Shown here in pieces: positions 1 through 64,000 of a DNA stretch of 64,000 bases. Source of the stretch: Clostridia bacterium. Its GTDB lineage: Bacteria > Bacillota > Clostridia > Oscillospirales > Acutalibacteraceae. The notes under the pieces were generated by a model. The model was not told where the DNA came from. It ran no database searches and saw nothing but the letters and a program-made list of their open reading frames with translations. Position numbers and translations under genes: made by a program. Each line of letters begins with the position of its first letter. Position 1 is the stretch's first letter. Location: assembly GCA_017416285.1 (NCBI GenBank), contig JAFQCU010000007.1:20163-84162 (forward strand), in the 5' to 3' direction.

Positions 1-1
1 A

Positions 2-349
2 GATGCGGCAAGTCAGTTTGGCTGCACCTTGACCGAAGTGGGAAGCGGAGTAGAGGAAAAGATATTCTCTGTGACTAATAACGTTCCCGATTCGTATGTA
101 GAAATTTATGTTTCATACGAAGGCGGTTACGTTAATTCTGTTGGAATTTACGGCTCACGCTGGCGTGGAAATTTAAATAACGAATACAATATCAACAATG
201 CTGTAAAGTGCGTTTATAAATCTCTGGGCCTTGGCGGTCTTTATGATATTTCTCTCGATATTTCGAATGATTCAAGCCAATATTATGGCGATTGGAGATT
301 TGTTGTCGACGCTGATGATTCAGAGGTTTCTGTAGAAATTTCCAAATAA
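2..349 (+). CDS. C-terminal part of an unrecognised protein (5' end outside window)
   Basis: The frame is open from the left edge of the window to a TAA at 347-349. A TTG at 29 could be mistaken for a start, but codons upstream of it continue in the same frame, so the gene is probably cut by the window edge. The visible 115 residues are rich in Asn, Ser, Tyr and Gly and have alternating polar/aromatic beta-type sequence (for example YVEIYVSYEGGYV), with no membrane segment and no motif I recognise. A strong terminator follows 12 bases after the stop. Function unknown. Confidence 0.6.
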   Translation, partial: DAASQFGCTLTEVGSGVEEKIFSVTNNVPDSYVEIYVSYEGGYVNSVGIYGSRWRGNLNNEYNINNAVKCVYKSLGLGGLYDISLDISNDSSQYYGDWRFVVDADDSEVSVEISK

Positions 350-360
350 CACATAAAATT

Positions 361-392
361 AACACCCGACCGTCAAGGTCGGGTGTTTTTGT
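361..392. terminator. Rho-independent terminator, probably bidirectional
   Basis: An 11-bp perfect stem (361-371 with 377-387, arm AACACCCGACC) around a 5-base loop is followed by a T-rich run. It ends the partial gene at the left edge and lies just beyond the stop of the convergent GH2 gene, so it may serve both. Confidence 0.85.
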
Positions 393-406
393 TTTTAAAT
401 TATAGT

Positions 407-2098
407 TTATTTTATAAATTCTTTATATGCACTAAACAGTGCATTTGCCATTTCACGCATTGCTTTGGGGTCCACCTTTAACACCTGTCGGTCATAGGTT
501 AAAAGGCCGTTGGTTTCATCCTCGACGTCACTTACCTGTGTTAAAACGGTGGCACAAAGCCCGTGATTTTTAATTGCAGGAATAACTTCATCATAATAAA
601 GCTTTAAAAGTGCAGACTTGAATTCTTCGTTATCACTAAAGAATTTATAGCCGTAGGTTTTTGATTTATTAAACGAGTGGTCTTTTATTTTTGAAGAATA
701 TCCGCCAAATTCCGAAAGCACAAGCGGGCGGTTATCGGTCTTAAATTTAAGGGGTTTAAAATATATATGCTCTGATAAAACATCGCTTTCTCCGGTTTGG
801 AACCAACCCGAGGTTGCATCCCACACACGTGTGGGGTCGGTATTCTTCATCATCTTATAAAGGCTCTTAGCATCAAATTGACCCCAACCCTCGTTAAAAA
901 GGGTGTAATACATAACGCAGGGGTGGTTATATAAAAGCTTTAAGGTATCCTTTGAATTTTTTATAAATTGTTCACGTCTAAATGGTGTTGCCTTATGGGT
1001 AACACCTTTTTTGAGCCCTATGGTCGGTAAAGCGGTATCAATTACGAAACTGTATTTACCGCAATTTACAAGGTCCTGAAAAACCGCCATACCTATTTTA
1101 TCACAATAGTAATAAAATAGCTCGTGCTCAATTTTAATATGCTTTCTAAGGGTATTAAAGCCACATTCTTTCATCTTTAAAATATCGTTTTCAAGCGCTT
1201 TTGGTGTGGCGGGAGTATAAATACCGTCGCTAAAATAGCCTTGGTCTAAAAGCCCATGAAAGAAGTACGGCTTACCGTTTAGGAGTATTTTATTATCCTT
1301 TGCTTCTATTGTGCGAAGTGCTGTGTAGGATTTAATTTCATCAGCGCCGCTAATTAATGTAAAATCGTAAAGGTGCGGGGCTTCAGGCGTCCAGTTTATC
1401 GGATTTTCGATATCAATTCGTGCGCTTTCGCCGCAAAAGCTGTGTTTTTTGCCATTAATATAAAGCGTTTTTTCAATTTCGCCACCGTTTATGGTTATAT
1501 CAAAGCCGGTAAGGTCGGGGGTAACGGTAATATCCTTAATATAGTTTTCGCACACTTCTTCAAGCCAAACGGTTTGCCAAATACCACTTGTTTCGGTATA
1601 CCACATACCGCCACGCTTTTTGGTTTGCTTGCCGTAAGCTAAATCGATATTAAGAGTATCTAAAACCTCAATCCTCAATGTGTTTTCGCCATTTTTTAAA
1701 TTCGTTGTTATATCAAAGGAAAATGGCAAATAACCGCCAATATTTTCGCCAACAAATTGGTCGTTGACGTAAATTTTACACTCCTGATCGACTGCGCCGA
1801 AATGTAAAAGAACCTTTTTCTCAATCGGGTTATACATTATTGTTTTGCTGTAAATGAGCAAATCGTTTGTTTCTTTTTTGAAATTAACACCTGAAAGTCG
1901 GCTTTCAAGCGGGAACGGAACGATAATATTTCTGCTGTAAACGGTTTCACCCTTTCGCTTTATTTTTAAATCCCATTTACCGTTAAGGTTAATAAAGCTT
2001 GGACGCTTAAATTGCGGGCGGGGATAAACATCCCACGGCTTTTCGGGGTTTAAATCTTTTTCAAAAGGGGTGTAAAGGGTTGCAAATTCAGTTTTCAT
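407..2098 (-). CDS. Glycoside hydrolase family 2 (beta-galactosidase/glucuronidase-like)
   Basis: A 563-residue intracellular glycosidase (no signal peptide). The N-terminal sugar-binding beta domain (about 30-170, with the phrase LNGKWDLKIKRKG), a central Ig-like domain and a C-terminal TIM barrel follow in the GH2 order. The acid/base Glu is in FNEGWGQF (about residue 403) and the nucleophile in VLSEFGG (about 463); GFNTLRKHIKIE is the usual barrel signature. I chose the ATG at 2098 because AAGGAAC precedes it. A longer frame back to 2206 would run 119 bases into the upstream transporter gene. The start overlaps the transporter stop by 11 bases, so the two are co-translated. The exact sugar cannot be read; a plant oligosaccharide brought in by the MFS partner is likely. 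Confidence 0.88.
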   Translation of the reverse strand: MKTEFATLYTPFEKDLNPEKPWDVYPRPQFKRPSFINLNGKWDLKIKRKGETVYSRNIIVPFPLESRLSGVNFKKETNDLLIYSKTIMYNPIEKKVLLHFGAVDQECKIYVNDQFVGENIGGYLPFSFDITTNLKNGENTLRIEVLDTLNIDLAYGKQTKKRGGMWYTETSGIWQTVWLEEVCENYIKDITVTPDLTGFDITINGGEIEKTLYINGKKHSFCGESARIDIENPINWTPEAPHLYDFTLISGADEIKSYTALRTIEAKDNKILLNGKPYFFHGLLDQGYFSDGIYTPATPKALENDILKMKECGFNTLRKHIKIEHELFYYYCDKIGMAVFQDLVNCGKYSFVIDTALPTIGLKKGVTHKATPFRREQFIKNSKDTLKLLYNHPCVMYYTLFNEGWGQFDAKSLYKMMKNTDPTRVWDATSGWFQTGESDVLSEHIYFKPLKFKTDNRPLVLSEFGGYSSKIKDHSFNKSKTYGYKFFSDNEEFKSALLKLYYDEVIPAIKNHGLCATVLTQVSDVEDETNGLLTYDRQVLKVDPKAMREMANALFSAYKEFIK

Positions 2099-3380
2099 TT
2101 GGGTTGTTCCTTTTCTTAATGATAAATAAAAAGGGTATAAGCAGCACAATAGCAATAAGGGATGCCAAAAAGATATTTTCATTTGGTAAAAACGAGGTTG
2201 TGCCATCGTTATTTACTATTGTTTCAGCGTTTTTTAACACAGCCGAACCAATAGCGGGGCCGATAATACCGGGGATAAGCACCTGCGCAAAAATGCGAAG
2301 TCCTTGGAACATACCCGCCTTGTTCTCTGGAGTGTTATCTCTTATCATTGCACCGAAAACTGCCATACCTGAAAGATAGCCGCACATCATAAATAGCGAG
2401 CCGACAAATACAGGCAGGGTGGTTCTTGTTAAGAATAAAACTATATAACCAAGGCAAAGTGATAAAAGCGCCAAGCTGCCCGAAAAGGTAAAGCCCTTTT
2501 TGTCATAAACTCTGCCCCAAAACGCAGTAACGATAGCGGCAATGATAATTGCGGGCGCCATTATGAAAACATAATCGCTCATGCCAAGGGATTTTTCGTA
2601 GTAGATAATAAGATACGGCATAAAGATTTGGATAGAGGTATTAAAAATTACAAATGCCGCAAGAGTTATATAAAGTAAGAGATTGTTTTTAATTGTTGCG
2701 GGGCGAAAGCCGTAAAAAATACAACCAAAATAGCTTTGTGAAGGTTTTTCTATCGGGGTATCCTTAATCAGGAAAATTCCCAAAACACCTATAACGGTAA
2801 CCACAACGCCTATTATTGTGAATATAAGGGTCCAGCTCTCGGCTTTTTCCAAATTAAAGAACATGAATCCGCCGAAAACCACCAAAATTGCAACAAGCGG
2901 CATCATGGCGTTAATGCCCTCTACTGCGCCACGGTTGGTTTTATCGGTCGAATCGGTAAGCCAGGCATTAAAGGCGGCATCATTGGCGGTCGAGCCAAAA
3001 AAGGTCATAACGCAGTCCATAATAATAACAAGTGTTACACAAAGCGAAGCAATGCCTGCTACAGCGGGAAAAAGCTTACCGACTATATCGGTGCGGATAA
3101 GCACAAAGCTGAAAATCGAAATACCCCAAAGTATGTACCCGCCGCAAATAAACAGCTTTCGTTTGCCAATGCGGTCAGAAAGAGCGCCCATAAATACCGT
3201 GGTTACAGTAGCGGCAACGGCAGATGCGCCAACCATAAGCGCAATATCACTTGCCGAAGCGTTGAACATTTTATAAATAAAAACGTTAAAATACATATTT
3301 TCAACTACCCACGCAACCTGACCAATAAGGCTGAAAAGGGTAACTGCACACCAAAAACGGGGTGAAAGTTTAGATTTCAT
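2088..3380 (-). CDS. MFS transporter (sugar/oligosaccharide type)
   Basis: A 430-residue polytopic membrane protein with about twelve hydrophobic segments. The loop GALSDRIGKRKLF between segments 2 and 3 is the MFS signature A (G-x-L-x-D-R-x-G-R/K-R). The opening SLIGQVAWVVENMYFNVFIY is of the kind seen in SLC45/GPH-like MFS carriers of Clostridia. It ends in a basic tail overlapping the GH2 gene by 11 bases. The operon suggests it imports the GH2 substrate, probably by cation symport; that role is inferred. It has its own promoter at 3409-3437, back to back with the GH43 promoter. Confidence 0.85.
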   Translation of the reverse strand: MKSKLSPRFWCAVTLFSLIGQVAWVVENMYFNVFIYKMFNASASDIALMVGASAVAATVTTVFMGALSDRIGKRKLFICGGYILWGISIFSFVLIRTDIVGKLFPAVAGIASLCVTLVIIMDCVMTFFGSTANDAAFNAWLTDSTDKTNRGAVEGINAMMPLVAILVVFGGFMFFNLEKAESWTLIFTIIGVVVTVIGVLGIFLIKDTPIEKPSQSYFGCIFYGFRPATIKNNLLLYITLAAFVIFNTSIQIFMPYLIIYYEKSLGMSDYVFIMAPAIIIAAIVTAFWGRVYDKKGFTFSGSLALLSLCLGYIVLFLTRTTLPVFVGSLFMMCGYLSGMAVFGAMIRDNTPENKAGMFQGLRIFAQVLIPGIIGPAIGSAVLKNAETIVNNDGTTSFLPNENIFLASLIAIVLLIPFLFIIKKRNNPNEN

Positions 3381-3408
3381 AAAAACACTCCTTTAGTCAG
3401 TTTATTAT

Positions 3409-3437
3409 ATTTTAACACAAAAATACAATTTAAACAA
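3409..3437 (-). promoter_or_regulatory. Sigma-A-type promoter for the MFS-GH2 operon
   Basis: On the minus strand TTGTTT (3437-3432), a 17-base spacer and TAAAAT (3414-3409) precede the transporter start, which has AAAGGAG upstream. It lies only 8 bases from the divergent GH43 promoter, so one regulator could control both directions. Confidence 0.6.
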
Positions 3438-3445
3438 CCTATCTA

Positions 3446-3473
3446 TTGACAAAGACTTGATAAATGTTATAAT
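3446..3473 (+). promoter_or_regulatory. Sigma-A promoter for the GH43 gene
   Basis: A perfect TTGACA (3446-3451) and a perfect TATAAT (3468-3473), 16 bases apart, precede the GH43 gene. The transcript would begin near 3480. Confidence 0.8.
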
Positions 3474-3505
3474 CGGGTTAAAAGTTTATACAAGAGGTGT
3501 TTATT

Positions 3506-4381
3506 GTGAATAAAACCGATTATTTAAACCCGATACATAAGGGCGCTGACCCGTTTATTTTACTTTATGACGATAAGTACTATTTATACGCAACTAATGC
3601 AGAGGACGGCTTCAAGGTTTCGATATCAAATGACCTTGTAAACTGGGAAGACAAGGGCTATTGTCTTGAAAAAGGTGACGCAATGGGTGAAAAATGGTTT
3701 TGGGCACCTGAAGTTATATTTTTAAAGAATAAATTTTATATGGTTTATACCGCCGACAAGCACGTAGCAGTTGCGGTCGCTGATTCTCCACTTGGCCCGT
3801 TTAAGCAAACAGAAATGAACTGGCTTTTAGAATATGAGGCAATCGACGGACATTTCTTTTGTGACGATGATGGTACGGTTTATATGTATTATCGCCATGT
3901 TATGGATAATCGTATTTGCGGTGTTAAAATGAATGATGATATGAAGTCGGTTATTTATGATACAAATACGATTTTGCTTATACCCAAAGAAAGTGGTTGG
4001 GAAAGGGTGGACCCAACAAAGCTGGGTAGTGAAGGGCCGTTTGTTTTAAAGCATAACGGTAAATATTATCTGACTTATTCTTCAAACGATTATACCTCTC
4101 AGGATTATGCGGTGGGTTGTGCGACTAGTGATTCGCCGCTTGGCAAATATACTAAGTATGACTATCCGATTTTGTCTAAGAGTGAAACAGCAGTTGGTAC
4201 TGGACATCACAGCTTTACATACTCTAAAGATTTTAAGCGTATTATTTGCGTTTATCATCGGCATTTTAGCTTAGAATCAGTCGAGCCTCGCATGACTTGT
4301 ATTGACGAAGCAGTATTTAAAGAAAATGGCGAATTGGCGATTTTAGGACCCACAGATACAATACAAAAATCGATTTCTTAA
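3506..4381 (+). CDS. Glycoside hydrolase family 43 (arabinosidase/xylosidase-like)
   Basis: A 291-residue cytoplasmic five-bladed beta-propeller glycosidase. The three GH43 acid residues are visible: Asp in GADPFIL (about 15), Asp in EAIDGHFF (about 114) and Glu in GSEGPFVL (about 176). WFWAPEV and YYLTYSSNDY are typical blade motifs. I prefer the GTG at 3506, spaced 6 bases from AAGAGGTG, over a GTG at 3497 that lies inside that ribosome binding site. There is no C-terminal accessory domain, so it is a minimal single-domain member. It is divergent from the MFS-GH2 operon, which suggests a shared task in trimming arabinose- or xylose-containing oligosaccharides; the substrate is inferred. Confidence 0.88.
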   Translation: MNKTDYLNPIHKGADPFILLYDDKYYLYATNAEDGFKVSISNDLVNWEDKGYCLEKGDAMGEKWFWAPEVIFLKNKFYMVYTADKHVAVAVADSPLGPFKQTEMNWLLEYEAIDGHFFCDDDGTVYMYYRHVMDNRICGVKMNDDMKSVIYDTNTILLIPKESGWERVDPTKLGSEGPFVLKHNGKYYLTYSSNDYTSQDYAVGCATSDSPLGKYTKYDYPILSKSETAVGTGHHSFTYSKDFKRIICVYHRHFSLESVEPRMTCIDEAVFKENGELAILGPTDTIQKSIS

Positions 4382-4390
4382 TATAAAAAC

Positions 4391-4420
4391 GGGCAAGATT
4401 ATAATGTCTTGCCCTTTTTT
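4391..4420 (+). terminator. Rho-independent terminator of the GH43 gene
   Basis: An 8-bp stem GGGCAAGA (4391-4398) with TCTTGCCC (4407-4414) is followed by six T. The 3' arm also contains the -35 hexamer of the next promoter. Confidence 0.85.
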
Positions 4421-4437
4421 GTTGTGGGTGGTATAAT
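4409..4437 (+). promoter_or_regulatory. Promoter of the ClC gene, embedded in a terminator
   Basis: TTGCCC (4409-4414), a 17-base spacer and a perfect TATAAT (4432-4437). The -35 lies in the 3' arm of the GH43 terminator stem, so the stop signal of one gene and the start signal of the next share bases. Confidence 0.6.
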
Positions 4438-4466
4438 AAGAAAGCTAAATTAAGGGGAGGCTGTAA

Positions 4467-5669
4467 ATGCAAAAGTTGAATAGTAAAAAAGAATATTTGC
4501 TTTTACTTTTGGGTGCAGGATTAACCGCTGTTTTGTGCGGTGGCGTGGGCGCCTTGTTTTACCATACCCTTAAAATTGCTAACGGGCTTTTTCGTGAATA
4601 CGATTGGCTGTTATTTATTTTGCCGCTGGGCGGTTTGGTGACAGTTTTAATTTATAAGGTTTTAAAACTGGGCAAAATCGATATTAATTGTGTTTTGAAT
4701 TCGGTAAAAACAAATGATAAGATAACCTTACGCTTGGCACCTGCGGTTTTTGTCGGTACATTTATTACTCAGCTTTTAGGTGGTTCGGCCGGTAAGGAGG
4801 GTGCTGCCTTGCAAATTGGTGGCAGTATGGCTTCCTATATTTCACGCTTGTTAAAACTTGACGGTGAAAAGTATAAGGTTTTATTGCTTTGCGGTATGTC
4901 AGCGGTTTTTGCTTCGGTTTTCACTTTGCCGATTACTGCGCTGGCGTTTGGACTCGAAATTGTATTCATAAGCCGAAAGTTTTATTTTAAAGCAATTTTA
5001 CCGCTTAGTATATCCACCTTTGGCGCTTACGGTGTGGCAAGGCTTTTGGGTGTGCACCCCGAAAGATTTATGATTGGCAATATCCCCGAGCTCGGTTTAT
5101 TCAATTTTGCAAAATCGGTTATATTGGTTTTGATTTGTTCGGTAGCGTGTATTGTTTTTTGTGTGGCACTTCAAGGGGCGGATATTTTATTTCACCGACT
5201 TTTTAAAAACGACTTTATCCGCATTACAGTCGGTGGTTCTATGATAATTGTATTGACCCTTATTATCGGAAAAACGGACTATAATGGCGGCGGTATGCAT
5301 ATAATTGAATATGTGCTAAACGGCGGACAGACTTTTTTATGGGCTTTTGCTCTTAAAATTGTATTCACAGCAATTACAAATGCGTCCGGTTTTAAGGGCG
5401 GCGAGATTGTTCCGGCGCTTTTTATAGGCGCTACCTTAGGTTCTGCGGTCGGCGGCATTATGGGTTTGCCAACAGCGTTTGGTGCGGCACTTGGTATGGT
5501 GGCTGTTTTTTGCGGTGCTACAAAATGTATGGTGGCGGCGTTATTCTTGGGGATTGAGTTCTTTGGTCTGTCCGGTTTGGGCTATTTTATATTATCAATA
5601 ATTGTTGCACAAACGGTCACAGGAAATATCGGCATTTTCCACAAAAATTCAAAAAGTACTTGCAAATAG
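4467..5669 (+). CDS. ClC-family chloride channel / H+-Cl- antiporter
   Basis: A 400-residue integral membrane protein of the ClC family, which moves chloride (or fluoride) across the membrane, often in exchange for protons. The family signature GKEGP appears as GGSAGKEGAALQIGGS (near 107-122), with the gating Glu kept but Pro replaced by Ala. The third signature GxFxP appears as GGEIVPALFIGA (near 311-322). There are no CBS domains and no TrkA tail, the usual state for short bacterial members. The ATG at 4467 has GGGGAGG upstream. It is a single-gene unit. Which anion it carries cannot be read. Confidence 0.85.
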   Translation: MQKLNSKKEYLLLLLGAGLTAVLCGGVGALFYHTLKIANGLFREYDWLLFILPLGGLVTVLIYKVLKLGKIDINCVLNSVKTNDKITLRLAPAVFVGTFITQLLGGSAGKEGAALQIGGSMASYISRLLKLDGEKYKVLLLCGMSAVFASVFTLPITALAFGLEIVFISRKFYFKAILPLSISTFGAYGVARLLGVHPERFMIGNIPELGLFNFAKSVILVLICSVACIVFCVALQGADILFHRLFKNDFIRITVGGSMIIVLTLIIGKTDYNGGGMHIIEYVLNGGQTFLWAFALKIVFTAITNASGFKGGEIVPALFIGATLGSAVGGIMGLPTAFGAALGMVAVFCGATKCMVAALFLGIEFFGLSGLGYFILSIIVAQTVTGNIGIFHKNSKSTCK

Positions 5670-5688
5670 CGAAAAAGTATGGTAAAAT
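5660..5688 (+). promoter_or_regulatory. Strong sigma-A promoter for the 36-residue peptide gene
   Basis: TTGCAA (5660-5665), a 17-base spacer and TAAAAT (5683-5688). The -35 overlaps the last codons of the ClC gene. Start near 5695 gives a leader of about 145 bases containing a GAGGTA/TACCTC hairpin (about 5707-5727). Confidence 0.65.
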
Positions 5689-5838
5689 TACGATAACTTG
5701 TAATGTGAGGTAGTTTTTGTTACCTCGCAATTATACATAGGAATAACATCGGGCATGGTGGTTTTCTCTTTTAATTGCCTTGCTTTTAACGTTGTTTCCG
5801 CATATGCATATGTAATATAAAAAGGAGGATAGAAGAAT

Positions 5839-5949
5839 ATGAAATTCGTAACACCTGAAGTTGAACTCATCAAGTTCGAAGCTATCGATGTTATCGCAGC
5901 TAGTAATACACAAGGCGGCGGTATTGAAACAGAAGAAGATTTATTCTAA
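5839..5949 (+). CDS. Small 36-residue peptide, unknown function
   Basis: A short gene with a very strong ribosome binding site (AAAGGAGG at 5821-5828), its own promoter and its own terminator. The peptide starts MKFVTPEVELIKFEAIDV and continues IAASN, followed by a Gly-rich turn (QGGG) and an acidic end (ETEEDLF). The layout (conserved-looking amphipathic N-terminal half with P-E-V-E-x-I-K-F-E, then A-S, then a small/acidic tail) resembles short precursor-like peptides I have seen in Clostridia, but I cannot name a family. There is no signal peptide and no membrane segment, and no modification enzyme or peptidase-transporter gene lies next to it. It could be a precursor, a signalling peptide or a small structural protein. 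Confidence 0.65.
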   Translation: MKFVTPEVELIKFEAIDVIAASNTQGGGIETEEDLF

Positions 5950-5962
5950 TCTGATGAAGAGC

Positions 5963-6001
5963 AAAAAAAACACCCGAGGCAATGCCTCGGGTGTTTTTTT
6001 G
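5963..6001. terminator. Bidirectional terminator
   Basis: An 11-bp stem CACCCGAGGCA (5971-5981) with TGCCTCGGGTG (5983-5993) is flanked by eight A on the left and seven T on the right. It can stop both the peptide gene and the convergent HAD operon that ends at 6002. Confidence 0.9.
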
Positions 6002-6679
6002 TTATAAAATCCCTTTTAACTCTTCAAGTGTTTTGATTTCGTAGGTGGGTTTATATTTTTCTTCCATATTATTGGGGTTATACCAACAGGTGTCAATACC
6101 GCTGTTAATACCGCCTAATATATCAGAGCTTTGGCTGTCACCAATAACCAGCATTTTGGATTTATCTTTTTCAGGTATGCGTGAAATAACAAAATCAAAA
6201 TATTCGGGGTCGGGCTTTTGACTTTTGGCAACCTCTGAAACGAAAACACCGTCAAAGTAGGGCTCTAAGCCGGAGCCTTTAATGCGACTGTACTGGGTTG
6301 TGCAAAGACCGTTAGTTGTTGCGCAAAAATAATATCCTTTTGCCTTTAAATAATCAAGCACCTCAAAAACACCGTCGATGGTGTAGTTGCTTTCGCCTAA
6401 ATATGTGGTGTATTTTACCGACATTGTTGCGGTATCGGCGGTTTTGCTGTAATGCTCGCAGAAGCTTATAAAACGGCCCTCATATATCATATCCTTAGGG
6501 ATTTCGCCGTTTTCAAAGCGTTCCCACCAGCTGCGGTTAATTTTGGAATAAATCTTAATTGCCTCATCATCAAATGGTAGATTGTGTTCCGATAAAACAC
6601 GCCTGATGGATACTTCCTCAGCCTTTGAAAAATCAAGCAGAGTGTTGTCTAAATCTAAAAACAGTGTAGTATATTTCAT
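6002..6679 (-). CDS. HAD-superfamily hydrolase, YjjG/YfnB-like nucleotidase
   Basis: A 225-residue HAD phosphatase. Motif I is FLDLDNTLLDF (nucleophile Asp 9, second Asp 11), motif II is ATTNG, and the acidic motif IV is VIGDSQSSDILGG preceded by QKPDPEYF with the motif III Lys. The alpha-helical cap (about 15-90, SWWERFENGEI) and the D-N-T-L-L-D-F start match the YjjG branch, which dephosphorylates pyrimidine nucleoside monophosphates, including non-canonical ones. It is the last gene of a three-gene run with the DUF2628 protein (8-base gap) and the Nudix hydrolase, which makes nucleotide-pool sanitation a plausible joint theme. Confidence 0.82.
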   Translation of the reverse strand: MKYTTLFLDLDNTLLDFSKAEEVSIRRVLSEHNLPFDDEAIKIYSKINRSWWERFENGEIPKDMIYEGRFISFCEHYSKTADTATMSVKYTTYLGESNYTIDGVFEVLDYLKAKGYYFCATTNGLCTTQYSRIKGSGLEPYFDGVFVSEVAKSQKPDPEYFDFVISRIPEKDKSKMLVIGDSQSSDILGGINSGIDTCWYNPNNMEEKYKPTYEIKTLEELKGIL

Positions 6680-6687
6680 AAATTACC

Positions 6688-7560
6688 TCATAAAAACAGT
6701 GCAATGATTGAGGGCAAATATTGCGTTGCCAAAAGTCCGATAAGGAACATAAAAAAGCTTACGCCACCATGGCGGCGGTAATCCTCGGCAATATCGTCAC
6801 TGGTTTCTTTGATTTCTTTGATTTTTTCTATAACGTGGCTGCGGTACCAAAAATCACCGAGCATGGCAACAACCAGACGCAGAACAAGGCTTAAAATCGA
6901 GCCTAAAAGCGCCAGAAGTAAAGATGCCCAATGTATGCTCGCAAGATTGTTTATAATCAGCTGGGACATTTCGTTATAGGTTTTGACGTCCAAAAAGCCC
7001 AGATTTAAAAGTGTGTTGTTTAGGGGGAGGGCTGCTAAAGTTGAAATAATCACAAAAATACCAATTATAATGCCCTTTTTATACATTTTTCTTGATAAAA
7101 GCCATTCACACGGGAAGAAAAATGCCATAAAATTCCAAGACGATTTATTTTTCTTGGAAATTTCGGTAAATTTGGGAATATAGCGATGGGTGTTTGATAT
7201 AACAAAATTGCGTGCTTCTTTTGCGGTAACGTCTTTTTCAATCTCAAAATCGGCAGGCACACCACCCAAAAAGTCCATAGGGGGCAGATTTTCGAAAATT
7301 TCATCACCCGGGGTATAGCTGTCAGCAGTTTGTGCATTATTAATAACAGGGGCGGCCTTTGGCGCTGCCTCTGTTTTCTTTTTTAAAAGATCGTATTGAT
7401 TTTCTGTACCGTGTGTAGCTTCAAGCGCACAGCGTCCCATTGAATTATAACATTCCCTGTGGTGGGGTGCACCGCAAACGGGGCAATAAACCACGTCGTC
7501 TTCCTCAAAAAGGTAGGCGTTGCAAAGCACACAGGAAGGTTGAGTTTTATTTTGGCTCAT
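6688..7560 (-). CDS. RING-like zinc finger plus DUF2628-type membrane protein
   Basis: A 290-residue protein in three parts. The N-terminal treble-clef/RING-like knuckle (about 10-45) has C-x2-C, C-x2-C, H-H and C ligands in CVLCNAY, CPVCGAPHHREC and GRC. A flexible acidic/Ala-Pro linker follows. A DUF2628-like region (about 130-290) contains SSWNFMAFFFPCEWLLSRKMYK and then three to four hydrophobic segments. DUF2628 proteins are small membrane proteins of unknown job; some carry such a zinc finger. The start ATG overlaps the Nudix stop by 4 bases, so translation is coupled. No enzymatic motif is visible. Confidence 0.75.
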   Translation of the reverse strand: MSQNKTQPSCVLCNAYLFEEDDVVYCPVCGAPHHRECYNSMGRCALEATHGTENQYDLLKKKTEAAPKAAPVINNAQTADSYTPGDEIFENLPPMDFLGGVPADFEIEKDVTAKEARNFVISNTHRYIPKFTEISKKNKSSWNFMAFFFPCEWLLSRKMYKKGIIIGIFVIISTLAALPLNNTLLNLGFLDVKTYNEMSQLIINNLASIHWASLLLALLGSILSLVLRLVVAMLGDFWYRSHVIEKIKEIKETSDDIAEDYRRHGGVSFFMFLIGLLATQYLPSIIALFL

Positions 7561-8081
7561 ATAATGGCTCCCTCTAAAATATAGGTGTTTTCGAAAAGCT
7601 TTTGAAAATATTCACGGCCATAATTGTGAAAAGCGCCGTTTTTGATCATTTGCTGAAGTTCGGCTTTGGTAACCCACTTAACCTCGGCCACTTCACTTTC
7701 TTGCAGGGTTAGGGCGTCAAGAGTGGGGTCGGTCTTTATAAGCCAAACATCTAAAAATGAGTTGCGCCTTTTCAGGCGGAAAATTTTATTAAGTGTTTTT
7801 TCGTCTGACGTAATGCCAAGCTCTTCAAAAAGCTCACGTCTTGCAGCAGTAAAAGAGCTTTCGCCCGAAATTGCGGCACCACCTGTGGCGGCCCATTCGC
7901 CGGGCATAAGCTTTTTGCTTTCGCTTCGGCGCTGAATAAGGTATCGGCCGTCACCCGATACAACCCATATGTGCACAACAAGGTGGTATTCGCCGGGCTT
8001 TAAAAAACTACGCCCCCTGACAGCGGTTTTACCTGTCAGGATACCCTTTTCGTTGAAAATATCCCAAATTTCTTTATTCAT
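7557..8081 (-). CDS. Nudix hydrolase
   Basis: A 174-residue Nudix protein. The Nudix box G-x5-E-x7-R-E-x2-E-E-x-G is present as GAAISGESSFTAARRELFEE with LGI following. The start MNKEIWDIFNEKG and the sequence VHIWVVSGDGRYLIQRRS resemble the isopentenyl-diphosphate isomerase-like Nudix subgroup that hydrolyses nucleoside diphosphate derivatives. I use the ATG at 8081, the start of the conserved domain. The frame runs on to 8198 but encodes an unrelated hydrophobic stretch over AT-rich promoter-like DNA. The AGGAG before 8081 is rather far (13 bases), so initiation may be weak. First gene of the operon with the DUF2628 and HAD genes. Confidence 0.85.
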   Translation of the reverse strand: MNKEIWDIFNEKGILTGKTAVRGRSFLKPGEYHLVVHIWVVSGDGRYLIQRRSESKKLMPGEWAATGGAAISGESSFTAARRELFEELGITSDEKTLNKIFRLKRRNSFLDVWLIKTDPTLDALTLQESEVAEVKWVTKAELQQMIKNGAFHNYGREYFQKLFENTYILEGAII

Positions 8082-8213
8082 TGTAAGGTAAATTTCTCCT
8101 GAATTTTTGGTGTGTTTTGTGGTATTAAAAAGTACCAAACATATTAAATAGTATAAATATAAAATTATTATAACAAAATTGTGAATTTTTTTCAACAATT
8201 TATATCTTTACTA

Positions 8214-8242
8214 TTGTAAAAAGATTAAAATTGTGTTAAAAT
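8214..8242 (+). promoter_or_regulatory. Promoter of the SRP RNA gene
   Basis: TTGTAA (8214-8219), a 17-base spacer and TAAAAT (8237-8242). Transcription would begin near 8249, at the foot of the long SRP RNA helix. Confidence 0.6.
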
Positions 8243-8248
8243 TAGGTT

Positions 8249-8411
8249 TGCAATAGTGCACATTTGCGTATCGGAATGTGCGGATGGGCGGGTCCTGTGC
8301 GACGGGATGCTACGAACCATGTCAGGCGGGGAACCGAGCAGCATTAAGTAGATTTTTCTGTGCGCCGCAGTCAATCGGCTCATTCGTACATTCGGGTACG
8401 CAAGTTTTTTA
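8249..8411 (+). ncRNA. ffs: Signal recognition particle RNA (4.5S/scRNA-type)
   Basis: The conserved domain IV hairpin is at about 8316-8343: ACCATGTCAGGC, then a GGAA tetraloop closed by G-C pairs, then GAGCAGCATTAAG, which carries the symmetric loop (CAGG) and asymmetric loop (AGCAGC) that bind Ffh. The 5' segment 8262-8286 pairs with 8380-8404 in a long, nearly continuous helix. A T run at 8406-8411 ends it. At about 155-160 bases it is longer than the E. coli 4.5S RNA and shorter than the Alu-domain-bearing B. subtilis scRNA. It sits directly upstream of dnaX, a common arrangement in Bacillota. Any reading frame through it is spurious. Confidence 0.9.
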
Positions 8412-8433
8412 TTCTTTTAAAAGAGGTGTAAAA

Positions 8434-10035
8434 ATGGCTTATCAGGCTTTATACCGTAAGTATCGCCCACAGACCTTTTCGGATGTTGTCGGGCAGGAGC
8501 ATATAACCAAAACTCTTAAAAACGAATTGTGTGATGGTAAAACCGTTCACGCTTATTTGTTTACGGGCACACGTGGTACGGGCAAAACCACTTGCGCTAA
8601 AATTTTGGCTAATGCGGTTAACTGTCAGAACAGTCAAAACGGTGATCCGTGTCTTGAGTGTGATGCTTGTAAAGCGGCACTTAGTGGTGAAAATACCGAC
8701 ATTGTCGAAATTGACGCCGCCTCAAACAATGGTGTTGACAATATTCGTGAGCTACGTGAAATTATAAGTTTTGCGCCAGCCTCTTCAAAATATCGTGTTT
8801 ATATTATAGATGAAGTGCATATGCTTTCAATCGGTGCGTTTAACGCTCTTTTGAAAACGCTTGAGGAACCACCCGAGCATGTGATTTTTATTTTAGCCAC
8901 AACCGAGGTACACAAGCTTCCTGCTACTATTTTGTCCCGTTGTCAGCGTTTTGATTTCAGAAGAATTGATAACGAAAAAATTTGCGAACGGCTTCAGTAT
9001 GTTGCTAAAAACGAGGGATTGACCCTAACCGATGATGCGGCAACCTTGATTTCGGCTGCGGCAGATGGCGGTATGCGTGATGCCCTTTCAATTTTGGACT
9101 TGTGTGCTTCAAGCAGTAAAAGCATTGATGAAAAAATAGTTGAAAATGTTTGCGCAATGGCGGGGGATGAGTATTTATTAGAGCTTTGCGATGCTTTAAA
9201 AGCACAGGATACACAAAAGGCTCTTTTAATGATTGATAAGCTTCATAACTCATCGGTGGATATGTTGCGACTTTTGTCTGAACTTATTTCACATTACCGT
9301 GATTTGATGATAATTAAAACCGTTCGTTCAGGTAAGCGCCCTATAGTTTGTTCAGCTGCACGGCTTGCGGCACTTGAAAAACAGGCAGAAAAATTTGATA
9401 TTAAGGAAATTGTTTATACCCTTAATATTTTACAGTCGGCTACTGCATTAATGAAAACTGGTGACAGACGCTGTGAAATGGAAATGACCATTGTAAAGCT
9501 TTGCAATCCGCAGTTGTCGGTTGATTTGGCAGCCCTTGAGCGTCGAATTTCCGCCTTAGAAAACGGCGCCGTTATCACAAAAGCGACAACCGCTGTTGCA
9601 GAAGAAAAGGAAGAGACGGTTGAGATTATTGATGATGACGATATTCCGCCCATGCCGGATGATGGTGACATCCCGCTTAGCGAAGAAAACGTGGTTGCTT
9701 CAAAGCCCGAGCCCACCGAAGCTGAGGGCGAGGTTATGAGATGGAACGAGGTTATTGCAATTCTAACCCAGACTTGTCCGCTTATTGCAGGGGTTTTAAA
9801 GGGTTCAAAAGCATATATCAAGGGTGATTTTTTGCTTATTGATGCACCAAATTCACAATTTAAAAGCCTTATAAATCAGCAAAGCGGAAAATACAAAGAA
9901 AATATACGTGATGCGGCACAGCGTGTTTTGGGTGTGACCTATAAATTAGGTCCCTATAAGCGTGAGGCTGCCGTGGCTGAACAAGACCCGCTTAAGGCCT
10001 TGGCAGATAAATTAAAAGCACTTGAGATTAATTAG
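8434..10035 (+). CDS. dnaX: DNA polymerase III gamma/tau subunit
   Basis: A 533-residue clamp-loader ATPase that, with delta and delta', loads the sliding clamp and holds polymerase III together. Walker A is GTRGTGKT (45-52), the zinc module has Cys at 64, 73, 76 and 79, Walker B is VYIIDEVHML, and sensor 1 is in LATTEVHKLPATILSRCQRF. The C-terminal part (about 400-530) is the less conserved tau-like region after an acidic linker. The start is the ATG at 8434 with AAGAGGTG upstream, giving MAYQALYRKYRPQTF, the normal N-terminus. Extending further upstream would translate the SRP RNA. First gene of dnaX-ybaB-recR. Confidence 0.96.
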   Translation: MAYQALYRKYRPQTFSDVVGQEHITKTLKNELCDGKTVHAYLFTGTRGTGKTTCAKILANAVNCQNSQNGDPCLECDACKAALSGENTDIVEIDAASNNGVDNIRELREIISFAPASSKYRVYIIDEVHMLSIGAFNALLKTLEEPPEHVIFILATTEVHKLPATILSRCQRFDFRRIDNEKICERLQYVAKNEGLTLTDDAATLISAAADGGMRDALSILDLCASSSKSIDEKIVENVCAMAGDEYLLELCDALKAQDTQKALLMIDKLHNSSVDMLRLLSELISHYRDLMIIKTVRSGKRPIVCSAARLAALEKQAEKFDIKEIVYTLNILQSATALMKTGDRRCEMEMTIVKLCNPQLSVDLAALERRISALENGAVITKATTAVAEEKEETVEIIDDDDIPPMPDDGDIPLSEENVVASKPEPTEAEGEVMRWNEVIAILTQTCPLIAGVLKGSKAYIKGDFLLIDAPNSQFKSLINQQSGKYKENIRDAAQRVLGVTYKLGPYKREAAVAEQDPLKALADKLKALEIN

Positions 10036-10051
10036 TTTAGGAGATAATGAT

Positions 10052-10393
10052 ATGAAAGTAAGACTTCCCAATAACGGCGGCGCAGGTAATATGCAGCAAA
10101 TGCTCAAGCAGGCACAAAAAATGCAGGCTGATATGCAAACTCTACAGGCAGATTTGGAACAACGTGAATATACAGCAAATGCCGGCGGCGGTTTGGTAGA
10201 AGTAACCGTTGACGGTAAGCACATCGTTAAATCGGTTAAAATCAATCCCGATGCTGTAGATACTGATGATATTGAAATGCTTGAGGATTTTATTACTATT
10301 GCAGTTAATGAAGCAATCGGCAAGGCCGTGGCTGAAAGCGAAGAAGAAATGGGCGCTATTACAGGCGGTCTTAATATGCCGGGGATGTTTTAA
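10052..10393 (+). CDS. YbaB/EbfC nucleoid-associated protein
   Basis: A 113-residue DNA-binding protein of the YbaB/EbfC family; dimers bind DNA and help organise the nucleoid. The helical start MQQMLKQAQKMQADMQTLQ and the core YTANAGGGLVEVTVDGK are the family hallmarks. I use the ATG at 10052, which has TTAGGAGA upstream, rather than earlier in-frame codons that overlap dnaX. It stands between dnaX and recR, 2 bases from recR, which is the conserved order in many bacteria. Confidence 0.95.
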   Translation: MKVRLPNNGGAGNMQQMLKQAQKMQADMQTLQADLEQREYTANAGGGLVEVTVDGKHIVKSVKINPDAVDTDDIEMLEDFITIAVNEAIGKAVAESEEEMGAITGGLNMPGMF

Positions 10394-10395
10394 TT

Positions 10396-10998
10396 ATGGC
10401 AGGGTTTAATATTGTCCCTTTAAATGAGCTTATCGCTCAGTTTGAACGGCTTCCCGGTATCGGTAAAAAAACCGCACAGCGGTTGGCACTTAATATTTTA
10501 GAGCAACCGCCCGAGCGTGCTGAAAAATTTGCCGAAGCCCTTGTAAACGCACGCAGAAAGATTCGTTTTTGCAGTGTTTGTCAGGGTCTTACTGATAGCG
10601 AGGTTTGCTCGGTTTGTGGCGACCCCACTCGTGATAAAACGGTTATTTGCGTGGTTGCCGAGCCGAAGGATATTATTGCGTTTGAACGTATCCGTGAATT
10701 CGGTGGTACGTATCACGTGCTTCACGGGGTTATTTCGCCTATGGATAATATCACTCCGGATGATTTGCGTATAAAAGAATTAATGACACGCTTGGCTTCC
10801 GGCGAGGTCAAAGAAATTATAATGGCAACCAACCCCACGGTTGAGGGTGAGGCAACTGCCAGTTATATTTCCCGTCTTGTAAAACCGATGGGGATTAAGG
10901 TTACACGCTTAGCTTATGGTGTGCCGGTCGGCAGTGATTTAGAATATGCCGATGAATTTACATTAGCCCGTGCATTACAGGGCAGAAACGAGATTTAG
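10396..10998 (+). CDS. recR: Recombination mediator RecR
   Basis: A 200-residue protein that with RecO/RecF loads RecA at gaps. It has the N-terminal helix-hairpin-helix (ERLPGIGKKTAQRLA), a four-Cys zinc finger (Cys 59, 62, 71, 74 in CSVCQG and CSVCGD), and the Toprim domain with VVAEPKDIIAFE and NPTVEGEATASYI. Length and order are normal for the family. The start lies 2 bases after ybaB, and the DUF896 gene begins 1 base after its stop. Confidence 0.96.
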   Translation: MAGFNIVPLNELIAQFERLPGIGKKTAQRLALNILEQPPERAEKFAEALVNARRKIRFCSVCQGLTDSEVCSVCGDPTRDKTVICVVAEPKDIIAFERIREFGGTYHVLHGVISPMDNITPDDLRIKELMTRLASGEVKEIIMATNPTVEGEATASYISRLVKPMGIKVTRLAYGVPVGSDLEYADEFTLARALQGRNEI

Positions 10999-10999
10999 T

Positions 11000-11218
11000 A
11001 TGACACAGGAAAAAATTAACCGTATTAATGAGCTTGCGAAAAAACAAAAAACGGTAGGTCTTACCGAAGAGGAAAAGCAAGAGCAATACGTTTTGAGACG
11101 GGAGTATATAGACTCCTTTAAAATGAGCTTGGTGTCGCAGCTTGAAAATACCTATATTGTCAATCCTGATGGCACCAAAAAGAAGGTAACTGCCAAAGAT
11201 GAAAATATTAGTAACTGA
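11000..11218 (+). CDS. DUF896 (UPF0291, YnzC-like) small protein
   Basis: A 72-residue protein. The N-terminal helical hairpin KINRINELAKKQKTVGLTEE followed by EEKQEQYVLRREYID is the DUF896 signature. B. subtilis YnzC of this family is linked to the SOS operon, but its function is unsettled. The ATG at 11000 begins 1 base after the recR stop. Its 3' end overlaps the following dehydrogenase gene by 20 bases, so the genes are likely co-translated. Confidence 0.85.
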   Translation: MTQEKINRINELAKKQKTVGLTEEEKQEQYVLRREYIDSFKMSLVSQLENTYIVNPDGTKKKVTAKDENISN

Positions 11219-12146
11219 TAGCTTAAGCTTAAAGTCGCATAACGATTTATCCTTAGAAGCGCTTGGAAAATTTGGTGAGGTCAGCGAATATGACGATATC
11301 ACCCGTGAGGAGCTTTTACGAGAAGTAAAGGATAAAGATATAATTTTAACCAATAAGATTATAATCGACCGTGAGGTAATGGAAAATGCCCCACGGCTTC
11401 GTTATATCGGGTTGTTTGCTACGGGATATAATAATATTGATGTTGCCGCCGCTAAGGAAAAGGGAATAGTGGTTGCAAATGCGGGTAGTTATTCCACAAA
11501 TGCGGTAGCACAGCAGGTAATCGGATATATTTTGGCGCATTATACTAAAATTTCACAGTATGATGAATTTGTGAAAGCCGGCGGTTGGCTTAAATCCAAA
11601 TGCTTTGCACCGTTAGTTTTCGCCACTGACGAGGTTTACGATAAAACCTTGGGAATTGTGGGCTATGGCGCAATAGGTCAAGCGGTTGAAAAAATTGCCG
11701 TTGCTTTGGGCATGCGGGTTTTGGTTTATACTCGTACCCCTAAATCAGATGCGAAATTCGTTGGTTTTGACACCCTTTTAGCGAAAAGTGACGTTATAAC
11801 TTTGCATTGCCCTTTAACCGAACAAACTAAGGATTTAATGAACAGTGAAGCCTTTTCAAAATGCAAGGATGGCGCATTTTTTATTAATACCTCACGTGGC
11901 GGCGTGGTGGATGAATTCGCTCTTTTTAATGCTCTGAAAAGCGGTAAATTATCCGGTGCGGCAGTTGACGTTTTAAAAAGTGAGCCTATGAGCAGTGACT
12001 GTTCGCTTTTAAACGCACCGAATATAATTATCACGCCACACACAGCGTGGGCACCCCTCAAAACCCGTCAAAGGCTTTTGGAAATTGTTTGTGACAATAT
12101 TCAGGCTTTTTTGGACGGAACCCCCAAAAATAACGTAGCAAAGTAG
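11199..12146 (+). CDS. D-2-hydroxyacid dehydrogenase (glycerate dehydrogenase-like)
   Basis: A 315-residue NAD(P)-dependent oxidoreductase that interconverts D-2-hydroxyacids and 2-oxoacids. The nucleotide-binding GYGAIG is at 155-160. The catalytic triad positions are visible: Arg in NTSRGGVVDE, Glu in KSEPM and His in ITPHTAW. The length and YNNIDVAAAKEKGI place it with glycerate/hydroxypyruvate-type rather than phosphoglycerate dehydrogenases, as no ACT domain is present. It begins inside the DUF896 gene. Specificity is not readable from sequence. Confidence 0.87.
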   Translation: MKILVTDSLSLKSHNDLSLEALGKFGEVSEYDDITREELLREVKDKDIILTNKIIIDREVMENAPRLRYIGLFATGYNNIDVAAAKEKGIVVANAGSYSTNAVAQQVIGYILAHYTKISQYDEFVKAGGWLKSKCFAPLVFATDEVYDKTLGIVGYGAIGQAVEKIAVALGMRVLVYTRTPKSDAKFVGFDTLLAKSDVITLHCPLTEQTKDLMNSEAFSKCKDGAFFINTSRGGVVDEFALFNALKSGKLSGAAVDVLKSEPMSSDCSLLNAPNIIITPHTAWAPLKTRQRLLEIVCDNIQAFLDGTPKNNVAK

Positions 12147-12156
12147 GTGAAACGGT

Positions 12157-13683
12157 TTGTTTTCGAGGATAAACAGCGTCGGTCTTTTTGGTATTGATTC
12201 TTATATGATAGAGGTTGAAGCCGATATTTCAAACGGGCTTCCTGCTTTTGATATTGTAGGGCTTCCCGATACTGCGGTTAAGGAATCAAGGGACCGTGTA
12301 CGTGCCGCTATTAAAAATTGCGGTTTTAAATTTCCCGTTTCACGCATAACTGTAAATCTTGCTCCTGCCGACCGCAAAAAAGAGGGCTCAATTTATGATT
12401 TACCCGTTTTATTTGCAATTTTAAAGGCAAGTGAACAGATAAAGGTGGATTTGAGTGACACCGTTATGATTGGCGAGGTTGCTCTTGACGGTATGCTTCG
12501 CAGTATAAACGGCGCATTGGCCATTGCAATTACCGCAAAGGAAAACGGTATAAAAAGCCTTTTTGTACCAAAAGAAAACGCTGTTGAAGCCGCTGTGGTG
12601 GATGGCATAGATGTTTATGGTGTTAATGATATAAAGGAGCTTATTGCTCATTTACAGGGTGAAAAGCCACTGGAAAAACAGCCCCTTACGGTAATTAAAG
12701 ATGATAATAAATTGCCCGTGCCCGATTTTTCGGACGTTAAGGGTCAGCTTGCGGCTAAAAAGGCAATGGAAATTGCAGCCGCCGGCGGTCATAATATCAT
12801 TTTGGTGGGGCCACCCGGTTCGGGCAAAAGTATGCTCGCAAAAAGACTTCCCGGCATTATGCCCGATATGACCTTTGAAGAAGCGATTGAAACCACAAAA
12901 ATTCATTCTGTGGCGGGAATACTCGATAAAAACGAGCCGTTTGTATCAACACGACCTTTTCGTTCACCTCACCACACGGTATCACCCGCAGCGATAGCGG
13001 GCGGCGGTACAATGCCAAAGCCTGGTGAAATATCGCTGGCGCATAACGGTGTTTTGTTTTTGGATGAATTCCCCGAATTCAGAAGAGATGTTATGGAGGC
13101 ATTGCGCCAACCTATTGAGGATAACAAGGTGACAATTTCACGTGTGGCGGGAACCCTTACATACCCAAGCTCGATAATGCTTGTTGCTGCAATGAATCCT
13201 TGTCCGTGCGGTTTTTACGGGCACCCTACCCGCCAGTGCACCTGTGCACCGCAGGCGGTACGTAAATATCTTGCTAAAATATCGGGCCCAATGCTTGACC
13301 GAATTGATTTGCACGTTGAAGTTCCGCCGGTTGATTATAGCGATTTAAGCGGTAAAGGTCAGGAAGAAACCAGCGCCCAAATTAAAGAGCGTGTTAATAA
13401 AGCTCGTCAGCTGCAAGCTCAAAGATATAAAAATGAGGGTATAACCTGTAACGCAAGATTAACCTCGTCGCTTATAAGAAAATATTGCGTTTTAACAGAG
13501 GATGCAAGTCAGTATTTGGCGCTTGCCTTTGAACGTCTTGGAATGTCAGCTCGTGCTTATGACCGCATTTTAAAGGTTGCACGCACCATTGCCGATTTAG
13601 ATGGCTGTGAAAATATTGAAAAACGCCATATATTCTCTGCAATATCTTTCAGAAGCCTTGACAGAAAGTATTGGGGCGCATAA
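12157..13683 (+). CDS. YifB/ComM-family Mg-chelatase-like AAA+ ATPase
   Basis: A 508-residue protein. It has an N-terminal Lon-protease-fold (ChlI) domain without the protease use (residues 1-170), then an AAA+ core with Walker A GPPGSGKSMLAKRLPG (about 218-233), Walker B VLFLDEFPEF, and the CPCG...CTC zinc-like cysteines of MNPCPCGFYGHP. A C-terminal Mg-chelatase domain follows. The Gram-negative homologue ComM is a branch-migration helicase in natural transformation; in Clostridia the role is less clear. The start is a TTG at 12157 with AGGTG upstream. The N-terminal FSRINSVGLFG is the family's normal start. Confidence 0.92.
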   Translation: MFSRINSVGLFGIDSYMIEVEADISNGLPAFDIVGLPDTAVKESRDRVRAAIKNCGFKFPVSRITVNLAPADRKKEGSIYDLPVLFAILKASEQIKVDLSDTVMIGEVALDGMLRSINGALAIAITAKENGIKSLFVPKENAVEAAVVDGIDVYGVNDIKELIAHLQGEKPLEKQPLTVIKDDNKLPVPDFSDVKGQLAAKKAMEIAAAGGHNIILVGPPGSGKSMLAKRLPGIMPDMTFEEAIETTKIHSVAGILDKNEPFVSTRPFRSPHHTVSPAAIAGGGTMPKPGEISLAHNGVLFLDEFPEFRRDVMEALRQPIEDNKVTISRVAGTLTYPSSIMLVAAMNPCPCGFYGHPTRQCTCAPQAVRKYLAKISGPMLDRIDLHVEVPPVDYSDLSGKGQEETSAQIKERVNKARQLQAQRYKNEGITCNARLTSSLIRKYCVLTEDASQYLALAFERLGMSARAYDRILKVARTIADLDGCENIEKRHIFSAISFRSLDRKYWGA

Positions 13684-13692
13684 GAATTAAAT

Positions 13693-13728
13693 AGCACTCG
13701 ATTCCTTTTTGGTTTCGGGTGCTTTTTG
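13693..13728 (+). terminator. Rho-independent terminator after yifB
   Basis: A GU-containing stem (AGCACTCGA at 13693 pairing with TTTCGGGTGCT to 13723) is followed by a T run. Confidence 0.7.
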
Positions 13729-13763
13729 TATGGTGAATTATTATGTCTATTTTTTAAAAACTA

Positions 13764-13792
13764 TTGCAACTTTTTAAGGATTGTTATATAAT
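13764..13792 (+). promoter_or_regulatory. Promoter of the fucO-like gene
   Basis: TTGCAA (13764-13769), a 17-base spacer and TATAAT (13787-13792), with AAAGGA before the ATG at 13825. Confidence 0.7.
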
Positions 13793-13824
13793 TAACATAG
13801 TATATTTTTGAAAGGATGATTCCA

Positions 13825-14970
13825 ATGAACAGATTTACCCTTAACGAAACTTCTTACCATGGCGCTGGTGCTATTAATGCAATCCCCGACGAAATCACAA
13901 AACGTGGTTTTAAAAAGGTTTTTGTTGCTACCGACCCTGACCTTATTAAATTTGGTGTTGCTAAAAAGGTTACCGATATTTTGGATAATGCCGGCATTGC
14001 ATACGGTATTTATTCTGACATTAAGGCAAACCCCACAATCGAAAACGTACAAAACGGTGTAAAGGCATTTAAGGAAATGGATGCTGATTGTATCGTTGCT
14101 ATCGGCGGTGGCTCTGCAATGGATACCGCAAAGGCTATCGGTATTATTATTACTAACCCCGAATATGCTGACGTTCGTTCACTCGAAGGCGTTGCTCCTA
14201 CCAAGAATAAGTGCGTTCCTACTATCGCTGTTCCTACAACTGCAGGTACTGCTGCTGAAGTTACTATCAACTACGTAATTACCGACGTTGAAAAGAAGCG
14301 TAAGTTCGTTTGTGTTGACACTAACGATATCCCCGTTGTTGCAGTTGTTGACCCTGATATGATGGCTTCTATGCCTGCAGGTCTTACCGCTGCTACCGGT
14401 ATGGATGCTTTAACCCACGCTATTGAAGGCTACATAACTAAAGGCGCTTGGGAGCTTTCTGACATGTTCCACATTAAAGCAATCGAGGTTATTGGTCGTT
14501 CACTCCGTGGCGCTGTTAAGAATGAGGCTGAAGGCCGTGAAGGTATGGCACTTGGTCAGTATATCGCAGGTATGGGCTTTAGTAACGTTGGTCTCGGTGT
14601 TGACCACTCAATGGCTCACACACTTTCAGCTTATTATGATATGCCTCACGGTAAGGCATGTGCAACCTTGTTGCCTGCTGTAATGGCATTTAACGCTGAT
14701 TACACCGGTACTAAGTATCGTGATATCGCTATCGCTATGGGTGTTCAGGGTGTTGAAAATATGACTCAGGAACAATACCGTGCAGCAGCTGTTGAAGCTG
14801 TTCGCAAGCTCGCTGAAGACGTTGGCATTGTAACTTCACTTAAGGGTGTTGTTAAGGAAGAAGATATCGACGCTTTGGCACTTGATGCTTATAACGATGC
14901 TTGCCGCCCCGGTAACCCCCGTGAAGTTTCAGTTGAAGATATTATTGCAATTTACAGAAGCTTAATGTAA
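13825..14970 (+). CDS. fucO: Iron-dependent alcohol dehydrogenase, lactaldehyde reductase-like
   Basis: A 381-residue group III dehydrogenase. Family metal ligands are Asp 194, His 198, His 261 and His 275 (in GMDALTHAIEGY, DHSMAHTLSAYYDMPHGK), and NAD-binding GGGS is near 95. The opening MNRFTLNETSYHGAGA, the length and the overall sequence are close to FucO, which reduces L-lactaldehyde to 1,2-propanediol in fucose and rhamnose fermentation. Other alcohols are possible. It is a single-gene unit with a clean promoter and terminator. Its strongly biased codon use (many GCT, GGT, AAG) suggests high expression, as for a main fermentation enzyme. Confidence 0.88.
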   Translation: MNRFTLNETSYHGAGAINAIPDEITKRGFKKVFVATDPDLIKFGVAKKVTDILDNAGIAYGIYSDIKANPTIENVQNGVKAFKEMDADCIVAIGGGSAMDTAKAIGIIITNPEYADVRSLEGVAPTKNKCVPTIAVPTTAGTAAEVTINYVITDVEKKRKFVCVDTNDIPVVAVVDPDMMASMPAGLTAATGMDALTHAIEGYITKGAWELSDMFHIKAIEVIGRSLRGAVKNEAEGREGMALGQYIAGMGFSNVGLGVDHSMAHTLSAYYDMPHGKACATLLPAVMAFNADYTGTKYRDIAIAMGVQGVENMTQEQYRAAAVEAVRKLAEDVGIVTSLKGVVKEEDIDALALDAYNDACRPGNPREVSVEDIIAIYRSLM

Positions 14971-14987
14971 TCATTATTAAAAACTTA

Positions 14988-15024
14988 AATCCCTTTCGGA
15001 TATTTTGTCCGAAAGGGATTTTTT
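14988..15024 (+). terminator. Rho-independent terminator of the fucO-like gene
   Basis: A 13-bp perfect stem AATCCCTTTCGGA (14988-15000) with its complement at 15008-15020 around a 7-base loop is followed by a T run. Confidence 0.9.
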
Positions 15025-15032
15025 GTTGCGTT

Positions 15033-15061
15033 TTTACAAATATTGTTATATAATATATACT
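15033..15061 (+). promoter_or_regulatory. Promoter for the DUF951-prfA-sua5-coaE operon
   Basis: TTTACA (15033-15038), a 17-base spacer and TATACT (15056-15061) lie 28 bases before the DUF951 start. Confidence 0.65.
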
Positions 15062-15088
15062 GTATAATTATGCGAAAGAGGTGCGGTA

Positions 15089-15277
15089 ATGGATATATCT
15101 GTCGGTGATAAGCTTTTAATGAAGAAAAAGCACCCTTGCGGATGCGATACCTTTACCGTAAACCGCATTGGTATGGACTTTCGTCTTCGTTGTGATGGCT
15201 GTGGAAGGGAATTTATGGTGCCACGTGTCAAGGCGGAAAAAAGTGTAAAAAAAATAATTAAACCACAGGGAGAATAA
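15089..15277 (+). CDS. DUF951 family small zinc-binding-like protein
   Basis: A 62-residue protein. VGDKLLMKKKHPCGC, RIGMDFRLRCDGCGREFMVPR form the DUF951 pattern, with C-x-C and C-x2-C pairs likely to bind zinc and a basic C-terminal tail. The function is unknown. It starts at the ATG 15089 after AAAGAGGTG and is followed 2 bases later by prfA, so it may act with translation genes. Confidence 0.85.
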   Translation: MDISVGDKLLMKKKHPCGCDTFTVNRIGMDFRLRCDGCGREFMVPRVKAEKSVKKIIKPQGE

Positions 15278-15279
15278 TT

Positions 15280-16356
15280 GTGTTTGATAAATTAGAAGCG
15301 GTTGTAAACCGCCACGAACAAATCGGTATTGAGCTTACCCGTCCGGATGTTGCATCGGATAATGAATTATTTAGAAGGCTTATGAAGGAATATAGCGAGC
15401 TTAGCCCGATTGTTGAAAAGTATAAGGAATACGTTTCGGCTAAAAACGCCGAAAAGGAAGCGCTTGAAATTCTTAATGAGCCAAATCTTGATAAAGATTT
15501 TAAAGAGCTTGCCGAAGAAGAACTAAAGGAAGCAAAGGAAAATATTGTTATTTTCGCTGACGAGCTTAAAATTTTGCTTTTACCAAAGGACCCCAATGAT
15601 GATAAAAACGTTATTATCGAAATTCGTGGCGGCGCCGGCGGTGAGGAAGCAGCACTCTTTGCGGCATCGCTTTTCCGTATGTATTCAATGTATGCAGAAT
15701 CAAAGCGTTGGCAGATTGAAATCAGCAATGCCAACGAAACCGAGCTTGGCGGTTATAAAGAAATCAGCTTTATGATTGAGGGCAGCGGTGCTTATTCACG
15801 CTTTAAGTATGAAAGCGGTGTTCACCGTGTTCAGCGTGTGCCCGACACCGAAACACAGGGTCGTATTCACACTTCGACCGTTACTGTTGCCGTACTTCCC
15901 GAAGCGGATGAGGTTGAGCTTGAAATTAACCCCGCTGACCTTAAGATTGATACTTTCAGATCAAGTGGTGCAGGTGGTCAGCATATTAACAAAACGTCAT
16001 CGGCTATTCGTGTAACGCATATTCCCACAGGTACTGTTGTTGAATGTCAGGATGAACGTAGTCAGTTTAAAAACAAGGACAAGGCACTTCGTATTTTGCG
16101 TGCCCGTCTTTTTGACGAGGAACAAAGAAAGCATGACGAGGCTATCGCCTCTGACCGTAAAAGTCAGGTTGGCACAGGTGACAGAAGTGAACGAATTCGC
16201 ACCTACAACTACCCACAGGGTCGTGTGACCGACCATAGAATTGGTCTTACCCTTTATAAATTAGACCAAATTTTAAACGGTGATATTGATGAGATTGTAG
16301 ATGGTCTTATTACCTATTATCGTACCGAGGCATTAAAATCAGAGGAAGAAAATTAA
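15280..16356 (+). CDS. prfA: Peptide chain release factor 1
   Basis: A 358-residue factor that recognises UAA and UAG and triggers peptide release. The GGQ motif is at 232-234 (SSGAGGQHINKTSSAIRVTH), and the P-x-T anticodon-like motif is PDT (188-190) in RVPDTETQGRIHTST; RF2 would show SPF. It starts with GTG at 15280 (AGGGAGA upstream). The methyltransferase prmC that often follows prfA is not here; sua5 follows after 1 base instead. Confidence 0.96.
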   Translation: MFDKLEAVVNRHEQIGIELTRPDVASDNELFRRLMKEYSELSPIVEKYKEYVSAKNAEKEALEILNEPNLDKDFKELAEEELKEAKENIVIFADELKILLLPKDPNDDKNVIIEIRGGAGGEEAALFAASLFRMYSMYAESKRWQIEISNANETELGGYKEISFMIEGSGAYSRFKYESGVHRVQRVPDTETQGRIHTSTVTVAVLPEADEVELEINPADLKIDTFRSSGAGGQHINKTSSAIRVTHIPTGTVVECQDERSQFKNKDKALRILRARLFDEEQRKHDEAIASDRKSQVGTGDRSERIRTYNYPQGRVTDHRIGLTLYKLDQILNGDIDEIVDGLITYYRTEALKSEEEN

Positions 16357-16357
16357 A

Positions 16358-17374
16358 ATGGAAACCCTAAAGCTTGCAGTCAGTAAAACCGAATACCAAA
16401 ACAGCATTAACACCGCTGCCGAAATTTTAAAAAACGGCGGTGTGGTTGGCATGCCCACCGAAACGGTTTACGGTCTTGCCGCAAGCGCTTATGATGATAA
16501 AGCAATAAAAAAGGTTTTTGAGGCAAAGGGCAGACCGCAGGATAACCCCTTAATTGTTCATATAAGCGATATGGAAATGCTTAATGAGGTTGCCGAGGAT
16601 ATACCCGAAATTGTCTATACTTTAGCTGAAAAATTTTGGCCGGGGCCTTTAACAATGGTGCTTCACCGCACCGCAAAAATCGCTGAAAGTGTTTCGGCAG
16701 GGCTTTTAACTGTGGCTGTAAGAATGCCTTCAAGCAAAATTGCACTTGATGTCATAAGCAAAAGCGGTTTACCGCTTGCAGCACCCTCCGCCAATGTTTC
16801 GGGCAGACCCAGTCCCACAACTGCCAGCCACGTTGTAAATGATTTAGATGGTAAAATTGATGCGGTTTTAATGGGTGAGGATTCTGATTTTGGTGTTGAA
16901 TCTACCGTTATTACCCTTGTTGGCGAAACACCGATTTTATTACGTCCGGGTGCCGTAACCTATGAACAGCTTTTAAAGTTTTTGCCAAATCTAGAAATTT
17001 CAGATGCGGTTTTAAACGAATTAAAAGCGGGTGACAGGGCAGAATCACCAGGTATGAAATATAAGCATTACGCCCCAAAAACCACGGCTTTTTTGGTTGA
17101 GGGCGAAGGCTTTGCCGATTTTGTTAATAAACAGGAAAATGCTGTGGCAGTTTGCTTTATGGAAGAGGCTGGCAGTATTAAAATACCAAAGCTTATTTAT
17201 GGCAGTGCTGATGATAAGCTAAGTCTTGCACATTCAATTTTTGGGGTATTGCGTGAGGTTGATAAATTCGGCGCCGAGCGGGTGTTTATTCACGCACCCG
17301 AAAAAGAGGGCGTTGGTTTGGCGGTTTATAACCGGCTTATCCGTGCCGCCGCATTTAAGGTGATTAATATATGA
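16358..17374 (+). CDS. L-threonylcarbamoyladenylate synthase, Sua5 type
   Basis: A 338-residue enzyme that makes threonylcarbamoyl-AMP from threonine, bicarbonate and ATP for the t6A37 modification of tRNAs. The YrdC domain (1-205) shows KGRPQDNPLIVHI and SANVSGRPSPTTASHV. A C-terminal Sua5 domain (about 235-338) follows, joined by SPGMKYKHYAP, so this is the long Sua5 form rather than the short YrdC. It overlaps coaE by 4 bases (ATGA). Confidence 0.93.
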   Translation: METLKLAVSKTEYQNSINTAAEILKNGGVVGMPTETVYGLAASAYDDKAIKKVFEAKGRPQDNPLIVHISDMEMLNEVAEDIPEIVYTLAEKFWPGPLTMVLHRTAKIAESVSAGLLTVAVRMPSSKIALDVISKSGLPLAAPSANVSGRPSPTTASHVVNDLDGKIDAVLMGEDSDFGVESTVITLVGETPILLRPGAVTYEQLLKFLPNLEISDAVLNELKAGDRAESPGMKYKHYAPKTTAFLVEGEGFADFVNKQENAVAVCFMEEAGSIKIPKLIYGSADDKLSLAHSIFGVLREVDKFGAERVFIHAPEKEGVGLAVYNRLIRAAAFKVINI

Positions 17375-17949
17375 TTATTGTTGGATTAACAGGCCCCACA
17401 GGAGCGGGTAAAAGCAGCGCTTCTGCAGTTTGCGAAAAGCTTGGCGTTAAGCATATTGATTGTGATATTATCGCCCGCAAGGCAACCGAAAAGGGTCAAG
17501 AAGGACTTTTGGCTGTTGTAAAGGCTTTTGGTGAAGAAATTTTAAACCCTGATGGCACTTTAAACCGCAAGGCACTAGCTGAAAAAGCGTTTAAAGATAA
17601 TGACAGCACCGAGCTTTTAAATCAAACCCTTTTGCCGATTATTAAAAAAATGGTTATGTCTGAAATAAAGGGTGACAAGGTGCTGCTGGATGCTCCGACT
17701 CTTTTTGAAAGCGGTATTGATGAAATTTGCAATAAAACGGTAGCGGTTTTATCGGACAGTCAATTACGCCTAAAACGTATAATCGCCCGTGACGAGATTA
17801 CGAGCGAACAGGCACTTTTAAGAATTAATGCAGGCAAAAACGATGATTTTTATAAAGAAAAGTGCGATTTTGTAATATATAACAATACGGATGAGAATAC
17901 TTTTGATAGTGAGTTTTTAAGTCTTTTAAAGGAGATTTTTGAATTATGA
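17371..17949 (+). CDS. coaE: Dephospho-CoA kinase
   Basis: A 192-residue P-loop kinase for the last step of coenzyme A synthesis (3' phosphorylation of dephospho-CoA). Walker A is GPTGAGKSS (8-16), and HIDCDIIAR carries the substrate-binding Asp. The DAPTLFESG sequence corresponds to the family's D-x-P-L-L-F-E element. It is coupled to sua5 upstream and to the M18 peptidase downstream through 4-base overlaps. Confidence 0.93.
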   Translation: MIIVGLTGPTGAGKSSASAVCEKLGVKHIDCDIIARKATEKGQEGLLAVVKAFGEEILNPDGTLNRKALAEKAFKDNDSTELLNQTLLPIIKKMVMSEIKGDKVLLDAPTLFESGIDEICNKTVAVLSDSQLRLKRIIARDEITSEQALLRINAGKNDDFYKEKCDFVIYNNTDENTFDSEFLSLLKEIFEL

Positions 17950-19334
17950 GTGATATTAAGGAATTAAAGGAACAGCTTTTTTTAGCAAAAAAGAACGGTC
18001 GCCTTGTTGAGGATGATGTGGTTTTAGCAAAGGCCGATGAATATTGCGAGGGCTACAAAGCCTTTTTAGATGCCGCTAAAACCGAGCGTGAAGCCGTTAA
18101 TGAAGCGGTAAAAATGGCAGAAAATTGTGGCTTTGTACCGTTTGAAATCGGTAAAGCCTATGCAGCGGGTGATAAGGTTTATTTTAATAACCGTGGCAAG
18201 ACGGTTGCGTTTGCAGTTATCGGCAAAGAACCGATTGAAGCGGGCACTAATATTACCGCCGCACATATCGACTCACCCCGTCTTGATTTAAAGCCCAATC
18301 CCCTTTATGAGGATAGCGATTTGGCGCTTTTCAAAACTCATTATTACGGTGGTATCAGAAAATATCAATGGACCGTTACACCCTTGGCACTTCACGGCGT
18401 GTTTGCACTTCGTGATGGCAGAGTTATTGAGGTATCTTTGGGCGAAAAGGATGACGAGCCCAAGTTTGTTATTGGGGATTTGCTTCCACACCTTGCAAGA
18501 GAACAGGACAAACGCACCCTTCATGACGGTATTAAGGGTGAAGAGCTTAACGTTTTGGTTGGCAGTCACCCCTTTAGAAATGACGAGGGAAGCGAGCTTG
18601 TTAAGCTTAACATTTTAAAGCTTTTAAACGAAAAATACGGTATTACCGAGGGCGATTTCTTGTCAGCAGAGCTTACTATGGTTCCCGCTTACAAGGCGTG
18701 CGATATCGGTTTTGACCGTTCGCTTATAGGTGCTTACGGTCAAGATGACCGAGTTTGTGCGTATCCGGCGCTTACCGCAATTTTAGACCTTGAAATTCCC
18801 GAAAAAACTGCCGTTGCAATTTTGGCTGATAAGGAAGAAATCGGCTCTTGCGGTAATACGGGCTTGCAGTCGGACTTCTTGCGGTTTATTATAGGTGATC
18901 TTGCTAAAATGCAGGGCGGCGACCCGACTGTAGCACTTCGCAATTCAAAGTGTCTTTCGGCGGACGTTAATGCCGCACTTGACCCCACCTTCCCCGACGT
19001 TATGGAGCGTAAAAACGCAAGCTTTGTAAATTACGGCGTGGTGGTTACCAAATATACAGGTGCCGGCGGTAAGTCCTCTACAAGCGATGCTTCGGCTGAA
19101 TACACTGCTGAAATTATGGGTCTTTTAGATAAGGCAGGCATTGTTTGGCAGACGGGTGAGCTTGGCAAGGTTGATATTGGCGGCGGCGGTACCGTTGCAA
19201 AATATATTGCAAATATGGGTGTTGACGTTATCGATTTGGGTGTTCCGGTGCTTTCAATGCATGCTCCCTTTGAAACAACTGCAAAATTTGATGTTTATAT
19301 GTGCTACCGTGCAATGTATGAATTTATGAAGTAA
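17946..19334 (+). CDS. M18 family aminopeptidase
   Basis: A 462-residue zinc metallopeptidase of the aspartyl/lysine aminopeptidase I family. Metal and active-site stretches are AAHIDSPRLDLKP (His and Asp), ADKEEIGSCGNTG (the Glu-Glu pair) and VLSMHAPFE near the C-terminus (last metal His). It removes N-terminal residues from peptides in the cytoplasm and usually forms a dodecamer. Last gene of the run; it overlaps coaE by 4 bases. Confidence 0.93.
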   Translation: MSDIKELKEQLFLAKKNGRLVEDDVVLAKADEYCEGYKAFLDAAKTEREAVNEAVKMAENCGFVPFEIGKAYAAGDKVYFNNRGKTVAFAVIGKEPIEAGTNITAAHIDSPRLDLKPNPLYEDSDLALFKTHYYGGIRKYQWTVTPLALHGVFALRDGRVIEVSLGEKDDEPKFVIGDLLPHLAREQDKRTLHDGIKGEELNVLVGSHPFRNDEGSELVKLNILKLLNEKYGITEGDFLSAELTMVPAYKACDIGFDRSLIGAYGQDDRVCAYPALTAILDLEIPEKTAVAILADKEEIGSCGNTGLQSDFLRFIIGDLAKMQGGDPTVALRNSKCLSADVNAALDPTFPDVMERKNASFVNYGVVVTKYTGAGGKSSTSDASAEYTAEIMGLLDKAGIVWQTGELGKVDIGGGGTVAKYIANMGVDVIDLGVPVLSMHAPFETTAKFDVYMCYRAMYEFMK

Positions 19335-19402
19335 CTTAATGTCCGTTTTCGCATAAAATGTTAATGACGTAAATGTCAATAATATTTTAAAGGTGAAGAT
19401 GT

Positions 19403-19633
19403 ATGTTAGACAACAGAAGTAATTGTTGTAATATGTGCTGTCGCTCAAAAGTGACTGCTTGGATAATTGGCATAAGCTTATTTTTGGTAGCACTTGTTAT
19501 TGGTGCAATAATCGGCTCGTATTTCTCGGGCTTTGTGCTTGAAAATATTGTAGCGATTGTAATTTTAGGCATAGTTTTATTGCTTGCCGCAATATTTACG
19601 GCGCTTTTCGCACGTTGTAGATGTGAAGATTAA
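19403..19633 (+). CDS. Small two-segment membrane protein, Cys-rich ends
   Basis: A 76-residue protein. A Cys-rich head (NCCNMCCRS) precedes two hydrophobic segments (about 17-40 and 45-68), and the tail ends in ARCRCED. AAAGGTGAAG lies 6 bases before the ATG. I do not recognise the family. The clustered cysteines at both cytoplasmic ends could bind a metal or be lipidated, but neither can be shown. A terminator follows directly. Confidence 0.6.
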   Translation: MLDNRSNCCNMCCRSKVTAWIIGISLFLVALVIGAIIGSYFSGFVLENIVAIVILGIVLLLAAIFTALFARCRCED

Positions 19634-19638
19634 ATAAA

Positions 19639-19663
19639 AGCCGTCCGAAAGGACGGCTGTTTT
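19639..19663 (+). terminator. Hairpin terminator between the small membrane protein and DUF1653
   Basis: An 8-bp stem AGCCGTCC (19639-19646) with GGACGGCT (19651-19658) around a GAAA tetraloop is followed by a short T run, so it may be leaky. Confidence 0.75.
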
Positions 19664-19679
19664 AAAAGGAAGTTTTAAA

Positions 19680-19886
19680 ATGAAACTAGGGAAATACCGA
19701 CATTTCAAGGGCAATGAATATGAAGTGCTGGCAGTTGCAAACCACAGTGAAACTCTTGAAAAAATGGTAGTTTATAAAGCCCTTTATGGCGAAAAAGAAG
19801 TTTGGGTAAGACCGCTTTCAATGTGGGATGAGGAAATTACCCGTGACGGTAAAACCTTTAAGAGATTTGAATACATAGGCGAATAA
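19680..19886 (+). CDS. DUF1653 domain protein
   Basis: A 68-residue single-domain protein. KYRHFKGNEYEVLAVANHSET, VVYKALYGEKEVWVRP and FKRFEYIGE make up the DUF1653 pattern, a small SH3-like domain often of about 65 residues. The function is unknown; homologues are found alone or joined to enzymes. It is separated by 1 base from the MATE gene, so the two are co-transcribed. Confidence 0.88.
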   Translation: MKLGKYRHFKGNEYEVLAVANHSETLEKMVVYKALYGEKEVWVRPLSMWDEEITRDGKTFKRFEYIGE

Positions 19887-19887
19887 A

Positions 19888-21255
19888 ATGAAAAACCTAA
19901 CAAGTGAATTACAACACAAAAAAATGACCGAAACCCCGATAACTCGCCTTTTGGTGTCGTTATCGCTTCCGTCGGTTGCAAATATGTTATTATCATCTAT
20001 TTATAATATGGCGGATACATATTTTGTAACAAGTCTTGGCGAAAGCGCTATCGGTGGCGTGGGCATTGTTTTTTCAATTCAGTCAATTATACAATCGGTT
20101 GGTTTTGGCGTTTCAATGGGTGGCAGTAGTATTGTATCCCGTAAGCTTGGCGAAAAGGATAATGACGCCGCAAACCGTTATGCCTCCAGCTCGGTTTTAA
20201 TGGGGTTTGTGCTTGGTCTTGCAATAGCCATCATCTGCCTTTTATTTTTAGACCCATTGCTCTTACTTATAGGCTCTACCAAAACTATTTTGCCATTTGC
20301 CCGTGACTATGCGACTGTTATTTTAATTGCCGCCCCGTTAATGTGCACTTCGTTTGTTTTAGGCCCACTCTTACGTGCAGAAGGACGAGCCACCTTTTCA
20401 ATGCTTGTCGGTCTTTCGGGCGGTATAATAAATATGGCGCTCGACCCAATTTTTATTTTTGTTTTCGACCTTGGTGTAAAGGGTGCGGCTATTGCAACCG
20501 CTATCAGTCAGGCATTAAGCTTTTCCTTTGCGCTGTCTTTTTACATTTTTGGTAAGGGTGTTATTAAGCTTTCGCCTAAATTTATAAGCCACAGTCTTCG
20601 GGATTATTGGCTTATCATTAAAACCGGTGCTCCAACCGTTTTCCGTCAAGGTCTTGGCAGTGTGGCAACCACATTGCTTAACGTAAGGGTTAAAATTTAC
20701 GGTGATGCTGCCGTTGCGGCTGTCAGTCTGGCGAATAAGGTTTACATTTTCCTGCGTTCGATTGTTTTGGGCGTGGGACAAGGCTTTCAGCCGATTGCGG
20801 GTTATAACTATGGCGCAAAACGGATTGACAGGGTTAAAAAGGTTTTTGTTGCGGCAACAATTTTTGGCTCGGTTGCGGCTGGACTCGGTGCTGTGCTGTG
20901 TGCAGTTATGCCTACACAGGTTATGAACCTTTTTGGTGCAGAAAATCCCGAGGTTGCAAAAATCGGAGCACGGCTTCTGGCTATGCACGCATTTGCGCTT
21001 CCGTTTTTGGGCTTTTCGTCATACGTTAATATGATGTATCAGTCGCTTGGCTTTGTTAAGGGCGCAACTTTTTTGGCTTCGTGCCGACAAGGTGTATATT
21101 TTATACCGCTTATCCTAATTTTGCCGATATTCTTTAAAATCGACGGCGTGCTTATTACTCAGCCCATAGCAGATATTTTAACATTTTTAACTTCAATTCC
21201 GTTTTGTATTTGGTTTATCAAGAAAATACTTAATACTAAAAAAACACCCGCTTAA
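19888..21255 (+). CDS. MATE family efflux transporter
   Basis: A 455-residue twelve-segment exporter of the MATE/DinF type, driving drug or metabolite export with Na+ or H+. Recognisable: TPITRLLVSLSLPSVANMLLSSIYNMADTYFV at the first segment (quoted in part here), GGIINMALDPIFIF, and the second-half repeat APTVFRQGLGSVATTLL. No clear ribosome site precedes the ATG, only 1 base after DUF1653, so it is probably coupled to that gene. The substrate is unknown. Confidence 0.88.
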   Translation: MKNLTSELQHKKMTETPITRLLVSLSLPSVANMLLSSIYNMADTYFVTSLGESAIGGVGIVFSIQSIIQSVGFGVSMGGSSIVSRKLGEKDNDAANRYASSSVLMGFVLGLAIAIICLLFLDPLLLLIGSTKTILPFARDYATVILIAAPLMCTSFVLGPLLRAEGRATFSMLVGLSGGIINMALDPIFIFVFDLGVKGAAIATAISQALSFSFALSFYIFGKGVIKLSPKFISHSLRDYWLIIKTGAPTVFRQGLGSVATTLLNVRVKIYGDAAVAAVSLANKVYIFLRSIVLGVGQGFQPIAGYNYGAKRIDRVKKVFVAATIFGSVAAGLGAVLCAVMPTQVMNLFGAENPEVAKIGARLLAMHAFALPFLGFSSYVNMMYQSLGFVKGATFLASCRQGVYFIPLILILPIFFKIDGVLITQPIADILTFLTSIPFCIWFIKKILNTKKTPA

Positions 21256-21270
21256 ACGGGTGTTTTTTTG
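21242..21270. terminator. Bidirectional terminator between MATE and XRE genes
   Basis: Stem AAACACCCG with CGGGTGTTT around CTTAAA, with A-rich and T-rich flanks. It overlaps the last codons of the MATE gene. Confidence 0.85.
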
Positions 21271-21285
21271 CGTTCAAATTATAGT

Positions 21286-22023
21286 TTATTTATTTTTCTT
21301 ACAAAGCTTTCCGATAAAGTCTGCCAAAAAATAATAAACGGGAATGGTTAAAAACATAATCCAACCGGGGTGCCACCATTCTTTTACCATACCGAAATAC
21401 ATATAAAGCATTACAACAAGCACGGGGTAGCAAAATTCGCCTGCGTTTTTACGGGCAATGGCATCAATAAGGGTGTAATAAAGCGGTATGGTTAAAAATA
21501 CTAACCAACCAAGACCCCAGCCGCCTAAAATTTCCAAACTGCCGAATAACAGATATGCAATAACGGTTATGATGGGATAGGGGAAGCGTTTGAAAAAGCG
21601 GTATGCACGTGAATCAATTTGCTTTTTCGGGAAAACTATATGACCGTTTTCGGTAACGTTTACTCCATCTTTATCAATATGCACGTTTGTGTCTTTGGTG
21701 TCAACGTGAATACCCTTCCAATTTATATTAACTTTATCACCCGTGTGACTTTCAACCTGAATGCCCGCAGGGGAAATATCAACTTTATCATTAGTGGGTG
21801 CTTCTTCTTGCTTGGATGAAGTTTCACCTAAAACCAAATCATCAAGTGAAATATTATAGAGCTTGGCTAGTGCAATAAGGTTGTTGGTATCGGGCGAGCT
21901 TTCATCCCTTTCCCATTTACTTACTGCTTGGCGTGACACACCAATTTTTTCGGCAAGCTCTTCTTGTGAAAAGCCTGCATTTTTGCGGTGGTTATATAAT
22001 TTTTCGCCAATGCTGTTATTCAT
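21286..22023 (-). CDS. XRE-family regulator with C-terminal membrane domain
   Basis: A 245-residue protein. A helix-turn-helix (about 4-60: FSQEELAEKIGVSRQAVSKW, SSPDTNNLIALAKLYNISLDDL) is followed by a polar beta-rich stretch of short repeats (about 75-135, with GIQVESHTGDKVNI and GIHVDTKD) and then four hydrophobic segments (about 145-240). Such XRE-membrane proteins may sense envelope or ion conditions. I use the ATG at 22023, 9 bases from AAGGA, over an ATG two codons earlier that is too close. An ACCAAAATTGGT palindrome (22083-22094) upstream could be its operator. Confidence 0.75.
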   Translation of the reverse strand: MNNSIGEKLYNHRKNAGFSQEELAEKIGVSRQAVSKWERDESSPDTNNLIALAKLYNISLDDLVLGETSSKQEEAPTNDKVDISPAGIQVESHTGDKVNINWKGIHVDTKDTNVHIDKDGVNVTENGHIVFPKKQIDSRAYRFFKRFPYPIITVIAYLLFGSLEILGGWGLGWLVFLTIPLYYTLIDAIARKNAGEFCYPVLVVMLYMYFGMVKEWWHPGWIMFLTIPVYYFLADFIGKLCKKNK

Positions 22024-22073
22024 AAACATCGTTCCTTTCCTTTTTTACAAGGATATTATACTATTTTTCGGGC

Positions 22074-22110
22074 AGTTGCGCCACCAAAATTGGTAGTCAT
22101 TTCCGCAACT
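22074..22110. promoter_or_regulatory. Operator-like palindromes upstream of the XRE-membrane regulator
   Basis: AGTTGCG (22074-22080) and CGCAACT (22104-22110) are inverted repeats enclosing the palindrome ACCAAAATTGGT (22083-22094). They sit just upstream of a minus-strand TATAAT, so they are placed where a regulator would bind. Confidence 0.4.
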
Positions 22111-22126
22111 TTAGGTTGACAGGGGG

Positions 22127-22600
22127 TTACTCTTCCTTGGAACGCAAATATTTTTGAAGTACTTCTTCTATGTTGTTTTCGTTTAATATATAATCTTCAT
22201 GAATTTCGTTGCATATCCATGCGTAATAATCAAAAATCGCTTCAATAAATGAGGTGAGGATTTCCTCAATAGACCATTGTTCTGTTCTTACCGGAAGACG
22301 AATATACGGAATGTCATTTTCGTTATCGAAATTGGGATAATCCGAAAAATCTGACCAATAAAACAGATATCCAACTCTTTTACCGTCACGTCTAATTAAG
22401 TAATGCTTATATTCAAAATCAACCCATAGGGTTATTGGGATAGAGTAGTTGTTTTCAACCCAATTAACAAAGCTAATAAGCTCGTTTTTAATATCTTGTG
22501 GTATTTTCTTATCGAAACAAATATTGAATAGTGGCGAAATGTTTTCCGTTACATTTAGCTTTACGGATTGCGCTTTATCCCAAACATTTTGGCTTTTCAT
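22127..22600 (-). CDS. Hypothetical cytoplasmic protein
   Basis: A 157-residue soluble acidic protein that I do not recognise. It contains aromatic-rich WVDFEYKHYLIRRDGKRVGY and a C-terminal helical part (ILTSFIEAIFDYYAWICNEI). The ATG at 22600 follows AGAGGTG by 6 bases; a GTG three codons earlier is inside that site. Small proteins of this type sometimes act as immunity or antitoxin-like factors, but nothing here proves it. It has its own promoter. Confidence 0.55.
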   Translation of the reverse strand: MKSQNVWDKAQSVKLNVTENISPLFNICFDKKIPQDIKNELISFVNWVENNYSIPITLWVDFEYKHYLIRRDGKRVGYLFYWSDFSDYPNFDNENDIPYIRLPVRTEQWSIEEILTSFIEAIFDYYAWICNEIHEDYILNENNIEEVLQKYLRSKEE

Positions 22601-22620
22601 AAGTATCACCTCTTGATTGG

Positions 22621-22649
22621 ATTATAGCATAATATGTATGTCTTTTCAA
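22621..22649 (-). promoter_or_regulatory. Promoter of the hypothetical gene at 22127
   Basis: On the minus strand TTGAAA (22649-22644), a 17-base spacer and TATAAT (22626-22621). Confidence 0.65.
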
Positions 22650-22673
22650 TGAAATTAGGTTTATGGCGCTTAG

Positions 22674-22702
22674 ATTCAATATCAACTTTAATTCAATATC
22701 AA
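22674..22702. promoter_or_regulatory. Two tandem ATTCAATATCAA repeats (operator-like)
   Basis: The 12-mer ATTCAATATCAA occurs at 22674-22685 and 22691-22702, 17 bases apart start to start. It lies between two divergent promoters and just upstream of the -35 of the XRE-RDD gene, a likely site for that regulator. Confidence 0.45.
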
Positions 22703-22707
22703 TTTTC

Positions 22708-22736
22708 TTGATTTGGGATGAGTGCTGTTTTATAAT
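22708..22736 (+). promoter_or_regulatory. Promoter of the XRE-RDD gene
   Basis: TTGATT (22708-22713), a 17-base spacer and TATAAT (22731-22736). Confidence 0.7.
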
Positions 22737-22769
22737 TGTTATACAGACTTTTATTCGTGAGGGGTTAAA

Positions 22770-23894
22770 ATGAACGATTATAAATTTGGCAATTTTTTGT
22801 GTATGCTTCGTGAGAAAAAAGGAATGACTCAAGCAGAAATTGCCAATATGCTCGGGGTTACGGCTGCGGCGGTTTCTAAATGGGAAAACGGCAGTTCAAA
22901 ACCAAGGGTTGATGTTTTAATTAAGTTGGCCCAAATTTTAGATGTTAGGGTTGAAGAACTAATGTCAGGTGAATATATTGATTTTGAAACATTAGACCCA
23001 GAAACCGTAAAAACAATAAATGAAAGATATGAATATTTGATGAAGGTTGACAGTCATAATACTATGGGGGTAAAAATACGGCGCCTAATAGCTGCAGCAA
23101 TCGACTGGAATATTATCGGTTTTTCGGTTATAATAATGCTCGTGTTGTACGTGGCGGCATTTGATAATGCTATTCAGCAAGCTTACGCTCCTGCAAATCT
23201 TGGAATGATGTTAGTTATGCTTTTGTATCCAATTGGTTTTATCCTTAGAGATGTAATATTTTTGGGACGGTCATTGGGAAAAAGAATTGTGGGCCTTACA
23301 ATAATTGATAAAAAAGACGGGCGACCAGCAACTTTTATAAAACGAATTATTAGAAATATTTTTTTGCTGTTTATGCAGTTTGATGTTATTGTTATGCTTA
23401 TTATCGGGCGTAGTATAGGGGATTGTGTTGCACAAACTCTTGTTGTACCGTTGAAAGCACCCAATACAAAAAATAAGGCGACATTAAAACCCAATTTACA
23501 GCAGACAGAAGTTGAAAAAATAAATAGCTATTCACCGCCAAAAGCAAATAATGTTAAAAAACTTACTATAATTTGTGTGTGCGTTTTCGTTGCCTTTGCG
23601 ATTTTTATTTCATCAATTGTTATGATTGCAATTTCTTCTACAAGGGATAGTGAGGAATATAAACTAGCATACAGTTATTTTGTTGAAAGTGAAACTTTTA
23701 AGTCACTTAAAGTTGAGGAATCGAAAATTTTTAACAATAGTTATTCATCAGAATGGAATTTTACTGAAAATGGAAATTACGATTATAAAACAGCAAAAAT
23801 TTCATTTATCGTCAAATTTAAAACCTATGTAGTTGTGTGCCATTACAAAAATGACACGTGGACAGTCTGCGAAGAATGCACGCAATTTAAGTGA
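22770..23894 (+). CDS. XRE helix-turn-helix fused to an RDD membrane domain
   Basis: A 374-residue protein in three parts. Residues 5-65 are an XRE DNA-binding domain (MTQAEIANMLGVTAAAVSKW). Residues 105-230 are an RDD domain with RRLIAAAIDWNII and GRSLGKRIVGLTI, the usual Arg and Asp-containing helices. After a further membrane helix (about 265-292) comes an external domain of about 80 residues ending in VCHYKNDTWTVCEECTQF, with paired cysteines. This looks like a one-component membrane-tethered regulator that reads an outside signal; the signal is unknown. Confidence 0.78.
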   Translation: MNDYKFGNFLCMLREKKGMTQAEIANMLGVTAAAVSKWENGSSKPRVDVLIKLAQILDVRVEELMSGEYIDFETLDPETVKTINERYEYLMKVDSHNTMGVKIRRLIAAAIDWNIIGFSVIIMLVLYVAAFDNAIQQAYAPANLGMMLVMLLYPIGFILRDVIFLGRSLGKRIVGLTIIDKKDGRPATFIKRIIRNIFLLFMQFDVIVMLIIGRSIGDCVAQTLVVPLKAPNTKNKATLKPNLQQTEVEKINSYSPPKANNVKKLTIICVCVFVAFAIFISSIVMIAISSTRDSEEYKLAYSYFVESETFKSLKVEESKIFNNSYSSEWNFTENGNYDYKTAKISFIVKFKTYVVVCHYKNDTWTVCEECTQFK

Positions 23895-23974
23895 TTGGGA
23901 TGGGATGCGTTTCTCTCGTGGGTTTTTATGAAACATCTCACTTTATTCGATATGAAATAATCTATCCTAAATAA

Positions 23975-24010
23975 AAATATCCCCGCCGAGAAATCGGTGG
24001 GGATATTTAA
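23975..24010 (+). terminator. Hairpin downstream of the XRE-RDD gene
   Basis: A 15-bp stem from AAATATCCCCGCCGA (23975-23989) and TCGGTGGGGATATTT (23994-24008), including one G-T pair, around a GAAA loop. The T run is short, so it may terminate weakly. Apart from this hairpin I see nothing in 23895-24113. Confidence 0.65.
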
Positions 24011-24113
24011 TAGTTGCTTTCAAGTTGTATTTTGAAGCACATAAAAATTAGATTGATAAAAGCGTTAAGCACTTATATAATGTAAAATAATTTTATTTTT
24101 TAACAATGTCAAC

Positions 24114-24944
24114 TCACTTATACAGAATGGCATTCGTTATTCTATCTGCCAGTTCGTATTGAGGGGAATACTTGTCAATATCGTTTGTTTTAAAAATTGC
24201 CATAACAATATTGTCTATTGTGATAAAGCAAATAATCATTGCTATGCCACCGAAAACAAGCCCCAATCCTTCACAAAAAGCAATTGTGGTATTTAAGCCA
24301 TTTATTAAACCGTTAAAGACAGTGCCGAACCCATATCCGAAAATCCACGTTATAACGCTTATAATAAGTATTAGTAAGCCACTAAGCAACATAGTAAGTA
24401 AAACTAAAAGGGTTTCAGCAAAGGGATATACTGTAACAGCAAAGAAAATTGCCAATCTGATTATACCCCAAATGGTTAAAGCAATATTTTTTAAACCAAT
24501 TAAAAACGTTTGGGAAGAAAAAATATCTAAAAAACTTGTCCACGTAGTGCGAATATCACATATATAATTGATGGCGCTATCAATGAAAGGAATATTTAAA
24601 AACAGTGATATTAATGCTGAAACAACAACGGTTGGCAAAAGCATGGATACATTAAACATAAAGTTTTTAAAGCCAATTTTCGGGTAATTACCACTTTTCA
24701 AAATAAGCAGATTAAATAATTGAATGCCAAAAATAAGTATGCCTGCTTTAAAATAAATCGGCATAAGCCCCAATAAGGTGGTTGATGTAAAATTGAATAT
24801 CGTAGAAAGAGCGGCTGCATTATCAATGATTATTAGTGAATAGTTTTCATTTGAAATGGTCTGAGAAAGTATTAAAAACAAAATGGGACATAGTAAATTA
24901 CCAGCAATGATTACCAATAATGCCGGCTTGATTGTGTGTCTCAA
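24114..24944 (-). CDS. Hypothetical polytopic membrane protein
   Basis: A 276-residue protein with about six or seven hydrophobic segments and short loops, and a charged C-terminus (NDIDKYSPQYELADRITNAIL). I recognise no family signature. The frame has normal coding bias for the window and convergent neighbours. No ribosome site stronger than GGGGGA is seen before the ATG at 24944. It could be a channel-like or exporter-like component, but no function can be given. Confidence 0.55.
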   Translation of the reverse strand: MRHTIKPALLVIIAGNLLCPILFLILSQTISNENYSLIIIDNAAALSTIFNFTSTTLLGLMPIYFKAGILIFGIQLFNLLILKSGNYPKIGFKNFMFNVSMLLPTVVVSALISLFLNIPFIDSAINYICDIRTTWTSFLDIFSSQTFLIGLKNIALTIWGIIRLAIFFAVTVYPFAETLLVLLTMLLSGLLILIISVITWIFGYGFGTVFNGLINGLNTTIAFCEGLGLVFGGIAMIICFITIDNIVMAIFKTNDIDKYSPQYELADRITNAILYK

Positions 24945-25134
24945 AATATCCCCCCTACTTTTTTAGATTAAACATATCGAAAAGTGCATTTTTAATATGA
25001 CTTTTTGTCTTTGAATTTCTAAATTTCAACATTGCACCTACCTTGCGGTTAGTGCTTTTTATTATTGGAAGGGGAGCACAAAGTCGAATCTTTTTAAAAT
25101 TTGACCTATATGTTCGAACCCTACATTTTTTAGA

Positions 25135-25235
25135 ATGAAATATTTCACTACATTGAATTATGAAATTTTCTGCTGATGCAGAAAGTGAAATATTTCATAT
25201 GCAACAGCATATTTCACTCGCCGTAAGGCGAAGTT
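25135..25235. repeat. Multi-hairpin intergenic repeat element
   Basis: A 14-base perfect inverted repeat ATGAAATATTTCAC (25135-25148) / GTGAAATATTTCAT (25185-25198) encloses a smaller hairpin TTTCTGC/GCAGAAA (25167-25184). Two more hairpins follow: ATATGC/GCATAT (about 25197-25212) and TCGCC/GGCGA (about 25219-25232). The GTGAAATA words are characteristic of dispersed palindromic elements I know from Clostridia. The rest of the 330-base gap from 24945 to 25134 shows no gene that I can support. Confidence 0.65.
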
Positions 25236-25240
25236 CATTG

Positions 25241-25272
25241 AAAAAGCGACTTGCTGAAACAAGTCGCTTTTT
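25241..25272 (-). terminator. Terminator of tRNA-Ser
   Basis: A 13-bp stem AAAAAGCGACTTG (25241-25253) with CAAGTCGCTTTTT (25260-25272). Read on the minus strand it follows the tRNA by 1 base and ends in a T run. Confidence 0.85.
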
Positions 25273-25273
25273 C

Positions 25274-25365
25274 TGGCGCAGAGAGAGGGATTCGAACCCT
25301 CGGTGTATTATTAGTACACACACGATTTCCAATCGTGCGCCTTAGACCAGCTCAGCCATCTCTGC
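25274..25365 (-). tRNA. tRNA-Ser (GGA anticodon)
   Basis: A class II tRNA of 89 bases plus an encoded CCA (25276-25274). Acceptor stem GCAGAGA/TCTCTGC, D-arm TGGCTGAGCTGGTCTAAGGC, anticodon loop TTGGAAA with GGA at 25330-25328, a long variable arm (GTGTACTAATAATACAC) and the T-loop GGTTCGAATCC. The long variable arm and anticodon together specify serine (UCC/UCU codons). It is transcribed from its own promoter. Confidence 0.95.
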
Positions 25366-25388
25366 ATACGTTTTATTAACGCCCAATT

Positions 25389-25417
25389 AGTATACCAAAA
25401 AGAAACTCAAAAATCAA
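25389..25417 (-). promoter_or_regulatory. Promoter of tRNA-Ser
   Basis: On the minus strand TTGATT (25417-25412), a 17-base spacer and TATACT (25394-25389), 23 bases before the tRNA. Confidence 0.65.
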
Positions 25418-25432
25418 GTAAAAAATTAAATC

Positions 25433-25461
25433 TTGTATAAAAAAATAAAATGTGTTATATT
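25433..25461 (+). promoter_or_regulatory. Promoter of the sodium symporter gene
   Basis: TTGTAT (25433-25438), a 17-base spacer and TATATT (25456-25461); AGGAGG follows before the ATG at 25491. Confidence 0.55.
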
Positions 25462-25490
25462 TAATATAAATTAAACCTTAGGAGGTTATT

Positions 25491-26861
25491 ATGGAGAGAG
25501 AAAAGCTTTCTAGCCGCTTGGGCTTTATATTGCTCAGTGCCGGCTGTGCCATAGGTATTGGCAACGTTTGGAAATTCCCTTGGATGGTTGGTCAATACGG
25601 CGGCGCAATTTTCGTACTTATTTATTTGTTCTTTTTAGTTGTTATGGGTCTTCCTGTTATGACTATGGAATTTGCCCTTGGTCGTGCTTCACAAAAAAGC
25701 CCTGCCGCAATGTACAAGCAGTTAGAGCCCAAGGGTTCAAAATGGCATTGGCACGGTTATACTGCATTTGCAGGTAACTATATTTTAATGATGTTCTACA
25801 CCACCGTTACCGGTTGGATGATTAACTACTTCGTTAAAATGGCAAGCGGTAAATTTGTTGGCACAACACCTGAAACTGTACCAAACATATTTGGCGAAAT
25901 GGTTTCAGACCCTATTCAAATGGTGCTCTTTATGGCTATTGCCGTTATTATCGGTATCGGCGTTTGTGCTTTGGGCGTAAACAAGGGCGTTGAAAAGGTA
26001 AGCAAATACTTAATGCTTGCTTTACTTGCGATTATGGTTGTGCTCGCAATTAACAGCTGCTTCCTTAAAGGCGGTAATGCCGGTCTTAAATTCTATTTGT
26101 TGCCCGATTGGGATAAGTTTATAAATAATAACCCCGGTTCGGTTGTGGTTGGTGCTATGAATCAGGCATTCTTTACCCTTTCACTCGGTATTGGTTCAAT
26201 GGCGATTTTTGGCAGCTATCTTGACAAAAAGCGCTCGCTTATGGGAGAAGCTATTAACGTTGCTTCACTTGATACCTTTGTGGCATTTACTTCGGGCCTT
26301 ATTATTTTCCCCGCTGCATTTGCTTATAATATTCCTGTTGATGCAGGTCCAAACCTTATCTTTATTACATTACCTAACGTGTTTAACAATTTGCCCGGTG
26401 GCAGAATTTGGGGTACACTTTTCTTTGTATTTATGTCCTTTGCGGCACTTTCAACCGTTATTGCGGTTTTCGAAAACATTATTGCTTGCAGTATGGATAT
26501 GTTTAAGTGGAGCCGTAAAAAGGCTTGTCTTATTAATGGTATCGCATTATTTGTGCTGTCACTTCCTTGTGCGCTTGGCTTTAATGTTTGGTCTGGATTT
26601 GTTCCTTTTGCAAAGGGTACAAACTTCCTCGATTTAGAAGATTTTATCGTTAACTTTATAATGCTTCCGGTTGGTGCATTCCTCTTTATTGTTTTCTGTA
26701 CCTGGAAATTTGGTTGGGGTTGGAAAAACTTCAAGGAAGAAGCTAACACCGGTAAGGGCGTAAAGGTGCAAAATTGGATGCGTATTTATATGCAGTACAT
26801 TTTACCGATTTTTGTACTTGTAATTTTGGTTTACGGTTTAGTAACATTTAAATATCGTTAA
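25491..26861 (+). CDS. Neurotransmitter:sodium symporter family transporter (amino acid uptake)
   Basis: A 456-residue protein with about eleven or twelve membrane segments. The family start SRLGFILLSAGCAIGIGNVWKF contains the Na+ site of helix 1, and GGAIFVLIYL with GLPVMTMEFALGRAS continue the signature. Bacterial members (LeuT, TnaT, MhsT) take up amino acids with Na+. The sequence of about 456 residues is the common eleven-helix form of Bacillota. It is a single-gene unit with clean promoter and terminator. Substrate not readable. Confidence 0.92.
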   Translation: MEREKLSSRLGFILLSAGCAIGIGNVWKFPWMVGQYGGAIFVLIYLFFLVVMGLPVMTMEFALGRASQKSPAAMYKQLEPKGSKWHWHGYTAFAGNYILMMFYTTVTGWMINYFVKMASGKFVGTTPETVPNIFGEMVSDPIQMVLFMAIAVIIGIGVCALGVNKGVEKVSKYLMLALLAIMVVLAINSCFLKGGNAGLKFYLLPDWDKFINNNPGSVVVGAMNQAFFTLSLGIGSMAIFGSYLDKKRSLMGEAINVASLDTFVAFTSGLIIFPAAFAYNIPVDAGPNLIFITLPNVFNNLPGGRIWGTLFFVFMSFAALSTVIAVFENIIACSMDMFKWSRKKACLINGIALFVLSLPCALGFNVWSGFVPFAKGTNFLDLEDFIVNFIMLPVGAFLFIVFCTWKFGWGWKNFKEEANTGKGVKVQNWMRIYMQYILPIFVLVILVYGLVTFKYR

Positions 26862-26866
26862 AATTT

Positions 26867-26896
26867 AAAGCGAGGCATCAAGCCTCGCTTTTTTAT
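26867..26896 (+). terminator. Rho-independent terminator of the symporter gene
   Basis: A 10-bp stem AAAGCGAGGC (26867-26876) with GCCTCGCTTT (26882-26891), then T run. Confidence 0.9.
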
Positions 26897-27020
26897 GTTT
26901 AATATTTCAAATTATAGTTTGTAGGGGACTTTATTAGGAATTTGTAGAAGACAATATAGTTTAATTTACACAATAATTACGCATTACGAATTCCTAATTC
27001 CGAATTAGATAAACCCCAAT

Positions 27021-27851
27021 TTATTTTTCAAACCCAATTATAATTCCGCCGCTTTCGGCGTAAAAGCTGCAAAGCCCACCCGTTTTGCAAATCTTAATAT
27101 CACGTGTGCCGAATTCTTTTTCAAATTCAGCCTTAAGCGTTTGGGCGAATACATCGTTTTGGCAGTGCGAAATACGGATTTTACCGTTTTTACAACCGGC
27201 AGTCTTCATTCTTTCAATTATTGAGGCAAGGGCCTTTTTGTCGCCACGGCTTTTGTCGGTAATATCAAGCCGACCCTCGTCACTTGCAAGACCGATTACC
27301 CTTATGCCCAAAATGCCTGAAATTTTTGCAACGGCGTGGCTGACACGGCCGTTATTTGCAAGATTTTTAAGGGACTGAAGCATAAACAAAAGACCGGTTG
27401 TTTTTTGATATTCGGTAATTTGCTTGCAAATTTCATCAAAGGAAATACCGCTTAAAATCAGTTCCTCAAGCTTTTCAATAATAAGCTGCATTTCGCCGCC
27501 TGTTGAAAGCGAATCAATAACAAAAACATTTCGGTTTGGGTGTTGGGTTTCATATTCGCTTGCGGCAAGACATGCCGAATTAAAGCTGCCCGAAAGGTTT
27601 GACGATATTGTTATACAAAAAATATTTTCACTCTCACCAAATGATATAAGCCAGTCGTTTACACCAGGGCAGGCGGTTGAGGATTTGCCCGAATAATTCT
27701 TTAAATATGCTACCATTTCATCGGCGTTAAGACTGTCATCATCAATAAACTCACGTTCGTTTGTGATGATTTTCAGGGGTGCGGATGCTGTGGGTATGTG
27801 GGTTATGTTTATTTTATCTGCCGAAGAATCGGCAACAATTTTGTAGTTCAT
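27021..27851 (-). CDS. DegV family fatty-acid-binding protein
   Basis: A 276-residue protein. The DegV pattern is visible: IVADSSAD at the N-terminus, STACPGVNDWL, ITISSNLSGSFNSA (fatty-acid carboxylate-binding Thr/Ser), VIDSLSTGGEMQL, and LANNGRVSHAVAKISGILGI. DegV proteins bind a single fatty acid and are the FakB-type partners of a fatty acid kinase (FakA), which is not in this window. It lies between two terminators and seems to be its own unit. Confidence 0.9.
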   Translation of the reverse strand: MNYKIVADSSADKINITHIPTASAPLKIITNEREFIDDDSLNADEMVAYLKNYSGKSSTACPGVNDWLISFGESENIFCITISSNLSGSFNSACLAASEYETQHPNRNVFVIDSLSTGGEMQLIIEKLEELILSGISFDEICKQITEYQKTTGLLFMLQSLKNLANNGRVSHAVAKISGILGIRVIGLASDEGRLDITDKSRGDKKALASIIERMKTAGCKNGKIRISHCQNDVFAQTLKAEFEKEFGTRDIKICKTGGLCSFYAESGGIIIGFEK

Positions 27852-27924
27852 AAAATACCTCTTTTATGTGTTTGGTATAATTATGCCACAAACCAAATAA
27901 AAAAACACTCTAACAAATAAAAAA

Positions 27925-27968
27925 CAATTCTACCGTCTGAAATGATAATTCTAATGACGGTAGAATTG
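27925..27968 (-). terminator. Terminator of the GH5-DMT operon
   Basis: A 13-bp perfect stem CAATTCTACCGTC (27925-27937) with GACGGTAGAATTG (27956-27968) around an 18-base loop. On the minus strand it is followed by a T-rich run, just after the DMT exporter stop. Confidence 0.8.
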
Positions 27969-27971
27969 TTG

Positions 27972-28835
27972 TTAAATACTGAAAATTATAACGGTTATAG
28001 CGCCAAGTATTATTATGGCTATATTTTTTAATGATATCTTTTCTTTAAAAAGAATAATGCCTAAAAGGGTTGAAAGCAGAATAACCGAAATGTTTTGAAG
28101 CGGGAAAAACGCTGCACTTTTAATGCGCCCTGCAAGGATTGTGTTAAACAGGTTTGCACCGCCAAAGCAAAGGCCGGCAACAGACGGGAAAATAACGTTG
28201 CGTTTTTGGATTTTTGCTTTGTTTTTACAGCACATAAAGCCGATGATTGATGATAAAAATGCCAACGTAAAGGCGATTATTAAAAATTCATTTCTTTCGG
28301 ATTTATATGCGGAATTTTGCTGTACCTTTTGCATAATTCCCAACCCGCCGGATGATATCATAGCAACGATAATCGGAAGCACGAAGGTTTTGCCGCTTTT
28401 GCCGCTTTTTTCTTTGCCGATTACTGTAACAGCAATGGTGGTAAGTGCAAGCGTAAAGCCCAACAAATCGGTGATGGTGAATTCTTCATTCCAAAAGATT
28501 GAGCCCGATATGGTTGGTATAATAAACCCTAGCGAATAAACAACACTGCAGATTGAGGTGCTGCCGATTTTAAGCGCCAGAGTAAACATCCATTGTGATG
28601 CTATCAGCAAAATGCCGTAAATAATGCCGTAAATAATGGTTGTTACCGATATTGCTGAAAATGAGGTTATATTAAAGCCTGTCAGCAATAATGCGGCTGC
28701 CAAAAACAGCATTGCTTGAGAAAAGAAAAAATGTGATGTGGCGCTGTTATCGGCGGCAGTTTTTTTAGAAGCTATGTTTCTGCCTGATGTCAATGAAACC
28801 GAAAGCAGTAAAAAAAGTAAATTTTCTTTTGTCAT
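27972..28835 (-). CDS. DMT superfamily (EamA-like) transporter
   Basis: A 287-residue protein with about ten hydrophobic segments in two halves, matching the EamA arrangement (FFFSQAMLFLAAALLL in the first, PLQNISVILLSTLLGIILFKEKIS in the second). The phrase GIILFKEKISLKNIAIIILG is typical of the last EamA helices. DMT proteins export or import small metabolites or sugars. The start overlaps the GH5 stop by 4 bases, so it is translated with the glycosidase and may move its product; this is inferred. Confidence 0.82.
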   Translation of the reverse strand: MTKENLLFLLLSVSLTSGRNIASKKTAADNSATSHFFFSQAMLFLAAALLLTGFNITSFSAISVTTIIYGIIYGILLIASQWMFTLALKIGSTSICSVVYSLGFIIPTISGSIFWNEEFTITDLLGFTLALTTIAVTVIGKEKSGKSGKTFVLPIIVAMISSGGLGIMQKVQQNSAYKSERNEFLIIAFTLAFLSSIIGFMCCKNKAKIQKRNVIFPSVAGLCFGGANLFNTILAGRIKSAAFFPLQNISVILLSTLLGIILFKEKISLKNIAIIILGAITVIIFSI

Positions 28836-29920
28836 ACTTCGCCTCGGATAATTTTAGCCATTTCATCACTTAAAATTTTGCGGTTATCATCATCCACAAG
28901 GCTGAAACGGTTACCATCGTTGGGGGTGCTTAAATAGTTCCACGAGCAATAGGGAATATTATTTTCCTTTAAAACGGTTATAACATCACGCATCCAGTTT
29001 TCACGCCATTTAATGTCAGCGTGGCGGATAGTACCAAACTCACCGCACCACAAAACCTTATCGGGGTTTTGTTCCACAAAAGCGATAGCGGGCTTAAGCG
29101 ATTGACGAATGTGGTTAATATCCATTTTTTCGTAATTTGCATAAGCGTTTGGATTATTAAATACCGTTTTGTGATAATCACGGTAGCGTTCAATGTCACA
29201 GGGATAAGGCATTCTGCGGTTGTAATATAAGGGCGCCGCCTGTAATACACCCTGCTGATGGGTGAATTCGAACGGGTCATAGGTGTGGAAGGTGTAAATC
29301 ACCTTTTCGTCATCGAATAGTTTGAGGTGACGTAGGGTGTGTACGCTGTTCCACGAGGTTGATCCAACAATAATTATACGTTCCTTATTGAGTTTACGTA
29401 TTGCGTTAACGGTTTTTTCGGCAAGGTCGTTCCATTTTTGCGGATTAACATCACGCACCTCGTTTAAAAGCTCGAAGGCAATGCTGTTATCGTTATTGTA
29501 ACGCTTTTCAAAAGCGAGCCAAAGCGAAATAAAGCGATTTTGAAGCTCATCATCATCGAGAAGCTCAACCTCTTCTTTAATATCACAGTAGTTGCCGATT
29601 GCCTTGTGCATATTAAGTACAACGTTAAGATTATACTTTTTACACCATAAAATAAAATTGTCAACGTGTGTGAAAATTTCTTCACGATAGCTGTATGGCG
29701 CCTCTTCAAAAACTATCTGGTCAAAGCCTAGGCGAATATGGTCCATTCCAAGCTCACTTATATATTTTATGTCTTCTTCGGTGATATATGTTGCGAAGTG
29801 TTCCATATCGCCGACAGTGAGACAAAGGCGACGGTCCATTGGCAAAACGTTAAAGCGTTTATAGTTGGTAAGCCAACCGCCGATACCCATTCCGTGTTCA
29901 AATCCAATAAAGCGTTTCAT
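28832..29920 (-). CDS. Glycoside hydrolase family 5 (cellulase-fold)
   Basis: A 362-residue TIM-barrel glycosidase without a signal peptide, so it acts inside the cell on imported oligosaccharides. The acid/base Glu is in FELLNEVRD (about 154), the nucleophile in VLWCGEFGT (about 294). HIRLGFD, VVLNMHKA and YTFHTYDPFEFTHQ are further GH5 landmarks. The start is the ATG at 29920, 8 bases from AGGAG; a GTG at 29929 overlaps the ribosome site. The likely substrate is a beta-glucan or mannan oligosaccharide, which cannot be read. Divergent from the AraC gene, its probable regulator. Confidence 0.88.
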   Translation of the reverse strand: MKRFIGFEHGMGIGGWLTNYKRFNVLPMDRRLCLTVGDMEHFATYITEEDIKYISELGMDHIRLGFDQIVFEEAPYSYREEIFTHVDNFILWCKKYNLNVVLNMHKAIGNYCDIKEEVELLDDDELQNRFISLWLAFEKRYNNDNSIAFELLNEVRDVNPQKWNDLAEKTVNAIRKLNKERIIIVGSTSWNSVHTLRHLKLFDDEKVIYTFHTYDPFEFTHQQGVLQAAPLYYNRRMPYPCDIERYRDYHKTVFNNPNAYANYEKMDINHIRQSLKPAIAFVEQNPDKVLWCGEFGTIRHADIKWRENWMRDVITVLKENNIPYCSWNYLSTPNDGNRFSLVDDDNRKILSDEMAKIIRGEV

Positions 29921-29942
29921 TTTAACCACTCCTTTTAAGGAA

Positions 29943-29971
29943 ATTATATATTTTAAACCTTGGATTGTAAA
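29943..29971 (-). promoter_or_regulatory. Promoter of the GH5-DMT operon
   Basis: On the minus strand TTTACA (29971-29966), a 17-base spacer and a perfect TATAAT (29948-29943). Only 20 bases separate it from the divergent AraC promoter. Confidence 0.7.
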
Positions 29972-29991
29972 TGCAGTAAAAACTTATATAC

Positions 29992-30020
29992 TTGCACAAA
30001 AGATAGATTTATGGTAAAAT
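29992..30020 (+). promoter_or_regulatory. Promoter of the AraC-family gene
   Basis: TTGCAC (29992-29997), a 17-base spacer and TAAAAT (30015-30020). A start near 30027 would give a leader of only about 9 bases. Confidence 0.65.
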
Positions 30021-30035
30021 ACTTTTGGTGATGGT

Positions 30036-30800
30036 ATGAAAAATATTTCGGCAACAATAACACCGCCTAATACAATAGAATACCCCTTGCATCAACACAA
30101 CAAGTGGGAAATAATGTATTATTTAAGCGGCGATGGTGTTTTGGCCACCGAAGAAAAGGATATACCCTTTAAAAGCGGCAGTATTATTATTGTGCCGCCT
30201 AAAACTGTACATGGTTCTATTTCTAAAAAAGGGTTTGTTAATATTTCTATAAGCGGTGATTTTGAAGGTTATTTTATGTTTAATGCCCCCGTTTTGTTGG
30301 AGGATAATCAATATAACGAGGGCAAGCATCTTTCAAGTCTTATATTTAATAACCGATATGCTGATACGGCATATTTATCGGCTCTGTGCACGGCTTATGT
30401 TTGTTTTTTACTTCAAAATGTTGAATGTAAAAGCGGTGTGAGGATGGCTGTTAGCGGTATTACTACTGAACTTACGGAAAATTTTTCTGATTCGCAGCTG
30501 GATGTTTGTGACATACTTAAAAAAAGCGGATATGCCGAAGATTATATAAGGTCAGAATTTAAAAAGCAGACAGGTCTTACGCCGGTTCAGTTTTTAACGA
30601 AAACACGAATTGAACACGCACGGCAGTTGTTGGAAATATATGGACATAGCATAACAGTAAACGAGGTTATGCTCGCTTGCGGATTTGAGGATTTATCATA
30701 TTTTTCAAGACGCTTTAAACAGTTTATCGGTTGTTCACCATATACGTATAAAAAAGGAATTTTTAAGGGGTTAAGCTATGAAAACAACAGTAAAGGTTAA
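30036..30800 (+). CDS. AraC-family transcriptional regulator
   Basis: A 254-residue regulator. The N-terminal cupin (1-90: YPLHQHNKWEIMYYLSGDG, IIIVPPKTVHG) would bind a sugar or glycoside. The C-terminal AraC domain (about 150-250) has two helix-turn-helix units: CDILKKSGYAEDYIRSEFKK and VMLACGFEDLSYFSRRFKQ, ending with the usual GCSPYTYKK. It is divergent from the GH5 operon with abutting promoters, so it most likely activates that operon. Its last 23 bases overlap the acyltransferase gene. Confidence 0.87.
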   Translation: MKNISATITPPNTIEYPLHQHNKWEIMYYLSGDGVLATEEKDIPFKSGSIIIVPPKTVHGSISKKGFVNISISGDFEGYFMFNAPVLLEDNQYNEGKHLSSLIFNNRYADTAYLSALCTAYVCFLLQNVECKSGVRMAVSGITTELTENFSDSQLDVCDILKKSGYAEDYIRSEFKKQTGLTPVQFLTKTRIEHARQLLEIYGHSITVNEVMLACGFEDLSYFSRRFKQFIGCSPYTYKKGIFKGLSYENNSKG

Positions 30801-32043
30801 AAGCTATGATGAGGCAATTTCTAAAATTCAGAAAAATCATAAAAAACCTATTAAGCCATTATTTGTAATGCAAACACTTATAAGGGTTTTGTCCTTTTTT
30901 ACACTTTTACCACTTGGCTTTAAATACACTAAAAAGGGTATGGAAAAAGTTTCTAAAAACGAGCCGTGTCTTTATCTTATGAACCATTCCGCATTTGTTG
31001 ATTTGCAGATTGCTTCAACAATTCTGTGGCCGAAAAAATACAGCATTATTATGACGTCGGACGGGTTTGTAGGTAAAAATTTGTTAATGAAAACTATTGG
31101 TTGTATTCCAACCCAAAAGTTTGTAAGTGACAGCGTTTTGGTACGTGACATTTTTCATTGTATTAAGAAAAACAAAACCTCAGTTTTGTTGTATCCGGAA
31201 GCAAGCTACAGCTTCGATGGCAGGGCAACCACCTTGCCTGAAAGCCTTGGCAAACTTGTTAAAAAATTGGGTGTGCCGGTTGTTATGATAACTACGACAG
31301 GTGCCTTTATGCACCAACCGCTTTATAACAATCTTAAAAAACGCAAGGTTAAAATTTCGGCAGAAATAGAGTGCTTATTAACCGCCGACCAAACGGACAA
31401 GCTTTCTTTTGAAGAAATTAACCGAATTATTGGTGAAAAATTTAATTTTGATAATTTTAAGTGGCAACAGGAAAACAAAATAAAAATCAGTGAAAAATAC
31501 AGGGCCGATTATCTGCACCGTGTTTTGTATAAATGCCCGCACTGTGGTGTTGAGGGTGAGACTGTAGGCAAGGGAACAACCCTTACCTGTAATGCGTGCG
31601 GCAAGGTGTGGGAGCTTACCGAATATGGTTTTATGAAAGCTCAAAACGGTGAGACTGAATTTCCGCACGTGCCTGATTGGTACGATTATGAACGCCAGTC
31701 GGTAAAAAAAGAGCTTCTTGACGGAAGCTATAACCTTGACTGTGATGTGGATATTTATATGCTAACCGATATGAAAGCTATTTATAACGTGGGCAGCGGT
31801 CGGCTTATACATAATAATAAGGGCTTTAGATTAACAGGGTGTGATGGAAAAATAGATTACACTCAAGTGCCTGAGCTTTCCTACAGCCTTTACTCTGATT
31901 ATTACTGGTATGAAATTGGTGATATGGTTTGTATCGGCAACGGCAAGGTGCTTTATTACTGCTTCCCGAAGGATAAGTCGATAAGTGTAGCAAAGGTGCG
32001 TTTAGCGGCTGAAGAATTATATAAGATTGTTACCGGAAAATAA
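30778..32043 (+). CDS. PlsC-like acyltransferase with C-terminal zinc ribbon
   Basis: A 421-residue protein. Residues 30-220 are a PlsC-type 1-acylglycerol-phosphate acyltransferase domain with the catalytic H-x4-D (His 70, Asp 75 in NHSAFVD) and LYPEASYSFDG at the position of the E-G-T-R motif. A zinc ribbon follows (about 251-278; C-x2-C ... C-x2-C in CPHCGVEGE and CNACGKVW), and then an unrecognised C-terminal beta-rich region of about 140 residues. It acts at the membrane, probably acylating a lipid or lipid-like acceptor. The zinc ribbon and extra domain are unusual for PlsC. Coupled to the AraC gene by a 23-base overlap. Confidence 0.75.
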   Translation: MKTTVKVKSYDEAISKIQKNHKKPIKPLFVMQTLIRVLSFFTLLPLGFKYTKKGMEKVSKNEPCLYLMNHSAFVDLQIASTILWPKKYSIIMTSDGFVGKNLLMKTIGCIPTQKFVSDSVLVRDIFHCIKKNKTSVLLYPEASYSFDGRATTLPESLGKLVKKLGVPVVMITTTGAFMHQPLYNNLKKRKVKISAEIECLLTADQTDKLSFEEINRIIGEKFNFDNFKWQQENKIKISEKYRADYLHRVLYKCPHCGVEGETVGKGTTLTCNACGKVWELTEYGFMKAQNGETEFPHVPDWYDYERQSVKKELLDGSYNLDCDVDIYMLTDMKAIYNVGSGRLIHNNKGFRLTGCDGKIDYTQVPELSYSLYSDYYWYEIGDMVCIGNGKVLYYCFPKDKSISVAKVRLAAEELYKIVTGK

Positions 32044-32046
32044 AAA

Positions 32047-32082
32047 AACGAGGTCACAAAATCGTGACCTCGTTCAATTTTT
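32047..32082. terminator. Terminator between acyltransferase and glucokinase (convergent)
   Basis: An 11-bp stem AACGAGGTCAC/GTGACCTCGTT (32047-32074) with A-rich left and T-rich right flank. Confidence 0.85.
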
Positions 32083-32087
32083 ATATT

Positions 32088-33041
32088 TTATTGACCCAAA
32101 AGACCTGCGCCGATAATACCTGCATCGTTGCCAAGCTCGGCAATTTTAATTTCGGCAAAATTCTTGCGCATGCTGTGACCGTATTCTTGGTTTCGTGCAA
32201 GCTCGGTAAGGGGCTTTAACAGGTAGTCGCCCTCGCCGCAAACGCCGCCGCCGATGCAAAGTACGTTTGGCTGGAAAATATTAACCATATTAGCAATACC
32301 ACAAGCGAGATAATAGATGTATTCGTCTACAACCTCTTGACCTGCCTTATCGCCTTTCTTTGCAGCGTCAAAAGCGGTGCGGCCACTGATATTTTCCATA
32401 TCGTTTTTAATCATGTCCCACATAATTGTATCTTTTGTGGACAAAAGCTTATCTTTTGTCATATTTTTAAGACCTGTTGCCGAGCTGTATGCTTCCCAAC
32501 AGCCCTTGCGTCCGCAACTACAGGTTCTTCCATCGGTTTTAATAACGGTGTGACCAAGCTCACCGCCTGCAAAGTTAAAGCCCGAATAAAGCTTGCGGTT
32601 GATAACAATACCGCCGCCAACACCTGTGCCGAGTGTTATCATAATAACGTTGTCGCTGCCCTTACCGGCGCCCATAATAGCTTCACCCAAAGCGGCGGCG
32701 TTAGCATCGTTTTCAACGTAAACTTTTTTAACGCCTGTGCGGGCGGAAAGCTCTGCCGAGATGGGGTAATTTTCCATTTTAACATTGTTTGAATATACAA
32801 CCATACCCTTTGGCGGCTCAACCGAACCGGGGGTAGCAATACCGATGTATGCAATATCATCGGGGGTCAGGTTATTTTTATCCATAAGTGTTTTGCAAAG
32901 CTTGCCCATATCATCCATAATTTCGCTTATGTCACGTTCGGTTCTGGTGGGACATTTTTCTTTTGCAATAATTTTAAAATCCTTGTCCAAAAGACCAACG
33001 GCGATATTAGTACCGCCTAAATCTACGCCTATATAATACAT
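32088..33041 (-). CDS. ROK-family glucokinase
   Basis: A 317-residue sugar kinase. It has the phosphate-binding start YYIGVDLGGTNIAVGL, the ROK zinc motif C-x-C-G-x2-G-C-x-E as CSCGRKGCWEAYSS (about 173), VENDANAAALGE with the catalytic Asp, and GIGTGVGGG-like ATP site TLGTGVGGGIVINRK. It phosphorylates glucose, or possibly another hexose, with ATP. The ATG at 33041 has GGAAAG upstream. A longer frame to 33158 runs over the divergent nagA promoter region and is not credible. Confidence 0.9.
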   Translation of the reverse strand: MYYIGVDLGGTNIAVGLLDKDFKIIAKEKCPTRTERDISEIMDDMGKLCKTLMDKNNLTPDDIAYIGIATPGSVEPPKGMVVYSNNVKMENYPISAELSARTGVKKVYVENDANAAALGEAIMGAGKGSDNVIMITLGTGVGGGIVINRKLYSGFNFAGGELGHTVIKTDGRTCSCGRKGCWEAYSSATGLKNMTKDKLLSTKDTIMWDMIKNDMENISGRTAFDAAKKGDKAGQEVVDEYIYYLACGIANMVNIFQPNVLCIGGGVCGEGDYLLKPLTELARNQEYGHSMRKNFAEIKIAELGNDAGIIGAGLLGQ

Positions 33042-33141
33042 AAAAATCACTTTCCTTTTTATATTCCAACTCATTATAGCAAACATAACAATAAAAGTAA
33101 ACAAAATATTGGATTTTATAGAAAAATTCCCAAAAATCCTA

Positions 33142-33169
33142 TTGTATTTGCTAAGCAAAATGCTATACT
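33142..33169 (+). promoter_or_regulatory. Promoter of nagA
   Basis: TTGTAT (33142-33147), a 16-base spacer and TATACT (33164-33169); GGGGAGG follows. Confidence 0.6.
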
Positions 33170-33196
33170 TAAATTGAAAAGGGGAGGTATGCGTTT

Positions 33197-34336
33197 ATGA
33201 AGTATATCAAAAACGGAAAATATATTTTACCTGACGGAATTTTAGAAAATGTTGTCTTGGCTTATGATGGCAAGATTTGTGGTTTTACAACTGAGGATGA
33301 AATCCCCACAGGTGCCGAGGTTATTGATGCAAACGGTGGCTATGTTGCTCCCGGTCTTGTAGATATTCACATCCACGGTTATTTGGGTGAGGATACCTCT
33401 GACGGTAAGGCTGACGGTATTTTCACAATGGCAAACGGCATTATGAAAAACGGTGTTACCTCTTGGTGCCCGACTACCATGACCGTATCAAGTGAAGAAA
33501 TTAATACCGCTTTAGAGGTTGTTCGTTCACTTAAGGAAAAAAGTAAGACTTGGGAAGGCGCTGAAATTTTGGGCGTTAATCTTGAAGGCCCGTTTATCAA
33601 CCCCAACAAAAAGGGTGCTCAGGCAGGCGAGCATATCAAAAAGCCGGATGCGCAGTTTATTATTGACAATGCCGATATAATTTCAGTTGCGACAATGGCG
33701 CCCGAAATGGAAAACGGCTGCCAGGCAATTAAAGAAATTCGTCAAAAATGCAACGTTGCTGTTTCTATCGGTCATAGCGATGCTACCTTTGAGCAGGCTA
33801 TGGCAGGCATTGAAGCAGGTGCAACACATATCACTCACCTTTTCAATGCTCAGACTCCTCTTCATCACCGTAATCCCGGTGTTGTTGGTGCCGGACTTTT
33901 GGAAAACGTTACTACCGAGCTTATTGCTGATACCTTCCACGTACATAAGGGTCTTTTTGAGCTTATCGCACGCATTAAGGGTGACAATCTTGTGCTTATT
34001 ACTGACTGTACCCGTGCCGGCGGTATGCCCGACGGTGACTACACTTTAGGTGGCCAAAAGATTATTGTTAAGGGTATTCAGTGTCTTTTGGAGGATGGCA
34101 CAATCGCAGGTAGCGTATTAAAGCTAAATAATGCTGTTAAAAACGTAAGAGATAATACGGATTTGCCTTTCTGGAAGGTGGTTTCTGCCGCAAGTCTTGC
34201 TCCTGCACGTGCTATCGGTGTTGATGACCGCAAGGGCTCGCTTGAAGCGGGCAAGGATGCTGATATTATTATCACCGACAGTGATTTTAATATACTTAAA
34301 ACCATTATTGGAGGAGAAGTAAGATATGAAGCTTAA
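33197..34336 (+). CDS. nagA: N-acetylglucosamine-6-phosphate deacetylase
   Basis: A 379-residue amidohydrolase that removes acetate from GlcNAc-6-phosphate. The metal-binding DIHIHGY is at 56-62, the metal Glu in NLEGPFINP (near 135), His in SIGHSDATF and HITHLFNAQTPLHHRNPG, and the catalytic Asp in LITDCTRAGG. The C-terminal AGKDADIIITD strand is standard. The following ROK-like gene overlaps by 11 bases. No nagB is in the window. The pair probably feeds amino sugars from cell-wall or host glycans into glycolysis. Confidence 0.95.
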   Translation: MKYIKNGKYILPDGILENVVLAYDGKICGFTTEDEIPTGAEVIDANGGYVAPGLVDIHIHGYLGEDTSDGKADGIFTMANGIMKNGVTSWCPTTMTVSSEEINTALEVVRSLKEKSKTWEGAEILGVNLEGPFINPNKKGAQAGEHIKKPDAQFIIDNADIISVATMAPEMENGCQAIKEIRQKCNVAVSIGHSDATFEQAMAGIEAGATHITHLFNAQTPLHHRNPGVVGAGLLENVTTELIADTFHVHKGLFELIARIKGDNLVLITDCTRAGGMPDGDYTLGGQKIIVKGIQCLLEDGTIAGSVLKLNNAVKNVRDNTDLPFWKVVSAASLAPARAIGVDDRKGSLEAGKDADIIITDSDFNILKTIIGGEVRYEA

Positions 34337-35702
34337 ATTTGATGCTAAACTTGATCCCAGCTTTATGCCGATGTCGGTTGTTTACCGTGATTTTGTTGCC
34401 GAGGCTACCGCTGCAGGCGGCGAAAAGCTTATAATCGGAATCGAACGCAACAATGGTTATGTTTCTACTTTCGAAACTGTCGTTTTCCCCGAAGGTAGTG
34501 GCAAAGACCAAGAGAACATTGATATGATTGAACGTATCGTTAAATCACTTTTATGGTTCCGTGGTGGTTATAAGGTAATTATTGCAGGCTCTAAGACCAT
34601 ATACGAAGGCGTTGCAAAGGCTTACGCTAAGGATGGCGCACGTGCTTTCGATAACGATTTTATGGCAGGCGTTTACGAAAAAGAATTTGAAGTTGTTTGG
34701 GCTCCGATTGAAGAAGCTCCCAAGGATAACGAAGGCGCAGCTCCGGTTGGCCGTCATTTAGATGGTTGCCGTATCGGCTTTGACGCAGGCGGTTCTGACC
34801 GCAAGGTTAGTGCTGTTATTAACGGCGAAAGTGTATATTCTGAAGAAGTTGTTTGGTTCCCCAAGCTTAACGCTGACCCACAGTACCAGTATGACGGAAT
34901 TTTGTCGGCTATGAAATCTGCTGCTGAACATATGCCCCGTGTTGATGCTATCGGTGTTTCTTCTGCAGGTGTTTATATTGATAATAAAATAATGGTTGCA
35001 TCTCTTTTCATTAAGGTTCCCAAGGACGAGTTTGAAAAGCGTGTTAAGACCATGTATATTGATATCGCTAAAGAATTTGGCGACGTTCCGCTTGAGGTTG
35101 CAAACGACGGTGACGTTACTGCTTTGGCAGGTGCTATGTCACTTGAAGATAACGGCGTTTTAGGTATTGCAATGGGTACCAGTGAAGCCGCAGGCTACGT
35201 TGACAACAACGGTAATATCACCGGTTGGCTTAACGAATTCGCTTTTGCTCCTGTTGATTTTTCAAAGGACGCAATGGTTGACGAATGGTCGGGCGACTAC
35301 GGCTGTGGCGTTAAGTACTTCTCACAAGACGGCGTAATTAAGCTTGCTCCCGCTGCAGGTATTGAGCTTGATGAAAGCCTCTCACCCGCAGAAAAGCTTA
35401 AGGTTGTTCAGGGTCTTATGGAAGAAAATGACCCCCGTGCGGCTGCTATTTATGACACCATTGGTGTATACTTTGGTTATGCAATCGCATACTATAGCAT
35501 TTTCTATGATATTAAGCACGTTCTTATTATGGGTCGTGTTACTTCAGGTAAGGGTGGCGAAATTATTCTTGACCGTGCAAACAAGGTTATTAACGAAGAA
35601 TTCCCCGACCTTGCAAAGAAATGTCAGCTTCATATTCCTGATGAAAAGGCTCGTCGTGTAGGTCAGTCTGTGGCTGCTGCATCTCTTCCTAAAATTAAAT
35701 AA
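34326..35702 (+). CDS. ROK-like sugar kinase with N-terminal extension
   Basis: A 458-residue protein. Residues 1-130 form an unfamiliar alpha/beta region (KLIIGIERNNGYVSTFETVV, VIIAGSKTIYEGV). From about 140 a ROK/actin-like ATPase fold begins (CRIGFDAGGSDRKVSAV, AIGVSSAGVY, EVANDGDVTALAGAM, GIAMGTSEAAGYVD). The ROK zinc motif C-x-C-G is not present. Its overlap with nagA makes an amino-sugar kinase plausible, for example supplying GlcNAc-6-phosphate. Codon use is strongly biased, so it is probably well expressed. Catalysis is inferred. Confidence 0.7.
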   Translation: MKLKFDAKLDPSFMPMSVVYRDFVAEATAAGGEKLIIGIERNNGYVSTFETVVFPEGSGKDQENIDMIERIVKSLLWFRGGYKVIIAGSKTIYEGVAKAYAKDGARAFDNDFMAGVYEKEFEVVWAPIEEAPKDNEGAAPVGRHLDGCRIGFDAGGSDRKVSAVINGESVYSEEVVWFPKLNADPQYQYDGILSAMKSAAEHMPRVDAIGVSSAGVYIDNKIMVASLFIKVPKDEFEKRVKTMYIDIAKEFGDVPLEVANDGDVTALAGAMSLEDNGVLGIAMGTSEAAGYVDNNGNITGWLNEFAFAPVDFSKDAMVDEWSGDYGCGVKYFSQDGVIKLAPAAGIELDESLSPAEKLKVVQGLMEENDPRAAAIYDTIGVYFGYAIAYYSIFYDIKHVLIMGRVTSGKGGEIILDRANKVINEEFPDLAKKCQLHIPDEKARRVGQSVAAASLPKIK

Positions 35703-35711
35703 TTTTTTGCG

Positions 35712-35746
35712 TTAAGCAGTCGCTTTTGCGGCTGCTTAAATTTTTT
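35712..35746 (+). terminator. Terminator of the nagA operon
   Basis: A 12-bp stem (one G-T pair) TTAAGCAGTCGC/GCGGCTGCTTAA (35712-35739) is followed by T run. Confidence 0.85.
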
Positions 35747-35761
35747 GACAATTTTATCATA

Positions 35762-35789
35762 TTGACAAAATATCAATGTTTGATATAAT
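35762..35789 (+). promoter_or_regulatory. Sigma-A promoter of the HAD-ROK operon
   Basis: A perfect TTGACA (35762-35767) and a perfect TATAAT (35784-35789) at 16-base spacing. The -10 touches the first arm of the cloverleaf-like repeat. Confidence 0.75.
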
Positions 35790-35890
35790 GAGCATATAAG
35801 GTCGAATCACTTAAAAGTGTTTCGACAAGCCGATGTAATCGGCTGTGCAAAATCAAATTAAATTTAATTCGATTTTGCTATATGCTCATT
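35787..35890. repeat. Cloverleaf-like element with 12-bp terminal inverted repeats
   Basis: AATGAGCATATA (35787-35798) and TATATGCTCATT (35879-35890) are perfect inverted repeats that enclose three consecutive hairpins with almost no unpaired bases: GTCGAA/TTCGAC with inner CACTT/AAGTG (35801-35826), AGCCGAT/ATCGGCT (35828-35844) and GCAAAATC/GATTTTGC (35847-35878). It is not a tRNA. It may be a small mobile-type palindromic element or a structured leader of the HAD-ROK operon. Confidence 0.6.
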
Positions 35891-35941
35891 GCAATGGCTA
35901 AAGCTATTGAATGAATTTAAATGTAGAGTAAGGTGAGGGTG

Positions 35942-36472
35942 TTGAAGGCTGTTTTTATTGACCGTGACGGTACAATGGGTGGGGATTATTACGTTGAATT
36001 TCCGCAAGATTATTATCCGTATGACGGTACACGTGAAGCGTTTGAGCTTTTGAATAAAAACGGTTTTTCGCCCATTATTTTCACAAATCAGTCCTGCATT
36101 GCCAGAAAAAAGGACGGCGGGTATGACTTTGCCGCCGAGTTTAGGGAAATCGGGGCAAAGGACTGGTTTATTTGCCCTCACGATAATGGTGACAACTGTA
36201 ACTGCCGAAAGCCTAAAACAGGTCTTTTGGAGCAGGCGAAAGAAAAATATAATTTGGATTTAAGCGACTGTTACGTTATCGGCGACCGTTGGAGTGATAT
36301 GGCATCAGGCGGTAAAATGGGCTGTAAGCTTATTTTGGTTATGACGGGCAGAGGTGAGGAATCACTTAACTGTGACCGTGAAAAGTGGGCTGATTATCAG
36401 CCTGTTTATATAGCAGAAAATTTATATCAAGCAGCCGTTTGGCTTTGTGGAGGTGGGACTTATGAAGGGTAA
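35942..36472 (+). CDS. HAD hydrolase (GmhB/histidinol-phosphatase-like, class IIIA)
   Basis: A 176-residue phosphatase. Motif I is VFIDRDGTM (Asp 7, Asp 9), and the zinc loop CPHDNGDNCNCRKPKTG (C-x-H-x-C-x-C type) is characteristic of the GmhB/HisB-N subgroup; motif IV is VIGDRWSDMASG. These enzymes remove phosphate from sugar bisphosphates or histidinol phosphate. I prefer the TTG at 35942, 6 bases after AAGGTG, but GTG at 35939 or 35933 cannot be excluded. Its stop overlaps the ROK regulator by 11 bases. Confidence 0.75.
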   Translation: MKAVFIDRDGTMGGDYYVEFPQDYYPYDGTREAFELLNKNGFSPIIFTNQSCIARKKDGGYDFAAEFREIGAKDWFICPHDNGDNCNCRKPKTGLLEQAKEKYNLDLSDCYVIGDRWSDMASGGKMGCKLILVMTGRGEESLNCDREKWADYQPVYIAENLYQAAVWLCGGGTYEG

Positions 36473-37607
36473 TACGCAATTAAGACAAGACAGTATTCGT
36501 CAAGTGTTATCAGAAATTAAATATAATGGTCCCATATCTAAGCGTGAGCTTCAGGATAAAACAGGTTTCAGCTGGGGTAAAATATCATTTATTTCCAACC
36601 TTTTGCTTAACGAAAAATATGTTATGACGGTTGGTAAGCAGGAAACTATTGTTGGCAGAAAGCCCGAAGAATTGGATATTAATATAAATGACAATTATAT
36701 TATCGGTATTGATTTTTATAACGACGGTGTTTTAACGGTTGTTTGTGACCTTAAGGGTAGGGTTATAAACAAATACCAAGCAAACTTTGAAAAGCAAGAT
36801 TATGACACTGCACTTGAAACAATGTTTTCACTTGTTAAAAAAGCTATATATGATAACCCGCAAAGAAAAATTATTGAAATTTCGGTTGCTATGCAATGCG
36901 ACGTTGATACCGAAAAAGGTATTTCAAAGCAGATAAGAGCGATTGAAGGTTGGCAAAACGTTCCCGTTAGCCAGCTGCTATATGAAAAGTTTAATATACC
37001 AACACTGTTGCTTCACGACCCGGATTGTCTTTTGTATGCTGAACGTTTTTACGGTTCTTTAAGGGACGATAATGTGCAAAACGTGGCACATTTGCGTCTT
37101 GACCACCAAGGCATAGGTATTGCCGCACTTTTAGACGGTGAAATGTTTACCGGTGTTAATTCCCGTAAATGTGAAATCGGCACGGTTGCCGTTCCGGACG
37201 ACAAGGGCGGTTACGAGTTGCTTTATAATATACTTAATAAAAGCTACGTTAAGCGTGAATACCGTTATATTACGGGCGAGGATTTGAGCTGTGATGAGAT
37301 TGCCGATTTAGCTCGAAAAGGTGACGATAATGCAAAACTGATTTTTAAGCGACAAGCAATGGCGCTGGGTTTTGCGTTTAATGGTATGATAAGTCTTCTA
37401 AACACTGAAAAGATTGTACTTTTTGGTGAATACGTAAAGTATCTCGATTTAATTTTGCCCGATGCACAAAAGGTGGCACGTGATTTATTATACGGTTATT
37501 GCCCCGAAATTGTAATTTCTGGTCTTCAAAACGATGCCGCTGCAGTGGGTGCTGCACTTTGTGCTTCCGACAGGGTGATAGGTTCGCTTGAATTTTCGGA
37601 AAATTAG
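36462..37607 (+). CDS. ROK-family transcriptional regulator (NagC/XylR-like)
   Basis: A 381-residue regulator. The N-terminal winged helix (about 10-60: GPISKRELQDKTGFSWGKIS) binds DNA and is followed by a ROK sugar-binding domain (YIIGIDFYNDGVLTVVCD, AAAVGAALCAS). The zinc signature C-x-C-G-x2-G-C-x-E is degenerate: at its place stands NSRKCEIGTVAV. It probably senses a sugar phosphate and controls nearby amino-sugar genes; that target is inferred. The ATG at 36462 has GGAGGTG, within the HAD gene's 3' end. Confidence 0.8.
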   Translation: MKGNTQLRQDSIRQVLSEIKYNGPISKRELQDKTGFSWGKISFISNLLLNEKYVMTVGKQETIVGRKPEELDININDNYIIGIDFYNDGVLTVVCDLKGRVINKYQANFEKQDYDTALETMFSLVKKAIYDNPQRKIIEISVAMQCDVDTEKGISKQIRAIEGWQNVPVSQLLYEKFNIPTLLLHDPDCLLYAERFYGSLRDDNVQNVAHLRLDHQGIGIAALLDGEMFTGVNSRKCEIGTVAVPDDKGGYELLYNILNKSYVKREYRYITGEDLSCDEIADLARKGDDNAKLIFKRQAMALGFAFNGMISLLNTEKIVLFGEYVKYLDLILPDAQKVARDLLYGYCPEIVISGLQNDAAAVGAALCASDRVIGSLEFSEN

Positions 37608-37718
37608 GTAAATATGTGTTGCCGCTACAGTTATATTTGTTGCGGTTCGCATTTTTATAAAGCGTTATGTCAAAAAATGATATAATTAATATCGATTTCT
37701 TTCAAGGAGGAAATATAA

Positions 37719-38045
37719 ATGGTAAAATTAAAAATCGGTTTAGTTGGCACAAGTCAGTTAAGCTTCCCTGGTAATAAGGAAGCAGCTTTTAATGCTTGAG
37801 ATGACGCAATGAAAAAGCATGACGAAGCAATGGGCTTTGATTTGGGGGTTCATCCCGAAACTGTAATCGTTAGGGAAGACGCTGTTAAGGCTGAAATTGA
37901 AAAGATGCTTAAAAACCTTAAAGAGGTTGGCGTTGACGGCGAGGCTTACGTTAATTATCAGCTTAAAAACTCAATCGACCGTTATGCATTCTGCTTCCAA
38001 ATGCACGGTCTTACCTCAAAGCTTTTAAAGGCTTTAGGTAAATAA
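37719..38045 (+). pseudogene. Remnant of a fucose/arabinose-isomerase-like protein, broken by TGA
   Basis: A strong ribosome site (AAGGAGG) and ATG at 37719 start MVKLKIGLVGTSQLSFPGNK, the N-terminus expected of the L-fucose isomerase-like fold. After 26 codons an in-frame TGA (37797-37799) interrupts it, and the same frame continues with DDAMKKHDEAMGFDLGVHPE and more to 38045. The full protein would be near 450 residues, but only about 108 codons exist, so most of the body is deleted as well. TGA is a normal stop in neighbouring genes, so recoding is unlikely. A terminator follows. Confidence 0.65.
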
Positions 38046-38062
38046 TGTCAAATGGTTTTAAA

Positions 38063-38099
38063 ACAACTCTGCTTTTTAATTAAAGCAGAGTTGTTTTTG
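38063..38099 (+). terminator. Rho-independent terminator of the isomerase remnant
   Basis: A 13-bp perfect stem ACAACTCTGCTTT (38063-38075) / AAAGCAGAGTTGT (38082-38094) followed by T run. Confidence 0.9.
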
Positions 38100-38143
38100 T
38101 TTTTCTATAGTTTGCAAATTGTATGGTTTTTTCTTTGTTGTCG

Positions 38144-38172
38144 TTGACAATATATATTATATGTGGTAAAAT
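38144..38172 (+). promoter_or_regulatory. Promoter of the DegT-PglC pair
   Basis: A perfect TTGACA (38144-38149), a 17-base spacer and TAAAAT (38167-38172). Confidence 0.75.
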
Positions 38173-38223
38173 ATTAATTAATTATGCGATGATTTCCCAA
38201 CAGTGAAAGAAGGGTGACTTTTA

Positions 38224-39456
38224 ATGGATTTTAAGCCTTTTGAGAAAAAGATATATTTATCTTCTCCTACAATGCACGGTGAAGAGTTAACTTATATGAC
38301 AGAAGCCTATGAAACCAACTGGATGTCTACCGTTGGTAAAAACATTAACGAGGTTGAGTCATTGTGTTGCAAAAAGGTGGGCTGTAAATATGCAGTTGCG
38401 CTTTCATCGGGCACTGCGGCGCTACACCTTTGTATGAAGCTTGCAGGTGTAAGGCGTGGCGATCACGTATTAGTAAGCGATACAACCTTTGACGCAACTG
38501 TTAATCCCATAGTTTACGAGGGTGGTATTCCGGTTTTCATTGATTCTGAAATGGATACTTGGAATATGGACCCTGTGGCACTTGAAAAAGCGTTTGAAAT
38601 TTATCCCGACGCAAAAGTGGTTGTGGTTGTTAATTTGTACGGTACTCCTGCAAAGTTTGATGAAATTAAAGAAATATGCCAAAAGCACAATGCAATATTG
38701 ATTGAGGATGCGGCTGAATCTTTCGGCGCTACTTATAAGGGCGTGCAGACGGGCTTGTTCGGTACATATAATGCAATCAGCTTTAACGGTAATAAAATCA
38801 TAACAGGCTCATCGGGCGGTATGCTGTTGACTGATGATGAGGAGGCGGCAAACAAGGCGAGAAAGTGGTCTACCCAAAGCCGTGAAAACGCTCCCTGGTA
38901 TCAGCATGAGGAGCTTGGCTATAACTATCGTATGTCTAACGTAATTGGCGGTGTGGTGAGGGGTCAATTACCTCACTTGGAAGAGCATATCGCTAAAAAG
39001 AAAGCAATTTATATGCGATACAAGGAAGCATTTAAGGATTTACCTGTTATAATGAATCCATACGATGAAGAAAATTCCGAACCGAATTTTTGGCTTTCGT
39101 GTATGCTTATAAATAAAGATGCTATGTGCAAGCAGGTGCGTTCGGATAATGACGTATGTTATATAAAAGAGGTTGGGAAGACCTGTCCGACCGAAATTTT
39201 AGAAAAATTGGAAAAATATAACGCAGAAGGCAGACCCATCTGGAAGCCAATGCATATGCAGCCTTTGTATCGTATGCATCCGTTTGTTACTGCACAGGGC
39301 AACGGCAGATGCAGAACAAATGCATATATCAATATGGGCGAGGCTTTAGACGTCGGTGCTGATTTATTTGAACGTGGTCTTTGTTTGCCAAGTGATAATA
39401 AAATGACCGAAGAAGAACAGGATATTATTATTGAAATAATTAAAAGCTGTTTTTGA
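38224..39456 (+). CDS. DegT/DnrJ/EryC1 sugar aminotransferase (PglE-like)
   Basis: A 410-residue PLP enzyme that aminates a nucleotide-bound 4-keto sugar. The PLP Lys is 191 in SFNGNKIITGSSGGM; SSGTAALHL, SDTTFDATVNPIVY and IEDAAESFGA are the family's cofactor-site motifs. The start YLSSPTMHGEE and overall shape match UDP-4-keto-6-deoxy-GlcNAc aminotransferases used for bacillosamine-type sugars. It is followed after 21 bases by the PglC-like transferase, so the two likely build the first sugar on a lipid carrier. Confidence 0.9.
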   Translation: MDFKPFEKKIYLSSPTMHGEELTYMTEAYETNWMSTVGKNINEVESLCCKKVGCKYAVALSSGTAALHLCMKLAGVRRGDHVLVSDTTFDATVNPIVYEGGIPVFIDSEMDTWNMDPVALEKAFEIYPDAKVVVVVNLYGTPAKFDEIKEICQKHNAILIEDAAESFGATYKGVQTGLFGTYNAISFNGNKIITGSSGGMLLTDDEEAANKARKWSTQSRENAPWYQHEELGYNYRMSNVIGGVVRGQLPHLEEHIAKKKAIYMRYKEAFKDLPVIMNPYDEENSEPNFWLSCMLINKDAMCKQVRSDNDVCYIKEVGKTCPTEILEKLEKYNAEGRPIWKPMHMQPLYRMHPFVTAQGNGRCRTNAYINMGEALDVGADLFERGLCLPSDNKMTEEEQDIIIEIIKSCF

Positions 39457-39477
39457 TTATACACAAGGGGTTAGAAA

Positions 39478-40104
39478 ATGTACGCAAAATACATAAAACG
39501 TCCTATGGATTTCTTCCTTTCATTATGCGCAATAATTGTTTTGTCGCCGGTATTGCTTGTGCTTATGATACTTGGTGCAATCAAAATGAAAGGCAATCCT
39601 TTCTTTACTCAATTAAGACCTGGTAAGGATGAAAAAATTTTCAAGCTTATAAAATTCCGCACTATGACCTGTGAAACAGACGAAAACGGTGAGCTATTGC
39701 CTGATGAAAAACGACTTACCCGTTATGGCAAGCTTTTAAGGGCGACATCGCTTGACGAATTGCCCGAGCTTTTTAACATTCTTAAGGGGGATATGGCGGT
39801 TATTGGCCCGAGACCGTTGCTTGTTCAGTATTTACCGCTCTATAACTCTGAGCAAAAACGCCGCCACGAGGTTCGTCCCGGGTTGTCGGGCTTAGCACAG
39901 GTAAATGGTCGCAATTCACTCACTTGGGAGCAAAAGTTTGAAGATGACGTGAAATATGTTGACAATATAACATTTTTGGGAGATGTTAAAATTATTTTAA
40001 TAACCTTTTTAAAGGTATTCAAGCGTGAGGGTATTTCACAGGAAAACAACGCAACGATGGAGTTTTTTACAGGCACTCTTGAGAAGGAAAAGGTAAATGA
40101 ATAA
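39478..40104 (+). CDS. PglC-like phosphoglycosyl transferase
   Basis: A 208-residue monotopic membrane enzyme that moves a sugar-1-phosphate from a UDP-sugar to undecaprenyl phosphate. It has one N-terminal re-entrant hydrophobic helix (10-35), KFRTM (60-64), the catalytic Asp-Glu dyad 93-94 in TSLDELPELFN, and PRPLLVQYLPLY, then RPGLSGLAQVNGR. The short, single-domain form matches PglC rather than the long WcaJ type. It starts surface glycan or glycoprotein synthesis with the upstream aminotransferase; no further glycosyltransferases follow. Confidence 0.9.
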   Translation: MYAKYIKRPMDFFLSLCAIIVLSPVLLVLMILGAIKMKGNPFFTQLRPGKDEKIFKLIKFRTMTCETDENGELLPDEKRLTRYGKLLRATSLDELPELFNILKGDMAVIGPRPLLVQYLPLYNSEQKRRHEVRPGLSGLAQVNGRNSLTWEQKFEDDVKYVDNITFLGDVKIILITFLKVFKREGISQENNATMEFFTGTLEKEKVNE

Positions 40105-40159
40105 TTCCATATGCGTTGTAAACAAAATGGTTTGGAGAAAAGATTAAATTTAAAATTTA

Positions 40160-40193
40160 CACCGCCCAAAGCTTTGGACGGTGTTATTTTTTT
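40160..40193 (+). terminator. Terminator of the DegT-PglC pair
   Basis: An inverted repeat ACACCGCCCAAAG/CTTTGGACGGTGT with one mismatch (40160-40185), followed by TTATTTTTTT. Confidence 0.75.
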
Positions 40194-40206
40194 ATTTCAT
40201 AATTTA

Positions 40207-40235
40207 TCATATTTTTTAATTTGTTTTCATACAAT
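40207..40235 (+). promoter_or_regulatory. Sigma-E (mother-cell sporulation) promoter of spoIIID
   Basis: TCATATT (40207-40213) and CATACAAT (40228-40235), 14 bases apart, fit the sigma-E consensus KMATATT-N14-CATACANT without a mismatch. Confidence 0.75.
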
Positions 40236-40262
40236 CTAATAGTCCTTTTAGGAGTTGATTGT

Positions 40263-40505
40263 ATGAGAGAGGCAGAACCTCGTGCGGTGATTTTGGGTGA
40301 ATACATACTTGATACCGGTGCAACGGTTAGGGCGACGGCAAAGGTTTTTAAAATCAGTAAGTCTACAGTACATAAAGATGTCACCCAGAGGTTAAAGTAT
40401 GACAACCCACAGCTTTATAAATTGGTTAAAGCTGTACTAGAAAAAAATAAAAGCGAACGTCATATCCGTGGTGGAATGGCGACTAAAAGAAAATATAAGG
40501 GATAA
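40263..40505 (+). CDS. spoIIID: Sporulation transcriptional regulator SpoIIID
   Basis: An 80-residue DNA-binding protein of the mother-cell sporulation cascade. The helix-turn-helix lies at about 22-45 (TVRATAKVFKISKSTVHKDV) and the family end RHIRGGMATKRKYKG is nearly identical to that of B. subtilis SpoIIID. The ATG at 40263 has TTTAGGAG upstream; earlier in-frame codons would place the start in the promoter. Its sigma-E promoter is a good match, as expected for this gene. Confidence 0.97.
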   Translation: MREAEPRAVILGEYILDTGATVRATAKVFKISKSTVHKDVTQRLKYDNPQLYKLVKAVLEKNKSERHIRGGMATKRKYKG

Positions 40506-40506
40506 A

Positions 40507-40535
40507 AAACACCGTTCATTTGAACGGTGTTTTAA
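40507..40535. terminator. Bidirectional terminator between spoIIID and MATE
   Basis: A 12-bp stem AAACACCGTTCA/TGAACGGTGTTT (40507-40532) with A and T flanks, between convergent genes. Confidence 0.85.
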
Positions 40536-40536
40536 T

Positions 40537-41946
40537 TTAGCTTTCATTAATAATATTCCGTATCCACATTCCGTTTTTGACCATGAAAAAGCCGATTACA
40601 CATTTAATAATATCCAGCGATTGAACTATTAAAAATAACGATAAAATGGGAAGGGTTGTGTATTTTGATAGTACGAATGCGAGCGGAACGACAATCACCC
40701 ATGAAAAGGCGCTGTCAAAAAGGAAGGTTATAAGTGTTCGTCCGCCCGAACGCAAGGTGAAGTAACAGTTATGCGCAAAGGCAAAAACGGGCATAAGTGC
40801 GGCCACCACCAACAAAAAGTGTGTTGCCATTTGCTTTACCACGGGCTCGGTTTTATAAATGTGGGGAATAATTGGTGCTAGACACGCCATAACACCGCCC
40901 ATTACTAAGCAACAACCGACCGATAGTGTCAAAAGCTGCCAAACCGATTGCTTTGCTTCTTTAATGCGGTTGGCACCCAAGTGTTGACCAACGATAATGG
41001 CAACAGCGTTTCCCATGGTAAGAAATACAACGTTAAACAGATTATTGACTGTGTTTGAAATATTAACGGCGGCTAAAACGTTTATACCCCTTACAGAGTA
41101 GCACTGAAGTAATACCGCCATACTTGACGACCAAAGGAATTCGTTTACCAAAAGGGGCATACCCTTTGTAATGATTTGTTTTGCCAAATTCCACGGGATA
41201 TACAGACTTTTGAATGCGCCGATGATAAATGGGTATTTTTGGTGTTTTAGTGTGGTGGCGATTATGATTATTGCCGCTTCTACAAAACGGGAAAGCACGG
41301 TTGCAATGGCGGCGCCCGCAACTTCAAGCCTTGGAAAACCAAATTTGCCGAAAATAAGTAAGTAGTTGAACACAAGGTTTACCATAATTGCTGATATGCT
41401 AGCAATCATAGGCAGCTTTGTTTCGCCGACTTCACGTAACGTGCTTGCGTAAACCTGCATTATAGCGAACGGCAAAAGACCAATAAGCATAATGTTTATA
41501 TAATCTACTGCATATTTTATGGTTGCGGCGGCATCCTCCGGCAAGGTGTCTTTTGCGATGTAGGTTTGTATTAAAGGCTCTTTAAACAGGACAAAAACAC
41601 CCAAAGCAATGGCAGTCATTAAAACCCCGACAATGGCTTTCATTCGCATACAGTGGCGAATACCGTTATTGTCATTAGCGCCGGCGTATTGTGTTGAAAA
41701 AATGCCCGCACCAGCCATTCCGCCAAAAATGCAAAGGTAGAAAATAAACATTAATTGGTTAACAATGGTAACAGCCGACATTTGCAGTGTTCCGACACGG
41801 CCAACCATTACGTTATCTAAAAGGCTGACAACATTTGTTATGGTGTTTTGGATTATCATTGGCACAACAATGGCGAATACTCTGCGGTAAAAATCCTTGG
41901 TGCCGATTAGATTAGATTTTAATTTCATTTTGTTTTTCACTTTCAT
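40537..41946 (-). CDS. MATE family efflux transporter
   Basis: A 469-residue twelve-segment exporter; its opening FYRRVFAIVVPMIIQNTITN and the pair LDNVMVGRVGTLQMSAVTI are typical of the MATE subgroup common in Clostridia. The second half has MPLLVNEFLWSSSMAVLLQC and GNAVAIIVGQHLGANR. Two ATGs are possible (41946 and 41928) and neither has a convincing ribosome site, so the start is uncertain. It is not closely similar to the MATE protein at 19.9 kb. Substrate unknown. Confidence 0.87.
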   Translation of the reverse strand: MKVKNKMKLKSNLIGTKDFYRRVFAIVVPMIIQNTITNVVSLLDNVMVGRVGTLQMSAVTIVNQLMFIFYLCIFGGMAGAGIFSTQYAGANDNNGIRHCMRMKAIVGVLMTAIALGVFVLFKEPLIQTYIAKDTLPEDAAATIKYAVDYINIMLIGLLPFAIMQVYASTLREVGETKLPMIASISAIMVNLVFNYLLIFGKFGFPRLEVAGAAIATVLSRFVEAAIIIIATTLKHQKYPFIIGAFKSLYIPWNLAKQIITKGMPLLVNEFLWSSSMAVLLQCYSVRGINVLAAVNISNTVNNLFNVVFLTMGNAVAIIVGQHLGANRIKEAKQSVWQLLTLSVGCCLVMGGVMACLAPIIPHIYKTEPVVKQMATHFLLVVAALMPVFAFAHNCYFTLRSGGRTLITFLFDSAFSWVIVVPLAFVLSKYTTLPILSLFLIVQSLDIIKCVIGFFMVKNGMWIRNIINES

Positions 41947-42024
41947 AAAAAAGGTGTCAAGCTAATATACCATAATATAAGCAAAAAGTAAACCAATAAA
42001 AACGAAAAAAATTTTTAAAAAGTG

Positions 42025-42053
42025 TTGACAACGGTTTTTCTGGGTGGTATAAT
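42025..42053 (+). promoter_or_regulatory. Sigma-A promoter of the first T-box gene
   Basis: A perfect TTGACA (42025-42030), a 17-base spacer and a perfect TATAAT (42048-42053): a strong constitutive promoter ahead of a leader that does the regulating. Confidence 0.85.
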
Positions 42054-42059
42054 AAGCAA

Positions 42060-42325
42060 AAATCGATAAAAGCTTTGACGAAGACGGTTTTAAATAACTG
42101 CTTTTAGAGAGTCGGCGGGTGGTGCAAGCCGATGGCAAGTGTTTATAAATACCCATCACTTCCGAGCTGAAGGGCTGAAACTTAATTGCGAGTAGGTCTT
42201 TCCGTGATTGCTGCGTAAAGGCATAAGGGTTGCTAGACCCTGAGTGGCAGTTTTACTGCAATTTGAGTGGTACCACGAGTGTAATTATAACACCCGTCTC
42301 AAAGTTTGAGACGGGTGTTTTTTAT
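42060..42325 (+). promoter_or_regulatory. T-box riboswitch, specifier read as AUC (isoleucine)
   Basis: A tRNA-sensing leader. Stem I has GACGAAGA at its foot, AGAGAGTCGGCGGGTGGTGC in its upper part, and a return strand ending ACTTCCGAGCTGAAGG. In the specifier loop the triplet before A-CTTCC-GAG is ATC, followed by a purine as usual. The T-box itself, TGAGTGGTACCACG, is at 42264-42277; its TGGT would pair with a tRNA end ACCA. A terminator (AACACCCGTCTCAAA with its complement, 42289-42319) and T run follow, so uncharged tRNA-Ile should allow readthrough. The T-box class is certain, the codon call likely. Confidence 0.93.
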
Positions 42326-42357
42326 TTTAAATTATTTTTTGGAAAGGGTGTTAAAAA

Positions 42358-44628
42358 ATGACAACCAATACTGCAAAACAACAACTTATGGAGATCGCTG
42401 CACGAATTAAGGAAATGCGTGAAATTATGGGCTGGTCTATTGCTGAAATGGCAGTTAAGACTGAAGTGAGTGAGCAGCAGTACATTAGCTATGAATCTGC
42501 AGAAGCAGATATTCCTTTTAGCTTTATTCATAAATGTGCGTTGGAATTCGGTGTTGAGCTTACCGAATTTTTGGAAGGTCATAACGCTGCCAGACTTTCG
42601 AGCTATACCGTTACACGTAAGGGCAAGGGACTTCAAACCGCTAAAGAAGACGGCATAGACATTAAAAATCTGGCCCCTAAATTCCGTGATAAAATTGCTG
42701 AACCCTATTGGGTAAGATACGAATATTCGGCTTCTCAACAAAATAAGCCTATACATCTTGCAACCCACTCCGGTCAAGAATTCGACCTTGTTATGAGTGG
42801 TACGCTTAAGGTGCAAATCGGTGACCACGTTGAAATACTTCACGAAGGCGACAGTATTTATTATAATTCTTCAACTCCGCACGGTATGATTGCTGTTGAT
42901 GGTAAGGACTGTGTGTTCTGTGCGGTTGTTTTACCGGGCGAGGACACTAAGGAAGAGGTTGTTCGCAAGAGCATTGCCTCCACCAAGAAGAGCGAAAAGC
43001 TTGTGTGTGAAAAGTTTGTTAAAACTGTTGAGGATGAAAACGGCGCTTTACAAAAAATCGACTTTAAAAATACCGAAACCTTTAATTTTGGTTTTGATAT
43101 TGTTGATGGCATTGCCAAAAAATATCCTGATAAGCTTGCAATGCTTCATCTTGATAAGAATAAGGTTGAACGCCGCTTCACATTTAATGATATTAAGCGT
43201 GCTTCAAATCAGGTTGCTAACTACTTTACATCACTGGGCATTAAAAAGGGCGACAAGGTTATGCTTGTGCTCAAAAGACATTATCAGTTCTGGTTCTGTA
43301 TGGTTGCGCTTCACAAATTGGGTGCGGTTGCAATTCCTGCAACAAATCAGCTTAAGGAACACGACTTTGAATATCGTTTTAATGCCGCAGGTGTAAAGGC
43401 ACTTGTTTGTACTGCTGATGGTGATACCGCCGAAATCGCAGAAGCTGCTGCTAAAAAATGTGACAGCGTAGAAAAGCTCATAATGGTTGGCGGCAATCGT
43501 GACGGCTGGCAGGATTTTGATAAGGAATATCCGCTTTTCAGCGCACATTATTATAGAGATGAGGACACCTCCTGTGGTGAGGATGCCGCCCTTATGTTCT
43601 TCACCTCCGGCACAACAGGTAACCCCAAAATGGCGGCACATAAGCACACCTATGCTTTAGGTCATTTTGTAACTGCTAAATATTGGCATTGCTGTGAACG
43701 TGATGGTTTGCATTTAACCATATCTGATACCGGCTGGGGTAAGTCGCTTTGGGGCAAGCTTTACGGTCAATGGCTCTGTGAAGGTGCAGTATTTGTTTAT
43801 GACTTTGACCGCTTTGACGCTGATGATATTTTGCCAATGTTCCAGAAGTATCAAATCACCACCTTCTGTGCGCCCCCCACAATGCTTCGTATGCTTATAA
43901 AGGGCGACCTTTCAAAATATGATTTATCTTCAATCAAACATATGACAACTGCGGGTGAAGCGCTCAACCCTGAGGTGTTCCGCCAGTTTGAACAGGCAAC
44001 CGGTCTTCAAATTATGGAAGGCTTCGGTCAAACCGAAACCACCCTTACAATCGCAAACCTTTGCGGCACTGTTCCTAAGGTTGGTGCAATGGGTAAGGCG
44101 TCGCCTCAGTATGACGTTGATATCGTTGACCCCGACGGCAACTCGGTTGCGACGGGTGAGGTTGGCGAAATTGTAATCCATACTAAGGATTCTGTTCCTT
44201 GCGGTCTTTTCAAGGAATATTACCTTGATAACGAAAAGACAAACGACGCTTGGTATGACGGTATGTACCATACGGGCGATACTGCTTGGCGTGATGAGGA
44301 TGGCTATTTCTGGTACGTTAGCCGTATTGATGACGTTATTAAGTCGTCGGGCTACCGCATTGGACCGTTCGAAATTGAAAGTGTTATTATGGAACTTCCG
44401 TATGTTTTGGAATGTGGCGTTTCTGCTGCTCCCGACGAAATCAGAGGTCAGGTTGTAAAGGCAAGCATCGTGCTTACAAAGGGTACTGAACCGACTGAAG
44501 AGCTCAAAAAGGAAATTCAGAATTACGTCAAGACACATACAGCGCCATATAAATATCCACGTGTGGTTGTTTTCCGTGATGAATTACCCAAGACCATAAG
44601 CGGAAAAATTCAACGTAATAAGCTTTAA
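42358..44628 (+). CDS. XRE-cupin-acyl-CoA synthetase fusion (copy 1, Ile T-box)
   Basis: A 756-residue three-part protein. Residues 11-73 are an XRE helix-turn-helix (MGWSIAEMAVKTEVSEQQYI). Residues 115-195 are a cupin (HSGQEFDLVMSGTLKVQIG, STPHGMIAV). From about 240 to the end is an AMP-forming acyl-CoA synthetase of the medium/short-chain type, with P-loop FFTSGTTGNPKMAAHKH (414-430), EGFGQTETT, YHTGDTAWRDEDG and the catalytic Lys in LPKTISGKIQRNKL. It should activate a branched short acid, by its T-box 2-methylbutyrate, as CoA thioester. The attached regulator part is unusual for this enzyme. Start: ATG at 42358 after GGAAAGGGTG. Confidence 0.88.
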   Translation: MTTNTAKQQLMEIAARIKEMREIMGWSIAEMAVKTEVSEQQYISYESAEADIPFSFIHKCALEFGVELTEFLEGHNAARLSSYTVTRKGKGLQTAKEDGIDIKNLAPKFRDKIAEPYWVRYEYSASQQNKPIHLATHSGQEFDLVMSGTLKVQIGDHVEILHEGDSIYYNSSTPHGMIAVDGKDCVFCAVVLPGEDTKEEVVRKSIASTKKSEKLVCEKFVKTVEDENGALQKIDFKNTETFNFGFDIVDGIAKKYPDKLAMLHLDKNKVERRFTFNDIKRASNQVANYFTSLGIKKGDKVMLVLKRHYQFWFCMVALHKLGAVAIPATNQLKEHDFEYRFNAAGVKALVCTADGDTAEIAEAAAKKCDSVEKLIMVGGNRDGWQDFDKEYPLFSAHYYRDEDTSCGEDAALMFFTSGTTGNPKMAAHKHTYALGHFVTAKYWHCCERDGLHLTISDTGWGKSLWGKLYGQWLCEGAVFVYDFDRFDADDILPMFQKYQITTFCAPPTMLRMLIKGDLSKYDLSSIKHMTTAGEALNPEVFRQFEQATGLQIMEGFGQTETTLTIANLCGTVPKVGAMGKASPQYDVDIVDPDGNSVATGEVGEIVIHTKDSVPCGLFKEYYLDNEKTNDAWYDGMYHTGDTAWRDEDGYFWYVSRIDDVIKSSGYRIGPFEIESVIMELPYVLECGVSAAPDEIRGQVVKASIVLTKGTEPTEELKKEIQNYVKTHTAPYKYPRVVVFRDELPKTISGKIQRNKL

Positions 44629-44643
44629 AAATATAATATTTAA

Positions 44644-44672
44644 TTGACAATTTTTTAAAGTTGTGATATACT
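44644..44672 (+). promoter_or_regulatory. Sigma-A promoter of the second T-box operon
   Basis: A perfect TTGACA (44644-44649), a 17-base spacer and TATACT (44667-44672). No terminator separates it from the upstream synthetase, so some transcripts may read through from copy 1. Confidence 0.8.
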
Positions 44673-44677
44673 TACTT

Positions 44678-44940
44678 AAAAGCGTTGACGAAGAGTGCGC
44701 AAAATAATACGTATTAGAGAAGTGACGGTTGGTGCAAGTCATTTATGTGTGTTTTGTGTTTGTAGCTTCTGAGCTGAAGGGAAGAAAGCGTAAAGCAAGT
44801 AGACCCCTTTCGTGATTGCTGCGTAAAGGCATAGGGATTGTTTGATCCCAAGAGTGGCAGTATTACTGCAATTTGAGTGGTACCGCGGGTATGAAATTTA
44901 TGCTCGTCTCAAAGTCATAACTTTGGGGCGAGTATTTTTG
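44678..44940 (+). promoter_or_regulatory. T-box riboswitch, specifier read as GUA (valine)
   Basis: Stem I again begins GACGAAGA and has AGAGAAGTGACGGTTGGTGC, with the return strand GCTTCTGAGCTGAAGG. Aligned with the first leader, the triplet before G-CTTCT-GAG is GTA. The T-box TGAGTGGTACCGCG lies at 44874-44887. The terminator stem (ATGCTCGTCTCAAAGT against ACTTTGGGGCGAGTAT, about 44900-44935, several G-T pairs) ends in a T run. It should turn on the whole operon when tRNA-Val is uncharged. Confidence 0.93.
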
Positions 44941-44967
44941 ATTTTTTCGCCCGAAACGGAGGAAATG

Positions 44968-47268
44968 ATGGAAAACATACAGGGACTTGATTCTAAAATC
45001 AAGGAAATAGCGGGTCGTATTAAAGAGCTGCGTGAAATTATGGGCCTAACGGTTCAGGAAATGGCTAAAAAAACAGCGGTAAGCGAGGAGGAATATCTCC
45101 TTTGTGAAAACGGTGAAAGTGATTTGCACTTTGCCTTTATTTACCGTTGCGCAAATGCTTTTAGTGTTGACGTTACCGATATTATTGAAGGCTATAGCCC
45201 ACGCCTTAAATCTTATACCGTTACCCGTAAGGGTGAGGGTCAGCGTATTGAAAAAGCGCACGGTATGACCTATTATAACTTGGCTTCCGCCTTTAAAAAC
45301 CGTATTGCTGAGCCGCTTTATGTTAAAAGCGTTTACAGCGAGGAAGCACAGAATAAACCCATTGAGGTTACTACACACGCCGGTCAGGAATGTGACCTGA
45401 TTATAACCGGTCACTTAAAGGTTCAGGTTGGCGAGCATGCCGAGGTTTTGGGTCCCGGCGACAGCATTTATTTTGATAGTAACACACCCCACGGTATGAT
45501 AGCTGTCGGCGGTGAGGATTGTACCTTTTATGCTATTGTTTTAAACCCCACAGGCGAGCCTATACCTGAATTAGCTGAAGACTATAAGCCTCTTCAGAGT
45601 GTTCCACTCACTAAACGTGAACGTAAGGATAAGAGCGAACGCATTTACAGCAAGTACATAGATATTGTTGAAAATGAAAACGGTACACCGACTTCCATTA
45701 CCTTTAAAAATACTGAAAAGTTCAACTTCGGTTTTGATTTGGTTGATGCCCTTGCTAAACGTGAGCCCGATAAGCTTGCACTTATGCATATTTCAAAGGA
45801 CGGCACCGAGCGTGCTTTAACCTTTAAGGATATTAAGAAGGAATCAAACCGCTGTGCAAACTACTTTAAGTCGCTTGGCATTAAAAAGGGCGACAGGGTA
45901 ATGCTTGTGCTTAAACGCCATTACCAGTTCTGGTTTGCAATGATCGGTCTTAATAAATTGGGTGCTATTGCTATTCCGGCAACCAATCAGTTACAGGAAC
46001 ACGATTTTGAATACCGCTTTAATTCAGCAGGTGTTAATACTATTATCTGTACTGCCGACGGCGAAACCGCATATCAGGCTGAATTAGCTGCCAAAAAGTG
46101 TGACTGCGTTAAAAATATGCTTATTGTTAACGGCACACGTGAAGGTTGGCGTGAATTTGACGAAGAGTATAAGCTTTTCTCAACCCACTTCCATCGTACT
46201 GATGACACTGCTTGCGGTGATGACCTTATGCTTATGTACTTTACTTCGGGTACAAGCGGTTATCCCAAAATTGCGGCTCATAACTATAAATACCCCTTGG
46301 GTCATTTCCACACTGCTAAATATTGGCACGACGTTGACCCCGAGGGTCTCCACTTTACCATTTCTGACACGGGTTGGGCAAAGGCAATGTGGGGCAAATT
46401 ATACGGTCAATGGCTCGCTGAAGCGGCAATCTTTGCTTACGACTTTGATCGCTTTGACGCAGCTGACATTTTGCCCATGTTCCAGAAGTATAAGATAACT
46501 ACCTTCTGTGCACCGCCTACAATGCTTCGTATGATGGTAAAGCAGGATATTTCAAAGTATGATTTATCATCTGTTAAGCACATGACCACGGCTGGTGAAG
46601 CATTAAACCCCGAGGTTTACCGCCAATTTGAAAAGGCGACCGGTCTTCAGATTCTTGAAGGCTTTGGTCAGACTGAAAGCACAATGATTATCGGTAACCT
46701 TGTTGGCGCACCTCATAAAATCGGTTCAATGGGTAAACCGGCACCGATTTATAATGTTTCTATCGTTGACCCTGACGGCAACCCTGTTGACGTTGGTGAA
46801 ACGGGCGAAATTGTTATTGATATTAGAAACGGTCGCCCTTGCGGTCTTGCTGTTGGTTACTATGGTGATGAGGAAAAGACCAAGGAAACCTGGTGCGAGG
46901 ATTATTACCACACAGGCGATACCGCTTGGCGTGATGAGGATGGCTTCTATTGGTACGTTGGTCGTATTGATGACGTTATTAAGTCGTCAGGCTACCGTAT
47001 TGGACCGTTCGAAATTGAAAGCGTTATTATGGAACTTCCATACGTTCTTGAGTGTGGTGTATCTGCCGCACCCGACGAGGTTCGTGGTCAGGTAGTTAAG
47101 GCAAGCATTGTGCTTGTAAACGGAACCGAGCCTACAGAAGAGCTTAAAAAAGAAATTCAAAATTACGTTAAGGAAAGAACCGCACCCTATAAATATCCAC
47201 GTATTGTGGTATTTAGGGATAGTTTGCCTAAAACTACCAGCGGTAAGATTCAAAGAAACAAACTATGA
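44968..47268 (+). CDS. XRE-cupin-acyl-CoA synthetase fusion (copy 2, Val T-box)
   Basis: A 766-residue paralogue of the upstream fusion with the same order: XRE helix-turn-helix (about 12-75: MGLTVQEMAKKTAVSEEEYL), cupin (about 115-200: HAGQECDLIITGHLKVQVG) and acyl-CoA synthetase (about 245-766; YFTSGTSGYPKIAAHNYK, EGFGQTEST, LPKTTSGKIQRNKL). Long stretches near the C-terminus are almost identical in DNA to copy 1, which points to duplication and later divergence of substrate. By its T-box it would favour isobutyrate. The ATG at 44968 is 5 bases after GGAGG; longer frames run through the T-box. Its stop overlaps the next gene by 4 bases. Confidence 0.88.
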   Translation: MENIQGLDSKIKEIAGRIKELREIMGLTVQEMAKKTAVSEEEYLLCENGESDLHFAFIYRCANAFSVDVTDIIEGYSPRLKSYTVTRKGEGQRIEKAHGMTYYNLASAFKNRIAEPLYVKSVYSEEAQNKPIEVTTHAGQECDLIITGHLKVQVGEHAEVLGPGDSIYFDSNTPHGMIAVGGEDCTFYAIVLNPTGEPIPELAEDYKPLQSVPLTKRERKDKSERIYSKYIDIVENENGTPTSITFKNTEKFNFGFDLVDALAKREPDKLALMHISKDGTERALTFKDIKKESNRCANYFKSLGIKKGDRVMLVLKRHYQFWFAMIGLNKLGAIAIPATNQLQEHDFEYRFNSAGVNTIICTADGETAYQAELAAKKCDCVKNMLIVNGTREGWREFDEEYKLFSTHFHRTDDTACGDDLMLMYFTSGTSGYPKIAAHNYKYPLGHFHTAKYWHDVDPEGLHFTISDTGWAKAMWGKLYGQWLAEAAIFAYDFDRFDAADILPMFQKYKITTFCAPPTMLRMMVKQDISKYDLSSVKHMTTAGEALNPEVYRQFEKATGLQILEGFGQTESTMIIGNLVGAPHKIGSMGKPAPIYNVSIVDPDGNPVDVGETGEIVIDIRNGRPCGLAVGYYGDEEKTKETWCEDYYHTGDTAWRDEDGFYWYVGRIDDVIKSSGYRIGPFEIESVIMELPYVLECGVSAAPDEVRGQVVKASIVLVNGTEPTEELKKEIQNYVKERTAPYKYPRIVVFRDSLPKTTSGKIQRNKL

Positions 47269-47927
47269 TTTATAAAAGAATAACCCTGCTTTGCGGTCAT
47301 TACGGTAGCGGCAAAACCAATGTTGCCGTTAATATGGCTTATGACCAAAAGGAAGCTTACAAAAAGGTTGCCATTGCCGATTTAGATATTGTAAACCCCT
47401 ATTTTCGCACTAAAGACAGCGCAAAGGATTTCGAGGATATGGGTATTGAACTTATCGCTTCGGAATATGCGGGCAGTAATGTTGACATCCCTGCCCTTCC
47501 TCAGCAAATTTATTCCATTTGCGACCAGAAGGATAAGCAGGCTATAATCGACGTCGGCGGTGATGACCGTGGTGCTTATGCGCTGGGCAGAATTGCCCCT
47601 AGCATTTTAGCGGAAAATAATTATGAAATGCTTTTTGTAATTAATTGCTTCCGCCCCTTGACCCGTGACGCTGAATCTACCATTGAGGTTATGCGCGAAA
47701 TCGAATATGCGGCAAAAATAAAATTTACCGCAATTGTTAATAATTCAAACTTGGGCGAAGAAACCACAAGGGAGGACGTTTTAAAATCACTGGCCTATGC
47801 TGAGGAAATTTCCCAAAAAACAGGGCTTCCAATTAAGTGCACTTCGGTGTATAATAAGCTTTATGACGATTTAAAAAACGAAATCCCGAATCTTTTTTCG
47901 CTGAAGCTTCAGGATAAAATCAATTAA
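47265..47927 (+). CDS. P-loop ATPase of the MinD/CobQ type
   Basis: A 220-residue nucleotide-binding protein. Walker A is GHYGSGKTNVAVN (11-23); the MinD-like second motif is VAIADLDIVNPYFRTKD; a Walker B-like IIDVGGDDRGAYALG follows. It lacks DNA- or membrane-binding tails. Proteins of this shape sit in clostridial operons for ferredoxin-dependent oxidoreductases and may help in cluster or cofactor insertion, but I know no proven role. Coupled with the synthetase (ATGA overlap) and followed 13 bases later by the ferredoxin gene. Confidence 0.75.
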   Translation: MIYKRITLLCGHYGSGKTNVAVNMAYDQKEAYKKVAIADLDIVNPYFRTKDSAKDFEDMGIELIASEYAGSNVDIPALPQQIYSICDQKDKQAIIDVGGDDRGAYALGRIAPSILAENNYEMLFVINCFRPLTRDAESTIEVMREIEYAAKIKFTAIVNNSNLGEETTREDVLKSLAYAEEISQKTGLPIKCTSVYNKLYDDLKNEIPNLFSLKLQDKIN

Positions 47928-47940
47928 AGGAGTGTCTAAT

Positions 47941-48147
47941 ATGGCTAAATTGACTTTTAAGACTGACAAGTGCAAGGGCTGCGGCTTATGCGTTGACGTA
48001 TGTCCCAAAAAGGTTTTAACACTTGCCACAGATAAAATTAACGCAAAGGGTCATCACCCCGTAGAAGCAGTAAACGAGGAAGCTTGTATTGCTTGCGCTT
48101 TCTGTGCTACAATGTGTCCCGATTGTATTATTAAGGTAGAAAGGTAG
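47941..48147 (+). CDS. vorD: 2x[4Fe-4S] ferredoxin subunit (delta) of a 2-oxoacid oxidoreductase
   Basis: A 68-residue ferredoxin with two cluster motifs: CKGCGLCVDVCP (C-x2-C-x2-C-x3-CP) and CIACAFCATMCP. In the VOR/KOR enzymes such a subunit carries electrons between the thiamine site and external ferredoxin. The ATG at 47941 follows AAAGGAG by 8 bases. The three catalytic subunit genes follow at once. Confidence 0.9.
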   Translation: MAKLTFKTDKCKGCGLCVDVCPKKVLTLATDKINAKGHHPVEAVNEEACIACAFCATMCPDCIIKVER

Positions 48148-48154
48148 TATAAAA

Positions 48155-49216
48155 ATGGCTGATAAGGTTTTAATGAAAGGTAACGAAGCTATTGCTGAAG
48201 CCGCTATTATTGCCGGTTGCCGTCATTACTTCGGTTATCCTATTACTCCCCAAACTGAAATTGCCGCTTATATGGCAAAAAGAATGCCTAAAATCGGTGG
48301 TTGCTTCTTACAGGCCGAAAGTGAAATTGCCGCTATCAATATGGTTTACGGCGTGGCTTCAACCGGTCTTCGTGTTATGACATCTTCATCCAGCCCCGGA
48401 ATTTCGCTTAAGGGCGAAGGTCTTTCTTACCTTGCAGGTGCTGATTTACCTTCTCTAGTTATTAACGTACAGCGTGGCGGCCCTGGTCTTGGTGGCATTC
48501 AGCCCTCACAGTCTGATTATTTTCAGGCAACAAAGGCGGGCGGTCATGGTGACTTCAGAATGCTCGTGTTAGCACCCTCTTCCGTTCAGGAAATGGCGGA
48601 TTTAACCGTTAAGGGCTTTGAGCTTGCTGATAAATACCGTATGACCTCTATGATTTTGGCTGACGGTACAATGGGTCAGATGATGGAACCTGTATCTCTT
48701 GAATATGATATTAAGCCTATGCCCGAAAAGCCTTGGGCAACAACAGGTACCAAAATGGAAAGAGAGCATAATATCGTAAACTCACTTTTCTTACAGCCTG
48801 ATGCGTTGGAAAAATCAAACCTTGAACGCTTTGAACGTTATAAGTACATTGAAGAAAACGAAGTTATGTATGAAGAATACATGATGGATGATGCTGAAAT
48901 TTGCATTGCCGCTTTCGGTATTGCGGCACGTGTTGCTAAAAACGCTATTGTTGAAGCAAGAAACAAGGGCATTAAGGTTGGTATGATTCGTCCTATCACA
49001 TTATGGCCATTCCCCACAAAGGCTTTTGAAGCTGCGGCTGAAAAGGCACATACATTTATCAGTGTTGAGCTTTCAATGGGTCAAATGCTTGAAGACGTTA
49101 AGCTTGCAACAAAATGCAAGGGCGAATATATGCTTTGCAGCCGTGTTGGTGGTATGATTCCGTCACCTGAAGAGGTATTGGCTGCTATTGAAAAGGCAAA
49201 CGGAGGTGCAAAATAA
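48155..49216 (+). CDS. vorB: 2-oxoacid:ferredoxin oxidoreductase, alpha subunit (VorB type)
   Basis: A 353-residue subunit. It starts VLMKGNEAIAEAAIIAGCRH and has YFGYPITPQTEIAAYMA, EIAAINMVYGVASTG and SSSPGISLKGEGLSYLAG, all typical of the pyrimidine-binding half of VorB/KorA proteins. With the other subunits it forms an enzyme that converts branched 2-oxoacids plus CoA to acyl-CoA, CO2 and reduced ferredoxin, or the reverse. It ends with a 1-base overlap with the beta gene. Confidence 0.93.
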   Translation: MADKVLMKGNEAIAEAAIIAGCRHYFGYPITPQTEIAAYMAKRMPKIGGCFLQAESEIAAINMVYGVASTGLRVMTSSSSPGISLKGEGLSYLAGADLPSLVINVQRGGPGLGGIQPSQSDYFQATKAGGHGDFRMLVLAPSSVQEMADLTVKGFELADKYRMTSMILADGTMGQMMEPVSLEYDIKPMPEKPWATTGTKMEREHNIVNSLFLQPDALEKSNLERFERYKYIEENEVMYEEYMMDDAEICIAAFGIAARVAKNAIVEARNKGIKVGMIRPITLWPFPTKAFEAAAEKAHTFISVELSMGQMLEDVKLATKCKGEYMLCSRVGGMIPSPEEVLAAIEKANGGAK

Positions 49217-49968
49217 TGGTAGTATTTGAAAAACCCCATGCTTTAACCGATGTTCCGCTTCATTACTGCCCCGGCTGCACCCACGGTATTGTTCACCGCT
49301 TGGTTGCCGAGGTTATTGATGAACTTGGTATCGAAGGCAAAACAATCGGTATTGCGCCGGTTGGTTGCTCGGTTATGGCTTATAACTATTTTAACTGTGA
49401 TATGATTGAAGCGGCTCACGGCCGTGCTCCTGCAGTTGCAACAGGCGTTAAGCGTGCTAACCCCGAAAACATTGTATTTACATATCAGGGCGACGGTGAC
49501 TTGGCATCTATCGGTATGGCTGAAACCGTTCACTCTGCCGCAAGAAACGAAAATATCACAATTATTTTCATTAATAACGCAATTTACGGTATGACCGGTG
49601 GTCAGATGGCTCCGACCTCACTTCCCGGTCAGATTACTCAAACCTCACCTTATGGTCGTGACACAAACCATTGCGGTTTCCCGATTAAGGTTTGCGAAAT
49701 GCTCGCACAGGTTGATGGCGCACAGTATCTTGAACGTGTTGCCGTTAATAATGTAAAGAACGTTAAAAATGCTAAAAAGGCAATTAAGAAGGCTTTCCAA
49801 AATCAGGTTGAGGGCAAGGGCTTCTCACTTGTTGAAGTTATTTCTACCTGTCCTACCAACTGGGGTCTTACACCTAAAAAGGCTCTCGAATGGGTAGATG
49901 AAAAGATGATTCCTTATTATCCTTTGGGCGTTTATAAGGACAACACCGCTGAAAAGGAGGCTGAATAA
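49216..49968 (+). CDS. vorA: 2-oxoacid:ferredoxin oxidoreductase, beta subunit (thiamine-binding)
   Basis: A 250-residue subunit. The thiamine-diphosphate motif is GDGDLASIGMAETVHSAARN ending in INN, and the cofactor-site stretches LHYCPGCTHGIVHRL, PVGCSVMAYNYF and GMTGGQMAPTSL are family hallmarks. The position of the active site identifies this as the partner of VorB. Direction of catalysis cannot be read from the protein; the T-box context argues for carboxylation. Confidence 0.93.
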   Translation: MVVFEKPHALTDVPLHYCPGCTHGIVHRLVAEVIDELGIEGKTIGIAPVGCSVMAYNYFNCDMIEAAHGRAPAVATGVKRANPENIVFTYQGDGDLASIGMAETVHSAARNENITIIFINNAIYGMTGGQMAPTSLPGQITQTSPYGRDTNHCGFPIKVCEMLAQVDGAQYLERVAVNNVKNVKNAKKAIKKAFQNQVEGKGFSLVEVISTCPTNWGLTPKKALEWVDEKMIPYYPLGVYKDNTAEKEAE

Positions 49969-49970
49969 TT

Positions 49971-50504
49971 ATGGCAACAACACAGTATTTATTCGCAGGC
50001 TTCGGCGGTCAGGGTATTTTGTTTTCGGGCAAGTTCTTGGCTTACAAGGGTCTTACCGAAGATAAGCAGGTAAGTTGGCTTCCGTCATACGGTCCCGAAA
50101 TGCGTGGCGGTACCGCAAGCTGCAGCGTTATTTTAAGCGATACCCCTGTCGGTTCACCTATCGTTTCTAAACCCGACGTTTTGGTTGCAATGAATTTGCC
50201 ATCACTCGATAAGTATGAGGACAGCGTGGTTTCAGGCGGTACAATCTTTGTGGATAGCGCTCTTATCGAACGCAAGGTAAAGCGAACAGACGTTAACGTT
50301 TATTATATTCCTGCAACTAAGCTTGCAAGTGATAACGGTATGCCAACTTTAGCTAATATGATTATTGTTGGTAAAATTCTTAAGGAGCTTGGCGGTTACA
50401 ATGAAGAAACCGTTAATGCAGCACTTAAGAAGGTTATTTCAGCAAAGCGTGCTGATATGTTAGAAACAAACTTAAAAGCTATGAACATTGGTGCAGAGAA
50501 TTAA
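49971..50504 (+). CDS. vorC: 2-oxoacid:ferredoxin oxidoreductase, gamma subunit
   Basis: A 177-residue subunit with FAGFGGQGILFSGKFLA at its start, SYGPEMRGGTASCSVILSD and NMIIVGKILKELGGYNEE, the standard gamma domain signature, which contacts CoA. It lies 2 bases after the beta gene and 12 bases before ilvE. Confidence 0.93.
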   Translation: MATTQYLFAGFGGQGILFSGKFLAYKGLTEDKQVSWLPSYGPEMRGGTASCSVILSDTPVGSPIVSKPDVLVAMNLPSLDKYEDSVVSGGTIFVDSALIERKVKRTDVNVYYIPATKLASDNGMPTLANMIIVGKILKELGGYNEETVNAALKKVISAKRADMLETNLKAMNIGAEN

Positions 50505-50516
50505 GGAGTGTTTATA

Positions 50517-51578
50517 ATGGAAATTAAAATCACTAAAGCTGCCGTTTTAAAGGAAAAACCCGACAGCAGTACATTGGGCTTCGGTAAAATCTTTACCGAC
50601 CATATGTTTATGATGGATTGGAACAGCGAAAAGGGCTGGTACAATGCCCGCATTGTTCCTTTTGGTAGAATTGATTTACATCCCGCTTCAACCGTTTTAC
50701 ATTACGGTAGCGAAATTTTTGAAGGCTTAAAGGCTTATCGCCGCAAGGATGGCAAGGTGCAAATGTTCCGCCCGATTGAGAACATTCGCCGTATGAACCG
50801 TTCGGCTGAACGTCTTTGCCTTCCCGAAATTCCCGAAGATTTAGCAATGCAGGTGTTAACCACCTTTGTTGAACTCGAACAGGACTGGACACCTTCGGCT
50901 GAAGGCACATCACTTTATCTTCGTCCCTTTATGTTCGGTAACGATGAATCTTTGGGTGTTCACGCAGTACATAACGCAACCTATGTTATTATTGCTTCTC
51001 CCGTTGGCAGTTACTATGCCGAGGGTATTAACCCTGTTAAAATTATGATTGAGGACCAGGATGTTCGTGCAGTTCGTGGCGGTACAGGTTATGCTAAATG
51101 CGGCGGCAACTACGCTGCTTCTAACCGTGCGGGCGAGCGTGCGGCACAACAAGGCTACAGTCAGGTATTATGGCTTGACGGTGTTGAAAGAAAGTATATT
51201 GAGGAAGTTGGCGCAATGAACGTTATGTTCAAAATCGGCGGCAAAATCGTTACACCTATGCTTTCAGGCTCAATCCTTCCCGGTATTACCCGTATGTCTT
51301 GCATTGCAGTGCTTAAGGACAAGGGCTTTGAGGTTGAAGAACGTCTTTTGAGCATTGACGAATTGGAAGCTGCTATGGAAAACGGCACCCTCGAGGAAGC
51401 TTGGGGCTGTGGTACTGCAGCGGTTGTTTCTCCTATCGGTGAGCTTTGCTACAAGGGTGTTAAATACCCCGTAAACAATGGCGAAATCGGCGAAGTTACC
51501 CAAATGCTTTACGACACCTTAACAGGTATTCAGTGGGGCAAAATCGAAGACAAATTCGGTTGGATTCAGGAAATCTAA
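50517..51578 (+). CDS. ilvE: Branched-chain amino acid aminotransferase
   Basis: A 353-residue fold-type IV PLP enzyme of the longer (eukaryote-like) BCAT form. LHYGSEIFEGLKAYRRKDG, LYLRPFMFGNDESLGV, the PLP-Lys region GTGYAKCGGNYAAS, EVGAMNVMFKIGG and LPGITRMSCIAV are diagnostic. It moves the amino group between glutamate and 2-oxoacids of Val, Ile and Leu. As last gene of the Val T-box operon it completes a path from branched acids to amino acids. The ATG at 50517 is 7 bases after AAGGAG. Confidence 0.95.
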   Translation: MEIKITKAAVLKEKPDSSTLGFGKIFTDHMFMMDWNSEKGWYNARIVPFGRIDLHPASTVLHYGSEIFEGLKAYRRKDGKVQMFRPIENIRRMNRSAERLCLPEIPEDLAMQVLTTFVELEQDWTPSAEGTSLYLRPFMFGNDESLGVHAVHNATYVIIASPVGSYYAEGINPVKIMIEDQDVRAVRGGTGYAKCGGNYAASNRAGERAAQQGYSQVLWLDGVERKYIEEVGAMNVMFKIGGKIVTPMLSGSILPGITRMSCIAVLKDKGFEVEERLLSIDELEAAMENGTLEEAWGCGTAAVVSPIGELCYKGVKYPVNNGEIGEVTQMLYDTLTGIQWGKIEDKFGWIQEI

Positions 51579-51583
51579 TAATT

Positions 51584-51614
51584 AAAAGCCGTCCAAAAGG
51601 ACGGCTTTTTTTAT
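51584..51614. terminator. Terminator of the ilvE operon, facing feoB
   Basis: An 11-bp perfect stem AAAAGCCGTCC (51584-51594) / GGACGGCTTTT (51599-51609) with an AAAA loop and T run, between convergent genes. Confidence 0.92.
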
Positions 51615-53446
51615 ACTATTAAACTGTAAATATAATTAAAAACTATACACAGCACAACCCCAAAACCCGTTGGCAATAAAATGGATAATAGCGTCCATTT
51701 TATGCTGGCGGTTTCTTTTTTTATGGTCAGCACCGTTGTTGAGCAGGGCCAATGGCAAAGGGTGAAAATAAGCATACTAATTGCGGTTTTAACCGTCCAA
51801 CCGTTTTCAATAAAGAGTGTTCGCATAAATGAAAGAGAAAATCCGTCCTCTAAAACACCTGTTTCCATATATGCCATAATAATTATAGGTATAACAATTT
51901 CATTGGCGGGAAAGCCTAGGATAAATGCAATCAAAATCACACCGTCAAGTCCTAAAAGCCGAGCAAAGGGGTCTAAAAAATCGGCACAATATGACAAAAG
52001 TGTAGCACCGCCGATTTGGGTGTTTGACATAATGTAAATTATAAGTCCTGCAGGGGCGGCGACTATGAGTGAACGCCCAAGCACAAACAAGGTTCTGTCA
52101 AAAATCGAACGCACTATAACCTTTAAAATTTGCGGTCGGCGGTAGGGTGGAAGCTCTAGTATGAAATTTGACGGCACACCCTTTAAAACGGTTTTCGACA
52201 ACAGCTTTGTGGCGAGAAAGGTCAGCAGTATTCCAATGGTTATAACAAGGGTTAAAATTATTGCCGACATAAATGAACCGCTTATTCCGCCACCTATTAA
52301 AAACATTGTTATGATGGCAATTATTGTGGGAAAACGACCATTGCAGGGCACAAATGCGTTGGTTAAAATTGCAAGCAAGCGTTCACGGGGTGAATCAATA
52401 ATTCTGCATCCTGTAACCCCTGCGGCGTTACAGCCAAAGCCCATACACATTGTAAGTGCCTGTTTTCCGCACGCACCGCAGTTTTTAAAGGGCTTATCAA
52501 GGTTAAAGGCTATGCGTGGCAAAAAGCCTAAATCTTCAAGCAAGGTGAAAAGCGGAAAGAAAATCGCCATTGGCGGCAGCATAACCGACACAATGAAGCT
52601 GACAGTTCTAAAAACACCTAAAATAAATGCATCGTGTATTATTTTTGGACAATTAACACTTAAAAGCAGAGAAGATAGCCAATTTTCAAGCCGTGAAAAA
52701 GCGGAAAACAGCATATCCGACGGATAGTTTGCGCCGCTTATGGTTATCCAGAATACAAGACACAAAAGTGCAAGCATTATTGGGTAGGCGAAAAATTTGC
52801 TTGTGATTATTTTATCAATTTTTAAATCACGTGCGCATAAGTTGTCTTTTTTATATGTAACAACCTCACGGCAAATTTGTTCGGCGGTTTTTACTGTAGA
52901 AAGCGCCGTTTCCTCATCGGTGCCAAAATCAAATTCAGTTCTTGGGCTTGAATTTAAAACCTCGTCAAGGGCACAAAGCAAATTTTTAACGGTTTTTTTG
53001 TTTCTGGCAGTTGTACCGATTACCTTTACGCCCAACCGCTGTTCTAGCAGTGCCAAATCAATTTTTATACCTTTCTTGTGTGCCTCGTCAAGCAGATTAA
53101 CACAAACTAAAACCCGCCGACTAACGTTAATTGTTTGCAAAGCAAGGGTTAAGTTGCGTGAAAGGGTGGTGGCATCACACACAACAATAACGGCATCGGG
53201 CTTTTGGTTTATGATATAATCCCTTGCTATTGTTTCTTCGGGGGAATGCGGCATAATCGAATATGTTCCCGGCAAGTCAATAAGGCGGTATTTGTGGCTG
53301 TCGGTTTTAAAAAAGCCTTGGGCTGAATCTACCGTTTTGCCCGTCCAGTTGCCGGTGTGCTGGTGCATACCTGTAAGAGCATTAAAAATGGTGCTTTTGC
53401 CAACGTTCGGGTTGCCTGCAAGTGCAATGGTGTAGGTGTTATCCAT
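51611..53446 (-). CDS. feoB: Ferrous iron transporter FeoB
   Basis: A 611-residue membrane GTPase for Fe2+ uptake. The N-terminal G domain has G1 GNPNVGKS (11-18), the switch Thr in HTGNWTGKTVD, G3 DLPGTYS, and G4 VNLLDEAHKKG. From about 215 follow the membrane helices with CGACGKQALTMCMGFGCNAAGVT, the conserved Cys-rich pore segment. It is at the short end of the family. Its ATG shares 1 base with the feoA stop. Confidence 0.95.
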   Translation of the reverse strand: MDNTYTIALAGNPNVGKSTIFNALTGMHQHTGNWTGKTVDSAQGFFKTDSHKYRLIDLPGTYSIMPHSPEETIARDYIINQKPDAVIVVCDATTLSRNLTLALQTINVSRRVLVCVNLLDEAHKKGIKIDLALLEQRLGVKVIGTTARNKKTVKNLLCALDEVLNSSPRTEFDFGTDEETALSTVKTAEQICREVVTYKKDNLCARDLKIDKIITSKFFAYPIMLALLCLVFWITISGANYPSDMLFSAFSRLENWLSSLLLSVNCPKIIHDAFILGVFRTVSFIVSVMLPPMAIFFPLFTLLEDLGFLPRIAFNLDKPFKNCGACGKQALTMCMGFGCNAAGVTGCRIIDSPRERLLAILTNAFVPCNGRFPTIIAIITMFLIGGGISGSFMSAIILTLVITIGILLTFLATKLLSKTVLKGVPSNFILELPPYRRPQILKVIVRSIFDRTLFVLGRSLIVAAPAGLIIYIMSNTQIGGATLLSYCADFLDPFARLLGLDGVILIAFILGFPANEIVIPIIIMAYMETGVLEDGFSLSFMRTLFIENGWTVKTAISMLIFTLCHWPCSTTVLTIKKETASIKWTLLSILLPTGFGVVLCIVFNYIYSLIV

Positions 53447-53676
53447 TATACCACCGCCCTAACGGTGATTTTTTCGCAAATTTCTTGTCGCAATGCGATA
53501 ACCGCACCCCGTATTAAAAACGCCTTGGGGTCCTTTAGTGGGCTTTGCCCAACACAGCAAACCGTACTGTTGGGTGTAAGTCCAATATCAATAAGCCGCC
53601 GTTTAAGGGGACCGTCAATCATAATATTTAAAATTTTGCACTGTTGTCCAACATTTATATCAAATAGACTTTCCAA
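53446..53676 (-). CDS. feoA: FeoA domain protein
   Basis: A 76-residue SH3-like protein that accompanies FeoB. The pattern INVGQQCKILNI, RRLIDIGLTPNSTVCCVG and FLIRGAVIALRQEICEKI is the FeoA fold. The start is uncertain: TTG at 53676 fits the family's length, while GTG (53685) and TTG (53691) are also in frame. Upstream on the minus strand there is a TATAAT (53699-53694), without a good -35. Confidence 0.85.
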   Translation of the reverse strand: MESLFDINVGQQCKILNIMIDGPLKRRLIDIGLTPNSTVCCVGQSPLKDPKAFLIRGAVIALRQEICEKITVRAVV

Positions 53677-53724
53677 AATAAACACTTCCAATCATTATAT
53701 ACTATTCAAAGTGTTTTATTTGTG

Positions 53725-53753
53725 TCATAAAAGAAATTAAGGGGGCATAAGAT
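53725..53753 (+). promoter_or_regulatory. Sigma-E-like promoter of spoIVA
   Basis: TCATAAA (53725-53731) and CATAAGAT (53746-53753), 14 bases apart, partly match the sigma-E consensus and have the same geometry as the spoIIID promoter. Confidence 0.5.
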
Positions 53754-53790
53754 TTTACAGGTAAGTCTATTTAAAACGGAGGAAATTTTT

Positions 53791-55269
53791 ATGACAAACG
53801 CCAACATATATAAGGACATTGCCGAAAGAACAAGCGGCGATATTTATATCGGCATCGTTGGTCCAGTAAGAACGGGTAAATCCACCTTTATAAAGCAGTT
53901 TATGGATAAATTGGTAATTCCTAATATGGCGGGCGATTTCGAGCGTGAAAGGGCAAATGATGAGCTTCCGCAGTCGTCATCGGGTAGGACAATTATGACT
54001 ACCGAGCCTAAATTTATACCCGAAAAGGGCGCTGAAATTTCGTTGGATAACAGTGCGGTTATGAACGTTCGGCTTATCGACTGCGTGGGCTATATCGTGC
54101 CAAGCTCACTCGGTTATATCGAGGGCTCACAGCCAAGAATGGTGCGTACCCCTTGGTTTGATGAGGCTGTGCCCTTTAATATGGCGGCCGAAATCGGCAC
54201 ACAAAAGGTTATCAACGAACATTCCACCATTGGGCTTGTTATCACCACCGACGGCAGTATAAGTGATATTCCAAGATATGAATATGCCGAGGCTGAGGAG
54301 CGTGTTATAAACGAGCTAAAACAAATTGATAAGCCGTTTATTGTGCTTTTAAACTGTATGTACCCAACCTCTGCCGAAGCGATTTCGCTGGCGGAGGAGT
54401 TAAGCGAAAAATACGGTGTTCCCGTTAAGCCGATAAACTGCCTTGAATTAACGGTTGATAATATTAAAGATATTTTAGAGCAGATTTTATTTGAATTTCC
54501 CGTTAAGGAAATAGGAATTTGCTATCCTGCGTGGATAAACGGGCTTGATTTATCGCACCCGCTTAAAAGTGAAATAATATCTTCAATAAAGGCTGCGGCA
54601 GAAAATATCCGCCACATACGTGACGTTACGAAGTTTGCGGCTGCGTTTAAGGATAGCCAAAACGTTGATTACGTTAACGTTGAAACGGTTGATTTGGGTA
54701 AAGGTAGCGCTAAAATCGTGCTTAACGTTAAGCCGTCGCTGTTTTATAATATCCTTGCTGAAAGTACGGGCATTGTTATTAATGATGAGCAAGAGCTTAT
54801 GGAAAGTATAAAAGAGCTTGCAAAAATTAAAAAGGAATATTCACGTGTTAAGGGTGCTTTAGAAGAGGTCGAAGCTACAGGTTACGGTATTATAATGCCC
54901 GATATTGAGGAGTTAGAATTACAAGAACCCGAAATTGTAAAACAAGGCGGTCGCTATGGTGTGAGGCTTCGTGCTTCTGCGCCGTCAATACATCTTATGA
55001 AAGCTAATATCACGACTGAGGTTAGTCCCATTGTCGGCAGTGAAAAGCAATCTGAGGATTTGGTAATGTATCTGCTTTCGGGCTTCGAAGAGGACCCTGT
55101 GAAAATTTGGGATTCCAACATTTTCGGCAAATCGCTTCACGAGCTTGTGAACGAGGGGCTTCACACCAAGCTTGCCCGAATGCCGGTTGATGCAAGAATG
55201 AGGGTGCAGGAAACGGTTGAAAGGGTAATAAATGAAGGCTGTAACGGTTTAGTTTGTATATTGTTGTAA
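53791..55269 (+). CDS. spoIVA: Stage IV sporulation protein A
   Basis: A 492-residue ATPase that polymerises on the forespore surface as the base layer of the spore coat. Walker A is GPVRTGKSTF (24-33); SSSGRTIMTTEPKFIPEKGA and RLIDCVGYIVPS are hallmarks of the TRAFAC-derived head. The acidic middle domain and the conserved C-terminus (ARMPVDARMRVQETVERVIN) are full length. ACGGAGGAA precedes the ATG. The gene marks the organism as a member of an endospore-forming lineage. Confidence 0.97.
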   Translation: MTNANIYKDIAERTSGDIYIGIVGPVRTGKSTFIKQFMDKLVIPNMAGDFERERANDELPQSSSGRTIMTTEPKFIPEKGAEISLDNSAVMNVRLIDCVGYIVPSSLGYIEGSQPRMVRTPWFDEAVPFNMAAEIGTQKVINEHSTIGLVITTDGSISDIPRYEYAEAEERVINELKQIDKPFIVLLNCMYPTSAEAISLAEELSEKYGVPVKPINCLELTVDNIKDILEQILFEFPVKEIGICYPAWINGLDLSHPLKSEIISSIKAAAENIRHIRDVTKFAAAFKDSQNVDYVNVETVDLGKGSAKIVLNVKPSLFYNILAESTGIVINDEQELMESIKELAKIKKEYSRVKGALEEVEATGYGIIMPDIEELELQEPEIVKQGGRYGVRLRASAPSIHLMKANITTEVSPIVGSEKQSEDLVMYLLSGFEEDPVKIWDSNIFGKSLHELVNEGLHTKLARMPVDARMRVQETVERVINEGCNGLVCILL

Positions 55270-55272
55270 AAT

Positions 55273-55302
55273 AAAAGGAACGGCGCAAGTCGTTCCTTTT
55301 GT
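55273..55302 (+). terminator. Rho-independent terminator of spoIVA
   Basis: A 10-bp perfect stem AAAAGGAACG (55273-55282) / CGTTCCTTTT (55291-55300). Confidence 0.8.
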
Positions 55303-55425
55303 GCATTCAAATTATAGTTTGTTTATGGTTTCCCCGAATGGAAAGGCTCTTTACCCCCCAAAAAAATTATAATTTTTCCTTAAAAAACAACCCCAAGCGG
55401 TGTGTAAACTGCTTCGGGGTTAATA

Positions 55426-55632
55426 TTATTTAAAGGCTTTAGGATTGTCGGTTCTGCCAACCAAATAATCAATTGAAATGTTAAAATAATCTGCAATTTT
55501 TATAAGCTCGGCAATGCCGGGCTCACGTTCGCCTGTTTCATATCGGCTAATGGTGTTTTGATTGGTGTTAAGGTCAAGCGCTAACTTTAATTGGGAAATA
55601 CCTTTTGCTTTTCGTATCTCCTTTAATCTCAT
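55426..55632 (-). CDS. Small XRE-family repressor
   Basis: A 68-residue stand-alone helix-turn-helix protein: RLKEIRKAKGISQLKLALDL, NTNQNTISRYETGEREPGIA and YFNISIDYLVGRTDN. Such phage-repressor-like proteins usually bind operators near their own gene. The ATG at 55632 has AAGGAGTG upstream. It is divergent from the large CHAP/dockerin gene with two tandem operator-like repeats between them, so that gene is its likely target. Between 55303 and 55425 I see only a copy of the TTCAAATTATAGTTT motif and a weak GC-rich hairpin. Confidence 0.85.
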   Translation of the reverse strand: MRLKEIRKAKGISQLKLALDLNTNQNTISRYETGEREPGIAELIKIADYFNISIDYLVGRTDNPKAFK

Positions 55633-55643
55633 AAAATCACTCC

Positions 55644-55672
55644 TTGACTTTATTATCCCACATTGGTATAAT
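55644..55672 (+). promoter_or_regulatory. Promoter of the CHAP/dockerin gene
   Basis: TTGACT (55644-55649), a 17-base spacer and a perfect TATAAT (55667-55672). The spacer and -10 coincide with the first operator repeat. Confidence 0.75.
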
Positions 55673-55694
55673 GTAAAATATCCCAATTTGGTAT
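55655..55694. promoter_or_regulatory. Two tandem operator-like repeats (ATCCCANNTTGGTAT)
   Basis: ATCCCACATTGGTAT (55655-55669) and ATCCCAATTTGGTAT (55680-55694) differ at two positions, are each nearly palindromic (CCA...TGG), and lie 25 bases apart, covering the -10 and the start region of the CHAP/dockerin promoter. Confidence 0.65.
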
Positions 55695-55732
55695 ATTTTG
55701 TGTATGGTAATTGCAATTTTGGAGGTATTTGT

Positions 55733-58700
55733 ATGAAAACAAAACTAATTAGGTTTATATCTATTTTTGTTGCTGTTGTTATGTTATTTACCATTGTTCC
55801 GTTGGGTTCAATAACTGTAAGTGCAGCGTACGAAAATACATATTCAAACACTGGGAATCAAAGATCTGATATAGTAGGTGTTGCGTTAACACAAATTGGA
55901 TATAGGGAAGGCACTAATAATGACACAAAATACGGAGACTGGTACGGATTGCCTAATCAGCCGTGGTGTGCTATGTTTGTTAGTTGGTGTGCTCGGCAAG
56001 CAAACATTCCTACAAGTGTACTTAAAAATTCTGCTGTAGCGGCACCAGATTCTGGCTATTTTAGTATCCCATATTATTCTGGTAGTTCTTATACTCCTAA
56101 GCCTGGCGATTTGTTTTTTACAACAAGTTTTAGTCATGTAGGTTTAGTTTACTATGTTGATGGTGATTATTTTTATACTATAGAAGGAAACTCGAATAAT
56201 TCTGGAAGTAGCGAAGGAATCGGCGTTTTTTCGTTGCGCAGAAAAATTAACAATTTTTATTTTGGTGTCCCTAATTATGGTGACGCACCTACCCATAAAG
56301 TAAATTCTTCATATGGAACAAATTTTACTGCATATCCTAAATCGAAAATTACTGCTGAAAATATTTTCGATGAAAATCATAATATTATAAGTTCTACTGC
56401 GTGGATTGGTACAACTGATAAATGTACAATTTATGAGGTATATACCGATGGATGCTGTAAGCTGTCATATCCTCTAGATTCGGGAGGTAGCAGAACTGTA
56501 TATAGCAAGATTTCATTGTTTAATACCCACACACACAGTTATACTGGTGCTCGACTTCAAGAGCCGGATCATCCTCACGTAATTACGCAACGTTGTGTAG
56601 ATTATGCAACCTGTGGTGGTTATATCGTTACTGGTGAATATGGTCAATCAAAAACTTGTCAACAATGTTGGTATGCTACATTTGATGTTTCTGCTTCTTC
56701 GCTTTCTTTGAAAACGGGTGAAAGTAAATCTATAACTATGTCAATTGACTATTTTTTACCTGATACTAGAGTGGCGGTTATGGATTATGACACAAGTTTA
56801 ATTGAAGTGAGTGTTTCGCAAAATACACTTACTTTTAAGGGCTTAAAGAACGGAAGCTGTACTTTTAAATTTATTATATATAGCGATAGTACAAAATCTT
56901 ACGTAATTGGTTCAAAATCAATACCTATAACGGTTACAAATTCAACTTATACATTAAGTTATAATGCTAATGGTGGTAGCGGTGCACCGACAAGTCAAAC
57001 GTTACCAAGTTCTACCGAAGAATATGTAAGAGTGGTTTTAAGTGATGTAAAACCAACAAGAATTGGCTATACATTTTTAGGGTGGTCCACTAATAGTACA
57101 GCTACTTATACACCATATTTCCCAGGTAATTCATATTTATGTAAAAATACAAATGTTACGCTTTATGCGGTTTGGGAACCTGCGTATAATCTTTCAAATG
57201 GATACAACGCTAATGCTATAATCGATTATGGCGGTCAAGAAAAGTTTTATAAATTCACGCCTTCCCAAAGCGGAAAATACGTTATTTATTCGACCGGTAC
57301 TAAAGATACAAAGGTAGCTTTATATAATTCGAACGGCACTTTGCTTCAATCTAATGACGATGGTGGCGAAAATTCAAACTTCCGTTTAGAATATGATTTG
57401 ACAGCCGGTAGCACATATTATTATGGTGTAAGATATTATAGTTCTACTCAATATGGTTCAATAAATACAATTTTTTCTAGACTATATACGATATCATATT
57501 CAGCAAATGGTGGCACAAATGAACCCACAGACCAAATTAAGGAATATGGTTTAGCGATAAAACTCAATAGCGAAAAACCAGAACGACAGGGCTATACTTT
57601 TTTAGGTTGGTCAATAAGTTCTACTGCAACTAACCCTACTTACCAAGCTGGGGATAACTTCACATATAATGAAGACACAATTCTCTATGCTGTTTGGTTA
57701 AAAAATACTTATACAGTACGATATAATGCTAACGGAGGGGATGTGTTTACCAACGGTAAGGATGTTCAATATAACGAAGCCATAGGTGCGTTGCCAACTC
57801 CCGTTAGAGACGGGTATATCTTTTTGGGATGGTATGACAGTACTAGCATTGACAAATATAATCTTCCTTTAGGTAACCGTTATGCTTCAAATACACTAAT
57901 AACAAATAATGTCACTTTATATGCTATGTGGAGCAAAACAAATATGCTCAAATTTGGCGATTATAACGGTGATGGAATTATTGATTTTGAAGATATTACC
58001 AATTTCAATAAATTTATATTAAACGATATCTATGATAACAGTATGGAACGGCAAGAAGTATTGTTTAGAGGGGACGTAGATGCGGATGGTGATGTTGATG
58101 CAGATGATATTACACTTATAAACAAGGTTCGTTTGGGTAATATGGCTTATGAGGATTTACCGGCGCATCAACAATTAAATAATGTTAATATATATAATTA
58201 TCCAAACAAAACAACATATATGTATGGCGAAAATATTGATATTACTGGACTTGCAATAAAAATAAGTTATAAAAATGGTAACTACTATATATTAAAAGAA
58301 AATTTAATTATATCCGATTACGATTTGAAAACTGTTGGCACACAAACTGTATATGCGAATTTCTATCAGTATTCTGCTAAATTTCAAGTAACCGTCAAGG
58401 AATATTCGATAGCTCTTTCTGAAAATAATTTAACTTTACATATTGGCGAAACCAAAACAATCATTGCCACTACTGAACCCTCAAATGGAAATGTTGAGTG
58501 GTCAGTATCTGAGCCAAATATAGTAAAAGTCGTAAATGGAAAAATTACCGCAGTAGGTGAGGGAGAAGTTATTGTTTATGCAACATTTTACTACCGTGAA
58601 ACCCGTGAGTGGGTTGTATCAGCTAAATGCAACATTACTGTGGAAAATCACGAATATGAGAATAATTGTGATAAGACTTGTAATGGTTGCGGTGCGGTAA

Positions 58701-59083
58701 GAACAATTACGCACACCTATAGTAATGCCTGTGATAAAAGCTGTAACACTTGCGGTGAAACAAGAGCAATAACTCACACTTATGACAGCACTTGCGATAC
58801 AAATTGTAATGTTTGCGGTGCAGTTCGTGAAATAGAGCACACCTACGGTAACGATCATATTTGTGATATTTGCGGTTATGTCAATTATATCCCCGGTGAT
58901 ATCGACGGTGTTGAGGGTGTAACCGACCGCGATGCAGTTCATCTTTTGTATCACACCTTCTTACCCGATATGTACCCCGTAAATCAGGATTGCGATTTTA
59001 ATGGCGACGGTGAGGTTAACGATAAAGACGCAGTTCATCTGCTTTATTACACCTTCTTGCCCGATTTATACCCATTAGCTTAA
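55733..59083 (+). CDS. Secreted CHAP-domain multimodular protein with dockerin
   Basis: A 1116-residue exported protein. Order: signal peptide (1-33), CHAP-type amidase/peptidase (about 45-185; catalytic Cys in PWCAMFVSWCAR near 78, His in SFSHVGLVY near 133), InlB-type Listeria-Bacteroides repeat (about 405-482, YNANGGSG), PPC-like beta domain (485-580), two further InlB-type repeats (585-738), an inner dockerin-like pair (739-805, DYNGDGIIDFEDI), Ig-like domains (815-970), three Cys-x2-Cys repeats (972-1048, CNGCGAVRTITHTY type), and a C-terminal dockerin (1048-1116, DFNGDGEVNDKDAVHLLYY). Start: ATG at 55733 after GGAGGT. It probably cuts peptidoglycan or surface peptides and docks onto a partner; the neighbour's cohesin-like domain is the obvious candidate. 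Confidence 0.85.
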   Translation: MKTKLIRFISIFVAVVMLFTIVPLGSITVSAAYENTYSNTGNQRSDIVGVALTQIGYREGTNNDTKYGDWYGLPNQPWCAMFVSWCARQANIPTSVLKNSAVAAPDSGYFSIPYYSGSSYTPKPGDLFFTTSFSHVGLVYYVDGDYFYTIEGNSNNSGSSEGIGVFSLRRKINNFYFGVPNYGDAPTHKVNSSYGTNFTAYPKSKITAENIFDENHNIISSTAWIGTTDKCTIYEVYTDGCCKLSYPLDSGGSRTVYSKISLFNTHTHSYTGARLQEPDHPHVITQRCVDYATCGGYIVTGEYGQSKTCQQCWYATFDVSASSLSLKTGESKSITMSIDYFLPDTRVAVMDYDTSLIEVSVSQNTLTFKGLKNGSCTFKFIIYSDSTKSYVIGSKSIPITVTNSTYTLSYNANGGSGAPTSQTLPSSTEEYVRVVLSDVKPTRIGYTFLGWSTNSTATYTPYFPGNSYLCKNTNVTLYAVWEPAYNLSNGYNANAIIDYGGQEKFYKFTPSQSGKYVIYSTGTKDTKVALYNSNGTLLQSNDDGGENSNFRLEYDLTAGSTYYYGVRYYSSTQYGSINTIFSRLYTISYSANGGTNEPTDQIKEYGLAIKLNSEKPERQGYTFLGWSISSTATNPTYQAGDNFTYNEDTILYAVWLKNTYTVRYNANGGDVFTNGKDVQYNEAIGALPTPVRDGYIFLGWYDSTSIDKYNLPLGNRYASNTLITNNVTLYAMWSKTNMLKFGDYNGDGIIDFEDITNFNKFILNDIYDNSMERQEVLFRGDVDADGDVDADDITLINKVRLGNMAYEDLPAHQQLNNVNIYNYPNKTTYMYGENIDITGLAIKISYKNGNYYILKENLIISDYDLKTVGTQTVYANFYQYSAKFQVTVKEYSIALSENNLTLHIGETKTIIATTEPSNGNVEWSVSEPNIVKVVNGKITAVGEGEVIVYATFYYRETREWVVSAKCNITVENHEYENNCDKTCNGCGAVRTITHTYSNACDKSCNTCGETRAITHTYDSTCDTNCNVCGAVREIEHTYGNDHICDICGYVNYIPGDIDGVEGVTDRDAVHLLYHTFLPDMYPVNQDCDFNGDGEVNDKDAVHLLYYTFLPDLYPLA

Positions 59084-59095
59084 AGGAGTATTAAA

Positions 59096-60490
59096 ATGAA
59101 AAAGATTTTATCACTTGTTATTTGTTTAATTTTAATGTGCAGTGTGGTTATTACCGCATCTGCCGCAAATGCTACCGCAACCTTAAGCGGTGTTCCGTCT
59201 GAAATTAAAAAGGACGCAACCGCTACTGTTACCGTTAATTTAAGCGGCACACCTACAATAAGCTCTGCCCTTGTTCAGATTGAGCTTGGCAGTGGACTTA
59301 CACTTGTTTCGGGTGAATGGAAAAAAGACGGTATTATGAAAGATTTTAACGCTACAACCGGCTACGGTGTTTTGGCACTTAATTCTGCGGGAACGTTTGA
59401 CGGTACGGTTTTTAGCTTTGTTATTAAGGGCAAAACCGTATCGGCTACCGCACAAAACGTAAAGGTTATAGTCACCTTTAAAAACGGCTCGGCAGAGGTT
59501 GGCACAGCAACAGCAACAAAAACTGTTAAGGTTGTTTGCGCAAGCCATAGCTTTGGCGCTTGGGCAAAGGTAGATAATTCTAACCATGCACGCACCTGCT
59601 CGGCTTGTGGCTATAAAGAAACTAAGGCACACACTTGGAACGGCGGCACGCAGACTAAAGCGCCCAACTGTAAGGATTATGGTACAAAGACCTTTACTTG
59701 TACAACCTGTAACGCAACCAAGATCGAGAATATTGCAAAGACAAATACTCATACATATGGCTCTTGGACGCAAACCAAAGCTCCAACCTGTACTGCAAAG
59801 GGTACCGAAACCCGTACATGCTCGGTATGCTCAAAAACCGAAACACGTGACGTGAAAGCTACGGGTCATACCTTGGGGGATTGGAAAACTACTAAGGAAG
59901 CAACCTGTACTGCAAAGGGAACCCAAACAAGGGCTTGTTCAAAATGTAGTTATAAAGAAACGAAAGATATTAAGGCACTCGGTCATAAGTTCTCGAACCC
60001 CACAGTAACCAAAGAGCCTACCTGTACCGAGAAGGGTGAGGAAAAGGGTGTTTGTACCCGTTGTGACAAGGAAACTACAAACGCTATTCCCGCAAAGGGC
60101 CACAAGGTTGAAAACTATACTGTAACAACTGCACCTACTTGCACCCAAAAAGGTGAGGAAGAGGGCACTTGCAAAACCTGTAACGAAAAGGTTAAGCGTG
60201 AGGTTGCAATGGTTGACCACACCTACGGTGAAGCGGTTGTAACAAAAGAAGCGACCGAAACCGAATCAGGCATAAGCACTAAAACCTGCACTGCTTGCGG
60301 TGATAAGGTGGAGGAAGAAATCCCCGCACTGGGAACAACAAACGATAATGACAATACCGATACCAACACCGATAACGGTGACAAAAATAATCAAGGCAAT
60401 GACATAATGATTTGGGTAGTTGCCGGCGTTTTGGTGGCGTCAATTATTGCTGTTGTAGTTATACTGATTATTAAAAAGAAAAACTCATAA
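59096..60490 (+). CDS. Membrane-anchored surface protein with cohesin-like domain and Cys repeats
   Basis: A 464-residue surface protein. Signal peptide (about 1-24), cohesin-like beta domain (about 26-142: ATATLSGVPSEIKKDATATV, SALVQIELGSGLTLVSGEW, GTFDGTVFSFVIKG), seven Cys-rich repeats of about 38 residues (150-410; pattern C-x3-G-x5-C-x2-C...GH, as in CTAKGTETRTCSVCSKTE), an Asn/Asp/Thr linker, one membrane helix (437-458) and the basic tail KKKNS. There is no LPxTG. A cohesin next to a dockerin-bearing gene, 12 bases apart, suggests that this protein anchors the CHAP protein at the cell surface. The cohesin call is by pattern, not by score. Confidence 0.75.
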   Translation: MKKILSLVICLILMCSVVITASAANATATLSGVPSEIKKDATATVTVNLSGTPTISSALVQIELGSGLTLVSGEWKKDGIMKDFNATTGYGVLALNSAGTFDGTVFSFVIKGKTVSATAQNVKVIVTFKNGSAEVGTATATKTVKVVCASHSFGAWAKVDNSNHARTCSACGYKETKAHTWNGGTQTKAPNCKDYGTKTFTCTTCNATKIENIAKTNTHTYGSWTQTKAPTCTAKGTETRTCSVCSKTETRDVKATGHTLGDWKTTKEATCTAKGTQTRACSKCSYKETKDIKALGHKFSNPTVTKEPTCTEKGEEKGVCTRCDKETTNAIPAKGHKVENYTVTTAPTCTQKGEEEGTCKTCNEKVKREVAMVDHTYGEAVVTKEATETESGISTKTCTACGDKVEEEIPALGTTNDNDNTDTNTDNGDKNNQGNDIMIWVVAGVLVASIIAVVVILIIKKKNS

Positions 60491-60495
60491 AGAAG

Positions 60496-60524
60496 AAACC
60501 GCACTCTCGGGGTGCGGTTTTTGT
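60496..60524 (+). terminator. Terminator after the surface protein gene
   Basis: A 9-bp stem AAACCGCAC (60496-60504) / GTGCGGTTT (60512-60520) with T run. Confidence 0.85.
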
Positions 60525-60552
60525 GCCAGTAGAAATATATTAAAATAAATAC

Positions 60553-60581
60553 TTGATTTTTGATATTTAATGTGGTATAAT
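60553..60581 (+). promoter_or_regulatory. Promoter of rpsB-tsf
   Basis: TTGATT (60553-60558), a 17-base spacer and a perfect TATAAT (60576-60581). Confidence 0.75.
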
Positions 60582-60587
60582 TTATCG

Positions 60588-60709
60588 GCTACTAAAATGG
60601 TGGCAAATATTATAACACACATTCCGCTTCTATCGGGTAGGTGTCGCTTTGATACGGCGATTCTCGAAACCATGGCGGGATGGAGGTAAAACCTTAGGAG
60701 GAAACAAAA
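60588..60709 (+). promoter_or_regulatory. Long leader of rpsB, possibly an S2 autoregulatory element
   Basis: About 120 bases between the promoter and rpsB contain GC-rich inverted segments (GGTGTCGC...GATACGGCGATT, ACCATGGCGGGATGG) and a purine-rich stretch that can pair with the AGGAGG region (GGAGGTAAAACCTTAGGAGG). Ribosomal protein leaders are often autoregulatory, but I cannot match this to a known class. Confidence 0.4.
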
Positions 60710-61450
60710 ATGGCAGTAGTATCAATGAAACAGTTGCTCGAAGCCGGTGTTCATTTCGGACATCAGACAAGACGCTGGAACCCGAAGATGGCTGAATACA
60801 TCTTCACAGAAAGAAACGGTATCTATATCATCGACCTTCAGAAGACAGTTAAGAAGCTTAACGAAGCTTACATGTTTGTTCGTGACATTGCAGCTGACGG
60901 CGGCGATATCCTTTTCGTAGGTACCAAGAAACAGGCTCAGGATTCTGTTAAGGAAGAAGCTGAACATTGCGGCATGCCTTACGTAAATGCACGTTGGCTT
61001 GGCGGTATGCTCACAAACTTCACAACTATTAAGACCAGAATCGCTCGTCTTAACCAACTCCGCACAATGCGTGATGATGGTACTTTTGAACTTCTCCCCA
61101 AGAAGGAAGTTATCAAGCTTAACCTTGAAATTGAAAAATTAGAAAAATTCCTCGGCGGTATTCAGAACATGAAGAAGACTCCCGCAGCTCTCTTCATCGT
61201 TGACCCCCGTAAAGAAAGAATTGCAGTTGCAGAAGCTAAGAAGTTAGGTCTTCCTATCATCGCTATTGTTGACACCAACTGCGACCCTGATGAAATCGAT
61301 GCTGTTATCCCCGGTAACGACGACGCTATTCGTGCCGTTAAGCTTATCGCTGAAACCATCGCTGCTGCTGTAATCGAAGGCAGACAGGGTAACGAAATGG
61401 GCACAGCTGCTGTAGAAGAAGCTGTAGAAGAAACCGCTGACGCTGAATAA
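60710..61450 (+). CDS. rpsB: 30S ribosomal protein S2
   Basis: A 246-residue ribosomal protein. [20 protein letters not shown] and [20 protein letters not shown] are nearly invariant, followed by [23 protein letters not shown] and [15 protein letters not shown]. The acidic C-terminal tail (ETADAE) is common. Codon use is extreme, in line with high expression. AGGAGG precedes the ATG by 9 bases. First gene of rpsB-tsf. Confidence 0.98.
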
Positions 61451-61469
61451 TTATTTGGAGGAAACTATA

Positions 61470-62381
61470 ATGGCTTTTACTGCTAAAGACGTACAGGCTT
61501 TAAGAGAAAAAACCGGTTGCGGTATGATGGACTGTAAAAAAGCCCTCGTAGAATGCGACGGTAATATGGATGCTGCAGTTGACTATTTGCGTGAAAAGGG
61601 TCTTGCTTCTCAAGCTAAGAAGGCTGACCGTATCGCTGCTGAAGGTACTGTTGCTGTTTACACAGCAAACGGCGTAGGCGCTATTGTTGAACTTAACAGC
61701 GAAACTGACTTCGTTGCTAACGGTGACGGCTTCAAGGCACTCGCTGCTGAAGTTGCTGAAGTTGTAGCAACTCAAAATCCCGCTGATATGGACGCTCTCC
61801 TCGCTGCTGAAAAAGACGGTATGACCGTTGAAGCAAAGGTTCAGGAATTGTTCCTTGCTATTCGTGAAAACATTAAGGTTCGTCGTTTTGACCGTTTTGA
61901 AGGTAAGGTTGTTTCTTACGTTCACGCCGGTGGTAAGATTGGTGTTCTCGTTAACTTTGATACCGACCTTGCTGCTGACAACGAAGGCCTTATTACTATG
62001 GGTAAAAACATTGCAATGCAAATCGCTGCAATGAACCCCGCTTATCTTGATCAGGCTTCTGTTCCTGCTTCTGTTATCGAAAAGGAAAAGGAAATCCTTA
62101 TTGCTCAAATGAAGGAAGATCCTAAAATGGCTAACAAGCCTGATGCAGTTCTCGGCAAAATTGTTGAAGGTAAAATCGGCAAATACTATAAGGAAAACTG
62201 CCTTATCGAGCAGGCTTTCGTTATGGATGGCGATGTAACTGTTGGCAAGTATATTGCTAACACCGCTAAGGAACTCGGTGCTGATGTTAAGCTCGCTGCT
62301 TACGTTCGTTTTGAAAAGGGCGAAGGCATTGAAAAGCGTGTTGATGACTTCGCTGCTGAAGTTGCTGCAATGGCTAAATAA
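61470..62381 (+). CDS. tsf: Translation elongation factor Ts
   Basis: A 303-residue nucleotide exchange factor for EF-Tu. FTAKDVQALREKTGCGMMDC and KKALVECDGNMDAAVDYLRE form the N-terminal domain. The core contains AIVELNSETDFVANGDGFKA, with the Thr-Asp-Phe-Val motif that contacts EF-Tu, and the C-terminal module VGKYIANTAKELG. The ATG at 61470 has TTTGGAGGA upstream; an earlier in-frame ATG lies before the ribosome site. It follows rpsB by 19 bases. Confidence 0.98.
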   Translation: MAFTAKDVQALREKTGCGMMDCKKALVECDGNMDAAVDYLREKGLASQAKKADRIAAEGTVAVYTANGVGAIVELNSETDFVANGDGFKALAAEVAEVVATQNPADMDALLAAEKDGMTVEAKVQELFLAIRENIKVRRFDRFEGKVVSYVHAGGKIGVLVNFDTDLAADNEGLITMGKNIAMQIAAMNPAYLDQASVPASVIEKEKEILIAQMKEDPKMANKPDAVLGKIVEGKIGKYYKENCLIEQAFVMDGDVTVGKYIANTAKELGADVKLAAYVRFEKGEGIEKRVDDFAAEVAAMAK

Positions 62382-62397
62382 TTGCTTTAAATCTTTC

Positions 62398-62432
62398 AAA
62401 TACCCAAAGCCTTGGCTTTGGGTATTTTTGTT
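62398..62432 (+). terminator. Terminator of rpsB-tsf
   Basis: A 14-bp perfect stem AAATACCCAAAGCC (62398-62411) / GGCTTTGGGTATTT (62414-62427), then T run. Confidence 0.9.
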
Positions 62433-62466
62433 TTTTATAAAATTTTTTTGTTTTTTAACTTTTATA

Positions 62467-62495
62467 TTGCAAATTTAAAACCCTAAATGTATAAT
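62467..62495 (+). promoter_or_regulatory. Promoter of the GH39-like gene
   Basis: TTGCAA (62467-62472), a 17-base spacer and a perfect TATAAT (62490-62495). Confidence 0.7.
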
Positions 62496-62528
62496 GAAGG
62501 CAAATTGCAGTAAGTGAGGTTTTGTAAA

Positions 62529-63842
62529 ATGAAAATAAGCGTAGATTTTTCGCAAAGTGCAGGCAAAATCAAGCAGATGCATTGTGTTAATAACGGTCCT
62601 GTTGGTAACAGTGTTCGTGGCAAGGGATTTTCTAACGTTCATTTGTTTAAAGAGGCCGGTATTCCTTATGCACGTTTACATGATAGTGCGGCTTTTAGCG
62701 GTTATGGTGGGGAATATTCGGTTGATGTTCATCGTATTTTCCCGAATTTCGATGCCGACGTTAACGACCCCGCTTCCTATATTTTTTTGCCTACCGATAA
62801 GTATTTAAGCAATATTGAAGAAAGCGGTACCAAAACCTTTTACCGTTTGGGTGCCATGATTGAGCACGGTTATAAGCGTGGTACATATCCGCCCAAGGAT
62901 ACTATTAAATGGTGTCAAATTTGCGAGCATATTATAATGCACTATACACAAGGCTGGGCAAATGGCTTTTATTTTGATATTGAGTATTGGGAAATCTGGA
63001 ACGAGCCGGATTGCCGTAATGCTGATGGCTCTAATCCCTGTTGGCAAGGTACCGAAGAAGAATTTGCTGAATTTTTTGCGACCTCGGTTAAGTATTTAAA
63101 GGAAAAATTTCCAAATTTAAAAATTGGTGGTCCCGCTATGATGTATATTTGGGGACCTGAATATAATAAGCTTATTTTTGATACGCTTAAAGAAAAAGGC
63201 GTAACGCTGGATTTTTATTCTTTCCATAAATATGGCAACGTTCCGAGCCAATTCAGTGCTGATGTAGCTACGGCATATAAGTTGCTTTGTGACTATGGCT
63301 GTAACGATAAAACCGAGCTTATACTTAATGAGTGGAACTATGTTCGTGGCTGGCTTGATGAAGCGTGGGTACATACCCGATACGCTGAAAAGGGCATGAA
63401 GGGCGCAGCGTTCATTTCAGGCGTTATGGCGGTTTGCCAGTATTCAAAGCTTGATAAATTAATGTATTATGATGCTCGCCCTTGCGGAATGAACGGTATG
63501 TTTGATACCGACTATTACACACCTTTGAAGGGGTATTATCCTTTTGTGATGTTTAATAATCTCTACAAGCTTCAGAATGCTGCTTATGCGTCGGGCGATA
63601 CTGATGAGGTTTATGCAGTTGCGGCAAAGAACAAAGACAACACAGGGATAATAGTCACCTATTTTTGTGATAATGACGATGCTACAGACGGTGAAATTAC
63701 CCTTGACATAAAAAACGGTGCCGAAAAATACGAAATGTATCTTTTGGATGAAGACCATGATAACGAGCTTGTTGGCACGGTGTTAGCGGGTCAAACTGTT
63801 ACATTAAAGCCTCAATCGGTTGTTTATTTAAAATCAATTTAA
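62529..63842 (+). CDS. GH39-like glycoside hydrolase (beta-xylosidase type)
   Basis: A 437-residue cytoplasmic glycosidase of clan GH-A. The acid/base Glu is in EYWEIWNEPD (about 159) and the nucleophile in LILNEWNY (about 268); DFYSFHKYG and LHDSAAFSGYGGEY are further barrel landmarks. A C-terminal beta domain (about 350-437) ends with the usual PQSVVYLKSI. GH39 enzymes cleave xylose or iduronic acid from chain ends; xylosidase is the simplest guess. The ATG at 62529 is 8-9 bases after GTGAGG. A single-gene unit. Confidence 0.85.
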   Translation: MKISVDFSQSAGKIKQMHCVNNGPVGNSVRGKGFSNVHLFKEAGIPYARLHDSAAFSGYGGEYSVDVHRIFPNFDADVNDPASYIFLPTDKYLSNIEESGTKTFYRLGAMIEHGYKRGTYPPKDTIKWCQICEHIIMHYTQGWANGFYFDIEYWEIWNEPDCRNADGSNPCWQGTEEEFAEFFATSVKYLKEKFPNLKIGGPAMMYIWGPEYNKLIFDTLKEKGVTLDFYSFHKYGNVPSQFSADVATAYKLLCDYGCNDKTELILNEWNYVRGWLDEAWVHTRYAEKGMKGAAFISGVMAVCQYSKLDKLMYYDARPCGMNGMFDTDYYTPLKGYYPFVMFNNLYKLQNAAYASGDTDEVYAVAAKNKDNTGIIVTYFCDNDDATDGEITLDIKNGAEKYEMYLLDEDHDNELVGTVLAGQTVTLKPQSVVYLKSI

Positions 63843-63860
63843 AATTTATCCCCACTGAAA

Positions 63861-64000
63861 TGAAGTGAACCCCAAAGTTTAGACAAAATTAAAAATTAAA
63901 TTGCTTGTGAATGAGCTCGGTATTGTACTGGGCTCATTCCTTTTAGTTTTAATGAAATTCTTTCGTTGTTGTAGTAATAAATATATTTTTTTAATTCATC
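63861..64000 (-). mobile_element. IS3-family insertion sequence, one end visible
   Basis: The window ends inside an insertion sequence. The outer end begins near 63861 with TGAAGTGAACCCCAAAGTTT followed by AGAC, typical of the IS150/IS3 group's terminal repeat, and the transposase C-terminus reads inward on the minus strand. The other end and any target duplication are beyond the window. Confidence 0.8.
63896..64000 (-). CDS. IS3-family transposase OrfB, C-terminal part
   Basis: The minus strand encodes, up to a TAA at 63898-63896, the last 34 residues of an rve-type integrase: YIYYYNNERISLKLKGMSPV followed by QYRAHSQAI. The phrase YYNNERI-x-LKLKGMSPVQYR is diagnostic for IS3/IS150 OrfB. The rest, including the DDE residues, lies outside the window, so it cannot be said whether the copy is intact. 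Confidence 0.92.
   Translation of the reverse strand, partial: DELKKYIYYYNNERISLKLKGMSPVQYRAHSQAI

Follow-up and report, generated by a model that had tools for sequence, protein, structure and literature searches.

A T-box-controlled operon of a Clostridia bacterium predicted to make isoleucine and valine from branched short-chain acids

Why should acyl-CoA synthetase genes stand under the control of T-boxes, which switch genes on when the cognate tRNA is uncharged? The question is raised by a region of a Clostridia bacterium MAG that lies within the window, a stretch of 64,000 nucleotides (GCA_017416285.1, contig JAFQCU010000007.1). The operon region spans 42025 to 51612 on the + strand, as do all features described below, from promoter-like site P1 through a hairpin 3' of ilvE. 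Since a T-box is on when its tRNA is uncharged, this control fits synthesis and not degradation. The original prediction proposed a route from acid to acyl-CoA, 2-oxoacid and amino acid, and our comparison with relatives, in particular their specifier codons and the absence of ilvC and ilvD, supports it. We regard it as very probable that the locus makes isoleucine and valine from scavenged branched acids that other microbes excrete.

Two acyl-CoA synthetase genes with one T-box 5' of each had been predicted here, and both are present. Each leader has its own promoter-like site and its own terminator-like hairpin. The predicted site P1 (TTGACA-17-TATAAT, 42025..42053) has 12 of 12 consensus matches and the predicted site P2 (TTGACA-17-TATACT, 44644..44672) has 11 of 12, against a background of 14 such sites between 41940 and 45000 where shuffling gave a mean of 6.4. 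T-box leader 1 (42066..42304) is Ile specific and carries the specifier ATC (AUC) at 42155-42157 above a GAAG/CTTC helix, while leader 2 (44676..44914) is Val specific with GTA (GUA) at 44762-44764; specifiers were taken from the RF00230 alignment and the sequence. The leaders score 95.1 and 94.1 bits, which exceeds the Rfam RF00230 gathering score of 93 by only 1-2 bits. The T-box core GTGGTACC and T-tailed hairpins are present, and the fold z-scores are -3.40 and -3.36. The intrinsic-terminator-like hairpins consist of a 14-pair stem (42289..42319) and a 16-pair stem (44900..44935), each followed by a T run; 4 such sites were found compared to a shuffle mean of 3.2. The two leaders are thus predicted to respond to uncharged tRNA-Ile and tRNA-Val.

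Specifiers for unrelated amino acids would speak against the proposed route, as the original prediction pointed out, and yet Ile and Val codons are found in the window and are kept in relatives. A script read the specifiers of unique genes in the window and in loci from L041 upwards, leaving out genes with less than 38% identity, without a start, or with the same first 400 bases as another. Leaders of acs1 gave ATC in 81 of 82 read (102 genes), and those of acs2 gave 75 GTA and 5 GTC, hence 80 of 82 read (117 genes). The 21 leaders read for leuX, the gene of a LeuA-like protein of relatives (52 genes), gave 15 CTC and 6 CTG. For acs2 the script returned non-Val codons twice, TCT in L075 and GGT in L175, which we take as misreadings because other leader readings show GTA there; in the strict reading the sole believed exception to the Ile/Val codons is the acs1 leader of L069, which reads CTC. 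Synonymous change between GTA, GTC and GTG is seen among the Val specifiers. The 25 leaders that the script left unread were read by eye and yielded Val codons in 14/14 acs2 leaders, ATC in 4/6 acs1 leaders (L089 and L140 have no clear codon) and CTC in 4/5 leuX leaders (L201 has no clear codon). A T-box core is absent upstream of 18 acs2, 13 acs1 and 10 leuX genes, several of which come later within one unit, and the upstream sequence was too short for a reading in 3, 1 and 16 cases, respectively. An Rfam scan of 12 relatives' loci found 8 T-box matches at or above the gathering score, spread over 7 loci, and none at that score in the other five (L055, L060, L068, L069 and L070).

Both synthetases are fusions of an HTH, a cupin, an AMP-binding and an AMP-binding_C domain. 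In acs1 (42358..44628, 756 aa) these cover residues 15-74 (HTH_19), 135-190 (Cupin_2), 253-622 and 672-750, and the protein passes the HTH_19, HTH_3 and Cupin_2 Pfam cut-offs, as an XRE-cupin protein should. The second enzyme, acs2 (44968..47268, 766 aa), passes only Cupin_2 of these, its HTH_19 match of 25.1 bits lying below 30.2. XRE-cupin transcription factors share HTH and cupin with this N-terminal part, which is here fused to a synthetase. A PDB sequence search with the HTH-cupin part gave no match at E 0.01. Foldseek placed the HTH_3 regulator 1y9q first (E 2.9e-14) and HppE epoxidase chains at ranks 2-17, and because of the latter a regulatory role of the HTH-cupin part is not certain. 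The original prediction had overlooked these domains, as well as the probable delta subunit and the Leu arm of relatives described below.

The closest solved chain to acs2 is 3etc_A (605.7 bits over residues 248-764), which we take to be a Methanosarcina acyl-CoA synthetase preferring 2-methylbutyrate; the likeness is confined to the synthetase part and begins only after the HTH-cupin part. A T-box names an amino acid and thereby allows a substrate to be predicted for each of the uncharacterised paralogues: acs1 would be a 2-methylbutyryl-CoA synthetase and acs2 an isobutyryl-CoA synthetase. In a tree of 202 synthetases, a single branch (SH-aLRT 98) parts the 75 rows labelled Ile from the 77 labelled Val without exception; 49 rows are unlabelled and one, on the Ile side, is Leu-labelled. 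The best NCBIfam family of both enzymes is MbcS (444.7 and 438.4 bits), the nearest match of their catalytic part, but their domain architecture differs. The role of MbcS presumably lies in lipid synthesis, and the synthetases might therefore mainly supply branched acyl-CoA primers for membrane fatty acids, with VOR and IlvE being secondary. In the available text of PMC7709123, isobutyrate supply raised iso-branched long-chain acids in a rumen Prevotella. We nevertheless consider this very unlikely, since both synthetases score about half of the MbcS cut-off of 850 bits, and since it leaves unexplained the codon-matched T-boxes, the joining of one synthetase with VOR and ilvE in one unit, and the absence of ilvC/D and leuB. 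A double role in amino acid and lipid synthesis is possible and would be compatible with the route to isoleucine and valine.

The genes under the second T-box were largely as predicted, namely acs2, an NTPase, a 2x4Fe-4S protein, VOR-type alpha, beta and gamma subunits and IlvE, in this order. The presumed ferredoxin is the exception: this 2x[4Fe-4S] protein (47932..48147, 71 aa; Fer4) has its highest score with the delta subunit of an oxidoreductase (OGOR_delta, at 51.8 bits below its cut-off of 125) and is therefore probably the fourth subunit of VOR rather than a free ferredoxin. The very short junctions described before were found as well, with overlaps of 4 bases (acs2/NTPase) and 1 base (alpha/beta) and gaps of 4 (NTPase/Fe-S protein), 7 (Fe-S protein/alpha), 2 (beta/gamma) and 3 bases (gamma/ilvE). 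The NTPase (47265..47927, 220 aa) appears to be a P-loop protein of the SIMIBI type, with weak CbiA, SRP54 and ParA Pfam matches below cut-off. Its structure model (pLDDT 89.2) matches SRP and HypB GTPases best in Foldseek, and the PDB sequence search gave a best E of just 0.84. The gene adjoins fd-vor in almost every VOR locus retrieved from relatives. The alpha subunit (48155..49216) belongs to the NCBI VorB family (NF005507, 536.3 bits, passing the cut-off of 399). The beta (TPP) subunit (49216..49968; TPP_enzyme_C, 7.3e-23), the gamma subunit (49971..50504; POR, 9.7e-34) and delta have their Pfam domains, but their best NCBIfam scores are below the curated cut-offs, and we therefore name the oxidoreductase VOR-type. 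A branched-chain substrate is predicted for it; VOR-like enzymes can favour aromatic 2-oxoacids according to the accessible part of PMC13290082. The unit ends with the branched-chain aminotransferase gene ilvE (50508..51578; NF009897, 480.2 bits, cut-off 307 passed) and a terminator-like hairpin (51588..51612) spotted by eye.

Taken as a pathway, each T-box would respond to its cognate tRNA in the uncharged state. The Ile T-box would turn on acs1 and thereby the formation of 2-methylbutyryl-CoA, while the Val T-box would turn on the acs2 paralogue for isobutyryl-CoA plus the shared VOR and IlvE machinery. VOR would then convert acyl-CoA, CO2 and low-potential ferredoxin to the 2-oxoacid by reductive carboxylation, and IlvE would transaminate this to the amino acid. 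VOR and ilvE sit behind the Val T-box only, and it is not obvious that a lack of Ile by itself would raise them. AMP-forming synthetases consume ATP, which fits assimilation. VOR is reversible, and the operon could instead degrade valine and isoleucine in a Stickland-like manner, IlvE and VOR acting oxidatively and the synthetases releasing acids. VOR-type enzymes do act oxidatively and catabolically in gut acetogens and C. sporogenes, as stated in the part of PMC13290082 that was at hand. We judge degradation to be highly improbable here, because the Ile and Val T-boxes activate the genes in response to a shortage of the two amino acids and AMP-forming synthetases are a poor match to energy-conserving acid release. 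Furthermore, most carriers have no ilvC, ilvD or leuB, so that a degrading cell would have to take these amino acids up.

The predicted absence of ilvC and ilvD was borne out. Neither was found in the window MAG, which is 85% complete; of the 42 genomes of its genus that carry the fused synthetase, itself included, 41 likewise gave neither gene. Among all 80 genomes, ilvC and ilvD exceed the cut-off in the same 20. Within the genus (49 genomes), 41 have the fused synthetase only, 6 ilvC/D only, 1 both and 1 neither (p=3.4e-6), but because the genomes are related this and the following p-values overstate independence. All 80 genomes divide into 51, 18, 2 and 9 (p=1.9e-9). In 125 further genomes of the order, where the counts rest in part on the first 6 candidates per genome, 36 have the fused synthetase only, 50 ilvC only, 7 both and 32 neither (p=1.5e-6); counting G136, which is cut off at a contig end, fused synthetase and ilvC coincide in 8/125 (p=5.0e-6). 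Two of the searches scored the first 6 and the first 2 candidates per genome, respectively, so that carriers may be missed. For leuB and the full-length TIM-barrel/synthetase fusion, the 80 genomes give 50 with the fusion only, 21 with leuB only, 3 with both and 6 with neither (p=4.3e-11). VOR alpha (P0005) occurs together with ilvC/D in 5/80 genomes. As part of our best explanation, the module very likely takes the place of ilvC/ilvD and leuB in most carriers. Incomplete MAGs might instead account for these absences, with the operon serving as a supplementary scavenging route in bacteria that also have the usual pathway, as the completeness of the window MAG and the counter-examples G009 and G062 with fused synthetase and ilvC/D might suggest. 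This is hardly credible, since the pattern recurs among the 28 genus genomes that are 90% or more complete, of which 24 have the fused synthetase only, 3 ilvC/D only, 1 both and 0 neither (p=0.0012).

Many relatives carry in addition a Leu arm, in which a Leu T-box (CTC/CTG) is followed by the LeuA-like protein, LeuX, and the TIM-barrel/acyl-CoA synthetase fusion. The arm was not found in the window genome, which has no P0010 match and just a 24-bit P0009 match. Here isovalerate would be activated and the same VOR and IlvE used. There is thus one switch for each of three synthetases, which is what activation of 2-methylbutyrate, isobutyrate and isovalerate would call for. It is the T-box alone that points to isovalerate, because the synthetase belongs to another AMP-ligase subfamily than acs1 and acs2 (best 678.6 bits, cut-off 832). 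A leuA gene behind a Leu T-box could also indicate the normal route from ketoisovalerate to leucine; this reading was rejected, since the genomes in question have no leuB and catalytic motifs are absent from the LeuA-like protein. Against 2-isopropylmalate synthase, full-length P0009 reaches 280.4 bits at best, below the cut-off of 532; ERA of GxGERAGN is absent in 49/49, RD of RDGEQ is kept in 0/49 and both His of HxH in 0/49. One may speculate, with considerable doubt, about a three-codon, three-acid regulon with Ile, Val and Leu T-boxes and dedicated synthetases, each fused to its own sensor or extra domain (HTH-cupin or TIM barrel). The HTH-cupin parts might make acs1 and acs2 trigger enzymes, with the acid or acyl-CoA as signal and transcription or activity as output, and LeuX might be an isopropylmalate-synthase pseudoenzyme retained to sense leucine via its LeuA_dimer domain. 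In that case, one protein and its leader would together register how much acid is available and how much amino acid is needed.

Branched-chain volatile fatty acids have reportedly been described as growth factors of ruminococci by Allison since 1962. For this long-known requirement of rumen bacteria, the operon offers a defined set of candidate genes from Clostridia of the herbivore gut; record titles name a herbivore host for 49/80 relatives (hand count). It may also serve as a genomic marker of possible dependence on cross-fed branched acids, and pathway tools seeking ilvC, ilvD and leuB would probably call such bacteria auxotrophs.

T-box riboswitches (RF00230) are known on ilv/leu operons of Firmicutes, and the window leaders share their RNA class and antitermination layout. 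Relatives G009 and G021 have classical ilv/leu loci, whose leaders were read as ATC and CTC (L234, L235). In contrast, the window T-boxes precede acyl-CoA synthetases and VOR, and each synthetase paralogue has a codon of its own. In the available text of PMC7356843, isobutyrate is called a precursor of valine and 2-methylbutyrate one of isoleucine, and 3-methylbutyrate is said to enter leucine. The conversion of 2-methylbutyrate to isoleucine is called the probable route in Methanobrevibacter ruminantium (PMC2812497, as far as seen), and the part of PMC7709123 consulted states in 2020 that the step from branched acids to branched amino acids "was not proven yet". The classical route from acid to 2-oxoacid and amino acid is the same chemistry, and the portions of these three papers available to us tie no rumen-bacterial genes to it. 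The present locus differs in being a specific operon with amino-acid-specific switches. Thus, the chemistry is classical, while the genes, the codon-matched control and the fusions look new.

Two plus-strand units span positions 42025-51612 of the window, in a genome of 1.45 Mb (37 contigs, 85% complete), and the locus is real. The original prediction had placed here a T-box-controlled module that builds Ile and Val from branched short-chain acids, and both T-boxes and all the named genes are present. The first unit consists of a promoter-like site, a T-box, a terminator and the acyl-CoA synthetase gene acs1. The second has its own promoter-like site, T-box and terminator, followed by acs2, genes for a P-loop NTPase, a 2x[4Fe-4S] protein and the alpha, beta and gamma subunits of a VOR-type (2-ketoisovalerate ferredoxin) oxidoreductase, ilvE and a final terminator. 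Since the hairpin listing of the leader region shows no such terminator separating acs1 from leader 2, acs1 transcripts may run on into the second leader. A MATE transporter gene (40537-41946) and a FeoB-type iron transporter gene (51611-53446) flank the operon on the opposite strand without evident link to it. Elsewhere in the window, a 464-aa open frame without Pfam match (59096-60490) lies ahead of the ribosomal protein S2 gene.

Both leaders score above the Rfam T-box gathering score and have their specifier immediately above the GAAG/CTTC helix, Ile (ATC-A-CTTC) in leader 1 and Val (GTA-G-CTTC) in leader 2. The genome has four other T-boxes; read by eye, one precedes asparaginyl-tRNA synthetase, another threonyl-tRNA synthetase, and the remaining two carry Phe and Trp specifiers. 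Among relatives, a script that demanded the core, an AGAG motif and complete pairing of the 4-base helix beneath the specifier read 81 ATC and 1 CTC for 102 acs1 genes, 75 GTA, 5 GTC and 2 other codons for 117 acs2 genes, and 15 CTC and 6 CTG for 52 copies of leuX, a LeuA-like gene of relatives; the genes outside these counts lacked the core, had too short an upstream region or had no readable specifier. The two non-Val readings of acs2 are taken as misreadings. GTG also occurs (locus L172), and the synonymous third-position changes within Val and within Leu codons support the reading frame of the specifier. Where a single leader serves the unit, there is an apparent one-base specifier switch: the sole T-box ahead of acs1-acs2 reads CTC (Leu) in L069, from genome G029, and ATC in its near relative L070.

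The loci compared had two sources: matching relatives, and a scan over named genomes in which at least 590 stretches encode a relative. Among the best 80 kept, by our own count 49 name a herbivore host in the record title (goat, sheep, cattle, buffalo, yak, deer, reindeer or horse); the other titles mostly give no host, and one title carries the label Spirochaetales. The recurring order is T-box, acs1, T-box, acs2, NTPase, ferredoxin-like gene, vorABC and ilvE, with variants in which ilvE precedes the NTPase gene or one T-box serves both synthetases (L069, L070). In a quick-method tree of 202 synthetases, the 75 rows labelled Ile and the 77 labelled Val are completely separated by one branch (SH-aLRT 98), which indicates that paralogue and specifier codon have stayed together; 49 rows are unlabelled, and the sole Leu-labelled row falls on the Ile side.

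The synthetases had been correctly called, but their HTH and cupin domains, detected by Pfam, had been overlooked; the HTH match of acs2 lies under the Pfam cut-off. The cupin residues at H137, E141 and H175 of acs1 do not vary across all 14 sequences aligned, of which two are stand-alone HTH-cupin genes. These two come from other genera, adjoin an unfused acyl-CoA synthetase gene behind vorC (L102:7157-9356 and L103:3920-6108) and share the same cupin residues, which suggests that the fusion arose by joining of neighbouring genes; the unfused arrangement is possibly ancestral. The structure model has a mean pLDDT of 78.6 and a pTM of 0.53, and hence its predicted domain arrangement is unsure; the best Foldseek match is the HTH_3 regulator 1y9q, followed by HppE epoxidases. 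The NTPase (47265-47927) gave a good model (pLDDT 89.2) resembling SRP and HypB GTPases, while a sequence search returned no close solved relative. Almost every VOR locus retrieved has a SIMIBI-type NTPase gene next to VOR, L111 being one where it was not seen, and from this we would guess at a VOR maturation or activation factor.

Many relatives carry a third arm, a Leu T-box ahead of two genes (for example L147:16115-20019, L232 and L233). This arm follows ilvE, diverges from acs1 or lies at another site in the genome. Its first product, LeuX, has HMGL-like and LeuA_dimer domains and scores 280.4 bits against 2-isopropylmalate synthase, below the cut-off of 532. When 49 LeuX sequences were aligned with six canonical LeuA, the ERA of GxGERAGN was absent in all 49, the RD of RDGEQ was kept in none, and none had both His of HxH (one His in 2 of 49). 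The second gene fuses an AP_endonuc_2 TIM barrel to an AMP-forming synthetase of a subfamily other than that of acs1 and acs2 (best NCBIfam 678.6 bits, cut-off 832); it has matches in 60 of 80 genomes, 53 extending into the TIM part (own count, contig-truncated copies included). In the close relatives G016 and G027 both genes are preceded by T-boxes, which score 122.2 and 112.5 bits. Neither gene was found in the 85%-complete window genome, from which the arm may be missing through incompleteness. Near the operon of L147 lies an 883-aa minus-strand open frame without Pfam match (L147:468-3116).

The module tends to replace the classical genes. Of 80 genomes, 20 have ilvC above its cut-off, these same genomes and no others have ilvD, and 24 have leuB. 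Within the genus (49 genomes, the window's included), 41 have the fused synthetase only, 6 ilvC/D only, 1 both (G009) and 1 neither (G017, 79% complete; p=3.4e-6), and the seven leuB-positive genomes are the ilvC/D-positive ones. The 28 that are at least 90% complete divide 24, 3, 1 and 0 (p=0.0012), 31 genomes of the order outside the genus 10, 12, 1 and 8 (p=0.0084), and 125 further order genomes, scored for ilvC, 36, 50, 7 and 32 (p=1.5e-6), or 36, 49, 8 and 32 (p=5.0e-6) if G136, whose copy is broken by a contig end, counts as a carrier. Because of these exceptions the exchange is not absolute. Module and ilvC/ilvD occur together in G009 (L057, L234) and G062 (L080), either true double carriers or MAG contamination. 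Across 398 sampled genomes of the phylum, the fused synthetase matched at 1e-240 in six: the window genome, one other of the order and four outside it, one of these split by stops. The fusion is thus much commoner in this order than across the phylum, yet not confined to it.

The comparison gives good support to the predicted direction from acid to amino acid. The AMP-forming synthetase would convert acid, ATP and CoA to acyl-CoA, VOR in reverse would form the 2-oxoacid from acyl-CoA, CO2 and reduced ferredoxin, and IlvE would yield the amino acid. A T-box specific to the amino acid produced, ahead of the activating enzyme, fits demand control; degradation does not fit this arrangement. The acid-to-amino-acid conversion itself is old (PMC7356843, PMC2812497), Ile formation from alpha-methylbutyrate is credited to Monticello 1984 and propionyl-CoA reductive carboxylation is listed (both PMC7476758), the reverse route is called not proven yet (PMC7709123, 2020), and OFORs of gut acetogens are shown to be oxidative in PMC13290082, which lacks the word T-box. 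The titles and abstract openings among the open-licence papers listed, a scope outside which older and subscription work falls, describe neither T-box control of branched-acid activation nor an HTH-cupin/acyl-CoA synthetase fusion. The domain fusions and the Leu arm go beyond the original prediction, and the module as a whole joins known RNA switches to known chemistry in a combination that we have not found reported.
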